Shown piece by piece: positions 1 to 64,000 of a DNA stretch of 64,000 nt. The position numbers were made by a program, and so were the translations under genes. Under the pieces are notes generated by a model. It searched no databases, was not told where the DNA came from, and saw nothing but the letters and a program-made list of their open reading frames with translations. The stretch's first letter is position 1, and every line of letters starts with the position of its first letter. The stretch covers positions 3,534,001-3,598,000 of the forward strand of contig NZ_OU963893.1 of NCBI RefSeq assembly GCF_918797525.1, read 5' to 3'. This DNA comes from an unidentified bacterial endosymbiont (GTDB taxonomy: Bacteria; Pseudomonadota; Gammaproteobacteria; Enterobacterales; Enterobacteriaceae).

Positions 1-144
1 CATGGCTGGAGAGATAGCATTCTAAAGCGTTTGCTGATCGGGATTAGTTTGATTGGCGCATCTGGATATGCAGAATACAGGTTCTACAATGCAAGTCCCC
101 CCAGCGGAAGCCAGCAGAATGCACTGCCCGCCACCAACGGGTGA
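1..144 (+). CDS. C-terminus of an unrecognised membrane protein (5' end outside window)
   Basis: The first frame is open from base 1 to a TGA at 142-144, giving 47 residues of a protein that begins upstream of the window. It contains a hydrophobic stretch (LLIGISLIGASGY, about residues 11-23) that could be a last membrane helix, then a polar tail. It ends 13 bp before the likely ATG of the next gene on the same strand, so the two may be one operon. The family is not recognised, and the evidence is only an open frame with a plausible membrane segment. Confidence 0.4.
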   Translation, partial: HGWRDSILKRLLIGISLIGASGYAEYRFYNASPPSGSQQNALPATNG

Positions 145-157
145 CCATGTTCGCTTA

Positions 158-1804
158 ATGCCCATACAACCTAAGAAAATGAACCTGGTCACTTTTGAAA
201 ATGAGATCCCTGCAAGCAAATTGCTCGTTATCCCCTTACCCAGTACGCATCACAAACATGAAATGCTACACAGTATTGATAATGGTTTGGATAAAATTTC
301 AGCCCGAACAACGATTGCCAGCCCAGTCGCTTTCCTTAATGCAGAGGACGGTGTCAAGATTGAAAAAATGTATGATTTTTCATGCATTGATAAACGAAAT
401 AATATGTCCTGGGCAGACATTATTCGCCAGGTGGGAGAAACATTAACGTCTCCCGTTGAGTCTCTGGCCAGAGAATCTCAGATCGTTCATTATCATAATA
501 GCCTGGGAGAAGGATGTCCTGGACAACCAGATAGCAAGCGTCTTCAGGAGTACGCAGGAAGAGTTGATGCTATTCTTTCGGGAGTTATGCAGCTTATTCC
601 AGGCGCCAATCCTCTTATGGTTTTACAGCTCATCGTCGGCCCGGCGCTGGAGATTTATGCGGATGAGTTGGACGAAAAACCACTTGACCTGCAAAAAATC
701 AATAATATCAATCAGCAGGTGTTAATCTGCTCCAGGAAAGAAATTCAGACCTTAAGTGCGAAAGAAAAAATGAGAATATTTCCTGGCGCATCAACAAATG
801 AAATCATAAAAAAACTTGATACTATTAATGGCGAAGTCGCAGTTAAAATTGGCGAAGAAAAATATGTTCTTCATAACGATTTATATGACTCTCCCTTCAT
901 TGAAATCGATGGAGTGCAACGCTACATTCACTTTAACAATAAAGATAAAACCTGGGTGTTTAACGCAGAAAATGATATCAGGAGTTCATCTTATTTATCA
1001 TCTATGAAAATAGATACTTACAAGAGTAACTTTTCATACAATGCTGACAACGATTTTATCATTACACCTGACGACGAAATAGTCGATACAAGAAATAAAA
1101 GAAAATATCTTCTTATCAATGGAAAAGAAGTGCATGTTATTGATGGGATTGAAAAAAACTCTTTTTTCCCGGCAAGTAGTATAATTTCAGGCGACGTAAT
1201 AAAAAAAGGGGAAGGAGAATATTACTTTGAGGCTGAATCAGCACCTGTAGACTCGGAAGTTGCTGAAATATTGAATGTTGACGTAAATGAATTTATCAGT
1301 GGTGGTGATAAAACATCAATAAAACCCAATCTTTTATCCCTGGATAACAACAAACATCGTTATGTAAAATATCACAATCTATACCATCCTCTGGAAAATG
1401 GTAGTGAACTATTTATTGAACGCATCGATGGAAGCCTGGCGATAATCACTACAAGGTCAGGGCGTCTGAGTGTGGCTAAAGTAGTTAAGCAAAATCTACC
1501 TGATGCAGAACATCTTACCGGGGACTTATTTATCACCCGTGACCTGAAAATCAAATTAGAGCAGGAGGGCGCTACTTTAAACTACAGTGGTTACAAAAGT
1601 AGTGATGGTATGAAATTCGACGCAGATTCGCTAAAGAATCATTTGCAAATTAATAATAACGTATATAAATCTGTTCATTCAAGTCACTCTCCCTGGATTT
1701 TTGTAGAGAATAAAAAAGACGGATATCCAGATATTCCGGTATTTTTATATGACGATGTCCTTATACAAGGAAAAGAGGGTTTTATGGAAGATACGTCTTC
1801 ATAA
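158..1804 (+). CDS. AT-rich protein of unknown function, about 548 aa
   Basis: I do not recognise this family. The frame is open from a TTG at 53, but 53-144 overlaps the end of the upstream gene, so ATG 158 is preferred; no clear ribosome site is seen for either. The protein is acidic and hydrophilic except for one hydrophobic region about a quarter of the way in (LIPGANPLMVLQLIVGPALE), which could cross or associate with a membrane. The second half is rich in short beta-like segments and in Asn, Lys and Asp. Base composition is visibly more AT-rich than bud or ybdK next door, suggesting recent acquisition. The pairing with a short upstream membrane protein resembles an effector or toxin cargo arrangement, but nothing diagnostic was found, so no function is assigned. 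Confidence 0.6.
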   Translation: MPIQPKKMNLVTFENEIPASKLLVIPLPSTHHKHEMLHSIDNGLDKISARTTIASPVAFLNAEDGVKIEKMYDFSCIDKRNNMSWADIIRQVGETLTSPVESLARESQIVHYHNSLGEGCPGQPDSKRLQEYAGRVDAILSGVMQLIPGANPLMVLQLIVGPALEIYADELDEKPLDLQKINNINQQVLICSRKEIQTLSAKEKMRIFPGASTNEIIKKLDTINGEVAVKIGEEKYVLHNDLYDSPFIEIDGVQRYIHFNNKDKTWVFNAENDIRSSSYLSSMKIDTYKSNFSYNADNDFIITPDDEIVDTRNKRKYLLINGKEVHVIDGIEKNSFFPASSIISGDVIKKGEGEYYFEAESAPVDSEVAEILNVDVNEFISGGDKTSIKPNLLSLDNNKHRYVKYHNLYHPLENGSELFIERIDGSLAIITTRSGRLSVAKVVKQNLPDAEHLTGDLFITRDLKIKLEQEGATLNYSGYKSSDGMKFDADSLKNHLQINNNVYKSVHSSHSPWIFVENKKDGYPDIPVFLYDDVLIQGKEGFMEDTSS

Positions 1805-1875
1805 TGCTTAATACGCCTGATTTTCTGGCAAAACTAGCATCAGATATCAATATGAATAAATTTGTTCAAACTTAA
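1804..1875 (+). CDS. possible 23-aa ORF overlapping the previous stop
   Basis: An ATG overlaps the stop of the preceding gene (TAATG) and opens 23 codons to a TAA at 1873-1875. The overlap is the usual form of translational coupling, but the peptide matches nothing I know and may be a truncated remnant of a downstream gene. Confidence 0.2.
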   Translation: MLNTPDFLAKLASDINMNKFVQT

Positions 1876-1905
1876 CCGTATTAATGTCCTTACGGGATTA
1901 TTTTG

Positions 1906-1948
1906 ATGGTCAGGAAATCAAATCGTCATTTTTAGATTTCCTGACCAT
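1906..1948. repeat. 14-bp perfect inverted repeat
   Basis: ATGGTCAGGAAATC at 1906-1919 is repeated in inverted form at 1935-1948 with a 15-base loop. There is no T-run after it, so it is not a textbook intrinsic terminator. It sits between the AT-rich gene and the convergent cold-shock gene and could act as a bidirectional transcription barrier. Confidence 0.5.
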
Positions 1949-2022
1949 GCGCGGATGACATGGTTGCGCCGCAAACTAAGGTCACCCTACCAAAAAAGTG
2001 ACCCGCTCCGCAGCGGAAAAAA

Positions 2023-2496
2023 TTACTTCAGCAACTTCACCGTTGCGTCGATGTCTATCTCGTCTTCGGTGAAGATCAGCGTCGTGTTCTGGAAGGTGGT
2101 GATCGCCAGCTTCTTCACCGAACGCGTTTCGCCTGACTTTTTCTCGGATTTCGGCTTGATGCTGTTCATCAGAAGCCCTACCGACAGCACCGCGTTCTCT
2201 TTATCGATTTTGGTATCAACCGGCTCTTCTTCGCTGAACACCACGAAGGATTTTATCGAGGTGAGCTTCACGCGTTCACCCGCAATGTAGAGATGTTTGC
2301 TTTCCGGGATCACCTTCACCGCATAGGCGGAAAGACCTTTATTGTTGGTGGTGGGCTCGAAGGTCACCGCTGCATCTTTCTTGATCAAATCAGGATTGGC
2401 GACCTTAATCACGTGAAAATAGCGATTATCGCCGTTTTCATCTTTGATAAATCCAAAGCCTTTATCTTTAAACCACGTTGTGATTGTACCGTTCAT
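2023..2496 (-). CDS. cold-shock-domain protein with long C-terminal extension
   Basis: The N-terminal 65 or so residues are a cold-shock (OB-fold) nucleic-acid-binding domain: it opens MNGTITTWFKDKGFGFIKDE, containing the RNP1-like KGFGFI, followed by an RNP2-like YFHVIKV. Typical Csp proteins are about 70 residues; this one has 157, and the remaining 90 residues are unrelated to CspA and unrecognised. It probably binds RNA or single-stranded DNA in the cytoplasm. The gene stands alone, convergent with the AT-rich gene on the left. Confidence 0.75.
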   Translation of the reverse strand: MNGTITTWFKDKGFGFIKDENGDNRYFHVIKVANPDLIKKDAAVTFEPTTNNKGLSAYAVKVIPESKHLYIAGERVKLTSIKSFVVFSEEEPVDTKIDKENAVLSVGLLMNSIKPKSEKKSGETRSVKKLAITTFQNTTLIFTEDEIDIDATVKLLK

Positions 2497-2568
2497 CGCT
2501 GTTTCCGCCTGTCAGATCTCAATGACTCAATTTTGAAGCGCAGTGTAATGCACAATGGTTGAGGAGAC

Positions 2569-2597
2569 AAAAAAAAGCCCCTGCACGACGGCAGGGG
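2569..2597 (-). terminator. intrinsic terminator of the bud operon
   Basis: On the minus strand a CCCCTGC/GCAGGGG stem (2591-2597 with 2578-2584) with a 6-base loop is followed by C and eight T. It lies about 30 bp past the budC stop and closes the budABC transcript. Confidence 0.85.
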
Positions 2598-2627
2598 AAA
2601 GTTCATGTCAGAGCGTATCGTTATTTT

Positions 2628-5098
<2,471 letters not shown>

Positions 5099-5111
5099 GG
5101 TGATTCTCCTG

Positions 5112-5894
5112 TTAGTTTTCGACGGAACGGATTGCGGCATCAAGGTTGCTGGGATGGAGATTGGCCTGTAAAAACGCGCTGTCGGCAGGCAGGTCAATCA
5201 TCAGCTTGCGGATTTCACCGAAGGTCAGTACGCCGCTCTCCAGCTGATAGTCAAGCAGGTGGCCCCCTCCCTGACGGTCGTCGGTAATAAAATGTTCATG
5301 ATAGCCCGCCACGTTAATGCCCTGCATATGCTGGGGCGTGCGGAACCCAACCAGCACGCCTTTTCGCTGGTTAAAGCGGAACACTGGCTGGTCGTCCAGC
5401 ACGTCGGTCATCGCCCGGTAGGGCGGCGTCTGGCGTGGTACGGTGCGGGTATGAGCATGGCGAAAATCGCCGTCGATGCGCAGCGCGCAGAACAGGTTAT
5501 CGGAGGGGATTTGCTGGTCGATAACGTCGTGGACCTGCTGACGGCTGACCGGCGCATCGAACGTTTTACGATACTGCGGCTGAAACCATGTCATCACTGC
5601 GAACGGCGTTTTCTGGTCAGGCTTCGCGGCGCGGGCGCTGCCGTCGGCGCGCAGCTGATAGACCTGGCTGCTGAAAGCAATCATTTCGCCGTCCAGCTCG
5701 TTAAAGGTGCCCAGGCCAAAATCACCATGCCTGAGTAGATCGGCGATAGTGGTTTCCCCCTCATACACGCCGCTTAACAGGGCGCTCATTAACGATGTCT
5801 GATAGATCACGCTGTCAGGATGCTGAGCCGAGAACCCACGCAGGGTTTCGCACAAACTCGCCTCACAGTCGCATACAGATGAATGCGTCATCAT
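5112..5894 (-). CDS. budA: alpha-acetolactate decarboxylase BudA
   Basis: BudA decarboxylates alpha-acetolactate to acetoin, the second step of butanediol formation, and uses a zinc ion. The 260-residue product carries the family segments [26 protein letters not shown] and the His-rich GYHEHF region near residue 190 that supplies metal ligands. Two adjacent ATGs (5894 and 5891) follow a GAGGAAG ribosome site; the first is chosen. It is the first gene of the operon, with budR read divergently 102 bp away. Transcription is expected to be induced by acid, acetate and low oxygen through BudR; this comes from the family and was not read from the sequence. Confidence 0.95.
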
Positions 5895-5996
5895 GCTCTT
5901 CCTCTTCAACTTTAATTAGAAAGGTTAAATAAATGTTGACCCGATTCAGCACAGAGTTCCAATATAGAAATCATGCTGGTTTGAGACGTTTGAGAT
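5895..5996. promoter_or_regulatory. divergent bud operon / budR control region
   Basis: The 102-bp gap between divergent budA and budR must hold both promoters. A direct repeat TTTGAGA (5980-5986 and 5989-5995) sits immediately before the budR start and is a candidate for BudR or repressor contact. LysR regulators normally bind such divergent gaps, so binding here is likely; the exact operator is not established. Confidence 0.5.
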
Positions 5997-6872
5997 ATGG
6001 AACTACGTTATCTACGCTATTTCGTCGCAGTTGCACGCGAGCGGCACTTCACCAGAGCGGCCCACGCGCTGGGTATTTCACAACCACCTTTGAGCCAACA
6101 GATCAAACGGCTCGAAGAAGAAGTGGGTACGCCGCTGTTCAGGCGCCTGACGCGGGGCGTTGAGCTGACCGAGGCGGGAGAAGCCTTCTATGAGGATGCG
6201 TGTAAGATCCTCGCGATGAGCGACGCCGCGCTGGAAAAAGCCCGGGGCATTGCCCGCGGGCTGAACGGCAGTCTGTCGATAGGGATCACCAGTTCAGATG
6301 CCTTTCACCCTAAAATCTTCACGCTGATTCGCCATTACCAGATGCAGAACCCGGCGGTAACGGTTCACCAGATAGAGGCCAATATGTCCTCGCTGATGGC
6401 GATGCTGGGGGAAGGCGAACTGGATATTGCGTTTGTGCGCCTGCCGTGTGAGAGCAGCAAAGCGTTTGATCTGAAAATGCTCGACCGGGAGCCGATGGTG
6501 GTGGCGCTGCATCGTAAACATCCTCTGGCGGAGCAGGGATCTTTGGCGCCAGAACAGCTACGGGACTCGCCGATGATTTTGTTTCCCCGGGAGGTTGCGC
6601 CGGGGCTGTACGAACGTGTTTATACCTACTGCGAGCGGGCGGGAATTGATATGCAGCGTACGCTACAGGCATCGCAACTCTCCTCCTCCCTGAGCATGGT
6701 CGCCGCCGGGGGCGGGTTTGCCCTGGTGCCGCAGTCCATGGCGGCCATTGCTAAGCCGGATGTAACCTACCACCCGTTAAGTGACCCAGCGCTCTATACC
6801 GATATCGCGCTGTGCTGGCGGCGTTTTGAACGTTCGCGGACGGTGAAGCGGTTTTTAGCCATGATGGACTGA
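5997..6872 (+). CDS. budR: LysR-type regulator BudR (AlsR-like)
   Basis: This LysR-family transcription factor of 291 aa is divergent from budABC and presumed to activate it when acetate accumulates. The N-terminal winged helix-turn-helix spans about residues 1-60 (RYLRYFVAVARERHFTRAAH then SQPPLSQQIKRLEEEVGTPL). It is followed by a linker helix and a two-lobed periplasmic-binding-like effector domain to the C-terminus. Start ATG 5997 gives the canonical LysR opening MELRYLRYF. Divergent placement against its target operon is typical and supports the name. Confidence 0.9.
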   Translation: MELRYLRYFVAVARERHFTRAAHALGISQPPLSQQIKRLEEEVGTPLFRRLTRGVELTEAGEAFYEDACKILAMSDAALEKARGIARGLNGSLSIGITSSDAFHPKIFTLIRHYQMQNPAVTVHQIEANMSSLMAMLGEGELDIAFVRLPCESSKAFDLKMLDREPMVVALHRKHPLAEQGSLAPEQLRDSPMILFPREVAPGLYERVYTYCERAGIDMQRTLQASQLSSSLSMVAAGGGFALVPQSMAAIAKPDVTYHPLSDPALYTDIALCWRRFERSRTVKRFLAMMD

Positions 6873-7089
6873 GATGTGTTGTTTCGTATAGCAGGTCAGG
6901 CAAAGCCACCGCCAGTAAAAGACTTTCTGGAAGCCGCCTCGCAAACCTTGAAGTAACCTTGTGCAATTCGGGGTTATCTCTTCTCTTCCCTTCTGCGCAG
7001 TCGTAAAGTGCGCGTGTTGCGGCAAATTCGCAACCGGGAGCAGGACCCCGTGAACATGAAGCGACATTTTTTCATAAAGAGGATGCTAA

Positions 7090-7545
7090 ATGGCTACTAT
7101 CCCTCAGTTTTCTTACGCGCTCTCTGGAGAAAGCACTGACCATCAGCTTCTCTATTCGCAACTTCCCGATTCGGCAGATCTTTTTGAACTGGCTGATGCC
7201 TGTACCGCTTATGTGAGCATGCTGGTAGAAACGGTCGACACCGTAACATTTGCCACCCTCGGCAAGTGCTTGCTGTCGACGCTTAAGCGGCTGCGTGAAA
7301 GCTGTGATGCTGAACTTCCGCCGTACCTGGTTGAAAAGCTCATGGCAGAAGAAAATATTGCCTCCTGCGTGCCGGACTGCTGGCAGGAGACAACGTTGCA
7401 GGTGGATTATGCGCTGGCGCTCACGCGGGCGGTGACGAGCAGAACACTGCCTGCAAGCGTGGCGAAAGAGCTGACCGGGCTGTTGCACGATATGGTCTGG
7501 CTGCTGGCGGAGTTTGTTAAGGAGCCTTACATCACGGCGCATTGA
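7090..7545 (+). CDS. conserved-looking small protein of unknown function
   Basis: A 151-aa frame starts at ATG 7090 with AGAGGA five bases upstream and has codon use like its neighbours. The product is predicted helical, acidic in its first half (DHQLLYSQLPDSADLFELAD) and without signal peptide or membrane segment. It stands alone between budR and the SOS-type gene. I do not recognise a family, although the opening resembles small enterobacterial DUF proteins that carry Cys and Thr-rich helices; this is only an impression. Confidence 0.6.
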   Translation: MATIPQFSYALSGESTDHQLLYSQLPDSADLFELADACTAYVSMLVETVDTVTFATLGKCLLSTLKRLRESCDAELPPYLVEKLMAEENIASCVPDCWQETTLQVDYALALTRAVTSRTLPASVAKELTGLLHDMVWLLAEFVKEPYITAH

Positions 7546-7888
7546 GGCGGGTGGTGGCGTGAAAAGACGGGCTTCTGCTTGAGCAGGGGACCCGATTTTG
7601 ACCCGACGCAACGTGAAACAGTGAGTGGTGCATGTGCGGGAGAGCGAGGAACAAACGTTGATCCTACAGGACAGCACCACTATGAATATTCACACTATTT
7701 CTCAATCCATGACAATCAGGACGTGTGTCAGTCGCTAAGGTTGATGAATATAGCGCGAATTGCAGCGTCTGCGCGGTCTAGCTTGTGCTGCAGTCCTTTG
7801 AATTTGTTGTGGCTCCCGATAAGCAACAAAAAACGCCGCGCACTTTCCTGCTTACGGCGTCATGATCGGTGATGATGTGTTCAGGTTA
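7546..7888. other. intergenic stretch, no gene seen
   Basis: These 343 bases separate the small unknown gene from the convergent yebG-like gene. No frame of convincing length or ribosome site was found. The right-hand end contains the intrinsic terminator of the yebG-like gene, listed separately. Confidence 0.5.
7827..7860 (-). terminator. intrinsic terminator of the yebG-like gene
   Basis: On the minus strand ACGCCG (7855-7860) pairs with CGGCGT (7833-7838) and is followed by a run of T, 28 bp beyond the yebG-like stop codon. Confidence 0.7.
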
Positions 7889-8206
7889 TCAGGCTGCTTT
7901 AACCGCTCTGATTTTTTTACTCTCAGACATCTCTGGCTCTGTTATATCTGTTGCCGTTACGGCATTGAGCTCAGGGAGCTTGCTGGTACGCAGAATGTGC
8001 TGCACAGTCTCTTTCTGTTCGGCGAGATACAGCCCAAGATCCTCCGCCTGCGTTTCATCCATTTGCATTCCGCTTTGCAACAGCCAGTCGGTGAACGCTT
8101 CTGCCATATCAAGCAGTTTATCGTGAGCGTCAGCCTCTTTCTTACTGGCAAATGTCATTTTCTCTTCACCTTTTCTTACAACAACAAATTTTGTTTCAAC
8201 AGTCAT
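7889..8206 (-). CDS. YebG-family SOS protein (second YebG paralogue)
   Basis: The 105-aa product resembles E. coli YebG, a DNA-damage-inducible protein of about 96 aa: VETKFVVVRKGEEKMTFASKKEAD parallels the family N-terminus, with a following helical region containing LGLYLAEQKETVQHIL and RTSKLPELN. YebG function is unclear, but it belongs to the LexA regulon. A LexA box stands 16 bp upstream of the start. The genomic place differs from E. coli yebG, which lies near purT, so this is probably a paralogue and no symbol is given. A T-rich hairpin terminator closes the single-gene unit. Confidence 0.8.
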   Translation of the reverse strand: MTVETKFVVVRKGEEKMTFASKKEADAHDKLLDMAEAFTDWLLQSGMQMDETQAEDLGLYLAEQKETVQHILRTSKLPELNAVTATDITEPEMSESKKIRAVKAA

Positions 8207-8221
8207 TTCACACCCCCGACA

Positions 8222-8237
8222 CTGTAATTATATACAG
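8222..8237. promoter_or_regulatory. LexA (SOS) box
   Basis: CTG-N10-CAG with AT-only spacer: CTGTAATTATATACAG. It fits the LexA consensus and lies 16 bp before the yebG-like start, so this gene should be repressed by LexA and induced by DNA damage. Confidence 0.85.
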
Positions 8238-8407
8238 TATAGCAGCTTCTGATTATTCTGGCTACTCGCTGTGTTCATTTACGCTTCTGGCGCAAGGCAG
8301 ACGCATCTTTCATTCCATACCGTATTAGCCGTCGTTCATTCCCTCACGCCAGAGGAATAATGACGTCGTTGTCTATACTCAACGAAGACCAGACAGCGGA
8401 GCTCACC

Positions 8408-9529
8408 ATGCCTTTACCCGACTTCCACTCTTCCGAACCCTACACTCTTGGCATCGAGCTTGAGCTGCAGGTGGTTAACCCACCGGGCTACGATCTGAGC
8501 CAGGACTCCTCCGCCCTTATCGCCGCGGTAAAAGATGAAATCAAAGGCGGCGAAGTTAAGCATGACATCACTGAAAGCATGCTCGAGATAGCCACAGGCG
8601 TGTGCCATAACATCGACCAGGCGGCAGCGCAGTTTTCGGTGATGCAGCAGAGTATTTTGCGTGCGGCGGCGGAGCAGCATATTCAGATCTGCGGCGGCGG
8701 TACGCACCCCTTCCAGAAGTGGCAGCGTCAGGAGGTGTGTAACGATGAGCGCTATAACGTTACTCTGGAGCGTTTCGGCTACCTGATTTTGCAGGCCACA
8801 GTGTTCGGCCAGCACGTGCATGTCGGGTGTCGAAACGGGGATGACGCTATCTACCTGCTACACGGGCTGTCGCGCTTTGTGCCGCACTTTATCGCTCTCG
8901 CGGCCTCGTCGCCCTATATGCAGGGCACGGACACAAAATTTGCCTCATCAAGGCTGAATATTTTCTCGGGGTTCCCGGATAACGGCCAGATGCCGTGGGT
9001 GGATAACTGGCAGGGATTTGAAGGCCTGTTCCGTCGACTATGCTCTACCAGCATGATCGACAGCATTAAAGATCTGCACTGGGACATTCGCCCCAGCCCG
9101 CATTTTGGCACCGTGGAGGTACGGGTGATGGATACGCCGCTCACCCTTGCCCACGCCATTAATATCGCTGGGCTTATCCAGGCGACGTCGCACTGGCTGC
9201 TAACCACCAGGCCGTATAAACATCAGGAACAAGATTTTTTGCTATACCGCTTCAACCGTTTTCAGGCCTGTCGCTACGGGTTAGAGGGCATTCTGACGGA
9301 CGTTCATACTGGCGAGCACAAAACCGTGGCCGACGATATTATCTGGCTGCTGGAACAGGTTGCCCCCTCGGCCGAGAAGCTCGGCGCGAAAAGTGCAATC
9401 CATGAAATAGGTCTGATGTTAAAACAGGGCAAGAGCGAGGCGCAGCGAATGCGGGACGTTATCGCAGACGGTGGCTCGCTCATCTCCTTAGTGCAAAAAC
9501 ATTGTGAGCTGTGGGCGACTAGCCCGTAA
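8408..9529 (+). CDS. ybdK: putative glutamate-cysteine ligase-like carboxylate-amine ligase YbdK
   Basis: YbdK (GCS2 family) is an ATP-dependent carboxylate-amine ligase with weak gamma-glutamylcysteine synthetase activity in vitro; its cellular role is unsettled. Start ATG 8408 (GGAG eight bases upstream) gives 373 aa, matching the family (about 372); a frame from 8360 adds 16 unlikely residues. Conserved stretches seen include LGIELE near residue 15, [12 protein letters not shown] near 50, [11 protein letters not shown] near 95 and the HVHVG and [17 protein letters not shown] segments that form the active site. Its end overlaps the convergent RND gene by 11 bp. In E. coli ybdJ lies directly beside it; here an efflux and ATPase block intervenes. 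Confidence 0.93.
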
Positions 9530-12500
9530 GCCGATGCCCCCACTCTCGCAGGCGCTGGAAAAGCACGAACAGCGCTGGAATAAACAGGATCCCCACCACG
9601 GTCGCCACCAGCATGCCGCTGAATACCGTGGTCCCGATGATGCGACGGCTCTGGGCACCCGCGCCGGTCGCCAGCATCATCGGCAATACGCCAATGATAA
9701 AGGATACCGCAGTCATCATTACCGCCCTGAAGCGGCGTGAGGCCCCTTCTCTCGCGGCATCGACAATCGCCATTCCGTCCATGCGCCGGGCACGGGCAAA
9801 CTCGACGATAAGGATCGCGTTCTTGGCGGCGAGGGCTATCAGTAACACCAGGCCAATTTGCACATACACGTCGTTGGCATAGCCGGTTGCCCACAGCCAC
9901 ACCAGCGCCCCGCCGATGGCGAACAGCACCGAGAGCATTACGCTCGCCGGGAGCGTCCAGCTTTCATACTGGGCGACGAGGAACAGCCACGCCATGACTA
10001 CCGCCGCCAGCACAATCCAGATTGCCTGATTACCGGTCTGCTGCTCCTGATACGACATGCCGCTCCAGGCATAGTCGTAACCCGCGGGCAGATTCTCTGC
10101 CAGGAGTTGGCCCATTACCGCCATCGCCGTACTGCTGCTCACCCCTTCTGCCGCCATGCCGCTCACCGACACCGACGGGAACTGGTTGTATTGCTGCAGG
10201 AACGGCGCGCCGACGGTTGGGGTGATGGTGACAAGGTTACTCAGGCGCACCCGCTCCCCGTTATTACTGCGCACGAACAGCTCGCTGATTTGCTCGGCGC
10301 GCTCACGCCACTGCATCTCGTTTTGCATCACCACATGATAGACGCGGTTGTTGACGCTGAAATCACCGGCGCGCGTGCCGCCGAAAGCGGTTTGCAGGCT
10401 GCTGAAGATACGCGAAACCGGCACGTCAAGACGGGCGGCGCGCTCGCGGTCAACGGTTAACGTCAGCTGCGGGACGTTACTGCTCCAGGTGGTGAACACC
10501 CGGTTAAGTTGAGGATGTTGGTTAGCTTTCGCCAGCACCTCACGCGTCACACGCTCCAGCTCTGCCGGACTTTGTCCCGCCTGTGCCTGAATACGCAGGT
10601 CGAAACCGGAGGCATTGCCCAGCCCCGGTAGCGTCGGCGGGGCAAAGGTCATGATGGTCGCTTCCGGCAGGGCCAGAAGCTGGCGCTGCAGCGTTCCCAT
10701 AACCTCATTCAGCGGTGGACGCTGGCTCCAGTCCTTCAGCATGATCGAGATAAATCCGCCGTTGGAGGCGCTGGTGCCGTTGAGAATGTTAAACCCGGAA
10801 ACCTGAATTACATCTTCCACCGCCGGGTTTTTAGCAATAAGCTCCCGCGCGGTGGCCATCACCGCTTCGGTACGCTCCAGAGACGCCGCTTCCGGCAACT
10901 GGACGCTGGCGAAGAAGTAGCCCTGGTCTTCCTGTGGCAGAAAACCTTTTGGCATCGACATAAAACTGAATACCACCACGGCAGCCGCGCCGGCGGTCGC
11001 CAGCAGTGCCAGCCACGGGCGAAGGTTTAAGCTATTTACAATGCGGGCGTAGACGTTACGTGTTGCATCCAGCCCGCGGTTGAAGCCGCGAAAAATCGCC
11101 GCCGGTCGCGCCGATCGCGGACGCAGCAGCATTGCACATAACGCAGGGGTCAAGGTCAGCGCCACCAGGCTTGAAAGGGTGACCGCCGTTGAGAGCGTGA
11201 CCGCGAACTGGCGGTACAGCTCGCCGACAATCCCTGGCAGCAATGCCACCGGCACAAACACCGCCAGAAGTACCAGAGTCGTCGCAATGACCGGTCCGGC
11301 AATCTGGCGCAGCGCCAGTGCCGTCGCCGCCGTTCGGCTCTGCCCTTCCGCCATCAGCGTTTCGACGCTCTCCACCACGACGATGGCATCATCAACCACC
11401 ATGGTGAGCGCCAGAATAATGGCAAACAGGCTAAGCGTGTTGGCCGAATAGCCGAGCGCATACAGCACCGCAAAGGTGCCCACCAGCGATACGGGAATGG
11501 CGAGCGCCACAATCAGCGTGGCACGCCAGCTTTGCAGGAACAAGGAAACCACCACCACCACCGCCAGCATGGTGAGCGTCAGTGAAACGCCAATTTCCTT
11601 AATGGTCGCGGCGACAAACGAGGTGGTATCGAATTTAACTTCGTAGACCAGATCGTCCGGGAAGCGCGTGGAGAGTCGATCCAGTTCAGCGCGCACCCCA
11701 TCGGCTACGCGCAGGGCGTTGGCGGATGGCGTAGGGTAGATACCGAGATAAGCAGAGCTTTGTCCATTCAACTGGGCGCCGGAGCTGTAACTGCGCGAGC
11801 CTAGTTCGATATTCGCCACGTCCTTCAGACGCACCAGTTGGCCCATCTCACCGACGCGAATAATGATGTCGGCAAAGTCCTCGGCCCGGTTTAAACGTCC
11901 CAGACCGTTGATGGTCAGTGTCTGCTGCTGGCCGTTAAAGACCGGTGGCGTACCGACCTGTCCCGCCGCGCCCTGTACGTTTTGCTCACTCAGCGCCTGC
12001 GCCACATCGTCAGTGGTGACGTTCAGGGCGTTCATCCGATCCGGACGCAACCAGATACGCATGCTGTAATCGCGTGCGCCAAACATCTGCACCTGCCCGA
12101 CGCCCGGCAGGCGAGACAACGCCTCAAGCACCTGAGTGCTGGCGTAGTTGCTGACAAACAGCGGCGTGTGGGTGTTATTCGGTGAGTAAAGGCTTACCCC
12201 CATCATCAGGTTAGTGGAGCGTTTACGCACCTGGACGCCGTTTTGCTGGGCTTCTGCGGGAAGCTGGGCCACGGCCTGCGCGACGCGGTTTTGGACGTCG
12301 ATGGCGGCCAGATCCGGGTCGGTTCCCGCCGCAAAGGTTATATTGAGGCTGTAGGTCCCTTCGTCCGAACTGGTAGACTCCATATACAGCATGTGATCCA
12401 CGCCGTTAAGCTGCGTCTCCAGCGGCGTGGCGATGGCCTCCGCCACGTCGGCCGAGCTGGCGCCAGGCCACGACGCGCTAACATTCACCACCGGCGGCGT

Positions 12501-12614
12501 GATCTGCGGATACTGCTCCACAGGAATAATCCTCAGCGCGATGGCCCCCAGCAGAGTGATGACCAGCGCAATCACCATCGCGAAGCGCGGGCGTTTGATA
12601 AAAAACGTCAGCAT
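9519..12614 (-). CDS. RND family (HAE1) multidrug efflux transporter, inner-membrane subunit
   Basis: This 1031-aa proton-driven exporter belongs to the AcrB/MexB family. It has the family layout: TM1 at residues 8-28, a large periplasmic loop, six helices beginning near 335, a second loop and a final group of helices. The TM4 Asp pair of the proton relay is visible in [10 protein letters not shown] near residue 400, and the TM10 Lys in [11 protein letters not shown] near 930. It starts at ATG 12614, 9 bp after the membrane-fusion gene, so the two form an operon. No outer-membrane channel gene is present, so TolC is the likely partner. It is not AcrB or OqxB by sequence; no symbol is assigned. 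Confidence 0.93.
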
Positions 12615-12623
12615 GATGGCTCC

Positions 12624-13688
12624 TTAATTAAGTATCTGAACGGCGGCACCTGGCTGCACGCGTTGCGCACCGTCAGTGATCGCTCGCTCACCGGGCTTCA
12701 CGCCGGATGAGATCTGGAACTGCTGGCCAATCTGCCCGGCAATGTTCAACGGACGCATTTCGGCTTTACCGTCGTCATTAACGATCCAGGCAAAGAAGCC
12801 GTCACCGTTTTGTTGCACCGCGGCGGCAGGCAGCGTCAGCACCGGCTGCTCACTTGCCGGGCGCAGATAGACATTCACATTCCCGCCGGGCAGGAGCTGG
12901 TGGCGCGGGTTAGCAAACTCGGCGCGCATCATAACGCTGGCGGTACGCGGGTCGATGCGGTTATCAACCGACGTCAGCTCGCCGCTAACGCGCTGGCCGT
13001 TGCTGTCTATCAATGCCTGCCAGGCTTTTTTCATGGCGTTGAGATCCTGATGCTGCCCGGCTTTGGCGGCAAATACCCCCTCTTCCAGCGCAAAGGCAAT
13101 GCGGATCGGATCCAGTTGCACGACTTCCACCAGCACGCCGCTGGAGGGATTCACCAGGCTGCCGACGTGAAAGTTGCTGTGTCCCACGCGACCATCAATG
13201 GGTGAGACGATCCGGGTGTAGCTCAAGGTCACGTTGCGGGTTTCGAGCCGGGCACGGGCCTGTTCCAGCGCGGCGCTGGCGACATCGCGCTGCATGCGGG
13301 CGTTATCGACGTCGTGACGGCTGATGGCGTTACTGGTGCCCAGGCTTTCGAAGCGAGATAACTGCTGCTGTGCCTGACGCAGAGTTGCTTCGGCGCTTTT
13401 CACTTCAGCCTGCGCCAGACGCACGGCGGAACGCGGTTCAGCGTCGTCCAGCTCAAACAGCACGTCGCCTTTTTTCACATACTGCCCGTCGCGGAATGGC
13501 GCTTTGGTGATAACCCCTTCCGTGCGGGCGCGTAACTCAACGGTATGAATGGCTTCGATACGACCGGGAATTTGACGCTCCGCAGCGTGGGCCGTTTGTT
13601 CTACGGTGGCAACCCGAACGGGAACAGCGGCAGCAAATGCGGGTTGCAGGGTACAGGCGAGAAAGGCGAACAGGAGCGGGAATTTCAT
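12624..13688 (-). CDS. RND efflux membrane-fusion protein
   Basis: This 354-aa periplasmic adaptor for the adjacent RND pump has a signal peptide at residues 1-19 with a signal-peptidase-I type end (AFAA) and no lipobox cysteine after it, so it is likely a non-acylated adaptor. The order is family-typical: a barrel-sandwich start (VELRARTEGVIT and KKGDVLFELDD), a coiled-coil hairpin about residues 85-150, a lipoyl return (YTRIVSPIDGRVG), then beta-barrel and membrane-proximal domains. It is the first gene of the two-gene pump operon. A palindromic repeat lies upstream and no MarA/RamA box was found there. Confidence 0.92.
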   Translation of the reverse strand: MKFPLLFAFLACTLQPAFAAAVPVRVATVEQTAHAAERQIPGRIEAIHTVELRARTEGVITKAPFRDGQYVKKGDVLFELDDAEPRSAVRLAQAEVKSAEATLRQAQQQLSRFESLGTSNAISRHDVDNARMQRDVASAALEQARARLETRNVTLSYTRIVSPIDGRVGHSNFHVGSLVNPSSGVLVEVVQLDPIRIAFALEEGVFAAKAGQHQDLNAMKKAWQALIDSNGQRVSGELTSVDNRIDPRTASVMMRAEFANPRHQLLPGGNVNVYLRPASEQPVLTLPAAAVQQNGDGFFAWIVNDDGKAEMRPLNIAGQIGQQFQISSGVKPGERAITDGAQRVQPGAAVQILN

Positions 13689-13710
13689 GGAAGTACCTCA
13701 GGAATTGCCC

Positions 13711-13791
13711 CCCCTCACCCTAATCCTCTCTCCACGGGGGAGTGGGAACCAGAACACCCTCCCCCCTGTGGGGAGAGGGCTGAGTGAGGGG
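13711..13791. repeat. palindromic intergenic repeat (CCCTCACCC...GGGTGAGGG type)
   Basis: An imperfect 24-25 bp inverted repeat begins CCCCTCACCCTAATCC and returns as GGGCTGAGTGAGGGG, spaced by about 32 bases. Elements with this CCCTCACCCTAA theme are common between genes of enterobacteria. It occupies the gap between the P-type ATPase stop and the pump operon start on the same strand and may stop or stabilise transcripts. Confidence 0.7.
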
Positions 13792-13803
13792 TAAGGTGTT
13801 AAG

Positions 13804-16512
13804 TTACGCAGCCTTACGGAACCTGCGGGTCAGTCGCTTCTCAATCTCGACGATGAAGAACATCACGCTCGCCACGGCCAGGGTCACAAACCAGTAGCGC
13901 AGCGGCAGTGCTTCAGTGCCAAACAGCATCTGCATAAACGGCAGGTAGATAATCGCCGCCTGGAGCAGGAACAGCACGCCCGTGACCAGCCAGATCCCTT
14001 TGTTCGCCAGCAGACCGCGGTTCAGGGAGAACCCTTCAGTGTTACGGCAGTTAATCATATAGACCCACTGCGCGCACACCAGCATCTGCAGCAACACGGT
14101 ACGGATGAACTCCGCGCTGTGGCCGCGAGGGGCCAGCCAGGCTTCCAGCGCAAACGCCGCAATAGCAATCATAGTGCCGACAAACGCCACTCGCCACACC
14201 GCGAAAGCATCCATGACGTGCTGACCCGTCTGACGCGGCGGACGATGCATAATGTTGCGCTCTGCCGCTTCAAAGGCCAGGCCAAAGGAGAGCGTAGCGG
14301 AGGTCGCCATGTTCATCCACAAAATCAGCACCGGCGTCAGCGGAATAATGTTCCCCGCCAGCAGCGCAATCACAATCAGCAGCCCCTGCGCCAGGTTGGT
14401 CGGCATGATGAACAGGATGGTCTTCTTCAGGTTGTCGTAAACACGACGCCCCTCTTTTACCGCGCTGGCAATGGTGGCGAAGTTATCGTCCGTCAGGACC
14501 ATGTCCGCCGCCTCTTTGGTGACTTCAGTACCTTTGATCCCCATCGCGATGCCCACGTCAGCCTGGCGCAGCGCCGGGGCATCATTCACCCCATCGCCGG
14601 TCATGCCCACGATTTCGCCTTTATTCTGTAACGCCTGTACCAGACGCAGCTTATGCTCCGGGCTGGTACGGGCAAAGATGTCATATTTCACCGCCGCTTC
14701 CGCCAGCTCAGCGTCGTCCATCTTCTCAAGCTGATAGCCGGTCACCGCCTGCTCGGCGTTAGTAATGCCTAACATCTGCCCGATGCTCATTGCCGTCTGC
14801 GGATGATCCCCGGTGATCATCTTCACGCGGATCCCCGCCTGCTGACAGGCGTTAATTGCCTCAATCGCTTCCGGACGCGGCGGATCCATCATCCCGGCAA
14901 TGCCGAGGAAGATCAGCCCGTTATTGAGATCATCATGCGTCAATTCCTGCTCACCGTTGGCCGGTTTGAACGCCGCAGCGACCATACGCAGCCCCTGACG
15001 CGCATAGCGCTCCATCTCGGTTTCCCAGTACGTGCGGTCGAAAGACTCGGCGCCGTTACGGGTCTGCTGCTGGGCGCAGAGAGAGAAAATCACATCTGGC
15101 GCACCGGTAATCAGGATCTGCTCCTCACCGCCAATCTGGTAGTGGGTGCTCATGTACTTATACTGTGAGTCGAACGGGATCTTGTTAATCAGCGTGGTCA
15201 TGACAGGCACAAGATTGGCTTTCGCCGCCAGCACTTTCAGCGCCCCTTCGGTCGGCCCACCGGTAATGCCCCACAGACCGCGCTCATCCTGAATCATCTG
15301 GCTGTCGTTACACAGGTCAATGGTGCGCAGGTATTGCTCAAGCACGGTGCCCGGCTGGATTTTCACCGGCTCATCGCTGCCTTCCAGATAGATGTTACCC
15401 ACAGGCTCGTAGCTGTTGCCATCCACGCGGTAGCAGGTATCGGCAGTGATAATGGCTTTTACCGTCATCTCGTTCATGGTCAGGGTGCCGGTTTTATCCG
15501 AGCAGACCACGGTCATTGCCCCCAGGGTTTCTACCGTCGGCAGTTTGCGGATAATGGCACGCTTACGCGCCATCGCCTGCACGCCCAGGGAGAGGATGAT
15601 GGAGATAATGGCTGGCAGACCTTCCGGTACAGAGGCTACCGCCAGGCTAATCAGAGAGAGCAGCAGCTCGCCCATCGGGATCTCGCGGAACACCAGGCTG
15701 AAGATAAACAACGCGGCCATCATCGCCAGAATAATGGCGAAGATCGCTTTCCCCAGCTTATCCATTTGTACCAGCAGCGGCGTACGGTGTTTTTCAATGC
15801 CAGCCATCATCTGGTTAATATGGCCCAGTTCGGTATCCTGGCCGGTAGCAATCACCACGCCGATACCGCCACCTGCGCTCACGGTGGTACCGGAGAACAC
15901 CAGGTTAGTGCGGTCGCCCAGCGGCAATTCGCCGCTCAGCGGGTTGGTGTGCTTATCCACGACCGTAGATTCACCGGTCAGAATCGCCTCTTCGACACGC
16001 AAATTATGCGCTTCGATTAATCGCATATCGGCCGGAATACGATCCCCGGCGCGCAGGACAATAATATCGCCCGGGACAATTTCAGTTGTCGGAAGGGTTT
16101 CGTGGTTGCCGTTGCGAATAACGCGCGCCTCGCTGGAGAGCATGTTACGAATACTTTGCAACGATTTCTCAGCGTTACTTTCCTGGATGTGCCCAATTAA
16201 AGCGTTGATCACCGCCACGCCAAGGATCACCAGCGTATCGACCCAGTGGCCCATCACCGCCGTTAATACCGCCGCCGCCAGCAGAACGTAAATCAGAACA
16301 TCGTTAAAGTGCGCGAGAAAACGCAACCAACCCGGCTTACCCTTTTTCTGCGGTAACGCGTTTGGTCCATGCTTCTGCAAACGTGCCTGAGCTTCAGCAC
16401 GATCTAAGCCGTTGGTCTGACTCTGCATGTTAGCCAGCACGTGCTCTACAGACTGCTGATACGCCTGCCCGCTTGCGGGTGGCGTATTCTGTGAGAGGTT
16501 CTTTTTGGTCAT
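13804..16512 (-). CDS. P2-type cation-transporting ATPase (Ca2+-ATPase-like)
   Basis: This 902-aa inner-membrane P-type ATPase moves a cation, probably Ca2+ by family or a mono- or divalent ion, using ATP. The actuator motif TGES is at residues 179-182, the helix-4 motif PEGLP at 296-300, the phosphorylated Asp in DKTGTLT at 339, and the hinge TGDGVND lies in the last third. About ten membrane helices are visible, four after the hinge in the C-terminal part. AAAGGA precedes ATG 16512. Close homologues occur in enterobacteria as cation-transporting P-type ATPase of unproven specificity. It is on the opposite strand to the 36-aa membrane peptide upstream. Confidence 0.9.
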   Translation of the reverse strand: MTKKNLSQNTPPASGQAYQQSVEHVLANMQSQTNGLDRAEAQARLQKHGPNALPQKKGKPGWLRFLAHFNDVLIYVLLAAAVLTAVMGHWVDTLVILGVAVINALIGHIQESNAEKSLQSIRNMLSSEARVIRNGNHETLPTTEIVPGDIIVLRAGDRIPADMRLIEAHNLRVEEAILTGESTVVDKHTNPLSGELPLGDRTNLVFSGTTVSAGGGIGVVIATGQDTELGHINQMMAGIEKHRTPLLVQMDKLGKAIFAIILAMMAALFIFSLVFREIPMGELLLSLISLAVASVPEGLPAIISIILSLGVQAMARKRAIIRKLPTVETLGAMTVVCSDKTGTLTMNEMTVKAIITADTCYRVDGNSYEPVGNIYLEGSDEPVKIQPGTVLEQYLRTIDLCNDSQMIQDERGLWGITGGPTEGALKVLAAKANLVPVMTTLINKIPFDSQYKYMSTHYQIGGEEQILITGAPDVIFSLCAQQQTRNGAESFDRTYWETEMERYARQGLRMVAAAFKPANGEQELTHDDLNNGLIFLGIAGMMDPPRPEAIEAINACQQAGIRVKMITGDHPQTAMSIGQMLGITNAEQAVTGYQLEKMDDAELAEAAVKYDIFARTSPEHKLRLVQALQNKGEIVGMTGDGVNDAPALRQADVGIAMGIKGTEVTKEAADMVLTDDNFATIASAVKEGRRVYDNLKKTILFIMPTNLAQGLLIVIALLAGNIIPLTPVLILWMNMATSATLSFGLAFEAAERNIMHRPPRQTGQHVMDAFAVWRVAFVGTMIAIAAFALEAWLAPRGHSAEFIRTVLLQMLVCAQWVYMINCRNTEGFSLNRGLLANKGIWLVTGVLFLLQAAIIYLPFMQMLFGTEALPLRYWFVTLAVASVMFFIVEIEKRLTRRFRKAA

Positions 16513-16708
16513 CGTATTTTTCCTTTAATAATCGTTAAGCGGTAGCCTGAATTCCTTTCGGGCTTTAATAAATATTTTTTAATGCTTGCGGGTTAAATTG
16601 ATCTGCCGCAATATAATTACTGCCGGGTTAGACAAAACAGCTAAAAATCATTTTGATACAGTGATTTTTACAAAATATTTCTAAACCAATATTAAACAAG
16701 GAGGAAGC

Positions 16709-16819
16709 ATGTTCGGCATTTATCGCGGGCGCCGCCTGGCGTTATACATTGTCGCTGCCATTGTTATTGCAACGTTAATTGGCTTTAGTACATATACCTT
16801 TGTAAAATTGTTTTCGTGA
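16709..16819 (+). CDS. 36-aa small membrane protein
   Basis: A GGAGG ribosome site six bases before ATG 16709 opens a 36-residue frame ending TGA at 16817-16819. The peptide has a basic N-terminus (YRGRR), one helix (LALYIVAAIVIATLIGF) and a short polar tail, following the positive-inside rule for one membrane-spanning segment. It is divergent from the P-type ATPase gene, 196 bp away. Small single-span proteins often regulate transporters, so a link to the ATPase is possible; no family is recognised. Confidence 0.65.
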   Translation: MFGIYRGRRLALYIVAAIVIATLIGFSTYTFVKLFS

Positions 16820-16998
16820 AGCAGACGTATTTTTACATAAGGTGATGCTCATTTAATTATCACGGCGTCATTATTATTTTTTGACGCTTAATTAGCAGAC
16901 TATGGCTTTATTAAATTAAAAAACCGTCTCCGGGTAGATATTGCTTTACGATCCAGGATGCCTGACAATGGCATTTTTAACTGACGATTAACATTAAG

Positions 16999-17247
16999 AT
17001 GAAACACCCGTTAGAATCGCTTCTCGTTGCGGGGGGCATTTTACTGCTCGCCCTAATCTCATGCCTGCTGTTACCTGCGCCATCGCTGGGTCTGGTGCTG
17101 GCGCAGAAGCTGGTTGCGACCTTCCATTTGGTCGATCTCAATCAGCTTTACACCCTTCTGTTCTGCCTCTGGTTTTTACTGCTCGGCACCCTTGAATTTT
17201 TCATCCTGCGTTTTGTCTGGCGCCGCTGGTTTTCACTGGCTTCGTAA
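16999..17247 (+). CDS. ybdJ: inner-membrane protein YbdJ (DUF1158)
   Basis: The 82-aa product is nearly the same as remembered E. coli YbdJ: start MKHPLESL, two hydrophobic helices (about residues 8-40 and 48-72) and the basic end VWRRWFS. Its function is unknown. In E. coli ybdJ is beside ybdK; here the gene order is kept but a 7-kb efflux and ATPase block separates them. The end overlaps the convergent esterase gene by 15 bp. Confidence 0.92.
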   Translation: MKHPLESLLVAGGILLLALISCLLLPAPSLGLVLAQKLVATFHLVDLNQLYTLLFCLWFLLLGTLEFFILRFVWRRWFSLAS

Positions 17248-18801
17248 ACCGGTCAAATCACGCATCCCGTGGATCAGCGCTTCACACCAGGCCGCGTAGT
17301 CGTGGCCGCTGGACCATGGGTGGAAGCTGACGCGATACCCCTTCTCCTTTAAGACCTGTTCAAAATCTCTGGTGGTACGGTAGATCCCGCCGCCCGGCCC
17401 CGTGGTTTCAAACTTCCCGGCCTGCAGCCAGAAACGCACCGGATACAGCGGTGAATGCCTGAACTGACGCGTTAGCCAACCTGGAGCTTCGCCTTTTGGC
17501 GCCCACCAGTACGAGCCAGACAGGCTCAGCACGTTACCAAACAGCCGTGGGTAGCGTAGCGCCACCCACGATGACGCAATTCCGCCGTAGCTGGAACCGG
17601 CCAGCACCGTTTTCTGCCGCTGTCGCGCTATCCCCTGCCCGCGCAACCACGGCAACAATTCATGGGCCATGAAATCAGCGAACACCGGGCTGGGCGGCAA
17701 CTCTTTTCCACGTCGGGCGTGATCGAGGCTATCGATAAAGACCACGTTAACAGGCGGCAGGTGGTGGCGAGCAATCAGGCCATCCAGCACGTTGGCGAAA
17801 TGGTAGTCGTCCTGATAAATCTGCCCGTCAAACAGTATCAACGTCCAGCGCGCGGGCTGTACGCCACGTGGTTTGTAGATAATGACCTCACGTGAATTGC
17901 CGAGGATTTTGCTGTCAAGACGCTGGCGACTTAACGTGCCGTGCGCCAGTGGCTGGGCTGTGGCTTGCACCGAGCAGTAACGTGCCGGGCTAAGCTCGAG
18001 CAACGAAAAGCGGTTCCAGCGATCGGATTTCTGTTCACCAAAGGTGTTCGGGTTCAGCGGGTCGGCCTGGGCGCTTACCAGGATCGCCCGCCGCTGTTCG
18101 CGCGGGGAGCCATCGATCAACGGCACATCGGGAGCAAGTTTGTACTGCATTAGCGTATCCGCAGGCACGACGTAGCTGCGAAACCAGACGTCGCTCTTGC
18201 CCAAACGGAACAGCGGATCGTGATCCCCCGCCGGTGAACCGAGTATAAAGACGTTGTCCTGCGCGCCCCGCCATAAGAAGGTCACGCGCTTATGGCTGGC
18301 ATCGATCGGTTCGACCATCGGCGTTCCCTGGCGAACCTGCGCCTGCCAGAACGCATCGGTACTCCCTCCGGCAGCAAGCGTTTTTGCCAGCGTCTGCAGC
18401 GTGGGGCTTTCAGGCTCCAGCATCTGCATGCGGGGTAACGGGGAGGTCTCTTTCATTCGCCACTGAAAACGCCACGGCATACCCGCTTTGCCGTGCAACA
18501 CCAGTGAGCTGCTTTGCTGCACCGGCAGCGCAAAAAGCAGCGTGTGCTCACCGTCGGCGGGCCCTTTTTCAACCAGCGTACGCAGGCGACGGTTATGCCC
18601 GTCCAGCAGTCGCGCATCCGTTACGCCGTTTAGCGTGGCGGAAACATAGTTTTTGTTAAGCCCGGGCAACACAAAGCAAACTTCACCGCTGGCATCAAAC
18701 TTTCCCTGTACATCCCCCTGCAGGGAAGAGTGTTCGCAGGTTGCCGCGACTGCGGGCAACGCACCGATCCCTAACAACAATCCACTCCATGCCCTTTTCA
18801 T
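17233..18801 (-). CDS. exported Fes-like siderophore esterase
   Basis: This alpha/beta hydrolase of the enterochelin esterase family has an N-terminal Fes-type beta-sandwich (about residues 120-260, with the TFLWRGAQDNVFILG segment) and a C-terminal catalytic domain. The nucleophile is in GSSYGG near residue 395 and a candidate catalytic His is in SGHDYAAW near 500. Unlike cytoplasmic Fes (about 400 aa) it is 522 aa and opens with a signal peptide (residues 1-20, cut near VAA), so it should act in the periplasm on ferric enterobactin-type triesters, as IroE does. Start ATG 18801 is chosen from the signal peptide; TTG 18831 is an alternative. A Fur-like box lies 47 bp upstream. Confidence 0.87.
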   Translation of the reverse strand: MKRAWSGLLLGIGALPAVAATCEHSSLQGDVQGKFDASGEVCFVLPGLNKNYVSATLNGVTDARLLDGHNRRLRTLVEKGPADGEHTLLFALPVQQSSSLVLHGKAGMPWRFQWRMKETSPLPRMQMLEPESPTLQTLAKTLAAGGSTDAFWQAQVRQGTPMVEPIDASHKRVTFLWRGAQDNVFILGSPAGDHDPLFRLGKSDVWFRSYVVPADTLMQYKLAPDVPLIDGSPREQRRAILVSAQADPLNPNTFGEQKSDRWNRFSLLELSPARYCSVQATAQPLAHGTLSRQRLDSKILGNSREVIIYKPRGVQPARWTLILFDGQIYQDDYHFANVLDGLIARHHLPPVNVVFIDSLDHARRGKELPPSPVFADFMAHELLPWLRGQGIARQRQKTVLAGSSYGGIASSWVALRYPRLFGNVLSLSGSYWWAPKGEAPGWLTRQFRHSPLYPVRFWLQAGKFETTGPGGGIYRTTRDFEQVLKEKGYRVSFHPWSSGHDYAAWCEALIHGMRDLTGLRSQ

Positions 18802-18847
18802 TACAGCCCGTTCCACGATGTTATTTGCCAATAACGCTAATGCAAAT

Positions 18848-18866
18848 GGTAATAATTTGCAATATC
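18848..18866 (-). promoter_or_regulatory. Fur-box-like site before the Fes-like gene
   Basis: Read on the minus strand, GATATTGCAAATTATTACC matches the 19-bp Fur consensus GATAATGATAATCATTATC at 14 positions by eye. It lies where the promoter of the Fes-like gene should be, suggesting iron repression. It overlaps a TGCAAAT/ATTTGCA inverted repeat. Confidence 0.55.
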
Positions 18867-18893
18867 ATCTTTAACGGCATCGGGCCGATGCGT

Positions 18894-19235
18894 TCAGTGT
18901 GCCCGGCCGTGATTTTCTTTGCGGTAAGCGCCCGGCGGCTGGTTGAACGTGCGGGTAAAGATACGAGTAAAAGTCTGCTGCGAATCAAACCCGTAGCGCA
19001 GGCAAATGTCATATACCCGCTCGTCTGATTCTCGCAGATCGCGCGCCGCCAGCAGCAGCTTACGTTCGCGGATATAGCGCCCCAGGCTCTCCCCTTTATA
19101 CTGCATAAACAACCGCTGCAGATGCCATTTCGAGTATCCCGCGTGGCGGGCAATCTCTTCTATGCGCAAGGGCTGATGTAGGTTGTCGTCGATCCATTCG
19201 ACGATGGTGTCGATGACCTGAGCGGAAATAGGCAT
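18894..19235 (-). CDS. ramA: transcriptional activator RamA
   Basis: This 113-aa AraC/XylS-family activator is a relative of MarA, SoxS and Rob that raises expression of acrAB-tolC and other marbox genes and so controls multidrug resistance. Two helix-turn-helix motifs are visible (IEEIARHAGYSKWHLQRLF near residue 26 and VYDICLRYGFDSQQTFTRIF near 75). Start ATG 19235 follows GAGGGGGAG and gives the family length; an upstream in-frame ATG at 19280 lies inside romA. It is 32 bp downstream of romA on the same strand, so it is probably co-transcribed under RamR control. Confidence 0.95.
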   Translation of the reverse strand: MPISAQVIDTIVEWIDDNLHQPLRIEEIARHAGYSKWHLQRLFMQYKGESLGRYIRERKLLLAARDLRESDERVYDICLRYGFDSQQTFTRIFTRTFNQPPGAYRKENHGRAH

Positions 19236-19267
19236 ACTGCTCTCCCCCTCTGCTTCTCGATTAAACA

Positions 19268-20371
19268 TTATTCCCACCACTCACGAAATTGTTGTGTGCT
19301 ATCGCTCACCCGAACAGGCTCGCCCAGTTCCGGCGTCAGTAGCCGATAGTTTTTATCCTTGCTGGCACGGGCCAACTGGATAAGCGGATCGTTCCAGGTA
19401 TGTTTCGCCAGCACAAAGCGTCCGTTATGCCCTGGAACAACGGCTTTAGCCTTCAGGTCCACCGATGCCTGTGCCGTTTCATCCGGCAGCATGTGAATGT
19501 ATTTCCAGTCCTGGTCATACTGGCCGTTTTCCATAATGGCTAAATCCACCTCGCCAAACTGTTCGCCGATGGCCTTGAAGTGCGGACCGTAACCCGAGTC
19601 ACCGCTGTAGTAGACGTTCTGTTCTGGCGTGACGAACATAAAACTGCCCCACAGCGTTTGGTCGCGCTTGATGCCTCGCCCGGAGAAGTGGCGCGCAGGC
19701 AGCACATGCACCGTCAGCGCATCGCTGATGCGTACCGACTGATTCCAGTCCCGCTCGTCGATAATCGTCGGGTTCATGCCCCAGTAACGCAAGTGCGACC
19801 CCACACCCAGCGGGGTGACCACGCGCTTCACCTTTGGCAACAGGGCCTTGATGGTGGCGTAATCCAGATGATCGTAGTGATCGTGAGAGATAATCAGCAG
19901 ATCGACCTCCGGCATGCTCTCTGCATGCCATGGATACTCACCGGCAAAGGCTTTGTTGAGGAACGAAAATGGCGCGGCGTAGCTACCGAGCACCGGGTCG
20001 ATCAGAATACGTTTACCCGCTAGTTGCATATACCAGGAGGAGTGGCCAAGCCACACCAGCGTGTCCTGCTCCAGCGGCAGGCTCGTGAGATCCGTTTTGA
20101 CCAGCGGTAGCGGCTGCGCAGGGCGCGCATTTTCCGTTTTACGGGTCAGAAATTGCCACCATGCCACCAGCATATTCTGCTCACCGGTAAAACCCGGCGT
20201 CGGCAGCGTATTATGGAATTTCCCGTCGCGATACTGCGGCGAAGCTTCCACTTGCGTAAGCTGCGCCCCGTGCGGCGGCTGGCCGAATCCGGGGTTAAGA
20301 ATAAAAGGTAAACTGGCCGCTGAAGCGATAATCATGACAAACACCACGCAGATGAATAGAGGCTTTTTCAT
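19268..20371 (-). CDS. romA: metallo-beta-lactamase-fold hydrolase RomA
   Basis: This 367-aa protein of the beta-lactamase-like (UlaG/NAPE-PLD-like) fold has a hydrophobic N-terminal anchor (residues 4-24) and the metal motif SHDHYDHLD near residue 163, then GDSGYGPHF near 235 and a late His in VPGHNGRF. RomA was named from Enterobacter cloacae and Klebsiella as a partner of ramA affecting outer-membrane protein levels; its substrate is unknown. It is first in the romA-ramA unit and faces ramR across a gap with a RamR operator. Confidence 0.92.
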   Translation of the reverse strand: MKKPLFICVVFVMIIASAASLPFILNPGFGQPPHGAQLTQVEASPQYRDGKFHNTLPTPGFTGEQNMLVAWWQFLTRKTENARPAQPLPLVKTDLTSLPLEQDTLVWLGHSSWYMQLAGKRILIDPVLGSYAAPFSFLNKAFAGEYPWHAESMPEVDLLIISHDHYDHLDYATIKALLPKVKRVVTPLGVGSHLRYWGMNPTIIDERDWNQSVRISDALTVHVLPARHFSGRGIKRDQTLWGSFMFVTPEQNVYYSGDSGYGPHFKAIGEQFGEVDLAIMENGQYDQDWKYIHMLPDETAQASVDLKAKAVVPGHNGRFVLAKHTWNDPLIQLARASKDKNYRLLTPELGEPVRVSDSTQQFREWWE

Positions 20372-20425
20372 TTCCTGACCTGACGACGCGCCCCATCCAA
20401 TGGTTTACGCGGATTAAACTTGATT

Positions 20426-20445
20426 ATGAGTGAGTAAGCACTCAT
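20426..20445. promoter_or_regulatory. RamR operator
   Basis: ATGAGTG-N6-CACTCAT, an exact 7-bp inverted repeat of the form known to bind RamR in Salmonella, sits between divergent romA and ramR. RamR dimers here should repress romA-ramA and ramR itself. The site appears intact, so no derepressing mutation is seen in it. Confidence 0.9.
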
Positions 20446-20562
20446 TATTGGATATGATGAATATATCGTCAAGATGTTTTCGTTCTTTGACATTCCGCGT
20501 TGCAGCGTGGCAGAGCACGTGTTTCAATCACGGCATTTATAATTGACAGGAGGAAAAATTTA

Positions 20563-21153
20563 GTGGCACGTCCGAAGAGTGAAGATAAAAAACAGGCCTT
20601 ACTGGAAGCCGCTACGGCTGCGTTTGCACAGTCGGGGATTGCCGCCTCAACGGCGTTAATTGCCCGTAATGCGGGTGTCGCTGAAGGCACACTGTTTCGC
20701 TACTTTGCTACCAAAGACGATCTGCTGAATGCACTCTATCTGCACCTTAAGCAGGATCTTTGCCAGACCATGCTCTCTACTCTCGATCGCACGCTTACCC
20801 ATCCGAAAGCCTATACCCGCAATATCTGGAACAGCTATGTGGAATGGGGGATCCGTAATCCCGTGGCGAATGCCGCCATTCGCCAGCTTGGCGTCAGCGA
20901 AAAGATCAACACCGAGACCGAGCAGGCGGTAAAAGATATGTTCCCGGAATTGCATGAACTGTGCCGTCGCTCGGTGCGCCAGGTGTTTATGTCCGATGAA
21001 TTCAAAACGTTCGGTGATGCGATTTTCTTAACCCTTGCCGAAACCACCATGGAATTCGCCACCCGCGATCCGTCCCGCGCCGCTGATTTTAAAGCACTCG
21101 GTTTTGAGGCCATGTGGCGCGGCCTGGCACATGAGGAAACCAATGGAGAGTAA
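20563..21153 (+). CDS. ramR: TetR-family repressor RamR
   Basis: This 196-aa TetR repressor of ramA releases DNA on binding bile acids or drugs. Start GTG 20563 (AGGAGG before it) gives the family opening [17 protein letters not shown]. The helix-turn-helix is [20 protein letters not shown] near residues 30-50, and the rest is the all-helical ligand and dimer domain. The frame is intact, with no truncation of the kind found in resistant isolates. It overlaps ybdF by 11 bp, suggesting a ramR-ybdF transcript. Confidence 0.94.
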
Positions 21154-21511
21154 ATCATTACAAGAACATGCGAAACGCATCGCCCTCGAACTGCCCTTTA
21201 CCGAACACTGCTGGCCGTTTGGTCCGGAATATGATGTGTTCAAAGTGGACGGAAAGATTTTTATGCTGATGGCGGTAGTCAAGGGACGCCGCCATGTCAG
21301 CGTAAAATCCGATCCCGACAAATCCCTTCTTAATCAACAAATTTATCGTGGCATTGAGCCCGGTTATCATCTGAATAAGAAGCACTGGATTTCGCTCTAC
21401 GGCACCGACGATATTACGCCAGATCTGGTCGCAGACCTTATCAACGATTCGTGGAATCTGGTGGTGGATAAACTGCCGAAAAAAGTTCAGAAAAGGATAC
21501 GTCCGGCCTGA
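21143..21511 (+). CDS. ybdF: YjbR/MmcQ-fold protein YbdF (DUF419)
   Basis: The 122-aa product belongs to the MmcQ/YjbR double-wing family, which is predicted to bind DNA but has no settled function. It resembles E. coli YbdF: LALELPF-like start ([17 protein letters not shown]), [12 protein letters not shown] and [10 protein letters not shown], ending in [16 protein letters not shown] 21143 lies within the end of ramR after GAGGAAAC, so translation is probably coupled. In E. coli ybdF is next to nfsB, as here. Confidence 0.92.
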
Positions 21512-21545
21512 TTGTTCGTTTGAACCGAAAAGTATAAGCGCCCGA

Positions 21546-21564
21546 ATTGCACTTATCATTTACC
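21546..21564 (+). promoter_or_regulatory. marbox-like site upstream of nfsB
   Basis: ATTGCACTTATCATTTACC matches 12 of the 14 defined positions of the MarA/SoxS/Rob box AYnGCACnnWnnRYYAAAY by eye. It stands 68 bp before the nfsB start. E. coli nfsB is a known mar/sox/rob target, and RamA, encoded 2.3 kb away, recognises the same sites. Confidence 0.6.
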
Positions 21565-21631
21565 GTTTCGCACGGTAATCTGCCTCTCTTTCGCGCCTGA
21601 CTACGGGCTAATCTCATCCCCAGGAGTTGTT

Positions 21632-22285
21632 ATGGATATTATTTCTGTCGCCCTGAAACGCCACTCGACTAAGGCGTTTGACGCAAGCAAAAAACTGACC
21701 GCTGAAGAAGCGGAAAAAATCAAAACCCTGCTGCAGTACAGTCCGTCCAGCACCAATTCACAGCCGTGGCATTTTATTGTGGCCAGTACCGAAGAGGGCA
21801 AAGCGCGCGTGGCAAAGTCTGCGGCGGGCACTTACGTGTTCAACGAACGTAAAATGCTGGATGCCTCGCACGTGGTGGTGTTCTGCGCGAAAACCGCAAT
21901 GGATGATGCATGGCTTGAGCGCGTGGTGGATCAGGAAGAGGCCGACGGCCGCTTCAATTCTCCTGAAGCGAAAGCTGCTAACCACAAAGGCCGCTGCTAC
22001 TTTGCCGATATGCACCGTGTGGACCTGAAAGATGACGACCAGTGGATGGCGAAACAGGTTTACCTGAACGTCGGTAACTTCCTGCTGGGCGTGGGTGCGA
22101 TGGGTCTGGACGCGGTACCCATTGAAGGCTTCGACGCCGCTATTCTCGACGAAGAGTTTGGCCTGAAAGAGAAAGGGTTTACCAGCCTGGTGGTGGTGCC
22201 CGTTGGCCATCACAGCGTGGAAGATTTCAACGCCACGTTGCCTAAATCTCGCCTGCCACTGAGCACAATTGTCACGGAGTGCTGA
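21632..22285 (+). CDS. nfsB: oxygen-insensitive NAD(P)H nitroreductase / dihydropteridine reductase NfsB
   Basis: This 217-aa cytoplasmic FMN flavoprotein reduces nitrofurans and nitroaromatics by two-electron steps; it is the same length as E. coli NfsB. Visible segments are [13 protein letters not shown] with the FMN-contacting [16 protein letters not shown] near residue 40, and [23 protein letters not shown] near 150. ATG 21632 follows CAGGAG. A marbox-like site upstream suggests activation by RamA, MarA, SoxS or Rob. Loss of NfsB contributes to nitrofurantoin resistance in enterics; here the gene is intact. Confidence 0.95.
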
Positions 22286-22360
22286 GGAGAAGAGGAGCGC
22301 TCATCAGTTCCCCCTCAGCGAGTATGCAGCGCAGGAGTCGTTCTTATTAACGGATGCTGT

Positions 22361-23230
22361 TTATTTTGCCTGCTCCGCCAGCCATGTCAGCGCCTTTTCC
22401 CCCGGCGCATCCACCGGTAAATAGACTAACAGCCGCGAACCGTTACGGGGAGCGGAATACCAGTACATTTGCTGCAGGGTAAAATCCCCCAGTTCAGGAT
22501 GGCAGAATACCTTGAGCTGGTTCTCTACGCCGCGCACGTCGTTGCGCTGGCGCCACAGGGTTTCAAACTCCGCCGACACCGCAAAAAACCGCGCAAGTCT
22601 GGCTTCCCACAGTGGGTCGCCCCGGTGTTCGGCCATCGCCGCACGGAAATAGGAGACAAATATCGCCAGCGCGTCATCGCGTTTGCCGAGCCGTGACCGC
22701 CATGCCGGATGGGTGAGAAAGAGATAAATACAGTTGCGGTCTTCCGGTGGGATCGTATTGAAGTCAACGCCCATCAGATGCCCAAAACTGTCGTTCCACG
22801 CCACGATGTCAAAATTCGGTTTCTGGATGCTGGCAGGTTTTGGCATCAGAGTATCAAGCAAGCGACGCGTACCTTCGCTGGTCTCCTCGCAGCACACCGC
22901 CTGAGGCGCTTCGCCCGGCGGCAGTCCGGCCAGTACAAACAGGTGTCGTGCTTCGGTTGGAGTACATTGCAGCGCTTTTGCAACCGCGGCCATTACCGCG
23001 CCCGACGGATTCACATCCCTTCCCTGCTCAAGCCAGGTGTACCAGGTCACCCCCACATCGGCCAACATAGCCACCTCTTCACGCCGCAGGCCCGGTGTGC
23101 GGCGGCGACCGCTGCGCGGCAAACCTAAACGTTGCGGATCAAGACTTTCACGCCGTGCGCGTAAAAATGCACCGAGCTGTTTTCGCGTGTCATCCTGGCG
23201 TGAGGTGACGGGTTCCGACATCAAGGCCAT
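22361..23230 (-). CDS. XRE-family regulator with MmyB-type ligand domain
   Basis: The 289-aa protein has an N-terminal Xre/Cro helix-turn-helix (GLRREEVAMLADVGVTWYTWLEQGRDVNPS, about residues 47-77) and a C-terminal MmyB-like domain (NFDIVAWNDSFGHLMG near 141), a fold thought to bind fatty-acid-like ligands. ATG 23230 follows AGGGGGAAC. It is divergent from an MFS exporter with an inverted repeat between them, the standard layout for a local repressor. Confidence 0.85.
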   Translation of the reverse strand: MALMSEPVTSRQDDTRKQLGAFLRARRESLDPQRLGLPRSGRRRTPGLRREEVAMLADVGVTWYTWLEQGRDVNPSGAVMAAVAKALQCTPTEARHLFVLAGLPPGEAPQAVCCEETSEGTRRLLDTLMPKPASIQKPNFDIVAWNDSFGHLMGVDFNTIPPEDRNCIYLFLTHPAWRSRLGKRDDALAIFVSYFRAAMAEHRGDPLWEARLARFFAVSAEFETLWRQRNDVRGVENQLKVFCHPELGDFTLQQMYWYSAPRNGSRLLVYLPVDAPGEKALTWLAEQAK

Positions 23231-23254
23231 AGTTCCCCCTGCAGGGTAGTGCCA

Positions 23255-23280
23255 GTACCAGTATAAGCAAGAACTGGTAC
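23255..23280. promoter_or_regulatory. candidate operator between regulator and MFS gene
   Basis: A perfect 8-bp inverted repeat, GTACCAGT-N10-ACTGGTAC, lies centrally in the 107-bp gap of the divergent XRE and MFS genes. The spacing fits dimer binding on one DNA face and suggests joint repression. Confidence 0.55.
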
Positions 23281-23337
23281 CCGTTTATGAGATAGACGAT
23301 GCTACGTCCATCCGCGGTTTGACGCAATGGAGTTACC

Positions 23338-24774
23338 ATGAATACGTCAGTTGTTTCACCGGGTCGCGCAGGCCTGATACTACTCTTAACCGGACAGATG
23401 CTGCCGCTGATTGATACCTCAATCACTAACGTCGCCCTGAACTCCATCACCCACTCGTTACAGGCCACCGCCACTGAGCTGGAGCTGATTGTCGCCCTCT
23501 ACGGCGTAGCTTTCGCCGTCTGTCTGGCGCCAGGCAGCAAGCTGGGGGATAACCTCGGCCGCCGCCGTCTGTTCATGTGGGGCGTGGCAGGCTTTGGCCT
23601 GGCCTCGCTGCTGTGCGGTATGGCGGGCAACATTGCGCAGTTGCTGGCAGCACGCATTGTGCAGGGAGCGGGCGCGGCGCTAATCGTGCCGCAAATTCTC
23701 GCTACGTTGCATGTGACGTTGAAAGGATCGGCGCATGCCAAAGCCCTCAGTCTGTTTGGCGGTATCGGCGGCATTGCATTTATCGTCGGGCAAATGGGCG
23801 GCGGCTGGCTGGTGTCGGCAGATATCGCCGGGTTGGGCTGGCGTAATGCTTTCTTTATCAATGTGCCCGTCTGTTTGCTGGTGCTGGCGTTATGCCGCCG
23901 TTATGTGCCGGAAACCCGCCGCGAGACGCCGTCGCGCATCGACTGGACGGGAACCCTCTTACTGGCGCTCCTTCTCTGTTGCTTGTTATTCCCGATGGCG
24001 CTTGGCCCGCAGTGGCACTGGTCCTGGCCGCTTAAGGCCGCGCTGATTGGCACTCTCCCGCTGGGATATCTGATGATATTGAATGCGCGTAAAAAAGAGC
24101 GTGAAGATGCACATCCGCTGATCCCGCTGCGTCTGCTTCAACTCAACAGTATCCGTTTTGGCATTTTGATTGCGATGCTTTTCTTCAGCGTCTGGTCCGG
24201 ATTTATGTTCTGCATGGCGTTAACTATGCAAACCGGGCTGGGAATGGCGCCGTGGCAATCGGGGAACAGCTTTATCGCGTTGGGGGTAACCTATTTTATC
24301 TCTGCATGGTTTGCGCCACGTCTGATCGCCCGTTACAGCACCAGCACGATCCTGCTGACCGGGCTGTCGATCCAGATGGTCGGCCTGCTGGCGCTGATTG
24401 CCACCTTTAAACACTGGGGGATGCACAACACCGCGCTCACGCTCGCACCAGCGACCGGGCTTATCGGTTATGGGCAGGCGTTGATAGTGAACAGTTTTTA
24501 CCGCATCGGAATGCGTGATATTCAACCTGATGACGCGGGAGCGGCAAGCGCCATTCTGAGCACATTGCAACAGGCCGCACTGGGGCTTGGCCCGGCCATG
24601 TTTGGCGCGATTTTGCTGCACGCGCTGCAGAATCATCACGGGGATTACACCCAGGCGGTCAATATCTTTCTTATAGTGGAAACCGCCATGATGCTGGCGC
24701 TGGCGCTGGCCACGTTACGTATGCGTCAGCATCTGCGCTTACCGGTGGTAAAGACCTGTCAGGCGGTTAAATAG
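23338..24774 (+). CDS. MFS drug exporter, DHA2 (14-helix) type
   Basis: This 478-aa inner-membrane proton antiporter of the EmrB/QacA branch has about 14 hydrophobic segments. Motif D1-like [14 protein letters not shown] lies near residue 22, motif [15 protein letters not shown] near 62-75, and the motif C region around [12 protein letters not shown] near 110. It begins at ATG 23338 after ATGGAG. Control by the divergent XRE protein is likely. The substrate cannot be read from sequence. Confidence 0.88.
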
Positions 24775-24839
24775 CCACACGAATTTGCATAATACTTCTG
24801 CAGCCGCCATTATGGGGCTGCATCAATAAAGGAGACATT

Positions 24840-26084
24840 ATGCAGGAATTAATTGCTCAGGTTGAAGAGTTAGGCATTGAAATTAATCACACTACTTCAT
24901 TAGTGATTATCTTTGGTATTATTTTTCTTACCGCCATCATCGTCCATTTTATTCTTCACAAACTGGTACTGCGAGCCTTTGAAAAGCGCGCGCAGGCCAG
25001 CAGCCATTTATGGTTGCAAATCATTACTCAGAATAAGTTATTTCACCGTCTGGCCTTTACCCTGCAGGGGATAATCGTCAATGTTCAGGCGGTGCTGTGG
25101 CTGCAAAAAGGCAGCGAAGCGGCAGAAATACTGACCACCTGCGCGAAGCTGTGGGTGATGGTCTACGCCCTTCTCGCCTTCTTCTCGCTGCTGGACGTAA
25201 TTTTCAATCTGTCGCAAAAAATGGCGACAGCCTCCCAGCTGCCGCTGAAAGGGATATTTCAGGGCATCAAGCTAGTGAGCGCAATTCTGGTGGGGATTTT
25301 AATTATCTCCCTGCTGATTGGTCAGTCCCCGGCGATTTTAATAAGCGGCCTGGGGGCAATGGCCGCGGTACTGATGCTAGTGTTCAAAGACCCGATACTG
25401 GGACTTGTGGCGGGTATCCAGCTTTCGGCTAACGACATGCTGAAGCTTGGCGACTGGCTGGAGATGCCGAAATACGGCGCCAACGGCACGGTAACTGATA
25501 TCGGCCTGACCACCGTTAAGGTGCGCAATTTTGATAATACTATCACCACTATTCCAACGTGGGCGCTGGTGTCAGATGCCTTTATCAACTGGAGCGGAAT
25601 GTCGGCTTCCGGCGGTCGTCGCATTAAGCGCAGCCTGAATATCGATACCACCAGCATTCATTTCCTCGACGAGCAGGAGCAACAGCACCTGATCCAGGCA
25701 AAATTGCTTAAGCCGTATATGGCGGCGCGACATGAGGAGATTAACCTGTGGAATCAGGAGAATGGAGAAGGTCAATCGGTCCTGAACCTGCGCAAGATGA
25801 CCAATATTGGCACCTTCCGCGCCTACCTGAATGAATATTTACGTAACCATCCGCACATTCGTAACGATATGACCTTAATGGTGCGCCAGCTGGCGCCGGA
25901 GGCCAACGGTCTGCCGATTGAAATATATGCTTTTACCAACACGGTGGTCTGGGCGGAATATGAGGCGATACAGGCCGATATCTTCGACCATATTTTCGCG
26001 GTGGTGGATGAGTTTGGTCTGCGGATCCATCAGTCGCCGACAGGAAATGATATTCGCTCCCTGACCAGCACAATGGCGAAATAA
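24840..26084 (+). CDS. ybdG: miniconductance mechanosensitive channel YbdG (MscM)
   Basis: This MscS-superfamily inner-membrane channel relieves osmotic downshock; at 414 aa it matches the E. coli length. Several hydrophobic helices fill residues 15-175. The pore-lining helix region [29 protein letters not shown] is followed by the MscS beta domain ([29 protein letters not shown], near residue 205) and the cytoplasmic alpha/beta domain. ATG 24840 follows AAAGGAGA. It keeps its E. coli position between nfsB and pheP apart from the inserted regulator-exporter pair. Confidence 0.93.
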
Positions 26085-26090
26085 TCAGGT

Positions 26091-26116
26091 ACTGGCGCGG
26101 GAAATAAAGCGCCAGT
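26091..26116. repeat. 8-bp inverted repeat between convergent ybdG and pheP
   Basis: ACTGGCGC (26091-26098) and GCGCCAGT (26109-26116) pair across a 10-base loop. There is no proper T-run on either side, so it is at best a weak bidirectional terminator. Confidence 0.35.
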
Positions 26117-26156
26117 CCATCATCACCCTTTCCGTAGGGGCCGCCGGGTTGTCGAT

Positions 26157-27542
26157 TTACCTTCGGGACAATTTAAACGCCACAAACAGGAACACTACCC
26201 ACACTGGCAGCAGCATGGCGGAAAGGCGCATCTCATCCATGGCGCACATCAGCACTAGGATCATCCCCAGGAAAGCGATGCAGAGATAGTTCCCCGCCGG
26301 ATACAGCAGCGCTTTAAACTGCGTCTCACGCCCTTTGCGACGCATAGCGGCACGAAAGCGCAGGTGCGCCAGGCAAATCATTATCCAGTTCAGCAACAGC
26401 GTGGCAACCACCAGCGCCATCAGCAGACCAAACGCCTCTTTCGGCAACAGGTAGTTGATCAGCACCACCAGCGACGTGATAGCCCCGGAAAGTAATAATG
26501 AATTCACCGGCACGCTGCGACGGCTGACGCGGGTCAAGAATTTAGGGGCATTGCCCTGCACGGAGAGCCCAAACAACATGCGGCTGTTAGAGTACACGCC
26601 GCTGTTATAGACCGACAGAGATGCCACCAGGATGACAAAGTTCAACGCAGAAGCCACCACGTTACTGTTAAGATCGTGGAAAATCATCACGAACGGGCTG
26701 CTGTCGGATTTCACTTGCACCCAGGGATAGAGCGCCAGTAATACCACCAGGGAACCGATATAGAACAGCAGAATGCGGTAAACCACCTGGTTGACCGCTT
26801 TGGGAATGCTTTTATGCGGATCGCGCGCTTCAGCGGCGGTGATACCAATCAACTCCAGCCCGCCGAAGGAGAACATAATCACCGCCAGGGAGAGGATCAG
26901 TCCTTTCCAGCCCGTCGCCAGAAAACCGCCGTGCTGCCACAGGTTATCAATCGTGGCGCGTTCGCCGCCGTGACCGGAAAACAGCAGCCAGATGCCAAAG
27001 CCGATCATGCCGATAATCGCCAGCACCTTGATAAGCGCAAACCAGAACTCCGTTTCACCGTACAGGCGCACGTTCACGAGGTTAACAGCGTTGATAATGA
27101 TGAAGAACGCCGCCGCCCAGATCCACGTCGGCACGCCCGTAAACCAGTACTGCATATAAATGCCTGCCGCGGTTAGCTCCGCCATCCCGACCAGCACGAA
27201 CATCACCCAGTAGTTCCAGCCAGAGAGGAACCCGGCAAACGGGCCCCAGTATTTATACGCAAAATGCGCGAACGAGCCAGACACCGGCTCTTCTACCACC
27301 ATCTCGCCGAGCTGGCGCATGATGAGGAAGGCGACAACCCCGGCGATACCGTAACCCAGCAGAACCGCCGGGCCAGCCATCTGTATAGCGGGGCCGATGC
27401 CAAGGAACAGCCCGGTACCGATAGCGCCGCCGAGGGCAATTAACTGAATATGTCGATTTTGCAAACCACGTTGCAGCGCCGGGATCTGTTCCGACGAGGC
27501 CTCAGGGCTAACCTTGCCCGAAGCGGATGACGCGTCTTTCAC
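26157..27542 (-). CDS. pheP: phenylalanine-specific permease PheP
   Basis: This amino-acid/proton symporter of the APC superfamily has 461 aa and 12 helices, nearly identical to remembered E. coli PheP (458 aa). The glycine-rich first helix (LIALGGAIGTGLFLG, near residue 36) and the EEPVSGSFAHFAYKYWGPFAGF segment are family signatures. Only the first 25 residues and the extreme C-terminus differ clearly from E. coli. Start is GTG 27542 with GGGG seven bases upstream. It is convergent with ybdG as in E. coli. No TyrR box was found in the short upstream gap. Confidence 0.95.
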   Translation of the reverse strand: MKDASSASGKVSPEASSEQIPALQRGLQNRHIQLIALGGAIGTGLFLGIGPAIQMAGPAVLLGYGIAGVVAFLIMRQLGEMVVEEPVSGSFAHFAYKYWGPFAGFLSGWNYWVMFVLVGMAELTAAGIYMQYWFTGVPTWIWAAAFFIIINAVNLVNVRLYGETEFWFALIKVLAIIGMIGFGIWLLFSGHGGERATIDNLWQHGGFLATGWKGLILSLAVIMFSFGGLELIGITAAEARDPHKSIPKAVNQVVYRILLFYIGSLVVLLALYPWVQVKSDSSPFVMIFHDLNSNVVASALNFVILVASLSVYNSGVYSNSRMLFGLSVQGNAPKFLTRVSRRSVPVNSLLLSGAITSLVVLINYLLPKEAFGLLMALVVATLLLNWIMICLAHLRFRAAMRRKGRETQFKALLYPAGNYLCIAFLGMILVLMCAMDEMRLSAMLLPVWVVFLFVAFKLSRR

Positions 27543-27646
27543 GTCCTACCCCTGTCTCTTTTTTAGAAGGGGCACGTTTTAACACTTCATGCTGGAAGGA
27601 GCAAGGGATTGGGGCATCCTTGCCCCGGATAACGAAAGTGGAACGC

Positions 27647-29833
27647 TTAGAACGCGTAGCCAACCGAAACCTTGAAGGTCCGTGGTTCGCCCTGAGTAAC
27701 GTAGGTGCCGGAATCATCCACGCTTGCCCAATAGTTTTCATTGGTCACGTTGTCGATGCCTGCACGTACGGTCATTTGGTTTTCATTATGATTTACCGCG
27801 AAGCGATAACGCATGCCCAGATCCAGCGTCGTGTAGCTGTCCAGCTTTTTGGTGTTCGCCAGGTCAGCATACTGGGTACCGGAGTGGTTTACGCGCGCGG
27901 TGGCGGTGAGGCCCTCAATCGGTTTGATGTCATACTCCGCGCCGAGCACGGCATAAAAGTTCGGGGTGCCGATGGCGTCGTTACCCTGGTTCAGGCCGTT
28001 GTTGGTTTTCGTCAGTTCCGCCTGCAGCCAGGTGGCGCTGGCGTTCAGACGCATACCCAGCATCGGCTCGCCGAAGACGTTAAGTTCAACGCCGCGGTTA
28101 CGCTGCTCGGCATCCAGACCATAGCGTTTGGTCACGCTGTCGAGAATAGCCGACGGCATTTTAATTTCGAACAGCGCCAGGGACCCGCCCACGCGGCCAA
28201 AGTCGGCCTTCACGCCCACTTCATTCTGTTTAGAGTGAACGATACCGGTGCTCTGACCGTAGTTGCTGGCGCTGTCAGGCGCGGTTTTGCCTGGCTGCAG
28301 CGCTTCGGTGTGGTTAGCGTAGACCGAGATCTCATCCCAGGGTTTGTAGACCACGCCATAGGTTGGCATCCAGCGGCTACCATCGAAACCATCTGCGGCA
28401 TTTTCCGCCCCGGTGATTTTGTTGTAGCCGCGGATCACTACTTTCTGATGACGCGCCCCGGCGGTGAACAGCAGTTTATCGTCGAGTACCCCAAGCGTAT
28501 CGCTCAGCAGCCAGCCCTGAGTGCGAGTGCGCCCGCTGGTCAGCGGATCGCTGTAGTTACCGCCCGAACCGTTGAAGTTAGAGCTGTCCGGCATCGCAAC
28601 GCCGGTGTTGTGGTAAATATTCGTGGTCGGGTTGTCTGCCGCCGCCGACATTTTCCACCCAATTTTCTCGTTTTTACTCATCGCGGAGTAACCGACGTTT
28701 ACCTTGTGCGACACGAAGCCGGTATCAAAGTTACCGCGAATCCCTGCCATTCCGCTGACGGAGTCGCTAATGCGGTTTGTATCCAGACGGCTGACCGTCG
28801 CCTCACCGCTCTTATCCAAAAGCTTCGGCGCGCTGTAGATCCCTTCCTCATGCGCGTGCTGTGCGCCAAGGCCAGTATAGGCAGTCCAGCTATCGGTGAT
28901 GTCGTACTCGCTGCGCCACATCCCAAATTCGTTTTCGATATTACTGTAGGCCCATTTCTGCGAGAAGTTGCGATCGTTTTTCGGCGGTTCCGGGACAAAA
29001 TCCACCGCCGAGATATTGACGCTGGTTGGGCTGCCGTGGAAGGTTTTCTTCTGATAACCCACATCCACGGAAGTGCGGAAGTTGTCACCTTTGTAATCCA
29101 GACCGGTAGAGAGCAGCGTGGTGCGGCGACGATCGTTCGCTACGCCGGTTTCGCCTTCACGATGGACAAGGTTCACGCGCGCGCCAAACTGATCGTTGTC
29201 GCCAAAGCGACGGCCCGCATCCAGCGTGGTACCAATCCGGGAATCGGAGGTGTAATCGACGCCAACTTTCGCCTGCGGGATTTCACCCGCGTGTTTTGGC
29301 TCAAGGTTGATCATTCCGCCCACGCCCGAGCTGGCCGCGCCGTTCATCAGGGAGTTTGCCCCTTTGAAGATCTCAATGCGTTCAACCATCTGCGCATCTA
29401 TCACCTGACGCGGCAGCACGCCCGAAAGCCCGCCAAAGGTCATGTCGTCACCGTCAAACTTCAGACCACGGATACGGAAGGTTTCCGCGCTGTTACCGTA
29501 ACCCTGAACGAACTGTACGCCCGCGTCGTTGGCGACGACATCAGCAATGGTTTTCGCCTGCTGATCTTCAACCAGCTTCGAGGTGTAGCTTATGATATTG
29601 AACGGCACATCCATCGCGTTTTGCTGACCGAGCATCCCCATGCGGCCACCGTTAGCAACCTGACCGTCGAGGAACGCCGGAACCAGGCTATCGCCGCCCG
29701 GTTTAAAATCACTGGCGGGTGTGGCTGTTACAATAAGGGTATCCTCTTTTTTAGCCTCCGCCGCGAAGGCGGTATATGTCGCCGCGCTAATGGCAAGCGC
29801 CAGCAGCGTTTTATGCATTTTGGTGTTGTTCAT
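27647..29833 (-). CDS. TonB-dependent siderophore receptor (ferrichrome/FcuA-like)
   Basis: This outer-membrane beta-barrel imports a ferric siderophore using TonB energy. It has a signal peptide (residues 1-24, ending TAFA), a TonB-box-like start (EDTLIVTATP), a plug domain (about residues 50-170, with FRIRGLKFDGDDMTFGG and VERIEIFKGANSLMNG), and a 22-strand-size barrel ending in Phe (VSVGYAF). At 728 aa it fits the group of hydroxamate-type receptors including FcuA and FhuE-like proteins; the ligand cannot be fixed by eye. ATG 29833 is chosen for the signal peptide. It is 52 bp downstream of the YncE-like lipoprotein gene, likely one operon. Confidence 0.88.
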   Translation of the reverse strand: MNNTKMHKTLLALAISAATYTAFAAEAKKEDTLIVTATPASDFKPGGDSLVPAFLDGQVANGGRMGMLGQQNAMDVPFNIISYTSKLVEDQQAKTIADVVANDAGVQFVQGYGNSAETFRIRGLKFDGDDMTFGGLSGVLPRQVIDAQMVERIEIFKGANSLMNGAASSGVGGMINLEPKHAGEIPQAKVGVDYTSDSRIGTTLDAGRRFGDNDQFGARVNLVHREGETGVANDRRRTTLLSTGLDYKGDNFRTSVDVGYQKKTFHGSPTSVNISAVDFVPEPPKNDRNFSQKWAYSNIENEFGMWRSEYDITDSWTAYTGLGAQHAHEEGIYSAPKLLDKSGEATVSRLDTNRISDSVSGMAGIRGNFDTGFVSHKVNVGYSAMSKNEKIGWKMSAAADNPTTNIYHNTGVAMPDSSNFNGSGGNYSDPLTSGRTRTQGWLLSDTLGVLDDKLLFTAGARHQKVVIRGYNKITGAENAADGFDGSRWMPTYGVVYKPWDEISVYANHTEALQPGKTAPDSASNYGQSTGIVHSKQNEVGVKADFGRVGGSLALFEIKMPSAILDSVTKRYGLDAEQRNRGVELNVFGEPMLGMRLNASATWLQAELTKTNNGLNQGNDAIGTPNFYAVLGAEYDIKPIEGLTATARVNHSGTQYADLANTKKLDSYTTLDLGMRYRFAVNHNENQMTVRAGIDNVTNENYWASVDDSGTYVTQGEPRTFKVSVGYAF

Positions 29834-29885
29834 AAATGACTCATTAAAGTGCGCGCAAAAATGGTCCGTCACCGGGCCTTAGAAT

Positions 29886-30965
29886 TTAGTTTAGTGCGAT
29901 GCGAACAACGCTGTCCGGCCCGTTCGTCGAGTGGTCTTTATTGAAGGGCTGTTTAACGGTGACGTAGAGCGTCTGACCGTCCGCCGACAGCAGCAGGCTG
30001 TTCGGATTCGGTGGCAGATCCCAGGATTGTTTAACGGCATATGTGGTGGCATCAAGGCTCAGCAGTTTTCCACTTTCGCGCTGGGTAATGTACAGTTCGT
30101 TGCGCCTGGCGTTGAATTTCACCGCCAGCGAGTCGCCCACGTCCAGCAGTTTGATCACGTCACCGGTGTGAATATTCAGCACCAGCGTGGTTTTAGCTTT
30201 GGAATTGTCGGTAACGAACAGGCGGCCTGTCGCCGTGTCTTCCGCCAGATTCAGCAGCAGCGCAGGTTTGTCGCCCAGCGGCTTCCAGCGTTTTTCGATT
30301 TTGTTGGTGTGCGGATTGACAACCAGGATTTCGCCCCCCCCGTTGGCGGCATACAGGCGATCGGTTTGTTCAGACCACAGTAGCCCGGTCACCCACTGCC
30401 CGGCATTTTTGATGGTTTTCTTCAGCTTCAGCGTTTTTGCATCGACTACCCATATCACGCCAGGATCGCCCACGCCGCCTACGTACAGCGTTCCTTCATG
30501 CAGCAGAATTTCACGCGCACCAAACGGGAAACCCTCTTTGTTGCGCTCGGTGAACATCAGGCGTTTTATGATTTTGCCGTCTGCCGTATTGAAGGCGCCG
30601 ATACCACCGTCAAGGGAATGCGTGACGTAAAGCGTTTGTCCATCAGGGGAGATAGCCAGTGCGAAATTTTTCAGATCGGTATGGCTGCGGCCTATCGTTT
30701 TCAGGGTTGCGGGATCGAGTTTGTAAATCACCCCGCCCTGCACGTCCTTGAAGCCTTCAGCGCTGGCGACAAACAGCGCATCGCCCTTCGGATTGAGCAC
30801 CATTTCGTACAAACCATCGGCAAGTTCGCGCTTGATTACGTCCGTTTCAGCCGGGGCAGTGATGGTCTTCCGGGCCGCCGGAGCCGAAGTCGCGGTCTGC
30901 TGGACAGCACAGCCGGAAAGTGAAGCAGCGATAAGCAGTGCCAGCGCAGACATTTTTTTGGTCAT
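29886..30965 (-). CDS. YncE-like beta-propeller lipoprotein
   Basis: The 359-aa protein has a lipoprotein signal (lipobox LSGC near residue 19) and repeated YncE-type propeller blades (SPDGQTLYVTHSLDGGIGAF, LYVGGVGDPGVIWVV, SADGQTLYVTV). E. coli YncE is a soluble periplasmic propeller beside the TonB receptor yncD and is Fur-controlled; here a lipid-anchored version precedes a TonB receptor in the same operon, so a role in ferric-siderophore uptake is inferred. ATG 30965, eight bases after AAGGA, is preferred over the ATG at 30974. Confidence 0.82.
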   Translation of the reverse strand: MTKKMSALALLIAASLSGCAVQQTATSAPAARKTITAPAETDVIKRELADGLYEMVLNPKGDALFVASAEGFKDVQGGVIYKLDPATLKTIGRSHTDLKNFALAISPDGQTLYVTHSLDGGIGAFNTADGKIIKRLMFTERNKEGFPFGAREILLHEGTLYVGGVGDPGVIWVVDAKTLKLKKTIKNAGQWVTGLLWSEQTDRLYAANGGGEILVVNPHTNKIEKRWKPLGDKPALLLNLAEDTATGRLFVTDNSKAKTTLVLNIHTGDVIKLLDVGDSLAVKFNARRNELYITQRESGKLLSLDATTYAVKQSWDLPPNPNSLLLSADGQTLYVTVKQPFNKDHSTNGPDSVVRIALN

Positions 30966-31147
30966 CAGGAACATCCTTTACCGTTCAAAGAGAGTCAGGC
31001 GGGGATCTGCGTCGCACGGGGTGCGATTATGATTATGTTGGCAGGCTGTAAGGCCCGAGCAGGATCCACCGTTATACTCAGTGTTCCATGTGAGATCTGC
31101 TCACTGTTAATGCGGAAAATGTCCGTCAATGCCCGCAAACACTAAAG

Positions 31148-31171
31148 AGAATGAGAACTATACTCATTATA
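31148..31171 (-). promoter_or_regulatory. possible Fur site upstream of the lipoprotein-receptor operon
   Basis: AATGAG-N7-CTCATT (31150-31155 and 31163-31168) within a GAGAATGAGAAC context resembles one half of a Fur box. It lies 185 bp before the lipoprotein start, further than usual, so the claim is tentative. Confidence 0.35.
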
Positions 31172-31478
31172 CTTTTGCAATCAAGTGTAAACAGGCGTTT
31201 CTGTATAAAAAAAGCGGCAGGAAGGAATGCCATTTTTGACGTTGCTGCAGGCTTGGTACGTTATACTTTTCTTTAAACTTAATTTTATTTTTCAACCACC
31301 AGTTTATTTTCCCCTTATCCGTTAAAGGAAAGCTCTTAACTAAAACATCACTATAGTTATTTCTGTGATGAACGGCGACAACCTCCACCGAACGCAGAGA
31401 CAGCCAAAGCCTGCTACCAGGTAGCACACAACCAGCCAGAAACAGCAGAGCAATAGCTTTCTTGCTTTTCACTCTCAT
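31167..31478 (-). pseudogene. DUF943 family protein, 3' part lost
   Basis: The first 75 residues read as a DUF943 protein: basic start, one membrane anchor, then LWLSLRSVEVVAVHHRNNYS, the VLVKSFPLTDKGKINWWL core and KEKYNVP. After that the reading changes to low-similarity residues (SLQQRQKWH), while another frame continues as KPAATSKM. The usual DUF943 length is about 150 aa, so the gene is frameshifted and truncated. DUF943 genes are often found next to DUF3289 genes, as here, possibly as immunity partners. Confidence 0.65.
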
Positions 31479-31726
31479 TTTCTGGTTCCTGAGAATTCAA
31501 TGGTGGTTTCCATATTGGCCATAAATGGCTTAAAACTAAACTGACTGTAACGCTGGAGCAAAGACCAGATACGGAAAAATCGGAACTGGCTAAATTTAAA
31601 TTTTGATGTATCGTCACTGTCCAGCCCAAAGTGATCCTGAACTTTATAACGAACCACAGCCCGGAAACGATCATTATCAATCTGTAGTGATTTTATAGCG
31701 ATATTGGCGTAGCGCTGAATGATACC
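31475..31726 (-). pseudogene. C-terminal remnant of a DUF3289 protein
   Basis: The open frame, with no start, reads as the end of a DUF3289 domain: FRAVVRYKVQDHFGLDSDD, RFFRIWSLLQRYSQFSFKPF and METTIEFSG. The N-terminal part is missing; the frame breaks at a TGA (31727-31729) where integrase sequence begins on the other strand. Its stop overlaps the DUF943 start by 4 bp, which is the expected operon order. DUF3289 occurs at the C-termini of suspected secreted effectors. Confidence 0.6.
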
Positions 31727-32128
31727 TCATGTAAGGTGCTGCGCGATCAGATTGGCAATCATCATAAGTGGGTGTTCGTCCACATGAAAGCCGGTGTTCG
31801 ACCTGATGGTTCTAAAACGCCATCAGTGAGGAAGATGCGGGTTGATGACCAGAGCGCATGGAATGCTGCATGTCGTCGAGCAGGTATTGAGGATTTCCGA
31901 TTCCATGAGCTGAGACATACATGGGCGAGCTGGTTAATTCAGTCAGGGGTTCCATTATCTGTACTGCAGGAGATGGGCGGCTGGGAAAGTATCGAAATGG
32001 TCCGTCGATATGCCCACTTAGCACCTAACCATTTAACTGAGCATGCGAAGCAAATTGACTCAATTTTTGGGGTTGATGTCCCAAATATATCCCACACCGG
32101 AAATGAGGAGGAAGTGAAAGAGGCGTAA
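31691..32128 (+). pseudogene. C-terminal third of a phage tyrosine integrase
   Basis: About 145 residues of a lambda-type integrase remain. [15 protein letters not shown] carries the catalytic His and second Arg, MGGWES the third-position Trp/His, and [11 protein letters not shown] the nucleophilic Tyr. The first catalytic Arg and the N-terminal arm-binding domain are gone, so it cannot be active. Its upstream end overlaps the DUF3289 remnant, placing the deletion point near 31.70-31.73 kb. Its 3' end lies 15 bp from the 3' end of a tRNA-Arg half. Confidence 0.85.
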
Positions 32129-32143
32129 GTGCATGAAATTTAA

Positions 32144-32190
32144 TGGTACGCCCTGTAGGATTCGAACCTACGACCTACGGCTTAGAAGAA
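32144..32190 (-). other. attachment site: 3' half of tRNA-Arg(UCU), argU-like
   Basis: On the minus strand the sequence runs from the anticodon loop (CTTCTAAG, anticodon TCT) through a T-arm of GTAGG-TTCGAAT-CCTAC to the acceptor end GGGCGTACCA. The 5' half, with the D-arm, is absent, so it is not a working tRNA. Phage integration regenerates such 3' halves, making this an att site. argU is the integration site of prophage DLP12 near the same backbone genes in E. coli. Confidence 0.8.
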
Positions 32191-32366
32191 CGTAGAGTAC
32201 TGTTTAACACACTGTAATATCATTGGTTTTTCCGCGCTCGCACCGCGTTTGTGTCATTACATGTCATTACTTGCTGTCGTATTTCCTTCTGATTCATCCA
32301 TGCATGACACAACTGTGACACAGAGAGTACACAGCCATGCCTCATGGTATAGCTGTGTGTTTTCCT

Positions 32367-32690
32367 TCACATCACCGGGCAGTCGTCGTCATCCATCGCA
32401 CGGTTGATGAAGAATGTCACCCGCCCCAGAACCTCAACTTCTTCAAGCGCCGCACCCTCTATCGCCTCGCCATCAACTGTAATGAGCGCCTTGCCAATCA
32501 GCCTGGCAAACTGCGTGTGACCGTCGCACAGGATCAGTAATACATCGCCAGGCGTTTTTTTCGTGGCCGGCTCAATTACAGCGAACCCAACATCAGTTTC
32601 AAGCACCCGGCTATCTGCACCAATATTGCAAAGAACGGCTGGAGAAAGCTGGCGCTCTACGTAATCCATCGCTGGTGAAGGAAAACCCAT
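32367..32690 (-). CDS. UmuD'-like protein lacking protease residues (phage SOS cassette)
   Basis: The 107-aa product begins MGFPSPAMDYVERQL, matching UmuD from its self-cleavage point (C-GFPSPAADYVEQ) onward, so it is made already in the short UmuD' form. The C-terminal beta fold continues (GDVLLILCDG, then ALEEVEVLGRVTFFI). The catalytic Ser (SGDSM in UmuD) has no counterpart, and the region of the catalytic Lys reads QFARL, so it should be inactive as a protease. Phage P1 HumD is a comparable UmuD' analogue. Its ATG overlaps the stop of the upstream gene (TGATG). Confidence 0.75.
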   Translation of the reverse strand: MGFPSPAMDYVERQLSPAVLCNIGADSRVLETDVGFAVIEPATKKTPGDVLLILCDGHTQFARLIGKALITVDGEAIEGAALEEVEVLGRVTFFINRAMDDDDCPVM

Positions 32691-32929
32691 CAGTGAACCC
32701 TCCCCATGTTACGGAGAATCCAGTAGTGGTTATCGCTTCCATCAGTCGTCTTATCCGCGAAATCTGGCTGATAGCGTTCTATCCATGAGTTGGCATCAGA
32801 CCGGGTAAAGTGCCAGTTGTACTCTCTCAGTTTTTCTATGAACCTATCCGTGCTCAGATAGCGATAACCTTTTGGATTGAGTTGAATAGTTGCAACAAAG
32901 GCTGCGTGTATATCCGATTGACGAGGCAT
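32690..32929 (-). CDS. small phage protein of the SOS cassette, unknown function
   Basis: A 79-aa frame from ATG 32929 (GAGGA upstream) overlaps the UmuD'-like gene by TGATG. The product (MPRQSDIHAAFVATIQLNPKG, then a basic-aromatic middle) is soluble and unrecognised. It lies directly downstream of a LexA box, so it should be damage-inducible along with the UmuD'-like gene. Confidence 0.65.
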   Translation of the reverse strand: MPRQSDIHAAFVATIQLNPKGYRYLSTDRFIEKLREYNWHFTRSDANSWIERYQPDFADKTTDGSDNHYWILRNMGRVH

Positions 32930-32955
32930 AAGTTGAATCCTCACTCGCTCATTTA

Positions 32956-32971
32956 CTGTATATGTATACAG
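32956..32971. promoter_or_regulatory. LexA box controlling both arms of the SOS cassette
   Basis: CTGTATATGTATACAG (CTG-N10-CAG with flanking TA and TG) is a near-ideal LexA box. It lies between the minus-strand UmuD'-like pair (start 27 bp away) and the plus-strand DinI-like gene (start 58 bp away), so one box can repress both. Confidence 0.88.
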
Positions 32972-33028
32972 TGGTATTTTTAAAAACGAAGATCAAGCAC
33001 AGGCCTCATTACTCTCTAAGGAATCGTT

Positions 33029-33271
33029 ATGTTTGTAGAACTCGTTTATGACAAAAGGAATTTTGATGGTTTGCCAGGGGCCAAGGATATAATCCTGGGC
33101 GAACTGACCAAAAGAGTGCATCGTATCTTTCCCGATGCAGAGGTGCGGGTTAAGCCGATGATGACGCTGCCAGTGATCAACACCGACGCCAGCAAACATG
33201 AAAAGGAACAGATAAGCAGAGCTGTTCAGGAGATGTTTGAAGAGGCTGATATGTGGCTGGGTTCTGAGTAG
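33029..33271 (+). CDS. DinI-family protein
   Basis: The 80-aa product resembles DinI, which stabilises RecA filaments and tunes SOS and LexA/UmuD cleavage: an ELTKRVHRIFPDAEVRV strand-helix, then SKHEKEQISRAVQEMFEEADMWL and a C-terminal acidic end. AAGGA lies seven bases before ATG 33029. In lambdoid phages such genes sit after the tail fibre, as here, and follow LexA control. It is on the strand opposite to the late operon. Confidence 0.85.
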   Translation: MFVELVYDKRNFDGLPGAKDIILGELTKRVHRIFPDAEVRVKPMMTLPVINTDASKHEKEQISRAVQEMFEEADMWLGSE

Positions 33272-33333
33272 TGCTATCTTACCGCAGGTCATCAAACCAT
33301 GAGGCGAACTGCGGCGTAAAAATTCGCTGATAG

Positions 33334-34569
33334 TTATTCTGCCGTAGTATCCGTAATAGAACCTGAAGAATCTAAAAGTTTGGTATTCCAGATACTATTT
33401 TTTGGCATATCAAGGCGAAGATCAATCCAGCGACCATCCGGAATATCCATCGAGCCACCAGCAACAACCATTGCCGATTCAACATCAAAACGTCGGCGGA
33501 AAACTGACACAGTCAAAATACCATCATCAGCAGTTGCGATATCGACGAAACACAGGAAATTGCCATTGATATCCTGGGGGATCTCCACAGTCCACCCTTC
33601 AGGGTTAAGGCCGCAACTCCCTTCGATGCAATAAACCCCTTCTGCAACTCTCGATGCAGTTACGCCCTCTGCCTCATCATTGCATTCAACCTGACCATTT
33701 CCAAAAAGTTTTATTACAGGAGATGCTCGCTTGATGAAGCCGTTGGTATCAACGGTAGTATTTCCTTCCATCCACACTTTGCGCCACTGAGGTGTGGCAG
33801 AAATATTTCCTACATACATTTCCCCATATGAAAATACGAGGCCAAATTTCAGGGTTGAATAGGGAATTGTTAATACACCATGAGCACTATTTGACGTAAT
33901 GGGGGGCATGCCGGGTGTTGGGGAAGACGTTCCCTGAGCCAGTCCGTAACCTATCGCTGCACCTGGGTCAGTAACCAGGGATGTAAACATTCGCGTTGTG
34001 CCTAACCCAAATGCTCCACTTCGCAATACACGGCCTGAAGTGGTATCCAGAATGTCCGACTGAATATCAAACGTAGCCGAACTTCCTAAACCAAGGTTTG
34101 TGCAAGCGTCTTCCTTGGTTGTTGCCCCGGTTCCACCGTCTTTAACCGCCAGCGCTCCGTTGGTGTCCTTCTGCAGCAATTTGCCGATACCTGGAATGCT
34201 GCCGGAAGTTCCATTGATCGTTACTGTGATGATCTGGTTTGCTGAGGTAGTAGCGAATGTCTCCCACGCGCCAATATTCTCGTCATACTCTTTGATGAGC
34301 TGTGACATCGCCTGCGCCAGCCCGTCGACCGAGATAATGTCCGACACAAGGATTCCATACTTCTGTCCGCTCAGCGCCGGAGAAGCGGCAGGCGTCACTG
34401 TCAGAGACGTGGCGCTGTTAACGTTTGAAATCTGAAACATCTGTACCGGGTTAGACATGACGATAATCGTCTGGCCAGCGCGAACCTGGCTGGCCGGTGC
34501 CGTCCAGTTGGTTCCGGTTCCCGTTGCGGTGTTTCCGTTGATGGCGATGGTGCCAGTGTTATAAAGCAT
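33334..34569 (-). CDS. tail fibre protein
   Basis: The 411-aa protein has the layout of lambdoid side or tip fibres: an N-terminal virion-binding part (MLYNTGTIAINGN, then TGTGTNW, TVTPAAS), a repeat-like collagen-poor shaft (LAVKDGGTGATTKEDACTNLGLG, near residue 145) and a C-terminal receptor-binding end closing with IPDGRWIDLRLDMP. The DGGTGATT motif recurs in many phage fibres. ATG 34569 follows GGAG. It is the last late gene, 3' of J, where host-range genes vary most. Confidence 0.85.
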   Translation of the reverse strand: MLYNTGTIAINGNTATGTGTNWTAPASQVRAGQTIIVMSNPVQMFQISNVNSATSLTVTPAASPALSGQKYGILVSDIISVDGLAQAMSQLIKEYDENIGAWETFATTSANQIITVTINGTSGSIPGIGKLLQKDTNGALAVKDGGTGATTKEDACTNLGLGSSATFDIQSDILDTTSGRVLRSGAFGLGTTRMFTSLVTDPGAAIGYGLAQGTSSPTPGMPPITSNSAHGVLTIPYSTLKFGLVFSYGEMYVGNISATPQWRKVWMEGNTTVDTNGFIKRASPVIKLFGNGQVECNDEAEGVTASRVAEGVYCIEGSCGLNPEGWTVEIPQDINGNFLCFVDIATADDGILTVSVFRRRFDVESAMVVAGGSMDIPDGRWIDLRLDMPKNSIWNTKLLDSSGSITDTTAE

Positions 34570-34584
34570 ATTTTCTCCAGGCAA

Positions 34585-34608
34585 TAAAAAACCTCGCCGG
34601 AGCGAGGT
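34585..34608 (-). terminator. intrinsic terminator after the exclusion lipoprotein gene
   Basis: On the minus strand ACCTCGC and GCGAGGT form a short-loop hairpin followed by six T, between the Cor-like gene and the tail fibre. Confidence 0.75.
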
Positions 34609-34629
34609 ATGTGTTCGAAACAGAATGGA

Positions 34630-34872
34630 TTACTGACAGGTGGTGCTGGTGAACGTGCCTGCACTCACCCAGGTCCAGTTAAATGGATATCCGGCACGGT
34701 ACTGCGTCAGATTATTTTGTTTACGGACGCCGTAAATCTGAACGGTGCTTTCCTGCCCGCCGACCATCGCTGTTCCGGTACAAACAGGCTGCTGCTCTTT
34801 AAGAACGCCAGCGCAACCGGAAAGCAATATTGCCGCCGTCAGGCAAAGAATAATATTTTTCATATTGTCCAT
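34630..34872 (-). CDS. Cor-like superinfection-exclusion lipoprotein
   Basis: The roughly 80-aa lipoprotein has lipobox LLSGC near residue 20 and a short mature part (QQPVCTGTAM, IYGVRKQNN, AGYPFNWTWVSAGTF, final TTCQ) resembling Cor of phages N15 and phi80. Cor blocks the FhuA receptor so that a lysogen excludes phages using it. Start is either ATG 34872 or 34863. It has its own terminator, as expected of a moron expressed in the lysogen. Confidence 0.75.
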   Translation of the reverse strand: MDNMKNIILCLTAAILLSGCAGVLKEQQPVCTGTAMVGGQESTVQIYGVRKQNNLTQYRAGYPFNWTWVSAGTFTSTTCQ

Positions 34873-34970
34873 ATCCCAGGGTATTCGCGAAGTTACACGA
34901 TAACAATATGAAAATGAGGAGGATAATTGATTCGATAGATCAATTATGCGTTATTGATCGCTGAAAACGA

Positions 34971-35645
34971 TCAATCGTAACTGGAAAGATTCAGTGCATA
35001 TACCTGATTTCTCATATTGTGGTAGGTAACGTTCAGGGTTCCAACGGGAGGCGGGCCATTGGTTGAGCTGTTATTCAGTACAGTATTCGAACCATTCCAT
35101 ACCGCCGAAAAATGAAACTGCGATGAAAACGGACGCGTACCACCGGAGGTTATTACGCCTGTAACCAGTCCGCATATTGCCGGAATGATTCCGTATTTAC
35201 CTGTTTTAGTGATATTTATATTGTACCCACTGGCTGTGTCACTACCGCTGGTACCTGCGGCTTCAATATCAGTCAGCACGCGGGTTTCATTAGTCAGTAT
35301 GCAGACGCCATTTTCATCCCAGATTGCTATTCCCCAGTCCGGTAATGTTTGAGCAAATATAGTGAAAAAGTAAACATATGCTGTCCCGGCCCCTCTCGGA
35401 TTGCTTATTCTGACAGAACATGTCGCCCCGCTGACTGAATAACTGACAACACAGTTCACCGATGTACAGACAAAAGGCACAATGGGTCTGCCGGACGTGA
35501 ATTCCTGCGTAATGGTTGTGACTGCCCCCGACGCCGTTGCTATTGTTGCAGTCTTTTTACTGACCAGCGCCAGAGGTATTGACTGCGGAGTGATAAAAGG
35601 GGCTCCGTTGTCTGTCGTCAGCAACGCCCCCCATAAATCTGCCAT
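34971..35645 (-). CDS. phage tail-tip associated protein (DUF6453-like)
   Basis: The 224-aa protein opens MADLWGALLTTDNGAPFITPQS, a start common to a group of proteins downstream of J in N15-like phages. It is beta-rich with several cysteines near the centre (CTSVNCVVSYS, ATCSVRI). Its ATG overlaps the stop of the 104-aa gene (35645). Probably a structural or decorating protein of the tail tip; the role is not established. Confidence 0.6.
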   Translation of the reverse strand: MADLWGALLTTDNGAPFITPQSIPLALVSKKTATIATASGAVTTITQEFTSGRPIVPFVCTSVNCVVSYSVSGATCSVRISNPRGAGTAYVYFFTIFAQTLPDWGIAIWDENGVCILTNETRVLTDIEAAGTSGSDTASGYNINITKTGKYGIIPAICGLVTGVITSGGTRPFSSQFHFSAVWNGSNTVLNNSSTNGPPPVGTLNVTYHNMRNQVYALNLSSYD

Positions 35646-35959
35646 TATGACGCCCTCAGATAAGCAATTATAAACCCGCCAATTGCCGGAAAAGTTCCGG
35701 CACCGAAATCTGTATCTGACGATGCGGCAGAGAGGGTGACTGTACCGCCTGATACCGTGATTTTTCTGCGCTTCGTCGTGTACGCTGTATCAGCGCATAC
35801 CTGGAGCACCTCCATAATAAAGCCAGTCGGCACTGTGTACGTTGCACTACCGGACTGCTGTCCGTTTGTGACTGGGAAAAAGCCCAGCACACTTATCGGA
35901 ACCAGACCATAGTTATTGAGGTTGCCGCTGGCATCCCACGTTTGTATTCCCCAGCTCAT
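35645..35959 (-). CDS. small phage tail protein of unknown role
   Basis: The 104-aa product (MSWGIQTWDASGNLNNYG, then VPTGFIMEVLQVCADTAYTT) has the same WG-x-x-WD opening found in part of the next protein. Its ATG overlaps the J stop (TGATG) and its stop overlaps the next start, so the three genes are translationally coupled. Likely a tail-tip accessory. Confidence 0.6.
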   Translation of the reverse strand: MSWGIQTWDASGNLNNYGLVPISVLGFFPVTNGQQSGSATYTVPTGFIMEVLQVCADTAYTTKRRKITVSGGTVTLSAASSDTDFGAGTFPAIGGFIIAYLRAS

Positions 35960-38900
35960 CAGAACGTCCCCGTAATTTTACCAATTTGCACACGCAGCCG
36001 GGCCGTGTCCTTAATGCTGATTGTTACGTTTGTCTGCTTCATTGCACCTGAACTGTCACTCCCGTAATTCTGCATCGTTCCATCCTTACCCCAGCGCCAG
36101 CCCGCAGAACCAGCAACGTAGTTTGAAGACTGGATGTAGCTACCAATTTTCGCGTTGCTGATTGTTCCGTCCTGAATGAATGTGTCACGAATAAAGGTCT
36201 GGCCGTTCTGAATTACAAAGGGAAGAGACACAGTGCTGCCAGCCTGCGTGGTGACGGCGAAGCGATCTGCCAGGAAGATAACCTGCGACTGCATGCCGTT
36301 TGGCGTATTCTCAACGCCGATCCCCATTCCCGCGGCGTAGTACTGCCCGTTGCTGGAGACACCAACCTTGATGTTGTACATCGCGCTGAGGTTATTGTTC
36401 ACATCCGCCACGGCCTTCGCGTTTACCGTAATGGCTGCGGTATTCTCTCCAGAGGTCACCGTGAGTGTGTTGATTTTAGTGGCCGACGCCTGAGTGAAGT
36501 CTGCCAGCGTTTCGGTGAGGTCAGTCGCGTTGGAGATATTCCCACCAACTGACGCATCCAGCGTGACGAGCGCGCGCGCAACCGCCGAGCTGGTGTCGGC
36601 TATGGTCGTGTCGATACGGTCAATGCTGGCGCTGTTCCCTGCGTTTGTCGCCGTCTGAGAACGGCGAGCGCTAACTTGTGCCAGCCCGTTCTGGATAATC
36701 GCAATGGCTGAGTTCTTCACCCCGCCCGCCATGCCGTCCATCGAAACCGATATCTCGTCGATTTTCACCTCAGCCTGCGCCAGGCCATCAGCACTTTGCT
36801 GAATAGCCAGGGCCTGCTGTTCAAGGTCATCGGCGTTCTGTTTGATATCGTTCACCATATCAGCAATTTTTTCATTGCTGTCCACCGCGTTCTCGATCAG
36901 GTCTTTGAACGTATCGGAGTCTTTAATTTCCTCCAGGATCACGTCTGTGATGTCGGAAACATCGATGCTGGACTGACCCCGCACCCATTCTGTGTACCCT
37001 GATTCGTTGCCGCTGCGGTCCACCAGCTGCGCGCGGTACCAGAAAATTTGCCCAGCCTTAAGGCCCATCTGCTGATATTTGCGCTGCGGGTAAGGCACAT
37101 CGGCCAGCAGCATCGCATCGTCTTCTGTACCGGTCAGGCTGTACTGAATTTCCGTCTTCAGCGTGTCGTCGGTATTCGCCGGGAACCCCCAGTTCAGCTC
37201 AATACCGAATACCACATTTTCAGAGGCGATGAAGCCAACCGGCTTCGGTGGATTGCCCACTTTACCCGTCAGCGTTTTCTCTTCTGAATAGCCCCATCCG
37301 GATGAAATTTCTGCGGCATTGATTGCGCGCACGCGCAACAGGTAGCGCCCGGCATAAATCCCCGGGACGTCGAATGACGTGGTGGAGCTGCGCGGCACGT
37401 TAACCCAGTTCCCGTCATTTCGGCGCCATTGCGCTTCATAGGCGATAGCGTTCTGCGCCTGGTCCCAGCTTACGCGCATCGTTTCGACGCTGATATTTTG
37501 CTGCACCACGGAAAACGAGCTGATCACGATGTTCTCAGGCGGCGACTGGTTGCCCAGCGGGATCACGCTCACCGGCCGCTGGTCAATGATGGCTCCGGTA
37601 TCAATGCGATCGAATTTATCCGGATCGTGATTTGCACCGACGATTGTAAACGTGCCGTCATTATTATCAGTTACCGTAATAACTCGATACTGCTGTGCGT
37701 AGAGCTCATCAGACTCAATGACCCATACAGCCTCAGCCACAGGTGTTTCGCTGTAAGCGATCGTAACGGTCACTTTATTGCCCGTTATTGACTGAATGGT
37801 GCGTGACTGTGAAACACCCGATGGAAGATTGACAATCATCCTGTCGGCTGCCGAAGCATCCGGCGCCCTGTCCAGCGTCAACACGCGACCATTCACCGCA
37901 GAGATACGGCCGCCCAGGTCGCGCCCGGAGAGATTTCGGTCCGCTACAGCGATTACATAGCCGGGCTGTGGAATGTTGCCATCTTCCCCTACATTGAAAG
38001 TAACAACGCGATCTTTGTTATTGGTGAGGATCCCCCATCGCCCTTTCCGATTCGCTTCCGACTGACGGGTACAACCGATCGCAGTTATCTCAAGTTGATT
38101 AAACCCATAACGCGCAACCAGCGCCTGCTCAAAAACAGGCTCCATCGCATCAGAATAAGCGTTATCAGGATCTGACCAGGACACCAGCGCATTGGTATAA
38201 CGGTTCTTTGTAGTGCTGCTGGAATAGGTAAAGCGCCCATCAATAACGTTCGCATGCGTGTATGTAAAATCAACATCTCTCGGCATGTCCGCCAGCGCCA
38301 CAATCTGGTCGTCGCCCCAGTAGGTCATCCCGCGGAAGATAGCAGCAAAATCACGCAGGACTGTATAAGCGTCGTTGCGTTCCTGAATGTACACGTTGCA
38401 GGTATAACGTGGTTCGGTACCACTTCCGCCTTTGCCATCCGGTACCATTTGATCGCAATACTGTGCAACCTGGTAGAGCGTCCATTTATCTATGTTGGCC
38501 GTTGTAAGACGATCCCCAAGTCCGAAACGGTCGCTAACCACCAGGTCGTAGAAAATCCATGCAGGGTTATCGGTCCAGGCCCATTTAAATGTCCCAGTCC
38601 ACGTACCACTATAAGTGCGGGTTTCGGGGGCGTAAGTATCTGGAACGCGGATAACGCGGCCGCGGGGCTCGCAGGAGATCTGCGGGATAGAGCCGTTAAA
38701 CTGGCTGGAATCGAATTCGATATAGAGCAGCGCTGTGTTTGGATAGCGTAACTTGGCGTCAATTACCTCGGTGAAGCTCTGCAGCATCATCGTGTCGCCG
38801 ATCTTCGCGCTGTTGGCATCAGAGGTAATCTTACGCAGTCGGATTGTCCAGGTGCTGCCAGCCTGAGGTAAATCGATACGGTGGCTGCGCTCGTAACCAG

Positions 38901-39408
38901 AAGTCGTTTTGCCGGTCACGCTGGTATTGAGTACCGTCTGCCATGTGCCGCCGTCCGTCTGCAGGTCAATCGCATAATTAACCGAGTAACCGACCAGATC
39001 GCCGTCGTCCTCCTGCTTGAAAAGCGAAGGCCATTTCAGACGCAGGCGAACTGCTGAAAGCTGCGTATTGGTAAACGTGCGCGTCCACGCTGTAGCGCTC
39101 GATACCTCAGTTCCCACGCTGATTTCGTTTTCGGTACCGGGTATGCCCTGAATATATTTTTGCGCCTGAGTTCCCGCGCGAAATTCCCATGTGACGCCGC
39201 TGAAGTTTTGGGAGCCGTCAGCATTCTCCAGAGCCGTTCCGTCCAAGTATATATCTTTCGCCGTCATCTGCCCTGCAAATTCACCCTCTCCCAGCGCAAT
39301 GAGTATTTTTGCCTTCGCTACCGACTGCAGATCATCAGGCTGTTCGGTAGGAGTTCGGGAACTGGAGCTGCCGCCCTTGCGGCCCTTTAAAACTTTTTCT
39401 GTAGCCAT
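35959..39408 (-). CDS. host specificity / central tail fibre protein J
   Basis: The 1149-aa J homologue forms the tail-tip fibre that contacts the receptor. The N-terminal 450 residues carry the lambda J tip domain (QSVAKAKILIALGEGEFAGQ near residue 30, then YALDL-like and YIQERNDAY). Fibronectin type III modules follow near residues 620-810 (NIVISSFSVVQQNISVETMRVSWDQA, KPVGFIASENVVFG), then a helical shaft and a variable receptor-binding end after residue 1000. This last part decides host range. It is the largest tail gene and is overlapped by the downstream gene. Confidence 0.92.
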   Translation of the reverse strand: MATEKVLKGRKGGSSSSRTPTEQPDDLQSVAKAKILIALGEGEFAGQMTAKDIYLDGTALENADGSQNFSGVTWEFRAGTQAQKYIQGIPGTENEISVGTEVSSATAWTRTFTNTQLSAVRLRLKWPSLFKQEDDGDLVGYSVNYAIDLQTDGGTWQTVLNTSVTGKTTSGYERSHRIDLPQAGSTWTIRLRKITSDANSAKIGDTMMLQSFTEVIDAKLRYPNTALLYIEFDSSQFNGSIPQISCEPRGRVIRVPDTYAPETRTYSGTWTGTFKWAWTDNPAWIFYDLVVSDRFGLGDRLTTANIDKWTLYQVAQYCDQMVPDGKGGSGTEPRYTCNVYIQERNDAYTVLRDFAAIFRGMTYWGDDQIVALADMPRDVDFTYTHANVIDGRFTYSSSTTKNRYTNALVSWSDPDNAYSDAMEPVFEQALVARYGFNQLEITAIGCTRQSEANRKGRWGILTNNKDRVVTFNVGEDGNIPQPGYVIAVADRNLSGRDLGGRISAVNGRVLTLDRAPDASAADRMIVNLPSGVSQSRTIQSITGNKVTVTIAYSETPVAEAVWVIESDELYAQQYRVITVTDNNDGTFTIVGANHDPDKFDRIDTGAIIDQRPVSVIPLGNQSPPENIVISSFSVVQQNISVETMRVSWDQAQNAIAYEAQWRRNDGNWVNVPRSSTTSFDVPGIYAGRYLLRVRAINAAEISSGWGYSEEKTLTGKVGNPPKPVGFIASENVVFGIELNWGFPANTDDTLKTEIQYSLTGTEDDAMLLADVPYPQRKYQQMGLKAGQIFWYRAQLVDRSGNESGYTEWVRGQSSIDVSDITDVILEEIKDSDTFKDLIENAVDSNEKIADMVNDIKQNADDLEQQALAIQQSADGLAQAEVKIDEISVSMDGMAGGVKNSAIAIIQNGLAQVSARRSQTATNAGNSASIDRIDTTIADTSSAVARALVTLDASVGGNISNATDLTETLADFTQASATKINTLTVTSGENTAAITVNAKAVADVNNNLSAMYNIKVGVSSNGQYYAAGMGIGVENTPNGMQSQVIFLADRFAVTTQAGSTVSLPFVIQNGQTFIRDTFIQDGTISNAKIGSYIQSSNYVAGSAGWRWGKDGTMQNYGSDSSGAMKQTNVTISIKDTARLRVQIGKITGTF

Positions 39409-39417
39409 ATTGCGCCC

Positions 39418-39442
39418 ATAAAAAAGCCACCCGAAGGTGACC
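39418..39442 (-). terminator. terminator-like hairpin between I and J
   Basis: On the minus strand GTCACC-TTCG-GGTGGC precedes a run of T. It lies in the late operon just before J, so late transcription must read through it. Confidence 0.55.
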
Positions 39443-39459
39443 TGAAAAAGGTTTGTTAT

Positions 39460-40062
39460 CTACTGCTGATCTTCGACATAAATTCCGGCAGAAATAATCG
39501 CCCCGCCTATCCGCCGGCGACCATACAGGAGCGGTACCGGATTCCCTTGGGCTGTCGTATTTGTGACTCCACCAAAGGCATAACTGGCCTTGTTGTCCGC
39601 CGATTGCTTGCTGGCGAGTCCGGTTGTCTGCGGTGAGAGCATCTGCACAATGCCGCCCAAGGCCATTGCCCCACCGATCTGGAACATGATGTTGCTCGCC
39701 GCAATACCTACTCCTGGCATCCAGATTGCAGCAGCGACAAGTGCAACGCCAAGGATGGTCTGGAAGATACCTCCCCGCTTACTCCCGACCATAATTGGTG
39801 CTATTCGGATATCAGCTGAACTCTGATCCATAACGAGTTCATCATTGTTCAGGTTACGCTTGCCGCTGAAAACGGCATAAGTCAGGCCGCGCTGTTTGCT
39901 GGTATTCAGAAAACGCTCAAACCCCGGCACGATAACGCTCAGGGCACGGATGGCCTCTTTCGGTGATGCGACTGATAAACGATATTCGCGCCCGAAGGTA
40001 GCACCCAGTACACCGTAGAGCCTAACGGTTCGAACAGGCTCCATATTGAGTAAAGCGGCCAT
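39460..40062 (-). CDS. tail assembly protein I
   Basis: The 200-aa product resembles lambda I: an N-terminal ubiquitin-like domain (VRLYGVLGATFGREYRLSV, then PGFERFLN) and a C-terminal hydrophobic, glycine-rich region (LGVALVAAAIWMPGVGIA, IGGAMALGGIVQML) ending in VPLLYGRRRIGGAIISAGIYVEDQ-like residues. It works with J, K and L in assembling the tail tip. ATG 40062 follows GGAG; an upstream GTG/TTG extension is not needed. Confidence 0.88.
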   Translation of the reverse strand: MAALLNMEPVRTVRLYGVLGATFGREYRLSVASPKEAIRALSVIVPGFERFLNTSKQRGLTYAVFSGKRNLNNDELVMDQSSADIRIAPIMVGSKRGGIFQTILGVALVAAAIWMPGVGIAASNIMFQIGGAMALGGIVQMLSPQTTGLASKQSADNKASYAFGGVTNTTAQGNPVPLLYGRRRIGGAIISAGIYVEDQQ

Positions 40063-40073
40063 ATTTTCTCCAT

Positions 40074-40138
40074 AAAAAAAACCGCCGAAGCGGGTGTGTA
40101 AGGTAGCAAAAAGCAAAAAACCCGCCAGATGGCGGGTT
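40074..40138 (-). terminator. two terminator hairpins downstream of the toxin-antitoxin pair
   Basis: On the minus strand AACCCGCC-ATCT-GGCGGGTT with T-run (40114-40138) is followed by CCGC-TTCG-GCGG with eight T (40074-40094). The double stop isolates the Panacea unit from gene I, consistent with expression in the lysogen. Confidence 0.75.
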
Positions 40139-40142
40139 TAAG

Positions 40143-40595
40143 TTATGTGCCTGTCAAACCATCTGTCGGTTCAGGCTGATCTATGAGAGGCGGGTTCGTA
40201 CAATATTTATCTTTAAACCTGATGTGCTTTGGTTTTGCTTGTTCTGAAATATCGAATCCTGAGAGTACTCTTTCGAATGCGGCTTCTGGCATATCATCAT
40301 GCGCCGTTATTTCACCGGCAGCATGCTTTCTTTCAACATTATCGACGCGCCAGATAACCGCCTCGGCATAGACTATATAACTGGGATGCTGGATAAATCG
40401 ATGGTCGCCAGGGTTAAGCACGCACGCATCATCATGAGGAACGCCCGGCTTAATGCTGGACACATTAACAACCAAAATGCAGTAACAGTCGTTTACTGGG
40501 TAATAAACAGGATCGTTGCAAATCACATGAAGATGATTGCATGGCCCGCTTGGAGCTAAAACCGTTCCTTTTTTATATGGTTGAAATGTGCTCAT
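40143..40595 (-). CDS. PemK/MazF-like protein, probable toxin of the Panacea pair
   Basis: The 150-aa product has the look of a PemK-type SH3 barrel: KKGTVLAPSGPCNHLHVICND at the start, CILVVNVSS in the middle, then DDACVLNPGDHRFIQHPSYIVYAEAVIW, equivalent to the strand and turn regions of MazF/PemK toxins, which are mRNA endonucleases. It follows the Panacea gene with a 4-bp ATGA overlap, the usual antitoxin-toxin order. Activity is inferred; catalytic residues cannot be assigned with confidence by eye. Confidence 0.6.
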   Translation of the reverse strand: MSTFQPYKKGTVLAPSGPCNHLHVICNDPVYYPVNDCYCILVVNVSSIKPGVPHDDACVLNPGDHRFIQHPSYIVYAEAVIWRVDNVERKHAAGEITAHDDMPEAAFERVLSGFDISEQAKPKHIRFKDKYCTNPPLIDQPEPTDGLTGT

Positions 40596-41164
40596 GACAA
40601 TTGAGAAGAAAACTCCTTAAGCTCTTGTGATTCGCACATGCTCCTGAAAATATTTTCTGCTTCTTCAGGAGTTTTACCCTCATTCAAAAAAATTTCACGC
40701 ACATCAATGGGGGTTCTAGATCCGCGAGGGTCATGCCATTCCGGACAAACCTCACGCAGGTGAGTCATGTCGCGCAATTCATACCTATTCATGTGACCAT
40801 ACTGGGCATAAATTTCATCGAGAATGCGGACATCTGCCCGGCTCAATTCATCGAAAACTTCATCGGCATCCATTTCTCGCGGATCAGCACTCAGGCAGAC
40901 ATCATGTCCCGCTGTTTGTATCAGCCGATACCAATATTCACCGCCAGTTTCAGCTCTGCCACGGATTATATCCAAGGTAGTAGACATCACAGGGCCATGA
41001 GGCATTGAATAGAGGCGATCCTCACCCATCATGCGTCCATGGCGGATCATAGACTCACGATTGGCCAAGTATAATAACTTCATAAGCTTCAGATATGCCA
41101 TGCGCCCGCCACGCTTAAGTAGCAGGTAAGCAGCCATCTGAGCTACTTTTTCTTCGCTAAACAT
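40592..41164 (-). CDS. Panacea-domain (DUF4065, SocA-like) antitoxin
   Basis: The 190-aa protein carries the Panacea domain: VAQMAAYLLLKRGGRMAYLK, then LMKLLYLANRESM and SMPHGPVMSTTLDII, a helical fold also found in SocA of Caulobacter, where it delivers toxin SocB to ClpXP. Panacea proteins serve as antitoxins to many unrelated toxins. Here the gene stands first, with its own promoter region, ahead of a PemK-like gene and inside the tail operon between K and I. Confidence 0.8.
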   Translation of the reverse strand: MFSEEKVAQMAAYLLLKRGGRMAYLKLMKLLYLANRESMIRHGRMMGEDRLYSMPHGPVMSTTLDIIRGRAETGGEYWYRLIQTAGHDVCLSADPREMDADEVFDELSRADVRILDEIYAQYGHMNRYELRDMTHLREVCPEWHDPRGSRTPIDVREIFLNEGKTPEEAENIFRSMCESQELKEFSSQLS

Positions 41165-41501
41165 ATAGAACCTCTAAATCATTGATGAAAGCAGAACTCT
41201 ACAGTGATTCTATAGCTAGCTATAACTTTTAAGCAATCAACATTTCGTCAAGATAGGCCCACGTTCGACGACGATCGCAATGGTCACTTTGCAAGTTATC
41301 GACGCATTCGGCGAAATTACCCCTCGATTATTAGTAAAGTAATATCACGATCTCAGGAGATAGGCTGGGCCTATGACGCGGCTCGGACTGTCAAAAAAGG
41401 CATAAATAGCACTTTTTGCACAAAAAGCATATCAAGCATGCAATGCATCACTTAACAAATTGCTGTAGTATCTTGCGCCCTCTGAATGCTGCGCTTATAT
41501 T
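41165..41501 (-). promoter_or_regulatory. Panacea operon promoter region with palindrome
   Basis: This 337-bp gap has no gene. On the minus strand TTGCTT and TATAGA, 16 bases apart, form a sigma-70-like promoter about 45 bp before the antitoxin ATG. A perfect 14-bp palindrome TATAGCTAGCTATA (41211-41224) overlaps the -10 element and is a natural operator for autoregulation by the antitoxin complex. The remaining 250 bp next to gene K show AT-rich sequence but nothing else recognisable. Confidence 0.55.
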
Positions 41502-42221
41502 TTAACCACGTTCGGATATTGCTTTATGTCTGAGTATCTTCATGGTTCTTTCCATCCAGTAGCCCCCATACGGCACGCGCTGGCTCAAATGCCCATAAAG
41601 GTGATGCAGTAGCATATTGCCTTCCAGCAGAATCCCCGCATGATTCCACTTATCAGCCTGAACCTGCATGATCACCATATCGCCTGGTTTTGGTGGGCCG
41701 TCGAATTCCCGGAATCCGCACTCATACCAGCAATCCTGATAGAAGTTGTCCGGACAGTCGTTTTCCCACCAGGGATAATCGACCCGGTAATCGTGAAGCT
41801 CGATTCCGTGCGTTTGCCAGTAATAGCTCATCACCAGCCCCCAGCAGTCAAAGTGACCAAGCACAAACGGACGCTCGAGCAGCGGCAGTTCTCCACGCGG
41901 CTGGATGGTGCGTAAATCCCCCTCCGGCCAGCTCACGATATGCCAGGGTAAAAGGGTTGCATCACATTGCGCTTTATCCAGTTCGCTCGGTTGCGTCGAG
42001 GCATCAGGGTGACTGTGAGCGATGGCTATGACCTTCCCCCAGTCCTCAGCAGCTGCATAGTCTTCGGGGCAAAGTACAAAATTGTCCTCCGGCTCCGCGG
42101 CAAGATTCCGGCACGGAAAATATCGTTCAACACGGCTTTTCTGCGCCACCACGCCGCAGCACTCGCGAGGATACTCAGCTGCAGCATGGGCCATAATCGC
42201 ATAGATGGTTTTCTGGCGCAT
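41502..42221 (-). CDS. tail assembly protein K (JAMM plus NlpC/P60 peptidase)
   Basis: The 239-aa protein has two enzyme domains as in lambda K. An N-terminal JAB/MPN metal site (ECCGVV, then HSHPDASTQPSELD near residue 70) is followed by a C-terminal NlpC/P60 Cys-His domain (GHFDCWGLV near residue 123, KWNHAGILL near 190). It is thought to process peptidoglycan or tail proteins during tip assembly or DNA entry. It starts 2 bp after the L stop. Confidence 0.9.
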   Translation of the reverse strand: MRQKTIYAIMAHAAAEYPRECCGVVAQKSRVERYFPCRNLAAEPEDNFVLCPEDYAAAEDWGKVIAIAHSHPDASTQPSELDKAQCDATLLPWHIVSWPEGDLRTIQPRGELPLLERPFVLGHFDCWGLVMSYYWQTHGIELHDYRVDYPWWENDCPDNFYQDCWYECGFREFDGPPKPGDMVIMQVQADKWNHAGILLEGNMLLHHLYGHLSQRVPYGGYWMERTMKILRHKAISERG

Positions 42222-42222
42222 A

Positions 42223-42978
42223 TCAGCTCCTGATCAAAGACGTGCCCGGGAACCCACCATGCGAAAGCTCGTTATCTTCACCGAACCGAAGTTTGCAGGC
42301 CGTCAGCGTGCCATTGCATTCGTCCAGAGAAGGGTCGCTCACCGGGTTGTTGTTTTTATCGAAATAGCGGGTTCCGGCATAGTCGCAGCCATCGCCGGTG
42401 CGATATTTATTCCGGATACACCAGGTACACAGAGAATGAAGTTGACGTGTGGGGATCATCTTTCCCTGTAACGACATCGGGCTATCGAGCACGAATTCGA
42501 TACTTTCGCTCGGAATTTCGCTGTTTTTGCTATCAATGTAAAAAACTCGTTTTCTGACCTGTTGCGGATCGGCTTTTGGGTTCCCTTCCGGGAAATTGCG
42601 GGCATCGAGATAATGCGCAAAAGTGTCATGGATCGTGACTTTAGCTTGCAGCATATCGTCATAAGCCAGACACAACGCCGTGATGGTGCTATCAATATTT
42701 CCCACGGTTAGCGTAGGCTGGGAACCACTTCCCTCTGTGGAAGCATCAAGGCCACTGATTTCATAGGGCCATGCGCCATACTCTTCTCCCTGCCACCAAA
42801 TACTCTTCGCCTTCAGCTTTGATTCGTCACCTCCAGCGGCGGCAATTTCTTCTTCCGTGTGTGGGAGGTTGTACGCGTGAAATCGCAGTACATGATCCAC
42901 GCCGAACGTAGAGCCATCAACTTCGATAAGCCGGACTTTATTGCAGGGCTCAAGGCTTTGATAGTCTGCTGTGATCAT
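42223..42978 (-). CDS. minor tail protein L (iron-sulfur tail-tip protein)
   Basis: The 251-aa L homologue has a beta-rich N-terminal domain and a Cys-containing C-terminal domain (LCTWCIRNKYRTGDGCDYAG, then DECNGTLTACKLRFG) with the set of cysteines that hold a [4Fe-4S] cluster in lambda L. Its ATG overlaps the M stop (ATGA). Confidence 0.9.
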   Translation of the reverse strand: MITADYQSLEPCNKVRLIEVDGSTFGVDHVLRFHAYNLPHTEEEIAAAGGDESKLKAKSIWWQGEEYGAWPYEISGLDASTEGSGSQPTLTVGNIDSTITALCLAYDDMLQAKVTIHDTFAHYLDARNFPEGNPKADPQQVRKRVFYIDSKNSEIPSESIEFVLDSPMSLQGKMIPTRQLHSLCTWCIRNKYRTGDGCDYAGTRYFDKNNNPVSDPSLDECNGTLTACKLRFGEDNELSHGGFPGTSLIRS

Positions 42979-43322
42979 GGTGCGTACGCCTGTTTGAATG
43001 TTGCGGAAATGGTCATGACGTTGCTGGATAAGGGCTGTGACTTGATTGATTCAGCCTCAATCCGGTAGAGCCCAGTTTCACCAATTGGCGATGCCCAGAT
43101 GAATGACTTTGTGACGTGAGAACGAAAGAACTTCAGGGCCTGAAGCATGTCCGCTTTTTTACCCGTCAGGGTGACAGGCCAAGACTGCTTTTCAGGGTTA
43201 ATGCCTTCCCCGGTGATCTGCTCATAGCCGTCGCCAAAGGTAGCAGAGCGCGTTTTAAGGCTGAACGCCCCTTCCATTCCCGCCTGTATCTGTGTTCGCC
43301 AGGTGAATGTTTCGATTGCCAT
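42975..43322 (-). CDS. minor tail protein M
   Basis: The 115-aa product resembles lambda M: TFTWRTQIQAGMEGAFSLKTRSATFGDGY near the start and SFIWASPIGETGLYRIE late. It forms part of the tail hub. ATG 43322 follows GGAG; the end overlaps L. Confidence 0.9.
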   Translation of the reverse strand: MAIETFTWRTQIQAGMEGAFSLKTRSATFGDGYEQITGEGINPEKQSWPVTLTGKKADMLQALKFFRSHVTKSFIWASPIGETGLYRIEAESIKSQPLSSNVMTISATFKQAYAP

Positions 43323-43337
43323 GCTTTCTCCGGGCAT

Positions 43338-43360
43338 AAAAAAACCCGCCGAAGCGGGTT
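43338..43360 (-). terminator. intrinsic terminator after the interrupted lipoprotein gene
   Basis: On the minus strand AACCCGC-TTCG-GCGGGTT is followed by seven T. It closes the lipoprotein unit before gene M. Confidence 0.75.
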
Positions 43361-43393
43361 AAGTAAGAATTTATATGAACTCAATAGATAAAT

Positions 43394-43939
43394 TTACCGA
43401 CACATCTCATTAAATGAAACTGCTACGGCCTCCGTCTTGCTCGAAAAAATAACCTTTCGGTTGACTGTATAAGTTACCCCAGAAGAAAATATCCCCTTGG
43501 ATTTCATGCTGAGAAAAATATAGAAAGGCGTATAACCCGCATAAGCCCCATAAGAATTTTTGGAGTTAAATAGCTGCGCGGAATAGTGCTCCACTTTTTG
43601 CTAGCCCTTGCGGAGCAAGGGATTGGGGCGGCCACCTCCGCTAAGTGGCATTACGTCCAGCTTGATGTGTTTACTCTTACGTGGCTACCATAGGTCAAAA
43701 AATGGGAAGTGTAGCGGTATTAGACGCAGCTATTTAATTTCTCCACATACATATCCTTCAATGGTGCCGTCTTCTTTCTCACCCGCTTTAATGAAACGTA
43801 ACTCTCTAAACTTAGAACTTTCCGGATCTTTCATATCCGATGATATTTCATCTTTAGCAAGCGCAATAGCTTTGTCTGGACTGGGATTGCATCCAGCAAG
43901 CATTACAGCACCCAAAACCACAAGAAGTATTTTCTTCAT
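43394..43939 (-). pseudogene. phage lipoprotein gene interrupted by a MITE-like insertion
   Basis: The 5' part (43939 down) encodes MKKILLVVLGAVMLAGC, a lipoprotein signal, and continues to EGYVCGEI; the 3' part (from about 43569 to 43394) resumes NSKNSYGAYAGYTPF and ends NEMCR. Joined, they give a 125-aa lipoprotein of a type common between H and M of lambdoid phages. The 168-bp insertion keeps the frame but places TAG two codons in, so only a 69-aa product can be made. The distal piece contains no obvious start. Confidence 0.8.
43566..43737. mobile_element. 164-bp MITE-like element with TTAA target duplication
   Basis: TTAA occurs directly on both sides (43566-43569, 43734-43737). Between them a segment begins ATAGCTGCG and ends CGCAGCTAT, perfect terminal inverts; with mismatches the match extends to about 25 bp (AATA, GCT and CACTT blocks recur). 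It encodes nothing. Removing it with one TTAA restores the reading frame of the lipoprotein, which is strong evidence for insertion. The mobilising transposase is not in the window. Confidence 0.8.
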
Positions 43940-44131
43940 ATCCCTATTCCATCAGTAATAGATGGCTGAATCCTATCAGGGATTGAGCAATGACAAAACC
44001 CGCAGTTAAGCGGGTTTGAGATAGCCTGACTTCTCAGGAGATTGGCCGAGGTTTCGGCTGATTAAAAGATCTTGCTCAAATCTACGCCATAGACAAAAGC
44101 CCACCTGAGTAGGCCAATAACGTGCTAACCG

Positions 44132-44356
44132 TTACAAATTATCAATAGTTTTTCGGAGGACCGATTTAGCTTCATCAATCAATTGTTGCTTAACCTCAGA
44201 AAGGCTTGATTCCCAATTTAACGGGATCTGCGCATGTACAACCAAGTCGGCAAATGCACTTTCTTCGCTTCGATAAACGCTAACCTTTGCAATCGTGCTC
44301 TTACCATTTTCATTGTCAAACGGGGTGATATCATCAACTTGAAATCTCATATTCAT
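44132..44356 (-). CDS. small phage protein of unknown function
   Basis: The 74-aa product (MNMRFQVDDITPFDNENGKSTIA) is soluble, with a beta-rich first half and a helical end. ATG 44356, five bases after AAAAGGA, overlaps the tape-measure stop (ATGA), so it is coupled to it. Similar small genes follow H in related phages. Confidence 0.7.
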   Translation of the reverse strand: MNMRFQVDDITPFDNENGKSTIAKVSVYRSEESAFADLVVHAQIPLNWESSLSEVKQQLIDEAKSVLRKTIDNL

Positions 44357-47300
44357 CGCGTTCCTTTTATTGCATTCCACAGAGGCGTACCCGGTCGCTG
44401 TGCCTGCTCAGACACAACTTTCACTATTGCCGGTTTAAGCTGCTTCATTATATCAACATTGTTGGATGAACTGGTGTTTGTCGTCTGCTGTTGAGCCCCC
44501 TGAATCACAACGCCACCAACATTAACATTTATAGCCGCCCCTCCCCCCTGTAACCCATACATAGGTGCGGTTCCAACGTAACCACCGTTTGCATACCCTT
44601 GGGCGTTTCGCATCAAAGCGTAGAGGTTGCCAACACCCAACGCGCTCGTTGCTTCTTTCGTGAATACAAATTCCCCACCATGAACAATCCCTTTTGGTTG
44701 GTATTTGCCGCCGTCCCCTGTGTAACCACCCACATCGAACTCCGGCATCAGACCTCCGCCTGAAAGTCCAAATATCGCGCCGATACCGGTTCCACCAAAG
44801 GCGGATTTCATGCTGTTTACCATCGCCAACTGGACGAGCATTTGAGCCGTTCCCTTGAGAAAGGTAGTCAGGAAGTCAGAAAAATTCGCTTTGCCGGTCG
44901 TGAAGAAGTCCGTAAGGCTGCTTGCCATCCCTGTAAAAGCATTGCTGGTTATTGTCTGGATCTGTGAATAAACGTTTGTCGCGTTGTCCTCAAATTCAGC
45001 CCACCCTTTTTTTACACCAGCCTCCCAGCTACCACGGAGACGATCCTCTGCGTCGTAGTAGTCATTCGCGGCCTTGAGCTGATTTTTATATCTCTCATCA
45101 GCAAGTTTCCCACCAGCATTTATCCAACCGGCTGCCAATTGGCTCCTTGCCAGCTCGCGCTGAGCCAGGCGATCGCTTATGCCAGCGCTGGCAACTAATG
45201 CTGCCTGCTTCTCTGCCATTTGTGTGACATATTTCTGCGAGGTGTCCATGCGTTTATTTAGCTGCTCCTGGGCGGTAATCTGATCGCCCAAAAGCGCCTT
45301 TTGCCGCGCCAGCTGCAAAACCTGGTCTTTACTCGCAAGCAGTGATTTTTCCTGCTTCGATAGAGTGCGGGTGCGGGATGCCTCTTCCAGTACCTGGAAT
45401 TTGGCCTCTGTAGTCCACAAATTTTTGCGCTGCTGACTTATCGTGTCATTGACGCTTTTATGCGCCTTAAGCGCCACCAGCTGCGCCTGGAGTGCCAGCA
45501 ATTCAGCCTGTGCTGCGTCAGTGGTTCGATCGCCTGCAGAGACTGTGGCCTGTTTTCCTTTTGGGGTCTTTTTCCCGAACTCCGCAACTCCTAACCTGTC
45601 CTTTTGGGTGGTTACGGTCGCTGTAATTTTTCGGGTGCTGTCCAGATATTTCCCGGCGCTAACGTTGGCAGCATCCCAGTCTTTTTTGAGCTGGGAGACG
45701 CTATCACCATAAGCCACGGCCATATCCTCATTGTATTTTTGCCACTTCTTCATAGTGTCGGTTTTGGCAAAATCCGGAATGAGGTCGATAGCTTTGGCGA
45801 TGGATAAGGAAATCACCTGGTTAAGTTTCTGGAATACGATCGCGATACTGTAATAAATCGCGTTAAATTCCCTCATCGTGTTAGATGCAAGCTCCGCCAC
45901 CCACTGGCCGATGTTCTGCATTGCCTCAGAGGCCCAATCTTTAACAGACAGCCACAGACGCCCAAACGGCGTTAGAGAGTCATAAGCCTGCTTTCCTCTC
46001 GTCTCCATTGTATCGCCAAATAACTCTATAGCCTGTGTGACTGCGCCGGTCTGATCCTTCTGCTTAACCAGATCGTCAATATGCTTGAGCTGGGAAACCG
46101 TCAGAAAATTATATTGCTCATTCAGGCTCTGCAAAGCTTTGACAGGGTCTTTTTCAATATCCTTGTAAGCTTTGGCAATGTCCTGCGCCGAAACAATACC
46201 AGTTTGAACGGCCATAGAGGTTGCCTTTGCCGCCTTCTCAATCTGCTGTTCAGTCAGCGAACCGATCCCGATAAGTTCAGTCATTATTCCCTGAACGGTT
46301 CCCACCGTCGCGCCAGTGGATGCTGATATGGATTCAGAGGCCGCAATTACCTGAAGCGCTGAAGTCCCGGCGATGTTGCCGGTTCGAATAATGGCTTTGT
46401 TTATTTCGTCGTAGGTATTGAAATAATCAGTACCGGCTTTCGCCGCCAGGAGAACGGCACCAGCCAGACCACCGAGAGCCACGCGGGCAGGTGTTACCAG
46501 CGATAACATGGCCTTCATGGCGCTGCCTACGCCGCCAAATGAATCGCGCAGTTGCCCGCCCTGCTGAATAGCTACCATGTAGACAGGCATACCGGATGCC
46601 AGGGAGGTGACAATATCGGTGATCTGCATTGGTAAATATCGCATGGCATTACGATATTGCCCCGCGCTAATCGCTCCGTTCTTCCACGCTCCTTCCTGAG
46701 CTTTCAACTGTGCGATCATCGGTGCCACCTGCTGTGAAACACCCAATTCAGCGGCTTTTAATTCGAGGATCTCGGCGCGGGTTTTTCCGATGGCCGCTGC
46801 CTGTTCGTTAAGGGACGAAATAAACGAATCACGAATATTTTTAGACCGATTTAATTCTGCTGCTTCTGCCCTTTCAGCGGCCTCCATTTCCGCAATGGCC
46901 TTTTTCATCGCTCTGGACTGGCTGGCGGCAATCCTGCGCTGATTAGCCTCACTCTGTACGGCTCGCTCTTGCTCTCGCAGTTGAGCAATTAATGGCGCTG
47001 CCTGTTCGGATAGTCCCATCTGGGCAGCCCGATATTCAGCCAGATCCGCTTTAGTGGCTCTGAAGGTTGAAACCTGCGTTCCAAGAGTATCAATAAAGTT
47101 CTTGTTAGCCGCCTGCGCTTTTTGTGCCGCCTGCGCCTGCTCAAGTCTCGCCCGGCCCTCTTCGGTTTCCGCCTCCATTACCTGGGCAAGTTTCGTCCTG
47201 GTCGTTTCAAGAACGCTGTTGTAGCGCGTGAAATCTTCGTCATCCACCAGCCCTTTACCCCGAAATTTCGAAAGGCTTTCCTGGATGTTATCCAGCTCAT

Positions 47301-47541
47301 CCAGAGCTTTGTTTACCGGGCTGATTTTATTCAGCAGGTTTTGTAATTCCTGGCGCTGTTGCTTCAGGCTTTCGGTGTTTTTTTTCTGGTGATCAACGCC
47401 AGTACGAAAAACACTGTTAAGGTCATCCGCTTTACCGGCTGCCGCGGTCGCGGTGTTCTGAAATTGATCCAGCGCCTGATTGCCGCGCTCCAGCTCGCTG
47501 GTATTCACGCGTAGCGAGATCGTAGCGATATCGTTGCTCAT
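44353..47541 (-). CDS. tail tape measure protein H
   Basis: The 1062-aa protein sets tail length. It opens with SNDIATISLRVNTSELERGNQALDQF, then long coiled coils rich in Gln, Ala and Glu (about residues 60-290), a hydrophobic region (about 330-400: SLVTPARVALGGLAGAVLLAAK), more coiled coil, and the lambda H-type C-terminal domain (NFSDFLTTFLKGTAQMLVQLAMV near residue 890). At about 0.15 nm per residue the tail would be near 160 nm. It starts in a 4-bp overlap with the T frame. Confidence 0.93.
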   Translation of the reverse strand: MSNDIATISLRVNTSELERGNQALDQFQNTATAAAGKADDLNSVFRTGVDHQKKNTESLKQQRQELQNLLNKISPVNKALDELDNIQESLSKFRGKGLVDDEDFTRYNSVLETTRTKLAQVMEAETEEGRARLEQAQAAQKAQAANKNFIDTLGTQVSTFRATKADLAEYRAAQMGLSEQAAPLIAQLREQERAVQSEANQRRIAASQSRAMKKAIAEMEAAERAEAAELNRSKNIRDSFISSLNEQAAAIGKTRAEILELKAAELGVSQQVAPMIAQLKAQEGAWKNGAISAGQYRNAMRYLPMQITDIVTSLASGMPVYMVAIQQGGQLRDSFGGVGSAMKAMLSLVTPARVALGGLAGAVLLAAKAGTDYFNTYDEINKAIIRTGNIAGTSALQVIAASESISASTGATVGTVQGIMTELIGIGSLTEQQIEKAAKATSMAVQTGIVSAQDIAKAYKDIEKDPVKALQSLNEQYNFLTVSQLKHIDDLVKQKDQTGAVTQAIELFGDTMETRGKQAYDSLTPFGRLWLSVKDWASEAMQNIGQWVAELASNTMREFNAIYYSIAIVFQKLNQVISLSIAKAIDLIPDFAKTDTMKKWQKYNEDMAVAYGDSVSQLKKDWDAANVSAGKYLDSTRKITATVTTQKDRLGVAEFGKKTPKGKQATVSAGDRTTDAAQAELLALQAQLVALKAHKSVNDTISQQRKNLWTTEAKFQVLEEASRTRTLSKQEKSLLASKDQVLQLARQKALLGDQITAQEQLNKRMDTSQKYVTQMAEKQAALVASAGISDRLAQRELARSQLAAGWINAGGKLADERYKNQLKAANDYYDAEDRLRGSWEAGVKKGWAEFEDNATNVYSQIQTITSNAFTGMASSLTDFFTTGKANFSDFLTTFLKGTAQMLVQLAMVNSMKSAFGGTGIGAIFGLSGGGLMPEFDVGGYTGDGGKYQPKGIVHGGEFVFTKEATSALGVGNLYALMRNAQGYANGGYVGTAPMYGLQGGGAAINVNVGGVVIQGAQQQTTNTSSSNNVDIMKQLKPAIVKVVSEQAQRPGTPLWNAIKGTR

Positions 47542-48160
47542 TTTGCGCCCTCTTTATGCATGATTTTTAGCGCGGCTTGCTCCATTACACGGATATCTGA
47601 AAGCGCGGCTGCCTCGTCCTCTACGCCGTGAAGACGCATAACCCACGGCAATACGTTATAGTCCAGCCCGGTCGCCCCACCCATTCCCGCCCGCCACTGC
47701 GTGCTGACAGCCTGAAACACCAGGAATGAAGGCCAGATGTCCGGCCAGACGTCGATGTATTGATCGTCGTAGTCATCCGGCGTAAGCCCGTAAGGCGCCA
47801 GGTCTGCCGCAGTGGGTTCAGGCGTATAGAACGCAGAGGCAACCGCTATTAGTTTTTTTCGCGCTGCCCCATCAGCTCGCGATAGTAGGTTTCAGGGATA
47901 GCTTTCATCGCCGCCGGATAGTTTTCCAGCAGCACCGACAGGTTTTCCGCGTTGAACGCATCAGGAAGTGCCCAGCCAGCAATGATTTCTATCAGAAAAT
48001 CAGTGGCGGTTTTGCCTTCGAGTTTTTCCAGGTCAGCCAGCTCTTTGAGCGACTTATGATTGAACGTGAATGTCAGCAAACCATCCTCATCACCGGCGCG
48101 CGGGATCGAGACGTTGGCCTTGAAAGTTGGTTTTGGCTGTAGAGTGAATTTGGTCGCCAT
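47538..48160 (-). CDS. tail assembly chaperone GT (made by -1 frameshift)
   Basis: After slipping at 47852-47858 the ribosome reads on through KLIAVASAFYTPEPTAAD, DDYDDQYIDVWPD and the domain to HKEGAK at 47538, adding about 104 residues to G. The T part has no start codon of its own near the junction, as in lambda. GT recruits tail tube protein to the tape measure. Its stop overlaps the H start. Confidence 0.88.
47849..48160 (-). CDS. tail assembly chaperone G
   Basis: The 103-aa product of unshifted reading ends at TAA just past the slippery run. It has the G family composition: KFTLQPKPTFKANVSIPRAGD, then FTFNHKSLKELADLEKLEGK and a helical end MGQREKN. ATG 48160 follows GAGG. G coats the tape measure during assembly and is absent from the virion. 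Confidence 0.88.
   Translation of the reverse strand: MATKFTLQPKPTFKANVSIPRAGDEDGLLTFTFNHKSLKELADLEKLEGKTATDFLIEIIAGWALPDAFNAENLSVLLENYPAAMKAIPETYYRELMGQREKN
47852..47858 (-). other. programmed -1 frameshift site A_AAA_AAC
   Basis: On the minus strand, in the G frame, codons GAA-AAA-AAC-TAA contain the slippery heptamer A_AAA_AAC immediately before the stop. Slippage by one base enters the T frame. Lambda uses G_GGA_AAG at the same place. Confidence 0.88.
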
Positions 48161-48175
48161 CGTTGCCTCTTCGTG

Positions 48176-48201
48176 AAAGAAAGCCTCCATGGGGGAGGCT
48201 C
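48176..48201 (-). terminator. hairpin between V and G
   Basis: On the minus strand AGCCTCC-CCCAT-GGAGGCT is followed by TTCTTTC. It is a probable attenuator or processing hairpin that lowers G/GT and tip expression relative to the tube protein. Confidence 0.55.
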
Positions 48202-48221
48202 AGATTATCGTTATGCCTGGT

Positions 48222-48893
48222 TTATGCTGCGGTGCCTGTGATTTTGTAGAACGTCATCGCTGGCGATTGCAGGTTCAGCACGACGCTTACCGTTTCGACT
48301 TCGTTCACCGCCGTGGCCGGCGTGTCGTCAAAAGATGCCGTGGCCGTCCAGTAACGGTTTTCCTTCGCCTTCGGCACGTACATGTACGCCGCCACAGTCT
48401 CTTCGTCTTCGTCCAGCTGGCGCAGCAACGGATATACCGGGAGAGTTGAGTCGTGAGCGATCGAGTAAGTCTGAGAGACAGCAGATTTATAGGTGTTCAG
48501 GTTGCGCTGGCGATCATCGCTGAGGAACTGAATCTGTGTGGTGTTCTGATCGCCACCAGATTTAGATACCTCAGTGATTTGTGGAAGTTCGGTCCATTCT
48601 TCAATCTTGCGAATAAAGCCGGAACCGCCTCCCGGGGCATATTTGTTTTTGTTTGTGGTGTTGATGTTGCGAAGGGTGACGGCATTCTCCGCAATCGCGT
48701 CGATTTTCGCGATAACGTTATCAATACCCGACCAGTTGCAGTTCACGTGAACGATATCACCGACCGCAATATCGTCCGCGGCGCTGACGGTGATCACCGC
48801 GTGCTCAGCATTCGTCGTACCGGTGAAAGTAATGGCCGGGCCGTAGCCCGACGCCAGATAAACATGAGCGCCGTTAGGCAATGCAAAGCCCAT
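48222..48893 (-). CDS. major tail tube protein V
   Basis: The 223-aa tube protein is beta-rich: MGFALPNGAHVYLASGYG at the start and a central FIRKIEEWTELPQITEVSKSGG, a segment typical of siphophage tube proteins. It ends at TGTAA, without the C-terminal Ig domain that lambda V carries. In this phage the Ig domain is instead found after the capsid gene. GGAGA precedes ATG 48893. Confidence 0.88.
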   Translation of the reverse strand: MGFALPNGAHVYLASGYGPAITFTGTTNAEHAVITVSAADDIAVGDIVHVNCNWSGIDNVIAKIDAIAENAVTLRNINTTNKNKYAPGGGSGFIRKIEEWTELPQITEVSKSGGDQNTTQIQFLSDDRQRNLNTYKSAVSQTYSIAHDSTLPVYPLLRQLDEDEETVAAYMYVPKAKENRYWTATASFDDTPATAVNEVETVSVVLNLQSPAMTFYKITGTAA

Positions 48894-48962
48894 AATGGTT
48901 TCTCCTTCAGAAACAAGATAATCGGCGTTAAGCCGGTCAGGTGTGGGATATCAGATAGGGAA

Positions 48963-49373
48963 TCAGCTGGTAATGTCTGCCCGATAATTCAGGCTGACAG
49001 GAACGGTGTAGGACACAGGTGTAGGGACGCCGCGGAATATGCCAGGCGCGCTGCTAATCCAGCAGGTAAAGTCTTTACCTGCAATTTCCTGCCCCTCGGG
49101 GAACAATTCCGCCACTCTGCCCGCCAGGGCAACGACGGAGGTACGGCCGGAGCTGGCTGGCGCCACGACATTAATCTGGTACACGCCAGAATGAGTCCGG
49201 CAGCGCAAGCCGAGATCGATTGTTCGCGGCGTAACGGGCATATCGTGAACGGCCAGGTACATCTCGTTAGCAGGAGGTGTAAACGGCACGTTCTCCCATG
49301 CAACCGAAATGCCCTCGGCATCAGCCCAGGTACCCAGTCTGGCGGCCAGTGCAGATGCAATATCAGGAATCAC
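48963..49373 (-). CDS. tail terminator protein U
   Basis: The 136-aa product resembles lambda U, which caps the finished tail: MIPDIASALAARLGTWAD, then MYLAVHDMPVTPRTIDLG and HSGVYQINVVAPASSGRT. Its ATG overlaps the Z stop (ATGA). Confidence 0.85.
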   Translation of the reverse strand: MIPDIASALAARLGTWADAEGISVAWENVPFTPPANEMYLAVHDMPVTPRTIDLGLRCRTHSGVYQINVVAPASSGRTSVVALAGRVAELFPEGQEIAGKDFTCWISSAPGIFRGVPTPVSYTVPVSLNYRADITS

Positions 49374-49954
49374 TTAGTCACCTCCCTGACAGCTTCCTCA
49401 AAGAAGCGTTGAAACTCAGCTGCAGTTATGCGGACCATGCCGCCCGAAGCCTGTGTGGAATGCCCCATTTCAAGCGGATAGGCATAGGGCACGTTGTTGC
49501 AGAAATAAATGGCCTTCATCCCGACTTTGAAGAGCGACAGCGTATAGTTCCCGGCCGCTTTTGTCAGATCACCTGTCTTATCAACCCGGCCTGTCTCGTC
49601 AGTCGTTGGCGCATCAAAGGACACCTGCCAGTTACCGCGAAAGCGTCCGCCCGTATACCCCGGCGGTGCTTTGATAGCCATCCCATCCACCACCCGGGCT
49701 TTTTTCTTCAGTCGCCCGGTTTTGGTCAGGTTGTCGGGATTGGCGCGCTGCGCCTCGTTGTGGTCGTAAACAGCGCGATTATAGGAAACGGCTGTCTGGT
49801 TAACTTCCCACAACTCCGGGTTGCCCACTGGAGACATCACCACCAGCTGGTTAAGAATTTTGATTCCGACGGCGCGCACCACTGCTTCCTGATTCGTTTT
49901 CGCCTTGTTAACGAAAGCCGTGATTTCAGCCAGGAAAGCCGCGTTCTCGCCCAT
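49370..49954 (-). CDS. minor tail protein Z / HK97 gp10-like
   Basis: The 194-aa product belongs to the gp10/Z family at the head-proximal tail end: AVGIKILNQLVVMSPVGNPELWEVN near residue 27, then GRFRGNWQVSFDAP and YCNNVPYAYPLEMGHS-like residues. It lies 1 bp after the head-tail connector gene. Confidence 0.85.
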   Translation of the reverse strand: MGENAAFLAEITAFVNKAKTNQEAVVRAVGIKILNQLVVMSPVGNPELWEVNQTAVSYNRAVYDHNEAQRANPDNLTKTGRLKKKARVVDGMAIKAPPGYTGGRFRGNWQVSFDAPTTDETGRVDKTGDLTKAAGNYTLSLFKVGMKAIYFCNNVPYAYPLEMGHSTQASGGMVRITAAEFQRFFEEAVREVTK

Positions 49955-49955
49955 G

Positions 49956-50306
49956 CTAAGCTCTCAGTTGCGCTTTGTAGCAGAGCACCAGCACGGCAGG
50001 TTTTGCCGGGTTCGGTTTGACAACACGGTAGGCTGTGCCGTCAATATCAACCACATCACCGATTTTAATTTCCTGCTCTGCCGTAAAAACGATCTGCACG
50101 TCGCCGTTAACGATGACCGTTCCATCAATTTCGCCTGGCGCGTATTCGGTCTTCACGCCCACAGCAGTAAAACGGACCGCTTCAGTTTTATGCTCAACGC
50201 CGCCGATAACCGTTACTGAGCCTTTACGGGTGACGTTGTACGTCGCGCCGTTCTGCCTGAGCATGCGGGTCGCTCTGGCCTGCATACGTTGGTAATCAAT
50301 CGCCAT
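49956..50306 (-). CDS. phage head-tail connector-type protein
   Basis: The 116-aa product (MAIDYQRMQARATRMLRQNG, then IVNGDVQIVFTAEQEIKIGDVVDIDGTAYRV as separate beta segments) fits the head-closure position between adaptor and Z. ATG 50306 is chosen for GAGGG eight bases upstream. The family is a general phage type without a specific name known to me. Confidence 0.7.
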   Translation of the reverse strand: MAIDYQRMQARATRMLRQNGATYNVTRKGSVTVIGGVEHKTEAVRFTAVGVKTEYAPGEIDGTVIVNGDVQIVFTAEQEIKIGDVVDIDGTAYRVVKPNPAKPAVLVLCYKAQLRA

Positions 50307-50307
50307 A

Positions 50308-50790
50308 TCAGGCCCTCTCTGCAAATGCATTAATGGCGTAACCACGACCACCAGCGAGGTCGCCCAGCAGCGCCATCACGGCAGGATAGGACGGCGTGAA
50401 GACTTCACCATCTGCGACCGCATAGGTCATGGTTACAGCACCTTCCACACGTTCAGTTTTCACAGCGGCTTCGCGCACGCTGGAGAGTAAATCGCCCTCG
50501 ATTGCCTCTACCGCCAGCATGCACTGCGCGGTTACAACCTGCCGTGGAACTTCATCCGGCGGGAAATCATGTTCATCCAGAACGACATTCACGCGTGGCC
50601 AGGCCAGAGCCTGTCTCGGGTCAGTTTTTGAGCCAACCCACTCCAGCCCCTCCAGGTAATCCATTGCCTTAATCAGCAAAGGTGTGAGCTTGTCAGGCAG
50701 TTCAATGCCGCGTATTTCCGCAAATGAGGCAAGATCCTCTTCACTGGCGTAGCTGTTGGCATCAGGAGAGGTGATATCGGTATTGATCAT
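50308..50790 (-). CDS. head completion adaptor (DnaT-like domain)
   Basis: The 160-aa product shows the DnaT-like phage domain: SYASEEDLASFAEIRGIELP near the start and KAMDYLEGLEWVGSKTDPRQALAWPR in the middle. These proteins dock on the portal as gp6-type adaptors, despite the name derived from DnaT. ATG 50790 follows AGGA by seven bases. Confidence 0.8.
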   Translation of the reverse strand: MINTDITSPDANSYASEEDLASFAEIRGIELPDKLTPLLIKAMDYLEGLEWVGSKTDPRQALAWPRVNVVLDEHDFPPDEVPRQVVTAQCMLAVEAIEGDLLSSVREAAVKTERVEGAVTMTYAVADGEVFTPSYPAVMALLGDLAGGRGYAINAFAERA

Positions 50791-50826
50791 CGAATCATCC
50801 TGTTTATGGGGCTTTCGCCCCATTCG

Positions 50827-51116
50827 TTATTCTCCGGCAGGCGCAGTGAAGGTGATCTCATCCGTGGTTTTCGCCACTCCTTCAACCGTGCCGGTTACCT
50901 TGAAGGTGCCAGCAACGTCTGATGTGAGTTTCACCGTTGCACCACCAGCAGAGCCTGTTTGAGAACTGGCCGTGCTAAGCGTGCCACCTGTGGACGTCCA
51001 CGCTACGGTTTTACCGGATACACCGGAGCCATTCAGCGTGTACTTCAGAGAAACAGTTACCGCGTCTGTGCTGTCAGCAGTTGCGGAGGTTTTATCCGCT
51101 GACAGCGTTACTCCCC
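50827..51116 (-). CDS. Ig-like domain added to the capsid protein by probable -1 frameshift
   Basis: An open frame without ATG, GTG or TTG start runs from just inside the capsid 3' end to TAA 50827-50829. It encodes about 95 residues of a bacterial Ig (Big_2/invasin) fold: VTLSADKTSATADSTDAVTV, then VAWTSTGGTLSTASSQTG, GATVKLTSDVAGTFKVTGTV. The capsid ends GTG GGG GAG TAA; slipping back one base on the G run gives GGG GGA GTA ACG, which joins directly to VTLSADKT. Ig domains on phage capsids and tails are known to be appended in this way. The exact slip codon is inferred. Confidence 0.7.
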
Positions 51117-52061
51117 CACTGCGGATTCCAGTTTAATCAGCACGCCTGCCGTAGATTTGTTGCTGGTGAAGTGTTTCTTCCAGTTGCCCGCAGTGCCGAT
51201 GGCGGTCAGGTCAGGGTTATCACCTTTGGCGGTATCCCAGCTGTAGCCCAACAGGTCAACGTTCACCACGCCTTCAGCACGATAGCCAACCGCAAGGTTT
51301 TCCTGATCGTTGATATCGTAGGAACGGAAGCCCGGCGCCTGAGATTCGGTGACGGTAACCGCTCCGGCCACCAGCCCAAGGATCGCATCAGCGTCCATGG
51401 TGTCAGTAACCAGCACAGGTTTACCCAGGGTGCCCGGCTGCCCGCCGTAAACCACCACGCCCGCTTCTTCATAGATTTTGTTGGCGATCGCCTCATCCAC
51501 GATGTCGAAGTAGGTAGCGGAGTGCATAACGAAGAGCACAACACGGTTAAACTTGTCGCCGTACTTACGCAGACCGCGCGTCAGGGTCTTCTTACCGTCA
51601 GTTTCAATGTCGGCTGTTACGACCATGTCGGCGTTGGCGCCAATAGCAGCCGTCAGCGCCTTCAGACCGTATTTCACGTAGCCTTCCAGCGTCGCGTCAG
51701 CCACATCAGTGCCGATCACTTCGGAGAACTCGTCAACCGAGCGGCCGCGGCGTTTGAACGCTTCTTCAGTCGTTTCGTATGGACCGTATTTCCACGGCGC
51801 TTTGACGGAAACTGCTTCGCCGGCGCCAATCTTCTTACCCGTCACTTTTTCGGTGGAGTTAACGTCACGCGATTCGATAGAGCCGCCAACCTTGTAGAAG
51901 GCACGCTTGCGGAAGTCGCCTTCAATCAGCTCGTTATCCAGCAGGATCGCGCCGTTGGAGGACGCGTTGAAAATAGCCAGGTTGTCCTGGCGGCGCTCGA
52001 GGAAAGCGGTCTGCGCCAGGTCATCATAAATAATCAGGTCACTATTAACAGTGGTAGGCAT
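51108..52061 (-). CDS. major capsid protein
   Basis: The 317-aa shell protein has a family-typical beta start (DLIIYDDLAQTAFLERRQDNLAIFN), an alpha-rich centre (VDEFSEVIGTDVADATLEGYVKYG) and SATYFDIVDEAIANKIYEEAGVVVYGG near residue 185. It ends SAVGE at a G-rich site where frameshifting can add an Ig domain. It is flanked by the scaffold gene and adaptor genes as expected. Confidence 0.88.
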   Translation of the reverse strand: MPTTVNSDLIIYDDLAQTAFLERRQDNLAIFNASSNGAILLDNELIEGDFRKRAFYKVGGSIESRDVNSTEKVTGKKIGAGEAVSVKAPWKYGPYETTEEAFKRRGRSVDEFSEVIGTDVADATLEGYVKYGLKALTAAIGANADMVVTADIETDGKKTLTRGLRKYGDKFNRVVLFVMHSATYFDIVDEAIANKIYEEAGVVVYGGQPGTLGKPVLVTDTMDADAILGLVAGAVTVTESQAPGFRSYDINDQENLAVGYRAEGVVNVDLLGYSWDTAKGDNPDLTAIGTAGNWKKHFTSNKSTAGVLIKLESAVGE

Positions 52062-52072
52062 GGGTTAATCCC

Positions 52073-52843
52073 TTATTTCGGAAGTTTGAGGAAGGCCTGC
52101 TGGCCATGCTTGCGGATGTAGTCCGCTTTGTCGCTGGCGCTCATTTCGGAACGTTTCAGGCTGCCACCGCCGTTTGGTTTGTGTCCACCCGCGCCGGTGC
52201 CTTCTGCGCGTGGGAACAGATGCGGAGCCGTCTCCTTTAGAGACTCCGCCCACTCAAGTGGGCTTAGTGGAGTTTTGCCGTCTTTACCGAACAGAACATC
52301 GCCATTTGCATCAACTGCTACGGCCTCGCCTTCGTCGTTGAGCTGGAATGTGCCTTTGGCACGCAGAATCAGATCGTCGGATGCTTCCGGCAGCGCGCCA
52401 GCTTTTGAGGCTGCTGCACGGATTGCATCGCCCAGAACCCGGTCCCGGAATTTGTTGGAGAACGCTTCGGCTTTGTCGGCGCGTTCATTTGCGGCTTTAA
52501 TCTGCTTATCAACGTCAGCACGCAGACGCTCGGTGCGCTTATCGAGCACCTCATCAATTTTTCCGGCGGCGATAAGCTTTGCCTCTTCGTCGTCGGAAAA
52601 ACGCTGGAGGATCCCGCGCACTGCGTCAGGATCGATACCATCAAAGCGAGACAGGGTTTCTTTTTGCTGCTTGATGGTGCCCAGCAGCTCAGAGTTTTTT
52701 GATTTCAGGCCAGTGACTTCGCTGGTCACACGCTCATCAATCAGCTTCTGTATTTCTGGCGTGATTTCGATACCACCGCCACCGCTGCCCTCTCCGCCGC
52801 TTTCTGGTGCGTAAAATTTCAAGAGCATGTTTCGAATTAACAT
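52073..52843 (-). CDS. capsid scaffolding protein
   Basis: The 256-aa acidic protein has a long coiled coil (about residues 40-145: VTGLKSKNSELLGTIKQQKETL, RTERLRADVDKQIKAANERADKAEAF) after a glycine-rich start (SGGEGSGGGG), directly upstream of the capsid gene. Size, composition and place fit a scaffold rather than a protease. ATG 52843 follows AAGGGG. Confidence 0.8.
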   Translation of the reverse strand: MLIRNMLLKFYAPESGGEGSGGGGIEITPEIQKLIDERVTSEVTGLKSKNSELLGTIKQQKETLSRFDGIDPDAVRGILQRFSDDEEAKLIAAGKIDEVLDKRTERLRADVDKQIKAANERADKAEAFSNKFRDRVLGDAIRAAASKAGALPEASDDLILRAKGTFQLNDEGEAVAVDANGDVLFGKDGKTPLSPLEWAESLKETAPHLFPRAEGTGAGGHKPNGGGSLKRSEMSASDKADYIRKHGQQAFLKLPK

Positions 52844-52878
52844 AATTTCCCCTTGGGATTTTGCCGGGCCTCGCCCAT

Positions 52879-52904
52879 AAAAAAGCCCCGGCGGATGCCA
52901 GGGC
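52879..52904 (-). terminator. terminator-like hairpin between head gene and scaffold
   Basis: On the minus strand GCCCTGGC-ATCC-GCCGGGGC is followed by six T. It lies inside the late operon and must be overridden by antitermination. Confidence 0.65.
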
Positions 52905-52923
52905 GTGAAGAAAGTAATGGTTG

Positions 52924-54021
52924 TTAGTAGTCAGTACCTGAGAGCTGTTTCAGACGTTCCAGGCTGATCCATTCGCCTTTGTCAGTGAACATATCCTCCA
53001 GGTCGATTTCACCCGCGCGGAACAAACGGCCACGCTCGGCACCCAGAACCTGATCCTGCCGTTGAGCTGGCTGACGCGCGAGCCATTCCAGATACGAAGT
53101 TTTCCCCGGTACCTGTCCATCCATGCTGGCACGACTTCCCTCGTCCATCTCATCGATATCGATGCCAAGTTCGCGCCAGGATTTAAGGATTAGGGTTTCA
53201 GTAGAACGGCAGCAGAAATGAATTTTCCCTGGTCCCTGCAGGTAAGGCACCTTATGCCCGACCGGTTTGTTATCCAGGGTGTAGCGCAGCAGGTCACGAA
53301 TAATGCAGTCATGACTTGTTTTATTGTCCAGCGTAGACAGCCACTGTTTGCCTTTCACGATATCGCTGTTGGCACTGGTGAAGCTGTTGCGTGCTGTGGC
53401 AGCCAGATGATTCACGGCTGTTTTAGCGATGCTGGCGGCGTTTGCCCTGCTCATCTGCAGCGCGCCGTCGCGATAATCTTTACTGGCGTGGCCGAGAACA
53501 CTGCGCGCGATTGTTTCTACCGTGTCGCCGGCAAGATACCCCCTGCGGACGGCGTTCACTATCCGCGCCAGCCTGTCCGATTTCAGATTCTCCGCCCACT
53601 CACTCAGCAGCCTCCCCTGAAAGGGCTGCGCCATCGCCGCGGCATACACCATATCGGAGGTGATGCCCTGCAGCGGATAGTGAGACAGGACCTGTGAAGG
53701 CAGAAGGGAATCGAACAGGCTCATCTGATAACTGGCTTCGTTCTTTGCCAGCGCCACCAGCTCACTCTCGAGCCCGGCCTGCATGGTGGCTACGGCCTGA
53801 TGGTTAAGATCGCGCACACTGCCCAGTAAACTCTGCAGACGGCTAACGGTGAAGCTCTCAGGAGGTAATCTGTCCAGCGCATCCAGTAGACGTGCCGACA
53901 GGTCAGCATCCGTCTCGTTAAGCAACTTCATCATCCGGTTTGCCACGCCTGTTGCATAGCGGCTCAACCAGACGGAATGTGCGATCGACTCATCGCGCAG
54001 GCTTTCGTTTACGGTTGCCAT
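52924..54021 (-). CDS. head morphogenesis protein (SPP1 gp7 / Mu F-like)
   Basis: The 365-aa product includes the Mu F-like minor head domain: SRANAASIAKTAVNHLAATARN near residue 198, then WLSTLDNKTSHDCIIRD and GKIHFCCRSTETLI with the typical cysteines and His. It probably is ejected or helps portal-dependent head assembly. ATG 54021 lies in TGATATGGC after the portal stop, the same junction as terminase to portal. Confidence 0.88.
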   Translation of the reverse strand: MATVNESLRDESIAHSVWLSRYATGVANRMMKLLNETDADLSARLLDALDRLPPESFTVSRLQSLLGSVRDLNHQAVATMQAGLESELVALAKNEASYQMSLFDSLLPSQVLSHYPLQGITSDMVYAAAMAQPFQGRLLSEWAENLKSDRLARIVNAVRRGYLAGDTVETIARSVLGHASKDYRDGALQMSRANAASIAKTAVNHLAATARNSFTSANSDIVKGKQWLSTLDNKTSHDCIIRDLLRYTLDNKPVGHKVPYLQGPGKIHFCCRSTETLILKSWRELGIDIDEMDEGSRASMDGQVPGKTSYLEWLARQPAQRQDQVLGAERGRLFRAGEIDLEDMFTDKGEWISLERLKQLSGTDY

Positions 54022-54022
54022 A

Positions 54023-55412
54023 TCAGCCACCGGTCAATGTGGGGGCTTGGTTGCGAAGTGCATCAATCACTTCGTCCGGGCTGTCTGCCGGGTCGATGAG
54101 GTCGAGCTTCTGAAGCACCCTTATCATGTCGGTATCGCGCAGCGCGCCGGACTGCCACGCGTTTACAATAGCAGTTACCATGCCAGACTCTGCAACCTTC
54201 GCGATGAATTCCTGGTTGATGGTGTAGGCTGGCTCATCGCCTTTAATTCCCAGATATTTTGCGCACCAGCCCAGCGCCAGCGTATAGGCCTCTGATACGT
54301 TTGAAACGCAGATACCCAGCACAGAGGTTGATGCGCTCTGTTCACCGCTTGCCTGCGTTGCCGTCTTCGCCGTGGCGTTCTGCTCAATCAGCCGCGCGCC
54401 AAGCTGCACCATGTAATCACGCTTGCTGTCCATGGCCTCTTTCGCCAGCATGTTCGGCTGCGCCTGGGCATAGCCAAACGAGCCTTCTTTAGGAAGCAAT
54501 AAGGGTGAGCGGGAACCGATTTTGACGCCTTTTTTTTCCAGGTGGTCGCGCCAGTTGGTATCAAGCCCAGTGATATACGGCTGAACCTGTCCGCAGAACC
54601 ACACGCTGTCCTCATAGTCAGCACTGTTGCGGTAATGGCCGTGGTTAATTTCCACCAGCGTGGCCAGCGGAGAGTCATCGATAGTAGGGTCGTTGTTCTG
54701 GGCACCTACAAAGGTGAACGGGATTTCGTCCCAGTAGTCCTTTCCTTTCGGCTTCGGTTGATATTCGCTGCTAACGGTATAGGCTCCGCTTGCGCTACCA
54801 CCAGCCCGGCGCCAGACCCGACAGATAAACTTCCCCTCTGCCAGCTCCAGTTCGCGGTACTGGATTTCGTCCTTATAAGCGAAACCGTCAGGCTCTTCTA
54901 CACATTCACGCAGGATCACCAGCACCAGCTGATCGCGTCCATTGATACGCTTCGTTCGCCAGTTGATGATGTTCTCTGCCTGGTAGCGGAGGATAATCGC
55001 TTCGTCGGACTCTGCAGCGTAATCGACGTAAATGCCCTCTCGCGCAACCTCCAGCACGTTCTCGGTCACCAGCTGCGACTGCTGATAAATACTGGTACCG
55101 GCCCCGTCAGCATTGTCCAGCAGGTATTTCAGCTTTTCCGGACCGCTGAAGGTGGGATCCTTTCTAAACGCCATACCAAGCATGCCGATCTTCGTATTAG
55201 CGGCAATGGCATAGAATACCGCGCGGCTAAGATAGTCCTCATTGCGCTTACGGTTGCGCGTGGATTTATCGGTTGGGTCGAGATAAGGCAGGTACTTATT
55301 GCCCGCGGCTTTTACCGCCTCAACTCCCTTACAGAAATCACGATATTTCTTCCAGGCAGCAGAAGCCGCCCCGGTGTTCTGGTCGAACCCAGGTGATGTC
55401 GTCGTTTGCCAT
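54023..55412 (-). CDS. portal protein (DUF4055), with apparent frameshift near residue 7
   Basis: The DUF4055 portal is open from about 55410 to 54023 in one frame (SPGFDQNTGAASAAWKKYR, then YLPYLDPTDKS, MLGMAFRKDPTF and GARLIEQNATAKTATQASGE), but that frame has no start codon before an ATG at 55183, which would lose about 75 conserved-looking residues. ATG 55412, one base after the terminase stop, opens MANDDIT in another frame that ends after 24 codons. ATCAC here could be what remains of a tandem ATCACATCAC (MANDDITSPGF); loss of 5 bp would explain the shift. Portal genes forms a 12-mer ring at the packaging vertex, so this may disable the phage. Confidence 0.75.
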
Positions 55413-55413
55413 A

Positions 55414-56721
55414 TCAGAAGGTGGTGTCCATGGTGATTGAGTATGCTGGTTTCACGATCGGGTAATCCTTCACGATGAAGTACCCACCAGCATCATTGGG
55501 GTGATCGTTATCCGCTTTTTTGTCCGGCTCGCCGTTCGCTGCCCAGACTTGTTGTTCAAGGCTTTCGGTATAGACCGGGCAGTTTTGCACGTTAACCAGA
55601 TAGCGGCGTTCGCCGTTGGCGTTGCAGAACATGGCGCTCATCGAGTTGATGCGGTCTTTAACCGGCGGGTTGGCATCATCAACGATGACGCTGAATCCGG
55701 CATCGTTGAGCTGGGCGATATCGGTCTTGCTGGCGTTCTGGGACTTGCGGGAGTCGCCTGACGCATCCGGATAGATGTAAATCTCCCGGCTCTTCACGTA
55801 GCGACCATGCTCATAGCGCCAGAACTCTTCCTGAATGCGCTTAATCATCGCCGGCGTGTCGTAGACTTTCACTAACTCACGAACAGCGCGCGGCAGGCCG
55901 TTTCGCTTAACGTGAACAATCGCGGCCATTTTCCCCACGTTGAAGTCCATGCCGATAAACAGCGGATCCCCATCCTGAATCTCGTCAGAACAGTTATTTA
56001 GCTTGCGGTTGAAGGTGTGGTAGATGGTCCCGCTGTTGAGGTTGGTGAACTTCCCGCGCAGGTATGCCTGAATCAGTTCATCAGGATAAGAACTTAGCAG
56101 CGACGGGATGTAATCCGGGGGCAGATTCTTCGCGTTGTCGAACGTACTGGCCTGTATCAGACCGTACAGAGCAGAAAGCTCGGGCTTTTCACGCACCGCC
56201 TTCACGAACTGCTGGTAGACGAATTTGAAGCCTTCCGGCGTTGTGGTGACATCGATGCCGTTACGCAACCCATCGACCTTGTAACGCATACGGGCTATGA
56301 TTTTTCGCCATGCCTGTTGCGCTTTGGCTGCCGCCATGACGTCCAGCTCATCAACCATCGCGTTACCGATTTTGAAACCGACTATCGAGCCGGGCTTCTC
56401 CATTGAGCGGCAGATTGTGGTCCCGCGGTATCGTCGCCCCTCGTAGAAGTGAACCTCTTTGTTCCCCTCATTGATTATGACGCTCAGCCCCCAGTCAAAG
56501 GCCACTTCCTCAATCGTCGGGTAGAAGATGTCACGGATCTGCGGGTACGTCGGCGCGAAATACCCCTGGTTGATTTTAGGGTGCTCCCACATCCCTTTGC
56601 AGATGCCGCCACAACCCACCCACGTTTTACCGGAACCAAACCCGGCAACGTAGGCTTTGAATTTGTGCTGCATCGCAAGGAAGCGCGCCTGAGGGATGTT
56701 AAGTGTCGGGCTGATCCCCAT
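55414..56721 (-). CDS. terminase large subunit
   Basis: The 435-aa packaging ATPase-nuclease has Walker A in GFGSGKT near residue 28, a Walker B-like MVDELD near 123, the coupling TTTPEGF near 159, and a C-terminal nuclease with the acidic GMDFNVG near 258 and late YPDASGDSRKSQN. ATG 56721 is chosen from GAGGG six bases upstream and because ATG 56736 lies further into the small subunit gene. It overlaps terS. Confidence 0.92.
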   Translation of the reverse strand: MGISPTLNIPQARFLAMQHKFKAYVAGFGSGKTWVGCGGICKGMWEHPKINQGYFAPTYPQIRDIFYPTIEEVAFDWGLSVIINEGNKEVHFYEGRRYRGTTICRSMEKPGSIVGFKIGNAMVDELDVMAAAKAQQAWRKIIARMRYKVDGLRNGIDVTTTPEGFKFVYQQFVKAVREKPELSALYGLIQASTFDNAKNLPPDYIPSLLSSYPDELIQAYLRGKFTNLNSGTIYHTFNRKLNNCSDEIQDGDPLFIGMDFNVGKMAAIVHVKRNGLPRAVRELVKVYDTPAMIKRIQEEFWRYEHGRYVKSREIYIYPDASGDSRKSQNASKTDIAQLNDAGFSVIVDDANPPVKDRINSMSAMFCNANGERRYLVNVQNCPVYTESLEQQVWAANGEPDKKADNDHPNDAGGYFIVKDYPIVKPAYSITMDTTF

Positions 56722-57679
56722 CCTCTGCCCTCGCATCCACTACGTTGATATTGATCTGCACTGGGGTAGGTTCATCGTCATTACCATCACCGGCTAGCTC
56801 TTTGCGGAGTTTCTCGACCTCAAGCTGCCGGCGTTCGATTTCAATCTGCTGCAGGCGCTGCGCGAATTCGCTATCGGCCAGGCCCAGGCGCCTCATAACC
56901 GCTTCGTACATGCGCTCGCGGCTTATGGCCTTTATCTCCACTCCACTCTTCCCCAGCTTGACGCCGGAGTATGCCAACGCAGCATCAGGGGAAAGTTTCC
57001 TTGTGTCAGCGAAGTAAGGCTGGCCAATGCCATCGCCATTGCAGCGCGGGCATTCAGGGTTTGGGTCTCGGTTGTGGTCATATCCATAGCCGCCCACGTC
57101 GACTGGCTCACGCTTGTCGCGTTCTTTAACTTCCAGCCGCTTCTCTTCAAACTCCACGGCATCGCGCCATTGATATTGATGGCCAAAGCCCCAGCAGTGA
57201 CGACACGCACCACGACGATATTGTGAAAGCTGGTTTGCGTCGAAGGTGGCGAGCTGCCACATCTGCGCGAGGACTTCATCGGCACCGCCAAGCGTGCGCG
57301 CAATGGATGCTTTCTGCTGCTGCGCAATGGGCTGAGCAACGTTAGGATTCGTTATAAGCTGACGACCGTAATTTGGGTCACTATAACCAGCGCGTGCAGC
57401 GGCGGCGGTGGCGTTACCATCCTTCAGGTATTCTGCGACAAAACGTCTTTGCTGTGCCGTTAATCCATCATCATCCATCAGCTCATTTGCGCTTTGTTCT
57501 TTTTGCGCAGTGCGCACTTTTTTCTGCGCAGATTTTTGCGCAGAAGGTTTTTTGATATATCGACGGGCGGTAGCGTAATTCAGTCCCTGCGCTTCACACC
57601 ATTCCTTTGGTGATACGCCGGTTGCGGCATGTTCGGACAGGAACCGTTGCTGAAGCTCGCCCCAGTCCGGTTTTGCCAT
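56699..57679 (-). CDS. terminase small subunit with zinc-finger-like insert
   Basis: The 326-aa product begins with helix-turn-helix-like residues (ATGVSPKEWCEAQGLNYATARRYI), then a Terminase_2-type domain (LTAQQRRFVAEYLKDGNATAAAARAGYSD as consecutive parts near residue 73). A central pair of motifs, CRHCWGFGH and CPRCNGDG (near residues 158 and 212), resembles a DnaJ-type zinc finger. A coiled coil ends the protein. It binds the cos or pac site. It is longer than usual small subunits (150-200 aa). Confidence 0.88.
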   Translation of the reverse strand: MAKPDWGELQQRFLSEHAATGVSPKEWCEAQGLNYATARRYIKKPSAQKSAQKKVRTAQKEQSANELMDDDGLTAQQRRFVAEYLKDGNATAAAARAGYSDPNYGRQLITNPNVAQPIAQQQKASIARTLGGADEVLAQMWQLATFDANQLSQYRRGACRHCWGFGHQYQWRDAVEFEEKRLEVKERDKREPVDVGGYGYDHNRDPNPECPRCNGDGIGQPYFADTRKLSPDAALAYSGVKLGKSGVEIKAISRERMYEAVMRRLGLADSEFAQRLQQIEIERRQLEVEKLRKELAGDGNDDEPTPVQININVVDARAEDGDQPDT

Positions 57680-57691
57680 TACTCACTCCAA

Positions 57692-57723
57692 TAAAAAAGC
57701 CACCAGCGGATGCCAGTGGCTTG
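57692..57723 (-). terminator. terminator-like hairpin before the terminase operon
   Basis: On the minus strand AAGCCACTGGC-ATCC-GCTGGTGGCTT is followed by T-rich sequence, 13 bp before the small terminase start. Confidence 0.65.
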
Positions 57724-57925
57724 AATAGATGTGGTGTCCTGTGCTGCCACGGCGTGCATTACAAATTACACGGCGGGGATTCACCGAAGTGAATCTGGTT
57801 TCAGGCTTGCCCGTTTTTCACGGGACGCTTCTATGGCGCGCAGGTCAGCATCCTGCATTCACCACAATTCGTCATTATCACAGACACTCTGTGAATACCC
57901 ATTGTAATGTTCAATGTGATGGCAA

Positions 57926-57946
57926 TAAAAACCGCCCGGAGGCGGC
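57926..57946 (-). terminator. terminator after the 62-aa gene
   Basis: On the minus strand CCGCC-TCCG-GGCGG is followed by five T, 20 bp beyond the stop of the 62-aa gene. Confidence 0.7.
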
Positions 57947-57966
57947 CTGAAATAATCGAATCTTGT

Positions 57967-58155
57967 TCAGTGAGGTGGGGGTATTGGTCCTTTGAGAACG
58001 ACAGCTTCACCGTTATGGCAAAGATCGTAGCCACGAGTTAGATGCCATATACCTCTGATTATTTTCCCTGTAACCATATCTTCGGTTTTACCATACGAAA
58101 AGTAAGCTATCTGGACACATTCATTGTGTCTGATCCAATAATATCCCTCTTTCAT
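57967..58155 (-). CDS. 62-aa phage protein of unknown function
   Basis: MKEGYYWIRHNECVQIAYFS opens a compact 62-aa product; AAGGGG lies seven bases before ATG 58155 and a terminator follows. Opening residues of this kind (YYWIRHN with a following IAYF) are frequent in small phage proteins that annotators call hypothetical; the function is unknown. Confidence 0.7.
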   Translation of the reverse strand: MKEGYYWIRHNECVQIAYFSYGKTEDMVTGKIIRGIWHLTRGYDLCHNGEAVVLKGPIPPPH

Positions 58156-58241
58156 TATTCACCCCTTAAATTGTTTCATTAAGAAGTGTATATGACGATT
58201 CAGAACCCGGTGGTCGAGGAAATGTTTTTTTTCAAGTATGT

Positions 58242-58263
58242 GATGCCGGGTGCCTCCCGGTGA
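58242..58263. repeat. 22-bp repeated hairpin element, copy 1
   Basis: GATGCCGGGTGCCTCCCGGTGA, identical to the copy at 58501-58522. The core CCGGG/CCCGG forms a five-pair stem. Confidence 0.75.
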
Positions 58264-58397
58264 CCTCTCGCTGGTTATCAAAGCCACGTGCATATATGCA
58301 GACAGAAGTCAACAAGGCGTACCACCGTCTGGAGGGATTCATCACATCAATAACTTAATCAAAATGAATTCATGCGGTCAATGAGTGGTTTAAGTTG

Positions 58398-58428
58398 CAA
58401 AAAAAAGCCAGTTCGGACTGAACTGGCT
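58398..58428 (-). terminator. strong intrinsic terminator in the non-coding stretch
   Basis: On the minus strand AGCCAGTTC-AGTCC-GAACTGGCT (9-bp perfect stem) is followed by eight T. No gene lies immediately upstream, so it may end a small RNA or the 58.9-kb lipoprotein transcript. Confidence 0.8.
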
Positions 58429-58500
58429 GGGTCTTGCAGTAAGTAGATAGCACATCACACTTAGCTCGATGTTTAGTCTATTCCTTTAGTTATGCCTTCG

Positions 58501-58522
58501 GATGCCGGGTGCCTCCCGGTGA
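58501..58522. repeat. 22-bp repeated hairpin element, copy 2
   Basis: Same 22 bases as at 58242-58263, 259 bp away and in the same orientation. Confidence 0.75.
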
Positions 58523-58823
58523 ATTTGCCACAGTCTGCAAATCCGCAAACGTTACGTGCAACAGCGACTGCTTGCCCCACCGCAGAGGGGGATTCAGCCG
58601 AATGACAAAGATATCGATTCACTTGTGTATATTGAAATTAGTACACAATTCCAATTTTGAAAGTCACTTTAGGAAAAACAAATAATTACAACACTAACTA
58701 TAACTCATGAAATTAGTTATCACTTATAAATCACCATATAAAACATTTAAACTTATAACTGAGATTTCTCTTAGGCTTTGCTTTAAAGTCCGAGCCTCCT
58801 TGAAACGAAGACCGTTTTGGTCA

Positions 58824-58866
58824 CCCTTCCGAAGTGCTGGATTTCAGTTCGGAAGGGAAATTTTTT
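58824..58866 (+). terminator. plus-strand terminator
   Basis: CCCTTCCGAA (58824-58833) pairs with TTCGGAAGGG (58848-58857), followed by AAA and six T. It faces the lipoprotein gene end and would stop plus-strand transcripts from the non-coding stretch. Confidence 0.65.
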
Positions 58867-58902
58867 CGAAGCATAACACAGTCAGATTAAACGCCTTAAG
58901 GT

Positions 58903-59406
58903 TCACTTACTTAGCCTCTCCAGGAGGTCTTTTTCGAATGCACCTGTGCTTTTGCATTCTACTGGCTTGACTTTATCATTCCCGTCCGCAGTTACGAGAC
59001 CAGCAGTCCCTGTGACTGATACTGAGACATTTGATCCTTCTCCTGCACTCCATACCTGCGTGACTACACGATAACGCTCCTGAATGTTTTGAGTTTGCTT
59101 AACCTCTGTGCAATCGAGAATTAAGGAAGCAAATTCAACATCTTCACCAACAGCAGCAACGATCCCAATGGTTTGGTCATTTACAACAGGGGTCATCCCT
59201 TTTTTTTGATAATAAAGTTGAACTGCGTTAATCAGTTCATCAGGCTTGCGGTTGCCAATTTTTATTGAGGGGGCAGAAGTTAACATTCCTAACGCATCAA
59301 CACTCTGCTCTGAATTACTTGACTGCCCTCCTGCTTTCACAGGGCCATAAACGTTAATACAGCCAGTGATGAAAAAGGGAATAAGGAAATGCTCAACCTT
59401 TAACAT
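58903..59406 (-). CDS. phage-borne lipoprotein of unknown function
   Basis: The 167-aa product from ATG 59406 has a lipoprotein signal (FFITGC, Cys near residue 16) and a mature part rich in Ser and Val (GGQSSNSEQSVDALG, LIVDC-like VEFASLILDCTEVK, GSNVSVSVTGTAGLVTADG). AT-rich and isolated behind its own terminators, it looks like a lysogeny-expressed moron. The family is not recognised; surface exclusion or serum-resistance roles are only possibilities. Confidence 0.65.
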   Translation of the reverse strand: MLKVEHFLIPFFITGCINVYGPVKAGGQSSNSEQSVDALGMLTSAPSIKIGNRKPDELINAVQLYYQKKGMTPVVNDQTIGIVAAVGEDVEFASLILDCTEVKQTQNIQERYRVVTQVWSAGEGSNVSVSVTGTAGLVTADGNDKVKPVECKSTGAFEKDLLERLSK

Positions 59407-60164
59407 AACATTCACCGATAATATAGAGTGGTGCACGCAGAAAGCTGGGAGCATAAAACTACCAGTATAAAAATTCTAAATTTCATCACAGAACTCCTTT
59501 TTTATACAGGACCATTTTTGGTGTAAATAATCAGCTTTGAACGTCGTAAACAGTTTTGCTCAATCTGCCTACAAGCTTGGCTTTTGTTATAACGGTATCG
59601 GCTTAGATGTATCATCGACATATCCTCAGTAAGTTATGCCTGTTCCTTTATCCGCTTGTGAGGATATTGAAAAAGCATTTCCTGTAGGGAATAATCCTAA
59701 GGTAATTCCTAAAAATTACCGCTTACGCTTGTTAAAACGACAGTAGCGTCCATCATTAAGACTCTCTGAGCTGGCTCCTACCAACACCAGAGAGAGCAAC
59801 TCCTTAGAGTAAGATGCTCAAAATTAAGCATCTGCCTGCCCTCCTCGTGAGGGCTTTTTTTCATTATCGAAGCCCTCAGTGAAGAGCTTCTGTAATGAGG
59901 TTTTGCATAATTTTCTTAAAAAATCAGCGGGCGCAATTTTACGCAGGCTACCCGTAAATGGTGGCCAACCACAACATACTTAATCTCTTCAGCCACCAGC
60001 GAATCTCCAATAAAAAAGCCGCACGATGGCGGCTACTGTCTGAATATCAGGGTGTTACTTCATATTAACCCTAGTCAAAGTTGTTGTTCAGCCCGTCAGT
60101 GATGGGACACTGTCGCACTCAGGCACGGAGGGATGGCTGATTACCTCTGGATTTGGAAATATAA
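59407..60164. other. 758-bp stretch with a possible small RNA or short ORF
   Basis: No gene over 40 codons was found. A short ORF on the plus strand (59636-59746, 36 codons, MPVPLSACEDIEKAF start, no clear ribosome site) is followed by a plus-strand intrinsic terminator at 59838-59861, so a transcript of about 200 bases may be made. A further 300 bases to 60164 hold A/T-rich sequence leading to the next plus-strand gene. Confidence 0.4.
59838..59861 (+). terminator. plus-strand intrinsic terminator
   Basis: GCCCTC-CTCGT-GAGGGC is followed by seven T. Confidence 0.8.
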
Positions 60165-60449
60165 ATGGATCAACAAACAGCTTCTCTTCTGCACAAAATC
60201 GCTACTCTTGAACAGCAGATGGCAAAAAAAGGTGCAGCCGCAAACTTTGTAATCACTCGCATGATCAAGCTTCTCGATGAACAATCGGGCGATAGTCAGT
60301 TTTCTTCCAAACTCAGAGAGACTCTTTCAGAATCTCTGGATAAACTGAATCACAGTCAGTCAGCACCTATCAAGTCTGCCATCAACGAGTTGCTTCAGCC
60401 GTCTGTGCAAATAATGCTCCAGCCGAAACCAGAGAAGTTTATTAAATAA
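60165..60449 (+). CDS. 94-aa helical phage protein, opposite strand to the late operon
   Basis: MDQQTASLLHKIATLEQQMAKK opens a coiled-coil-like, soluble 94-aa product ending KPEKFIK. A GGA lies eight bases upstream and a strong terminator follows. Being on the plus strand within minus-strand late genes, it is likely an independently expressed moron. The family is unknown. Confidence 0.65.
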   Translation: MDQQTASLLHKIATLEQQMAKKGAAANFVITRMIKLLDEQSGDSQFSSKLRETLSESLDKLNHSQSAPIKSAINELLQPSVQIMLQPKPEKFIK

Positions 60450-60455
60450 TTGTGA

Positions 60456-60476
60456 GCGGCCTTCAGGCCGCTTTAT
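60456..60476 (+). terminator. intrinsic terminator after the 94-aa gene
   Basis: GCGGCC-TTCA-GGCCGC followed by TTTATT, 6 bp past the stop of the 94-aa gene. It overlaps the end of the convergent 76-aa gene and may act in both directions. Confidence 0.75.
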
Positions 60477-60693
60477 TAATTTCGTCATTTACAACGCTGA
60501 TGATATTTGCAGCAGTTTTTATGGCTTCACCTTCATAATATTCAAGCGTGCCTCCCTCAATTCGAGCAATATAAACCGCCATACTGAAAATGTTTAACAT
60601 TGGTACCGCCTTCGCCCTTACGCTCACGGTAGCATTAATAACTTCACCGTTAGCGATGAAAGACGAAACTACTAACTCGTGGTTCTGCATCAT
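60463..60693 (-). CDS. 76-aa phage protein of unknown function
   Basis: From ATG 60693 (GGGG six bases before) a 76-aa frame reads MMQNHELVVSSFIANGEV, then ARIEGGTLEYYEGEAIKTAAN. It is soluble and unrecognised. It follows the lysis genes on the same strand. Confidence 0.65.
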   Translation of the reverse strand: MMQNHELVVSSFIANGEVINATVSVRAKAVPMLNIFSMAVYIARIEGGTLEYYEGEAIKTAANIISVVNDEINKAA

Positions 60694-60710
60694 TCTTAAC
60701 CCCGTCAAAA

Positions 60711-60863
60711 TTATTTATGTTTAAACCAAGCGCTTTCTTTACCGATACCATCAGTTTTAAAGATTGTATGAACCTTAGGGCCGGTAACAATGCAATCACC
60801 TAACGACTTCGCAGCCATACCAAACGCGCCCATATCCACCAGCGTGGCGGGTGCTGTCTCCAT
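60711..60863 (-). CDS. short ORF (50 aa) between Rz1 and the 76-aa gene
   Basis: METAPATLVDMGAFGMAAKS opens 50 codons to TAA 60711-60713. The frame is open further back (SQPRIIRLNYRIESHRFW) to about 60970, overlapping the Rz1 end, but no ATG, GTG or TTG is present there. The protein-like composition suggests a real phage gene whose start is uncertain or lost. Confidence 0.4.
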   Translation of the reverse strand: METAPATLVDMGAFGMAAKSLGDCIVTGPKVHTIFKTDGIGKESAWFKHK

Positions 60864-60933
60864 CTTCCAGAAACGATGGCTCTCTATCCGGTAGTTAAGG
60901 CGAATGATGCGAGGCTGTGAGAATTTGCTATGG

Positions 60934-61200
60934 TTAAAGTCCAGAGGAGAGACTGTGCCAGAACCTCAGGGACGAGGCTCTTTTTTCTCTTACATTCTCG
61001 CAATTGTTTTGCCACGATTTGTTGTGTGCCAGGACATCGCGCTTCGTCTGCCTGTCCATCACAACGATATCCTGTCTGGTCAGATAGAGCGGCTTACTCC
61101 ATTCACAGGCAGTATCAATCACCACCGGGGCGCTGCCACGTGTCACGCAGCTCGCGATCAACATCGTCATCATGCATACGGTTAACAGTCTGCTGTACAT
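60934..61200 (-). CDS. outer-membrane spanin Rz1-like lipoprotein (LysC-like)
   Basis: The 88-aa product has a lipoprotein signal (lipobox IASC near residue 18) and VIDTACEWSKPLYLTRQDI, then RQTKRDVLAHNKSW, as in P2-type LysC spanins. It begins in another frame inside the Rz gene (86-bp overlap), the classical nested rz/rz1 design. With Rz it fuses inner and outer membranes in the last step of lysis. GAGG lies six bases before ATG 61200. Confidence 0.85.
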   Translation of the reverse strand: MYSRLLTVCMMTMLIASCVTRGSAPVVIDTACEWSKPLYLTRQDIVVMDRQTKRDVLAHNKSWQNNCENVREKRASSLRFWHSLSSGL

Positions 61201-61390
61201 TACTGGCCTCTTTTGCTGCCTCAACCCGGCGTTCCGCTGCTGCGATTTTTGCCGCTGCGTTCTCTTCGGTGCGCTGCTGGTTTGCTTTCACTTCTGCTTT
61301 GCTGGCGCCGCGCATGTGGCCCAGGCCAAAAGCGCCAGCGATGGCAGCTAAAACTGCGGCAACCAGGCCGATTAACGTTTCAATCCCCAT
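61115..61390 (-). CDS. inner-membrane spanin Rz-like protein
   Basis: The 91-aa protein has one N-terminal membrane helix (IETLIGLVAAVLAAIAGAFG) and a periplasmic coiled coil (AAAKIAAAERRVEAAKEASN). Position between endolysin and nested Rz1 identifies it. ATG 61390 follows GAGG. Confidence 0.85.
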   Translation of the reverse strand: MGIETLIGLVAAVLAAIAGAFGLGHMRGASKAEVKANQQRTEENAAAKIAAAERRVEAAKEASNVQQTVNRMHDDDVDRELRDTWQRPGGD

Positions 61391-61397
61391 AGTCACC

Positions 61398-62027
61398 TCA
61401 CATCAGCACTGATTTCGCCAGGCTGAACCGCGCGCGGCGGTCATCAAGACCGTTGCGTCCACCATTAATAATAAGTGTTACGCGCTCCACGTCGCCGGAA
61501 TAAAGCAGACAGCCGTGAGAGACATAGAACCATGCCGCTGAGCGGGCAGCATATTCATCCTGCTCCAGGAGTTCTGGCCGGGTTACAAGATCCAGCTTCA
61601 GTGCGTGGCCACAGTTGCGGTAATTGCTTAGCCCGGTGATTTGCTTCAGTCCGCGACCGCGATATCTCCAGCCATCACCAGCAACCTGATTACCCAGGTT
61701 CTTTTTACCCCACTCACCGCCGTAAACCAGATTGGCTATCGCTTTCTGATTTGCCGGTTGCGTTGCCGTTCTGCCGAGTGCGGCCGCCTGCTGTACGGTA
61801 ATGCGGTGTCTTCCGAATGTCGGCACCAGATTTTCTGCCGCATAGTTCAGGTTTTCTACCAGCCGGGTGAAGCCGCCGGACTCATGGCCCATCTGCGCGA
61901 TAAACATGGCCTGATCGATCGGTGCAATGATGCCGGATTCGCTCATAGCGGAATCAATATGCGGAAACCAGCGCGAAGCAATCCCGGCGCTAATGCCAGC
62001 CGCCTTCTGAAATTGTTTTTGGTTCAT
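61398..62027 (-). CDS. GH19 endolysin
   Basis: The 209-aa chitinase-like (GH19) lysozyme has no signal peptide and so depends on a holin. The catalytic Glu is in GHESGGF near residue 49, followed by NLNYAAENL, GDGWRYRGRGLKQITGLSNY near residue 117 and a late INGG. It cuts peptidoglycan glycan strands. Its ATG overlaps the holin stop (TAATG). Confidence 0.92.
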   Translation of the reverse strand: MNQKQFQKAAGISAGIASRWFPHIDSAMSESGIIAPIDQAMFIAQMGHESGGFTRLVENLNYAAENLVPTFGRHRITVQQAAALGRTATQPANQKAIANLVYGGEWGKKNLGNQVAGDGWRYRGRGLKQITGLSNYRNCGHALKLDLVTRPELLEQDEYAARSAAWFYVSHGCLLYSGDVERVTLIINGGRNGLDDRRARFSLAKSVLM

Positions 62028-62308
62028 TAGTGCCTCAGAGCATCAACCAGGCGTGCAACGTTTCCCCTGGCCCAAAGAACAGCAGCGCAAATCAGGACAT
62101 TCACCAGCACAATGAACCAGTGCGATTCATGGTAAAGGCCGAACAGGAAACGGAAAGGAACACTGGCGTATACCAGCACCGTGAAATAGGCCATCAGCGA
62201 TATCAGTGGGCGATGTCTCGACCCGCCACGCTGGTAAAACATCAGGAGAATAACGATTACGCCGCAAATAAGGGCGTTGATCATTGCTGCAGGATCACTT
62301 GTTACCAT
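62027..62308 (-). CDS. holin-type membrane protein, three helices
   Basis: The 93-aa product has three hydrophobic segments (about residues 9-22, 36-52 and 66-80) with a positively charged loop (RGGSRHRPL) and a basic end. It fits the 3-TM holin family (Phage_holin_3 type). GAGGG precedes ATG 62308 by eight bases. It overlaps the 131-aa membrane protein by 14 bp, so the two may be holin and antiholin. Confidence 0.8.
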   Translation of the reverse strand: MVTSDPAAMINALICGVIVILLMFYQRGGSRHRPLISLMAYFTVLVYASVPFRFLFGLYHESHWFIVLVNVLICAAVLWARGNVARLVDALRH

Positions 62309-62690
62309 TACTGGTCCCTCCTCCACGTAAGCGAGAGAGAATTCCAAACAGGCTACCCAAATCCTGATTATGGACAAACGTTAGCAACTTAATTGCCACG
62401 GCGGCCACCATTACCGCCCCCAGTGCATCAAGCGGCCTGTCGCTGTAGTTGGTCCACTTCGAGAAGAAGGAGCCAACCAATGGAGCACCAAGAACGCCAA
62501 AGATGAATGACGTGATGAAGTAGCCCACCAGCTTAAGGCGGGTGATATTTACCGCTGTAGCGACGTAGAACACCGCGCCAGCAAAAGCGCCAAACACCAC
62601 ACCGTAATCAATGCCGGTTGCCAGACCGAACATACTGGCACCCATCAGACCACCAGCTGCTACAGTAGTGCCAGAAACAGGATCAGACAT
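62295..62690 (-). CDS. second phage holin-like membrane protein
   Basis: The 131-aa product has several hydrophobic segments (GLMGASMFGLATGIDYGVVFGA as consecutive parts, GAVFYVATAVN, VGYFITSFIFGVLGAPLVGSF, ALGAVMVAAVAIKLL) and a C-terminal Gly/Arg tail. It is of the putative holin type found upstream of 3-TM holins in lambdoid prophages. GAGGGG precedes ATG 62690. It starts the lysis operon. Confidence 0.75.
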   Translation of the reverse strand: MSDPVSGTTVAAGGLMGASMFGLATGIDYGVVFGAFAGAVFYVATAVNITRLKLVGYFITSFIFGVLGAPLVGSFFSKWTNYSDRPLDALGAVMVAAVAIKLLTFVHNQDLGSLFGILSRLRGGGTSNGNK

Positions 62691-62765
62691 TTAGTCCCCT
62701 CTTATTGCCGTGAGTCCTCTCAGAGTGAGGGGAATAAAAAAGGCCGTCAGATAGCAGCCCAAATA

Positions 62766-62795
62766 AAAAGCCCAAGGCGTTAACCTCGGGCTTGT
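62766..62795 (-). terminator. terminator between antirepressor and lysis genes
   Basis: AAGCCCAAGG (62768-62777) pairs with CCTCGGGCTT (62784-62793); T-rich runs follow on both strands. It stops transcripts entering from the antirepressor and makes the late promoter or antitermination necessary for lysis genes. Confidence 0.75.
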
Positions 62796-62862
62796 TTGTT
62801 TAAGTTCGTGTCGAAGTGACCACTCTTACCATGATATTCATGTTTTTACGTACGTAAAGTAT

Positions 62863-63078
62863 TTAGTTGATTACGAACTCAGCTTTAACCCCTCGGAAGG
62901 AGATTGTTTTATTGCCAGCCCGGCGGCAAGCGTCAGCGATGGCTTTCATTCCATATTCAACATTAGCCAGATGACTTCGCATTGCTACGATTTCAGCCTT
63001 GGGTGCAGACACATCAAATCCCGCAGCCTCAAGAATGTTGATCAGGCGAATGGCTGCCGACGTTGAATTATCACCCAC
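62863..63078 (-). pseudogene. displaced C-terminal part of the antirepressor
   Basis: An open frame from GTG 63078 gives GDNSTSAAIRLINILEAAGF, then VSAPKAEIVAMRSHLANVEYG and KTISFRGVKAEF. This resembles the usual C-terminal end of P22-type antirepressors (helical, with an AEVVALRH-like segment). It overlaps the upstream frame by 37 bp. Adding one C at about 63086 would join both frames (MPDVVGDNSTSAA). Confidence 0.6.
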
Positions 63079-63836
63079 AACATCGGCATGGTAACGTCAA
63101 GAGCCGGAGCGCACATTGACTTCCCGAATGACAGGTTTCCGCTGCGCACCACCGGATTGTTTTCGATCCACCACTGGATGGGAAGGTTAACGTCAAGCTT
63201 CGGTGCCGGAAGCACCTCCTGCTTTCCGAGGAACTCCCCATCCAGTGGTACACGCGCGGCGATAGAAAGTGCCTCGGTAAACTGATCGTCGCTGATTTCC
63301 TTGTAGCTGCAACCAAAGTGAGATTTCAGTGAGGACCACATGGTAATCATCGCCTTGGCCTGATTCTCTTTCGGCAGCGCCTTGCCGCGCGTCATTACCA
63401 GTTGCTTGATCGCCTCCTGCTGCTCAGCGGTGATTTTACCAGGTAACGCCTTTTTAGCTTTGCGCGGGTTTTTGACCTCGCCCTTCGTCCAGTATTCGTA
63501 GAGAACGTCGTCGCATTCTTCCTGGTACTGGATCACCCGGTCACGGATTTCAGGGCGAACCTTGTTCGGGCTAATGCTGTTCAGCCAAGCAGCTAGCTTG
63601 CGTAACGCCAGGCAAATCATAGATTGCATCCCGCCAGTCGAAGGTATGGTGATTTCGACCATACCTTTCGCAAAGCGTTGAGAAATCTTCTTATGTTGCG
63701 ATTTCCAGTCCAACCCCATACCTTCAACAATCGGCTTCATTGGGGTGTACGCCTCTCCGTTATGCTCAACAACGAAAAGAGAATTACCATAGAAAGGCAC
63801 GTTGATTGTACGATCTGCAATTGCTAAAATTGTCAT
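63042..63836 (-). CDS. phage antirepressor with P22_AR_N domain, apparently frameshifted at the 3' end
   Basis: From ATG 63836 the 264-aa product starts with the Ant N-terminal domain (VPFYGNSLFVVEHNGEAYTP, then MKPIVEGMGLDWKSQHKKI and LRKLAAWLNSISPNKVRPEIR). A KilA-C-like region follows (KITAEQQEAIKQLVMTRGKAL, MWSSLKSHFGCSYKEI). Antirepressors bind and inactivate prophage repressors. The expected last 70 residues lie in another frame (62863-63078). It is placed upstream of the lysis genes, as in phages where Ant sits after Q. Confidence 0.85.
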   Translation of the reverse strand: MTILAIADRTINVPFYGNSLFVVEHNGEAYTPMKPIVEGMGLDWKSQHKKISQRFAKGMVEITIPSTGGMQSMICLALRKLAAWLNSISPNKVRPEIRDRVIQYQEECDDVLYEYWTKGEVKNPRKAKKALPGKITAEQQEAIKQLVMTRGKALPKENQAKAMITMWSSLKSHFGCSYKEISDDQFTEALSIAARVPLDGEFLGKQEVLPAPKLDVNLPIQWWIENNPVVRSGNLSFGKSMCAPALDVTMPMLWVIIQRRQPFA

Positions 63837-63868
63837 GTCAATATTTCCCAATCAGATTTGTTGATATC

Positions 63869-63900
63869 GAAGCCTCGATGGTTGCAGCCATTGGGGCTTC
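63869..63900. repeat. imperfect hairpin upstream of the antirepressor
   Basis: GAAGCC...GGCTTC with inner ATGG...CCAT forms a 32-base hairpin without a T-run, 33 bp before the antirepressor ATG. It may shield the ribosome site or terminate weakly. The remaining bases to 64000 show no gene. Confidence 0.4.
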
Positions 63901-64000
63901 ATCATTTTTACAGTGCATGTTGCATTTTCTCTCTGTACTTGAGCCACCATACCAATCCTTGAACCAAAGCTGCATTTTCTGAAAGCCCCTCCTCATCGGC

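Follow-up and report, generated by a model that had tools for sequence, protein, structure and literature searches.

What are two extra genes doing inside the tail operon of a lambdoid prophage, and do they bring control of their own? We asked this of a locus in a 64 000-nt stretch of an enterobacterial endosymbiont genome (hereafter the window), where the original prediction had placed a self-regulated toxin–antitoxin (TA) system consisting of a Panacea antitoxin and a PemK-like partner. The locus is a real, mobile TA moron of a described kind.

The two genes and their products

Both predicted ORFs were found in place, joined by an ATGA overlap, and PHROG matches on either side bore out their location between tail genes K and I (Table 1). 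The start of gene I given in Table 1 is the most likely one, picked by eye behind a GGAG; in PHROG its longer ORF is annotated as tail assembly.

Table 1. Features of the locus, in window coordinates
Feature	Position	Strand	Details
Tail gene I, downstream flank	39460..40062	-	phrog_32, E 1e-76, scored on longer ORF 39460-40116; start ATG 40062
Second, weaker hairpin with T8, just before gene I	40074..40096	-	by eye; not detected by scan
Intrinsic terminator of the cassette	40118..40139	-	9 pairs, 6 GC, T-rich tail
panT, 150-aa MazF/CcdB-fold toxin candidate	40143..40595	-	phrog_19071
panA, 190-aa stand-alone Panacea (SocA-like) antitoxin	40592..41164	-	PF13274, phrog_1281
Candidate promoter TTGCTT-18-TAGAAT	41207..41236	-	by eye, weak, 8/12
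14-bp dyad TATAGCTAGCTATA	41211..41224	.	perfect; in spacer of candidate promoter, touching its -10
Conserved non-coding leader, common to other cargos	41240..41508	-	27 distinct leaders, at least 3 cargo types
Leader core TTGTGCAAAAAGTGCTATT	41405..41423	-	single window site at ≤2 mismatches; mean 0 in 100 shuffles
Tail gene K, upstream flank	41502..42221	-	phrog_30, E 3.6e-131

The upstream gene, panA, codes for a Panacea protein, as predicted: PF13274 covers residues 27–136 (E 5e-19; 69.7 bits against a Pfam cut-off of 25.7), phrog_1281 matches with E 1.5e-24, and this is the sole Panacea match in the genome (a single 4.76-Mb contig). The Pfam matches include no DNA-binding domain, and residues 137–190 are free of any match; PDB matches of PanA to ribosomal proteins (best E 0.036) were set aside as chance. 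SocAB of Caulobacter has a Panacea-domain antitoxin as well; in the comparison, which covers the antitoxin side, panA scored 16.4 bits for the SocA equivalog NF047745, whose cut-off is 190.

The product of panT matched no Pfam family, so there is no match to PemK (PF02452); in a scan of 52 members of the panT family PF02452 matched one, with E 0.18. Its structure model was used in a fold search, where 47 of the 50 matches listed were MazF, Kid or interferase/endoribonuclease entries (three of these 47 named just YdcE, toxin or toxin–antitoxin complex) and three were CcdB entries; the best 30 were all MazF, Kid or interferase/endoribonuclease. The model thus points to a MazF/CcdB fold for the protein as a prediction, in agreement with the PemK/MazF-type barrel of the original prediction, and a tail-protein reading received no support from the comparison. 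The overlapping pair of a Panacea antitoxin and a MazF/PemK-type partner has, as claimed, the layout of a TA system.

Arg and Thr are the catalytic residues of MazF and PemK. The 52 aligned panT family sequences have 16 invariant and 10 nearly invariant columns, and Arg is absent from all of them; in the model, His21, His23 and Ser47 are situated, as placed by eye, in strands corresponding to the MazF catalytic ones. From the MazF, PemK and Kid systems the window pair differs in these missing signs (no Pfam PemK match, no invariant Arg), in the low identity of its toxin (6–14% among the fold matches listed) and in its Panacea antitoxin, the place of which is taken there by a MazE/PemI-type protein. 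A match of panT to LL-diaminopimelate aminotransferase (16 bits against a cut-off of 507) and weak PDB profile matches (best E 0.071) were set aside as chance.

Conservation and carriers of the pair

We examined 112 loci with the partner (L001–L111 and L156), omitting the window's own copies (L112, L113) as well as L114 and L115, two weak profile matches with Panacea present and the partner missed by tblastn. Twenty loci end at a contig edge; in all 92 loci with at least 300 bp of upstream sequence a Panacea gene is situated upstream of the partner on the same strand. Near-identical loci are common in this set, so the 92 cases are not 92 independent events; all loci except L009 and L156 were retrieved via the partner alone. 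The spacing between the genes was within 60 nt in 81 loci and 66–123 nt in 11, these being upper values since they were estimated from alignment ends. A two-gene locus with genes no more than 100 nt apart therefore recurs in more than one species, with identity of the partner to the window protein going from 99% down to 29%.

With Panacea checked in each case, we observed the pair in Escherichia phage SKA5, Yersinia phage YeP1, a Klebsiella phage, Pseudomonas phage Sirocco (Peduoviridae), a Vibrio phage of Tectiliviricetes, a Helicobacter prophage and plasmids of Acetobacter and Endozoicomonas; Yersinia phages YeP2 and YeP3 match as well (search match alone). Among 5426 E. coli genomes, 205 matched at 60–80% DNA identity, none of them over 80% of the query; both genes were covered, at ∼71% DNA identity, in all 40 matches listed, and the one copy inspected adjoins zur, where a prophage-like block ends. 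As a conserved unit, the two genes thus recur in phages and plasmids that are unrelated to one another. The partner was found in one of 36 searched genomes of the host genus (at least 36 sampled species), namely the window's own, in one of 60 genomes overall and in three of 369 genomes sampled across the class, the window's genome among the three; given this rarity, the pair is accessory. In the Sirocco record the PanT homologue (L004:1486-1884) is without annotation, and a short opposite-strand ORF is given in its place.

Relation to validated PanAT pairs

The original prediction treated the pairing of Panacea with this partner as apparently undescribed, which does not agree with the literature. 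Kurata et al. 2022 (PNAS, PMC8832971), who named the Panacea domain and validated nine pairs, list PemK among the Panacea-linked partner domains, and two of the validated PanAT toxins, from Bifidobacterium ruminantium and Pseudomonas moraviensis, were placed by HHpred with EndoA/PemK/MazF. According to the same paper, experiments on the P. moraviensis pair showed that growth was inhibited and rescued, that a complex formed and that translation was lost, and the first ten residues of its PanA (MIFSEQKVAQ) had to be supplied because the database entry was truncated. Like the window pair, it joins a Panacea antitoxin to a PemK/MazF-like toxin with no CDD match; the window pair differs in its setting, an enterobacterial prophage tail operon, and the sections of PMC8832971 covered here mention no leader. 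More generally, MazF/PemK is among the commonest folds in the network of Ernits et al. 2023 (PMC10440598).

The two toxins are linked via Sirocco and not directly. Sirocco PanA starts with MIFSEQKVAQ followed by Met, which fits the truncated entry; this peptide occurs in 13 of the 120 Sirocco-PanA homologues listed (best 120 of 640), and the three of these 13 with known source names are all from Pseudomonas. The Sirocco toxin has 48% identity to the window toxin over residues 7–127. Taken together, these sequence matches suggest that the P. moraviensis toxin probably belongs to the family of the window toxin. Panacea partners are known to swap, which weakens a neighbor-based inference of this kind. 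A peptide-pattern scan of genome contigs gave 22 loci with no Pseudomonas titles (the Sirocco toxin is without that pattern), and P. moraviensis was absent from the matches listed in protein searches, where sources were named for a part of the matches and one search listed the best 120 of 640.

The slot between genes K and I

Seven related phage records were compared at this position. In HK225 genes K and I abut; HK106 has one small gene and a terminator, mEp390 a lipoprotein gene with an annotated promoter, LMessi two hypothetical genes, PHB10 one hypothetical gene and mEp506 gp20, while the HK97 record shows a 321-bp gap with a terminator and zero annotated genes. The site is an ordinary moron slot. 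The window pair itself has two properties of a moron: extra genes between essential ones that are missing from relatives, and a terminator of their own (Table 1). Morons of HK97-type phages were reportedly described by Juhala and co-workers in 2000. The term is credited to Juhala et al. 2000 in PMC7067206, according to which prophage accessory or moron loci are often highly expressed. The window shares with HK97-type morons at this site the accessory gene and/or terminator between K and I, and it differs in carrying a two-gene TA cargo behind a long leader common to several cargos.

A leader shared by different cargos

We used the 346 bp upstream of panA in a BLAST search against phage records and observed hits to HK639 (two records) and Salmonella phage SW-37. 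The HK639 leader, with 72.7% DNA identity over 249 bases, is followed by genes for an unrelated 190-aa protein and for a toxin of the YafO family (PF13957, E 1.3e-20); the length of the former (HK639_17) had suggested Panacea, which was ruled out by protein comparison. The HK639 pair (gp17–gp18) thus resembles the window pair in its related leader and tail operon location; it differs in its unrelated proteins and in its slot, which is flanked by a lipoprotein gene and a minor tail gene. In SW-37 the leader is followed by apparent pieces of a Doc-type gene; this cargo (L124, CP051275.1, unannotated) looks broken, and intact copies are present in other loci.

Scanning viral contigs with a 22-bp core gave 26 stretches. 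Behind 27 distinct leaders we found PanAT (10), a Doc-type pair (13), a YafO pair (2) and a further pair, that of L145 (1); the remaining leader (L142) stops before any cargo. Among the 13 Doc-type cargos, just L133 and L138 were scanned with Pfam (Fic PF02661, E 2e-12), the others being assigned by a like protein start, SW-37 by its gene pieces and L129 by a leader identical to those of L141 and L149. In NCBIfam L133 matched DOC_P1 (139.7 bits against 38.65). ORFs were listed for 26 loci, L129 showing the first gene only. Beyond the 27, leaders were seen in L156 with PanAT and in L157 and L158 with Doc. The leaders with mixed cargos comprise the window (41240-41508, minus strand), L123, L124, L126, L130–L149 and L156–L158. 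The core is invariant by construction because leaders were collected with the exact core; in L159 (G729; reverse strand, 2981) it stands alone, with neither the rest of the leader nor a listed cargo, next to genes that by eye resemble a metal-type ABC transporter.

The leader is located between K and I or, in another type of tail, flanked by gene M and a small gene, which the HK639 record shows as a lipoprotein gene; in L139, L143, L147 and L158 it is outside tail operons, beside other genes. Its left boundary is mostly alike across positions (L129, L142 and L158 differ). Two leader queries (E 1e-5) gave no match in 20 395 E. coli records.

Similarity of the leader does not follow that of the cargo. 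The leader closest to the window's among 25 others compared is that of L145 (82.9%), with unrelated genes behind it; L032 and L034 code for proteins 99% identical to those of the window, yet their leaders are 80.8% identical. In L156 the leader has 79% DNA identity to the window's, with PanA 45.5% and PanT 42.6% identical. By these comparisons, leader and cargo are decoupled, the cargo being replaced independently of the leader.

The L145 cargo (L145:2449-3478, minus strand), the fourth, consists of a 72-aa protein (phrog_9843) and a 282-aa protein (phrog_3630) that looks membrane-bound by eye; both are candidate accessory or defence genes. Upstream of the YafO-family toxins we saw proteins of 190–199 aa (L123:2393-2965 in HK639; L126:2569-3168, minus strand, in a viral contig), alike by eye, with phrog_8416 for L126 and no Pfam match above cut-off; they may represent an undescribed antitoxin type for YafO. 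The first gene of the Doc pair (L133:3434-3721 and relatives; start uncertain) belongs to phrog_2208, matches no Pfam or NCBIfam family and probably encodes an unrecognized Doc antitoxin.

Two explanations of leader conservation at the level of its product were rejected. Every frame of all 26 leaders aligned has at least one stop, which rules out a gene spanning the leader and leaves room for a very short ORF; RNAalifold on the same leaders gave −8.9 kcal/mol, with a two-sided change in 1 of 16 pairs, and with so weak a result we claim no RNA structure. (L033, nearly identical to L032, was omitted from alignment, RNAalifold and frame check.) Rfam on 39400-42300 gave two sub-threshold matches only, both in 40072-40170, between the toxin 3′-end and gene I.

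Promoter, dyad and terminators

The original prediction described a private promoter, a palindrome over its −10 serving self-regulation, and two terminators. A scan with the sigma-70 consensus found no site directly in front of panA; in the region it gave two sites (3.6 expected), the single one on the minus strand being at 41356-41327 (9/12). The TTGCT[T/C] of the candidate promoter is retained in 25 of 26 leaders, the exception being L036. The description ‘private’ is wrong, since the upstream leader also fronts other cargos.

The dyad itself is perfect and occurs once, against an average of 0 in shuffles (n = 100) even with one mismatch allowed, a scan that tests the given 14-mer and not dyads in general; its overlap with the −10 picked by eye amounts to two bases. 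In the PanAT leaders compared, the sequence TATAGCT[A/G]GCTATA has no more than one mismatch, with two mismatches relative to the window form in L151 and L156. It is also present in the L145 leader, before an unrelated gene pair, and missing from the YafO and Doc leaders compared, which makes it look more like a part of one leader type than a PanA operator. A self-regulated operator found no support as stated, on these grounds and given the lack of a Pfam DNA-binding domain in PanA.

One clear terminator follows the pair; the second one predicted comes down to a weaker hairpin seen by eye alone, at a place before gene I where HK97 has an annotated terminator. The scan count, two sites, is at chance level because shuffles also give 2.0, and the scan's other site lies within the 150-aa gene, on its opposite strand.

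Interpretation

We consider it likely, with good confidence, that the pair is a type II PanAT TA moron inserted between K and I in the tail operon of a lambdoid prophage, its leader and cargo being exchanged as a cassette. The 150-aa protein would cut RNA, thereby blocking translation and stopping growth, as its probable P. moraviensis homologue suggests, and the stand-alone Panacea protein would, as in its family, block the toxin by direct binding. In a lysogen the pair may be expressed from the weak promoter at the leader end, helping to keep the prophage stable and/or to exclude other phages, and Panacea might be what senses the trigger. The unit of leader and cargo would pass between phages as a cassette, in which the cargo may change independently of the leader.

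A role of the 150-aa protein in the tail or in assembly, with Panacea as a chance neighbor, is very unlikely: the location inside the tail operon would fit, but the pair is also found on plasmids and away from tail operons, related phages are without it, and the predicted fold is that of MazF/CcdB. The same fold could belong to a CcdB-like gyrase poison rather than an RNase, and the module would still be a TA system; the nature of the best 30 fold matches and the loss of translation caused by the probable P. moraviensis homologue (PMC8832971) make this improbable. A further reading overlaps with the PanAT moron and differs in role alone: Panacea would sense an incoming phage and free the toxin (abortive infection), the pair acting in phage defence rather than addiction. 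Its prophage-borne position in an accessory slot speaks for this, as do the sensor role proposed for Panacea and the defence validated for a different phage RosmerTA pair by Ernits et al. 2023 (PMC10440598); against it, PADLOC models match neither the panA nor the panT product, and the literature listings and passages searched contained no data on defence by toxins of this family. We regard defence as possible, somewhat less than an even chance.

As to the leader, we tentatively suggest, while leaning towards doubt, that the ∼270-bp element is a conserved cis-acting DNA module defining an exchangeable slot for TA pairs under one common control. It would be a promoter/operator region or a recombination landing site, found at several genome places in enterobacterial lambdoid phages and loaded with Panacea–MazF-like, YafO-type or Doc-type pairs. 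The same mosaic would also arise, with no function of the leader, from a plain recombination block lying between tail gene and cargo; against such a block, the leader is present at several unrelated positions with a mostly constant left boundary. Titles and abstracts in our literature search, which left most subscription journals outside, included none describing this leader or TA morons in lambdoid tails.

The pair adds an enterobacterial prophage branch and a structural model to a probably validated PanAT type, and it points to residues worth testing in a toxin of MazF fold with no invariant Arg. The main interest is in the shared leader and not in the pair itself; it is less expected that the DNA before the pair also fronts quite different TA pairs, as if marking an exchange slot. 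If the leader holds up, it would provide a way to ask how phages swap TA cargos as cassettes and why expression passes from one unrelated pair to another, as well as a DNA handle for further unrecognized cargos, of which the L145 cargo is already one unexplained case.
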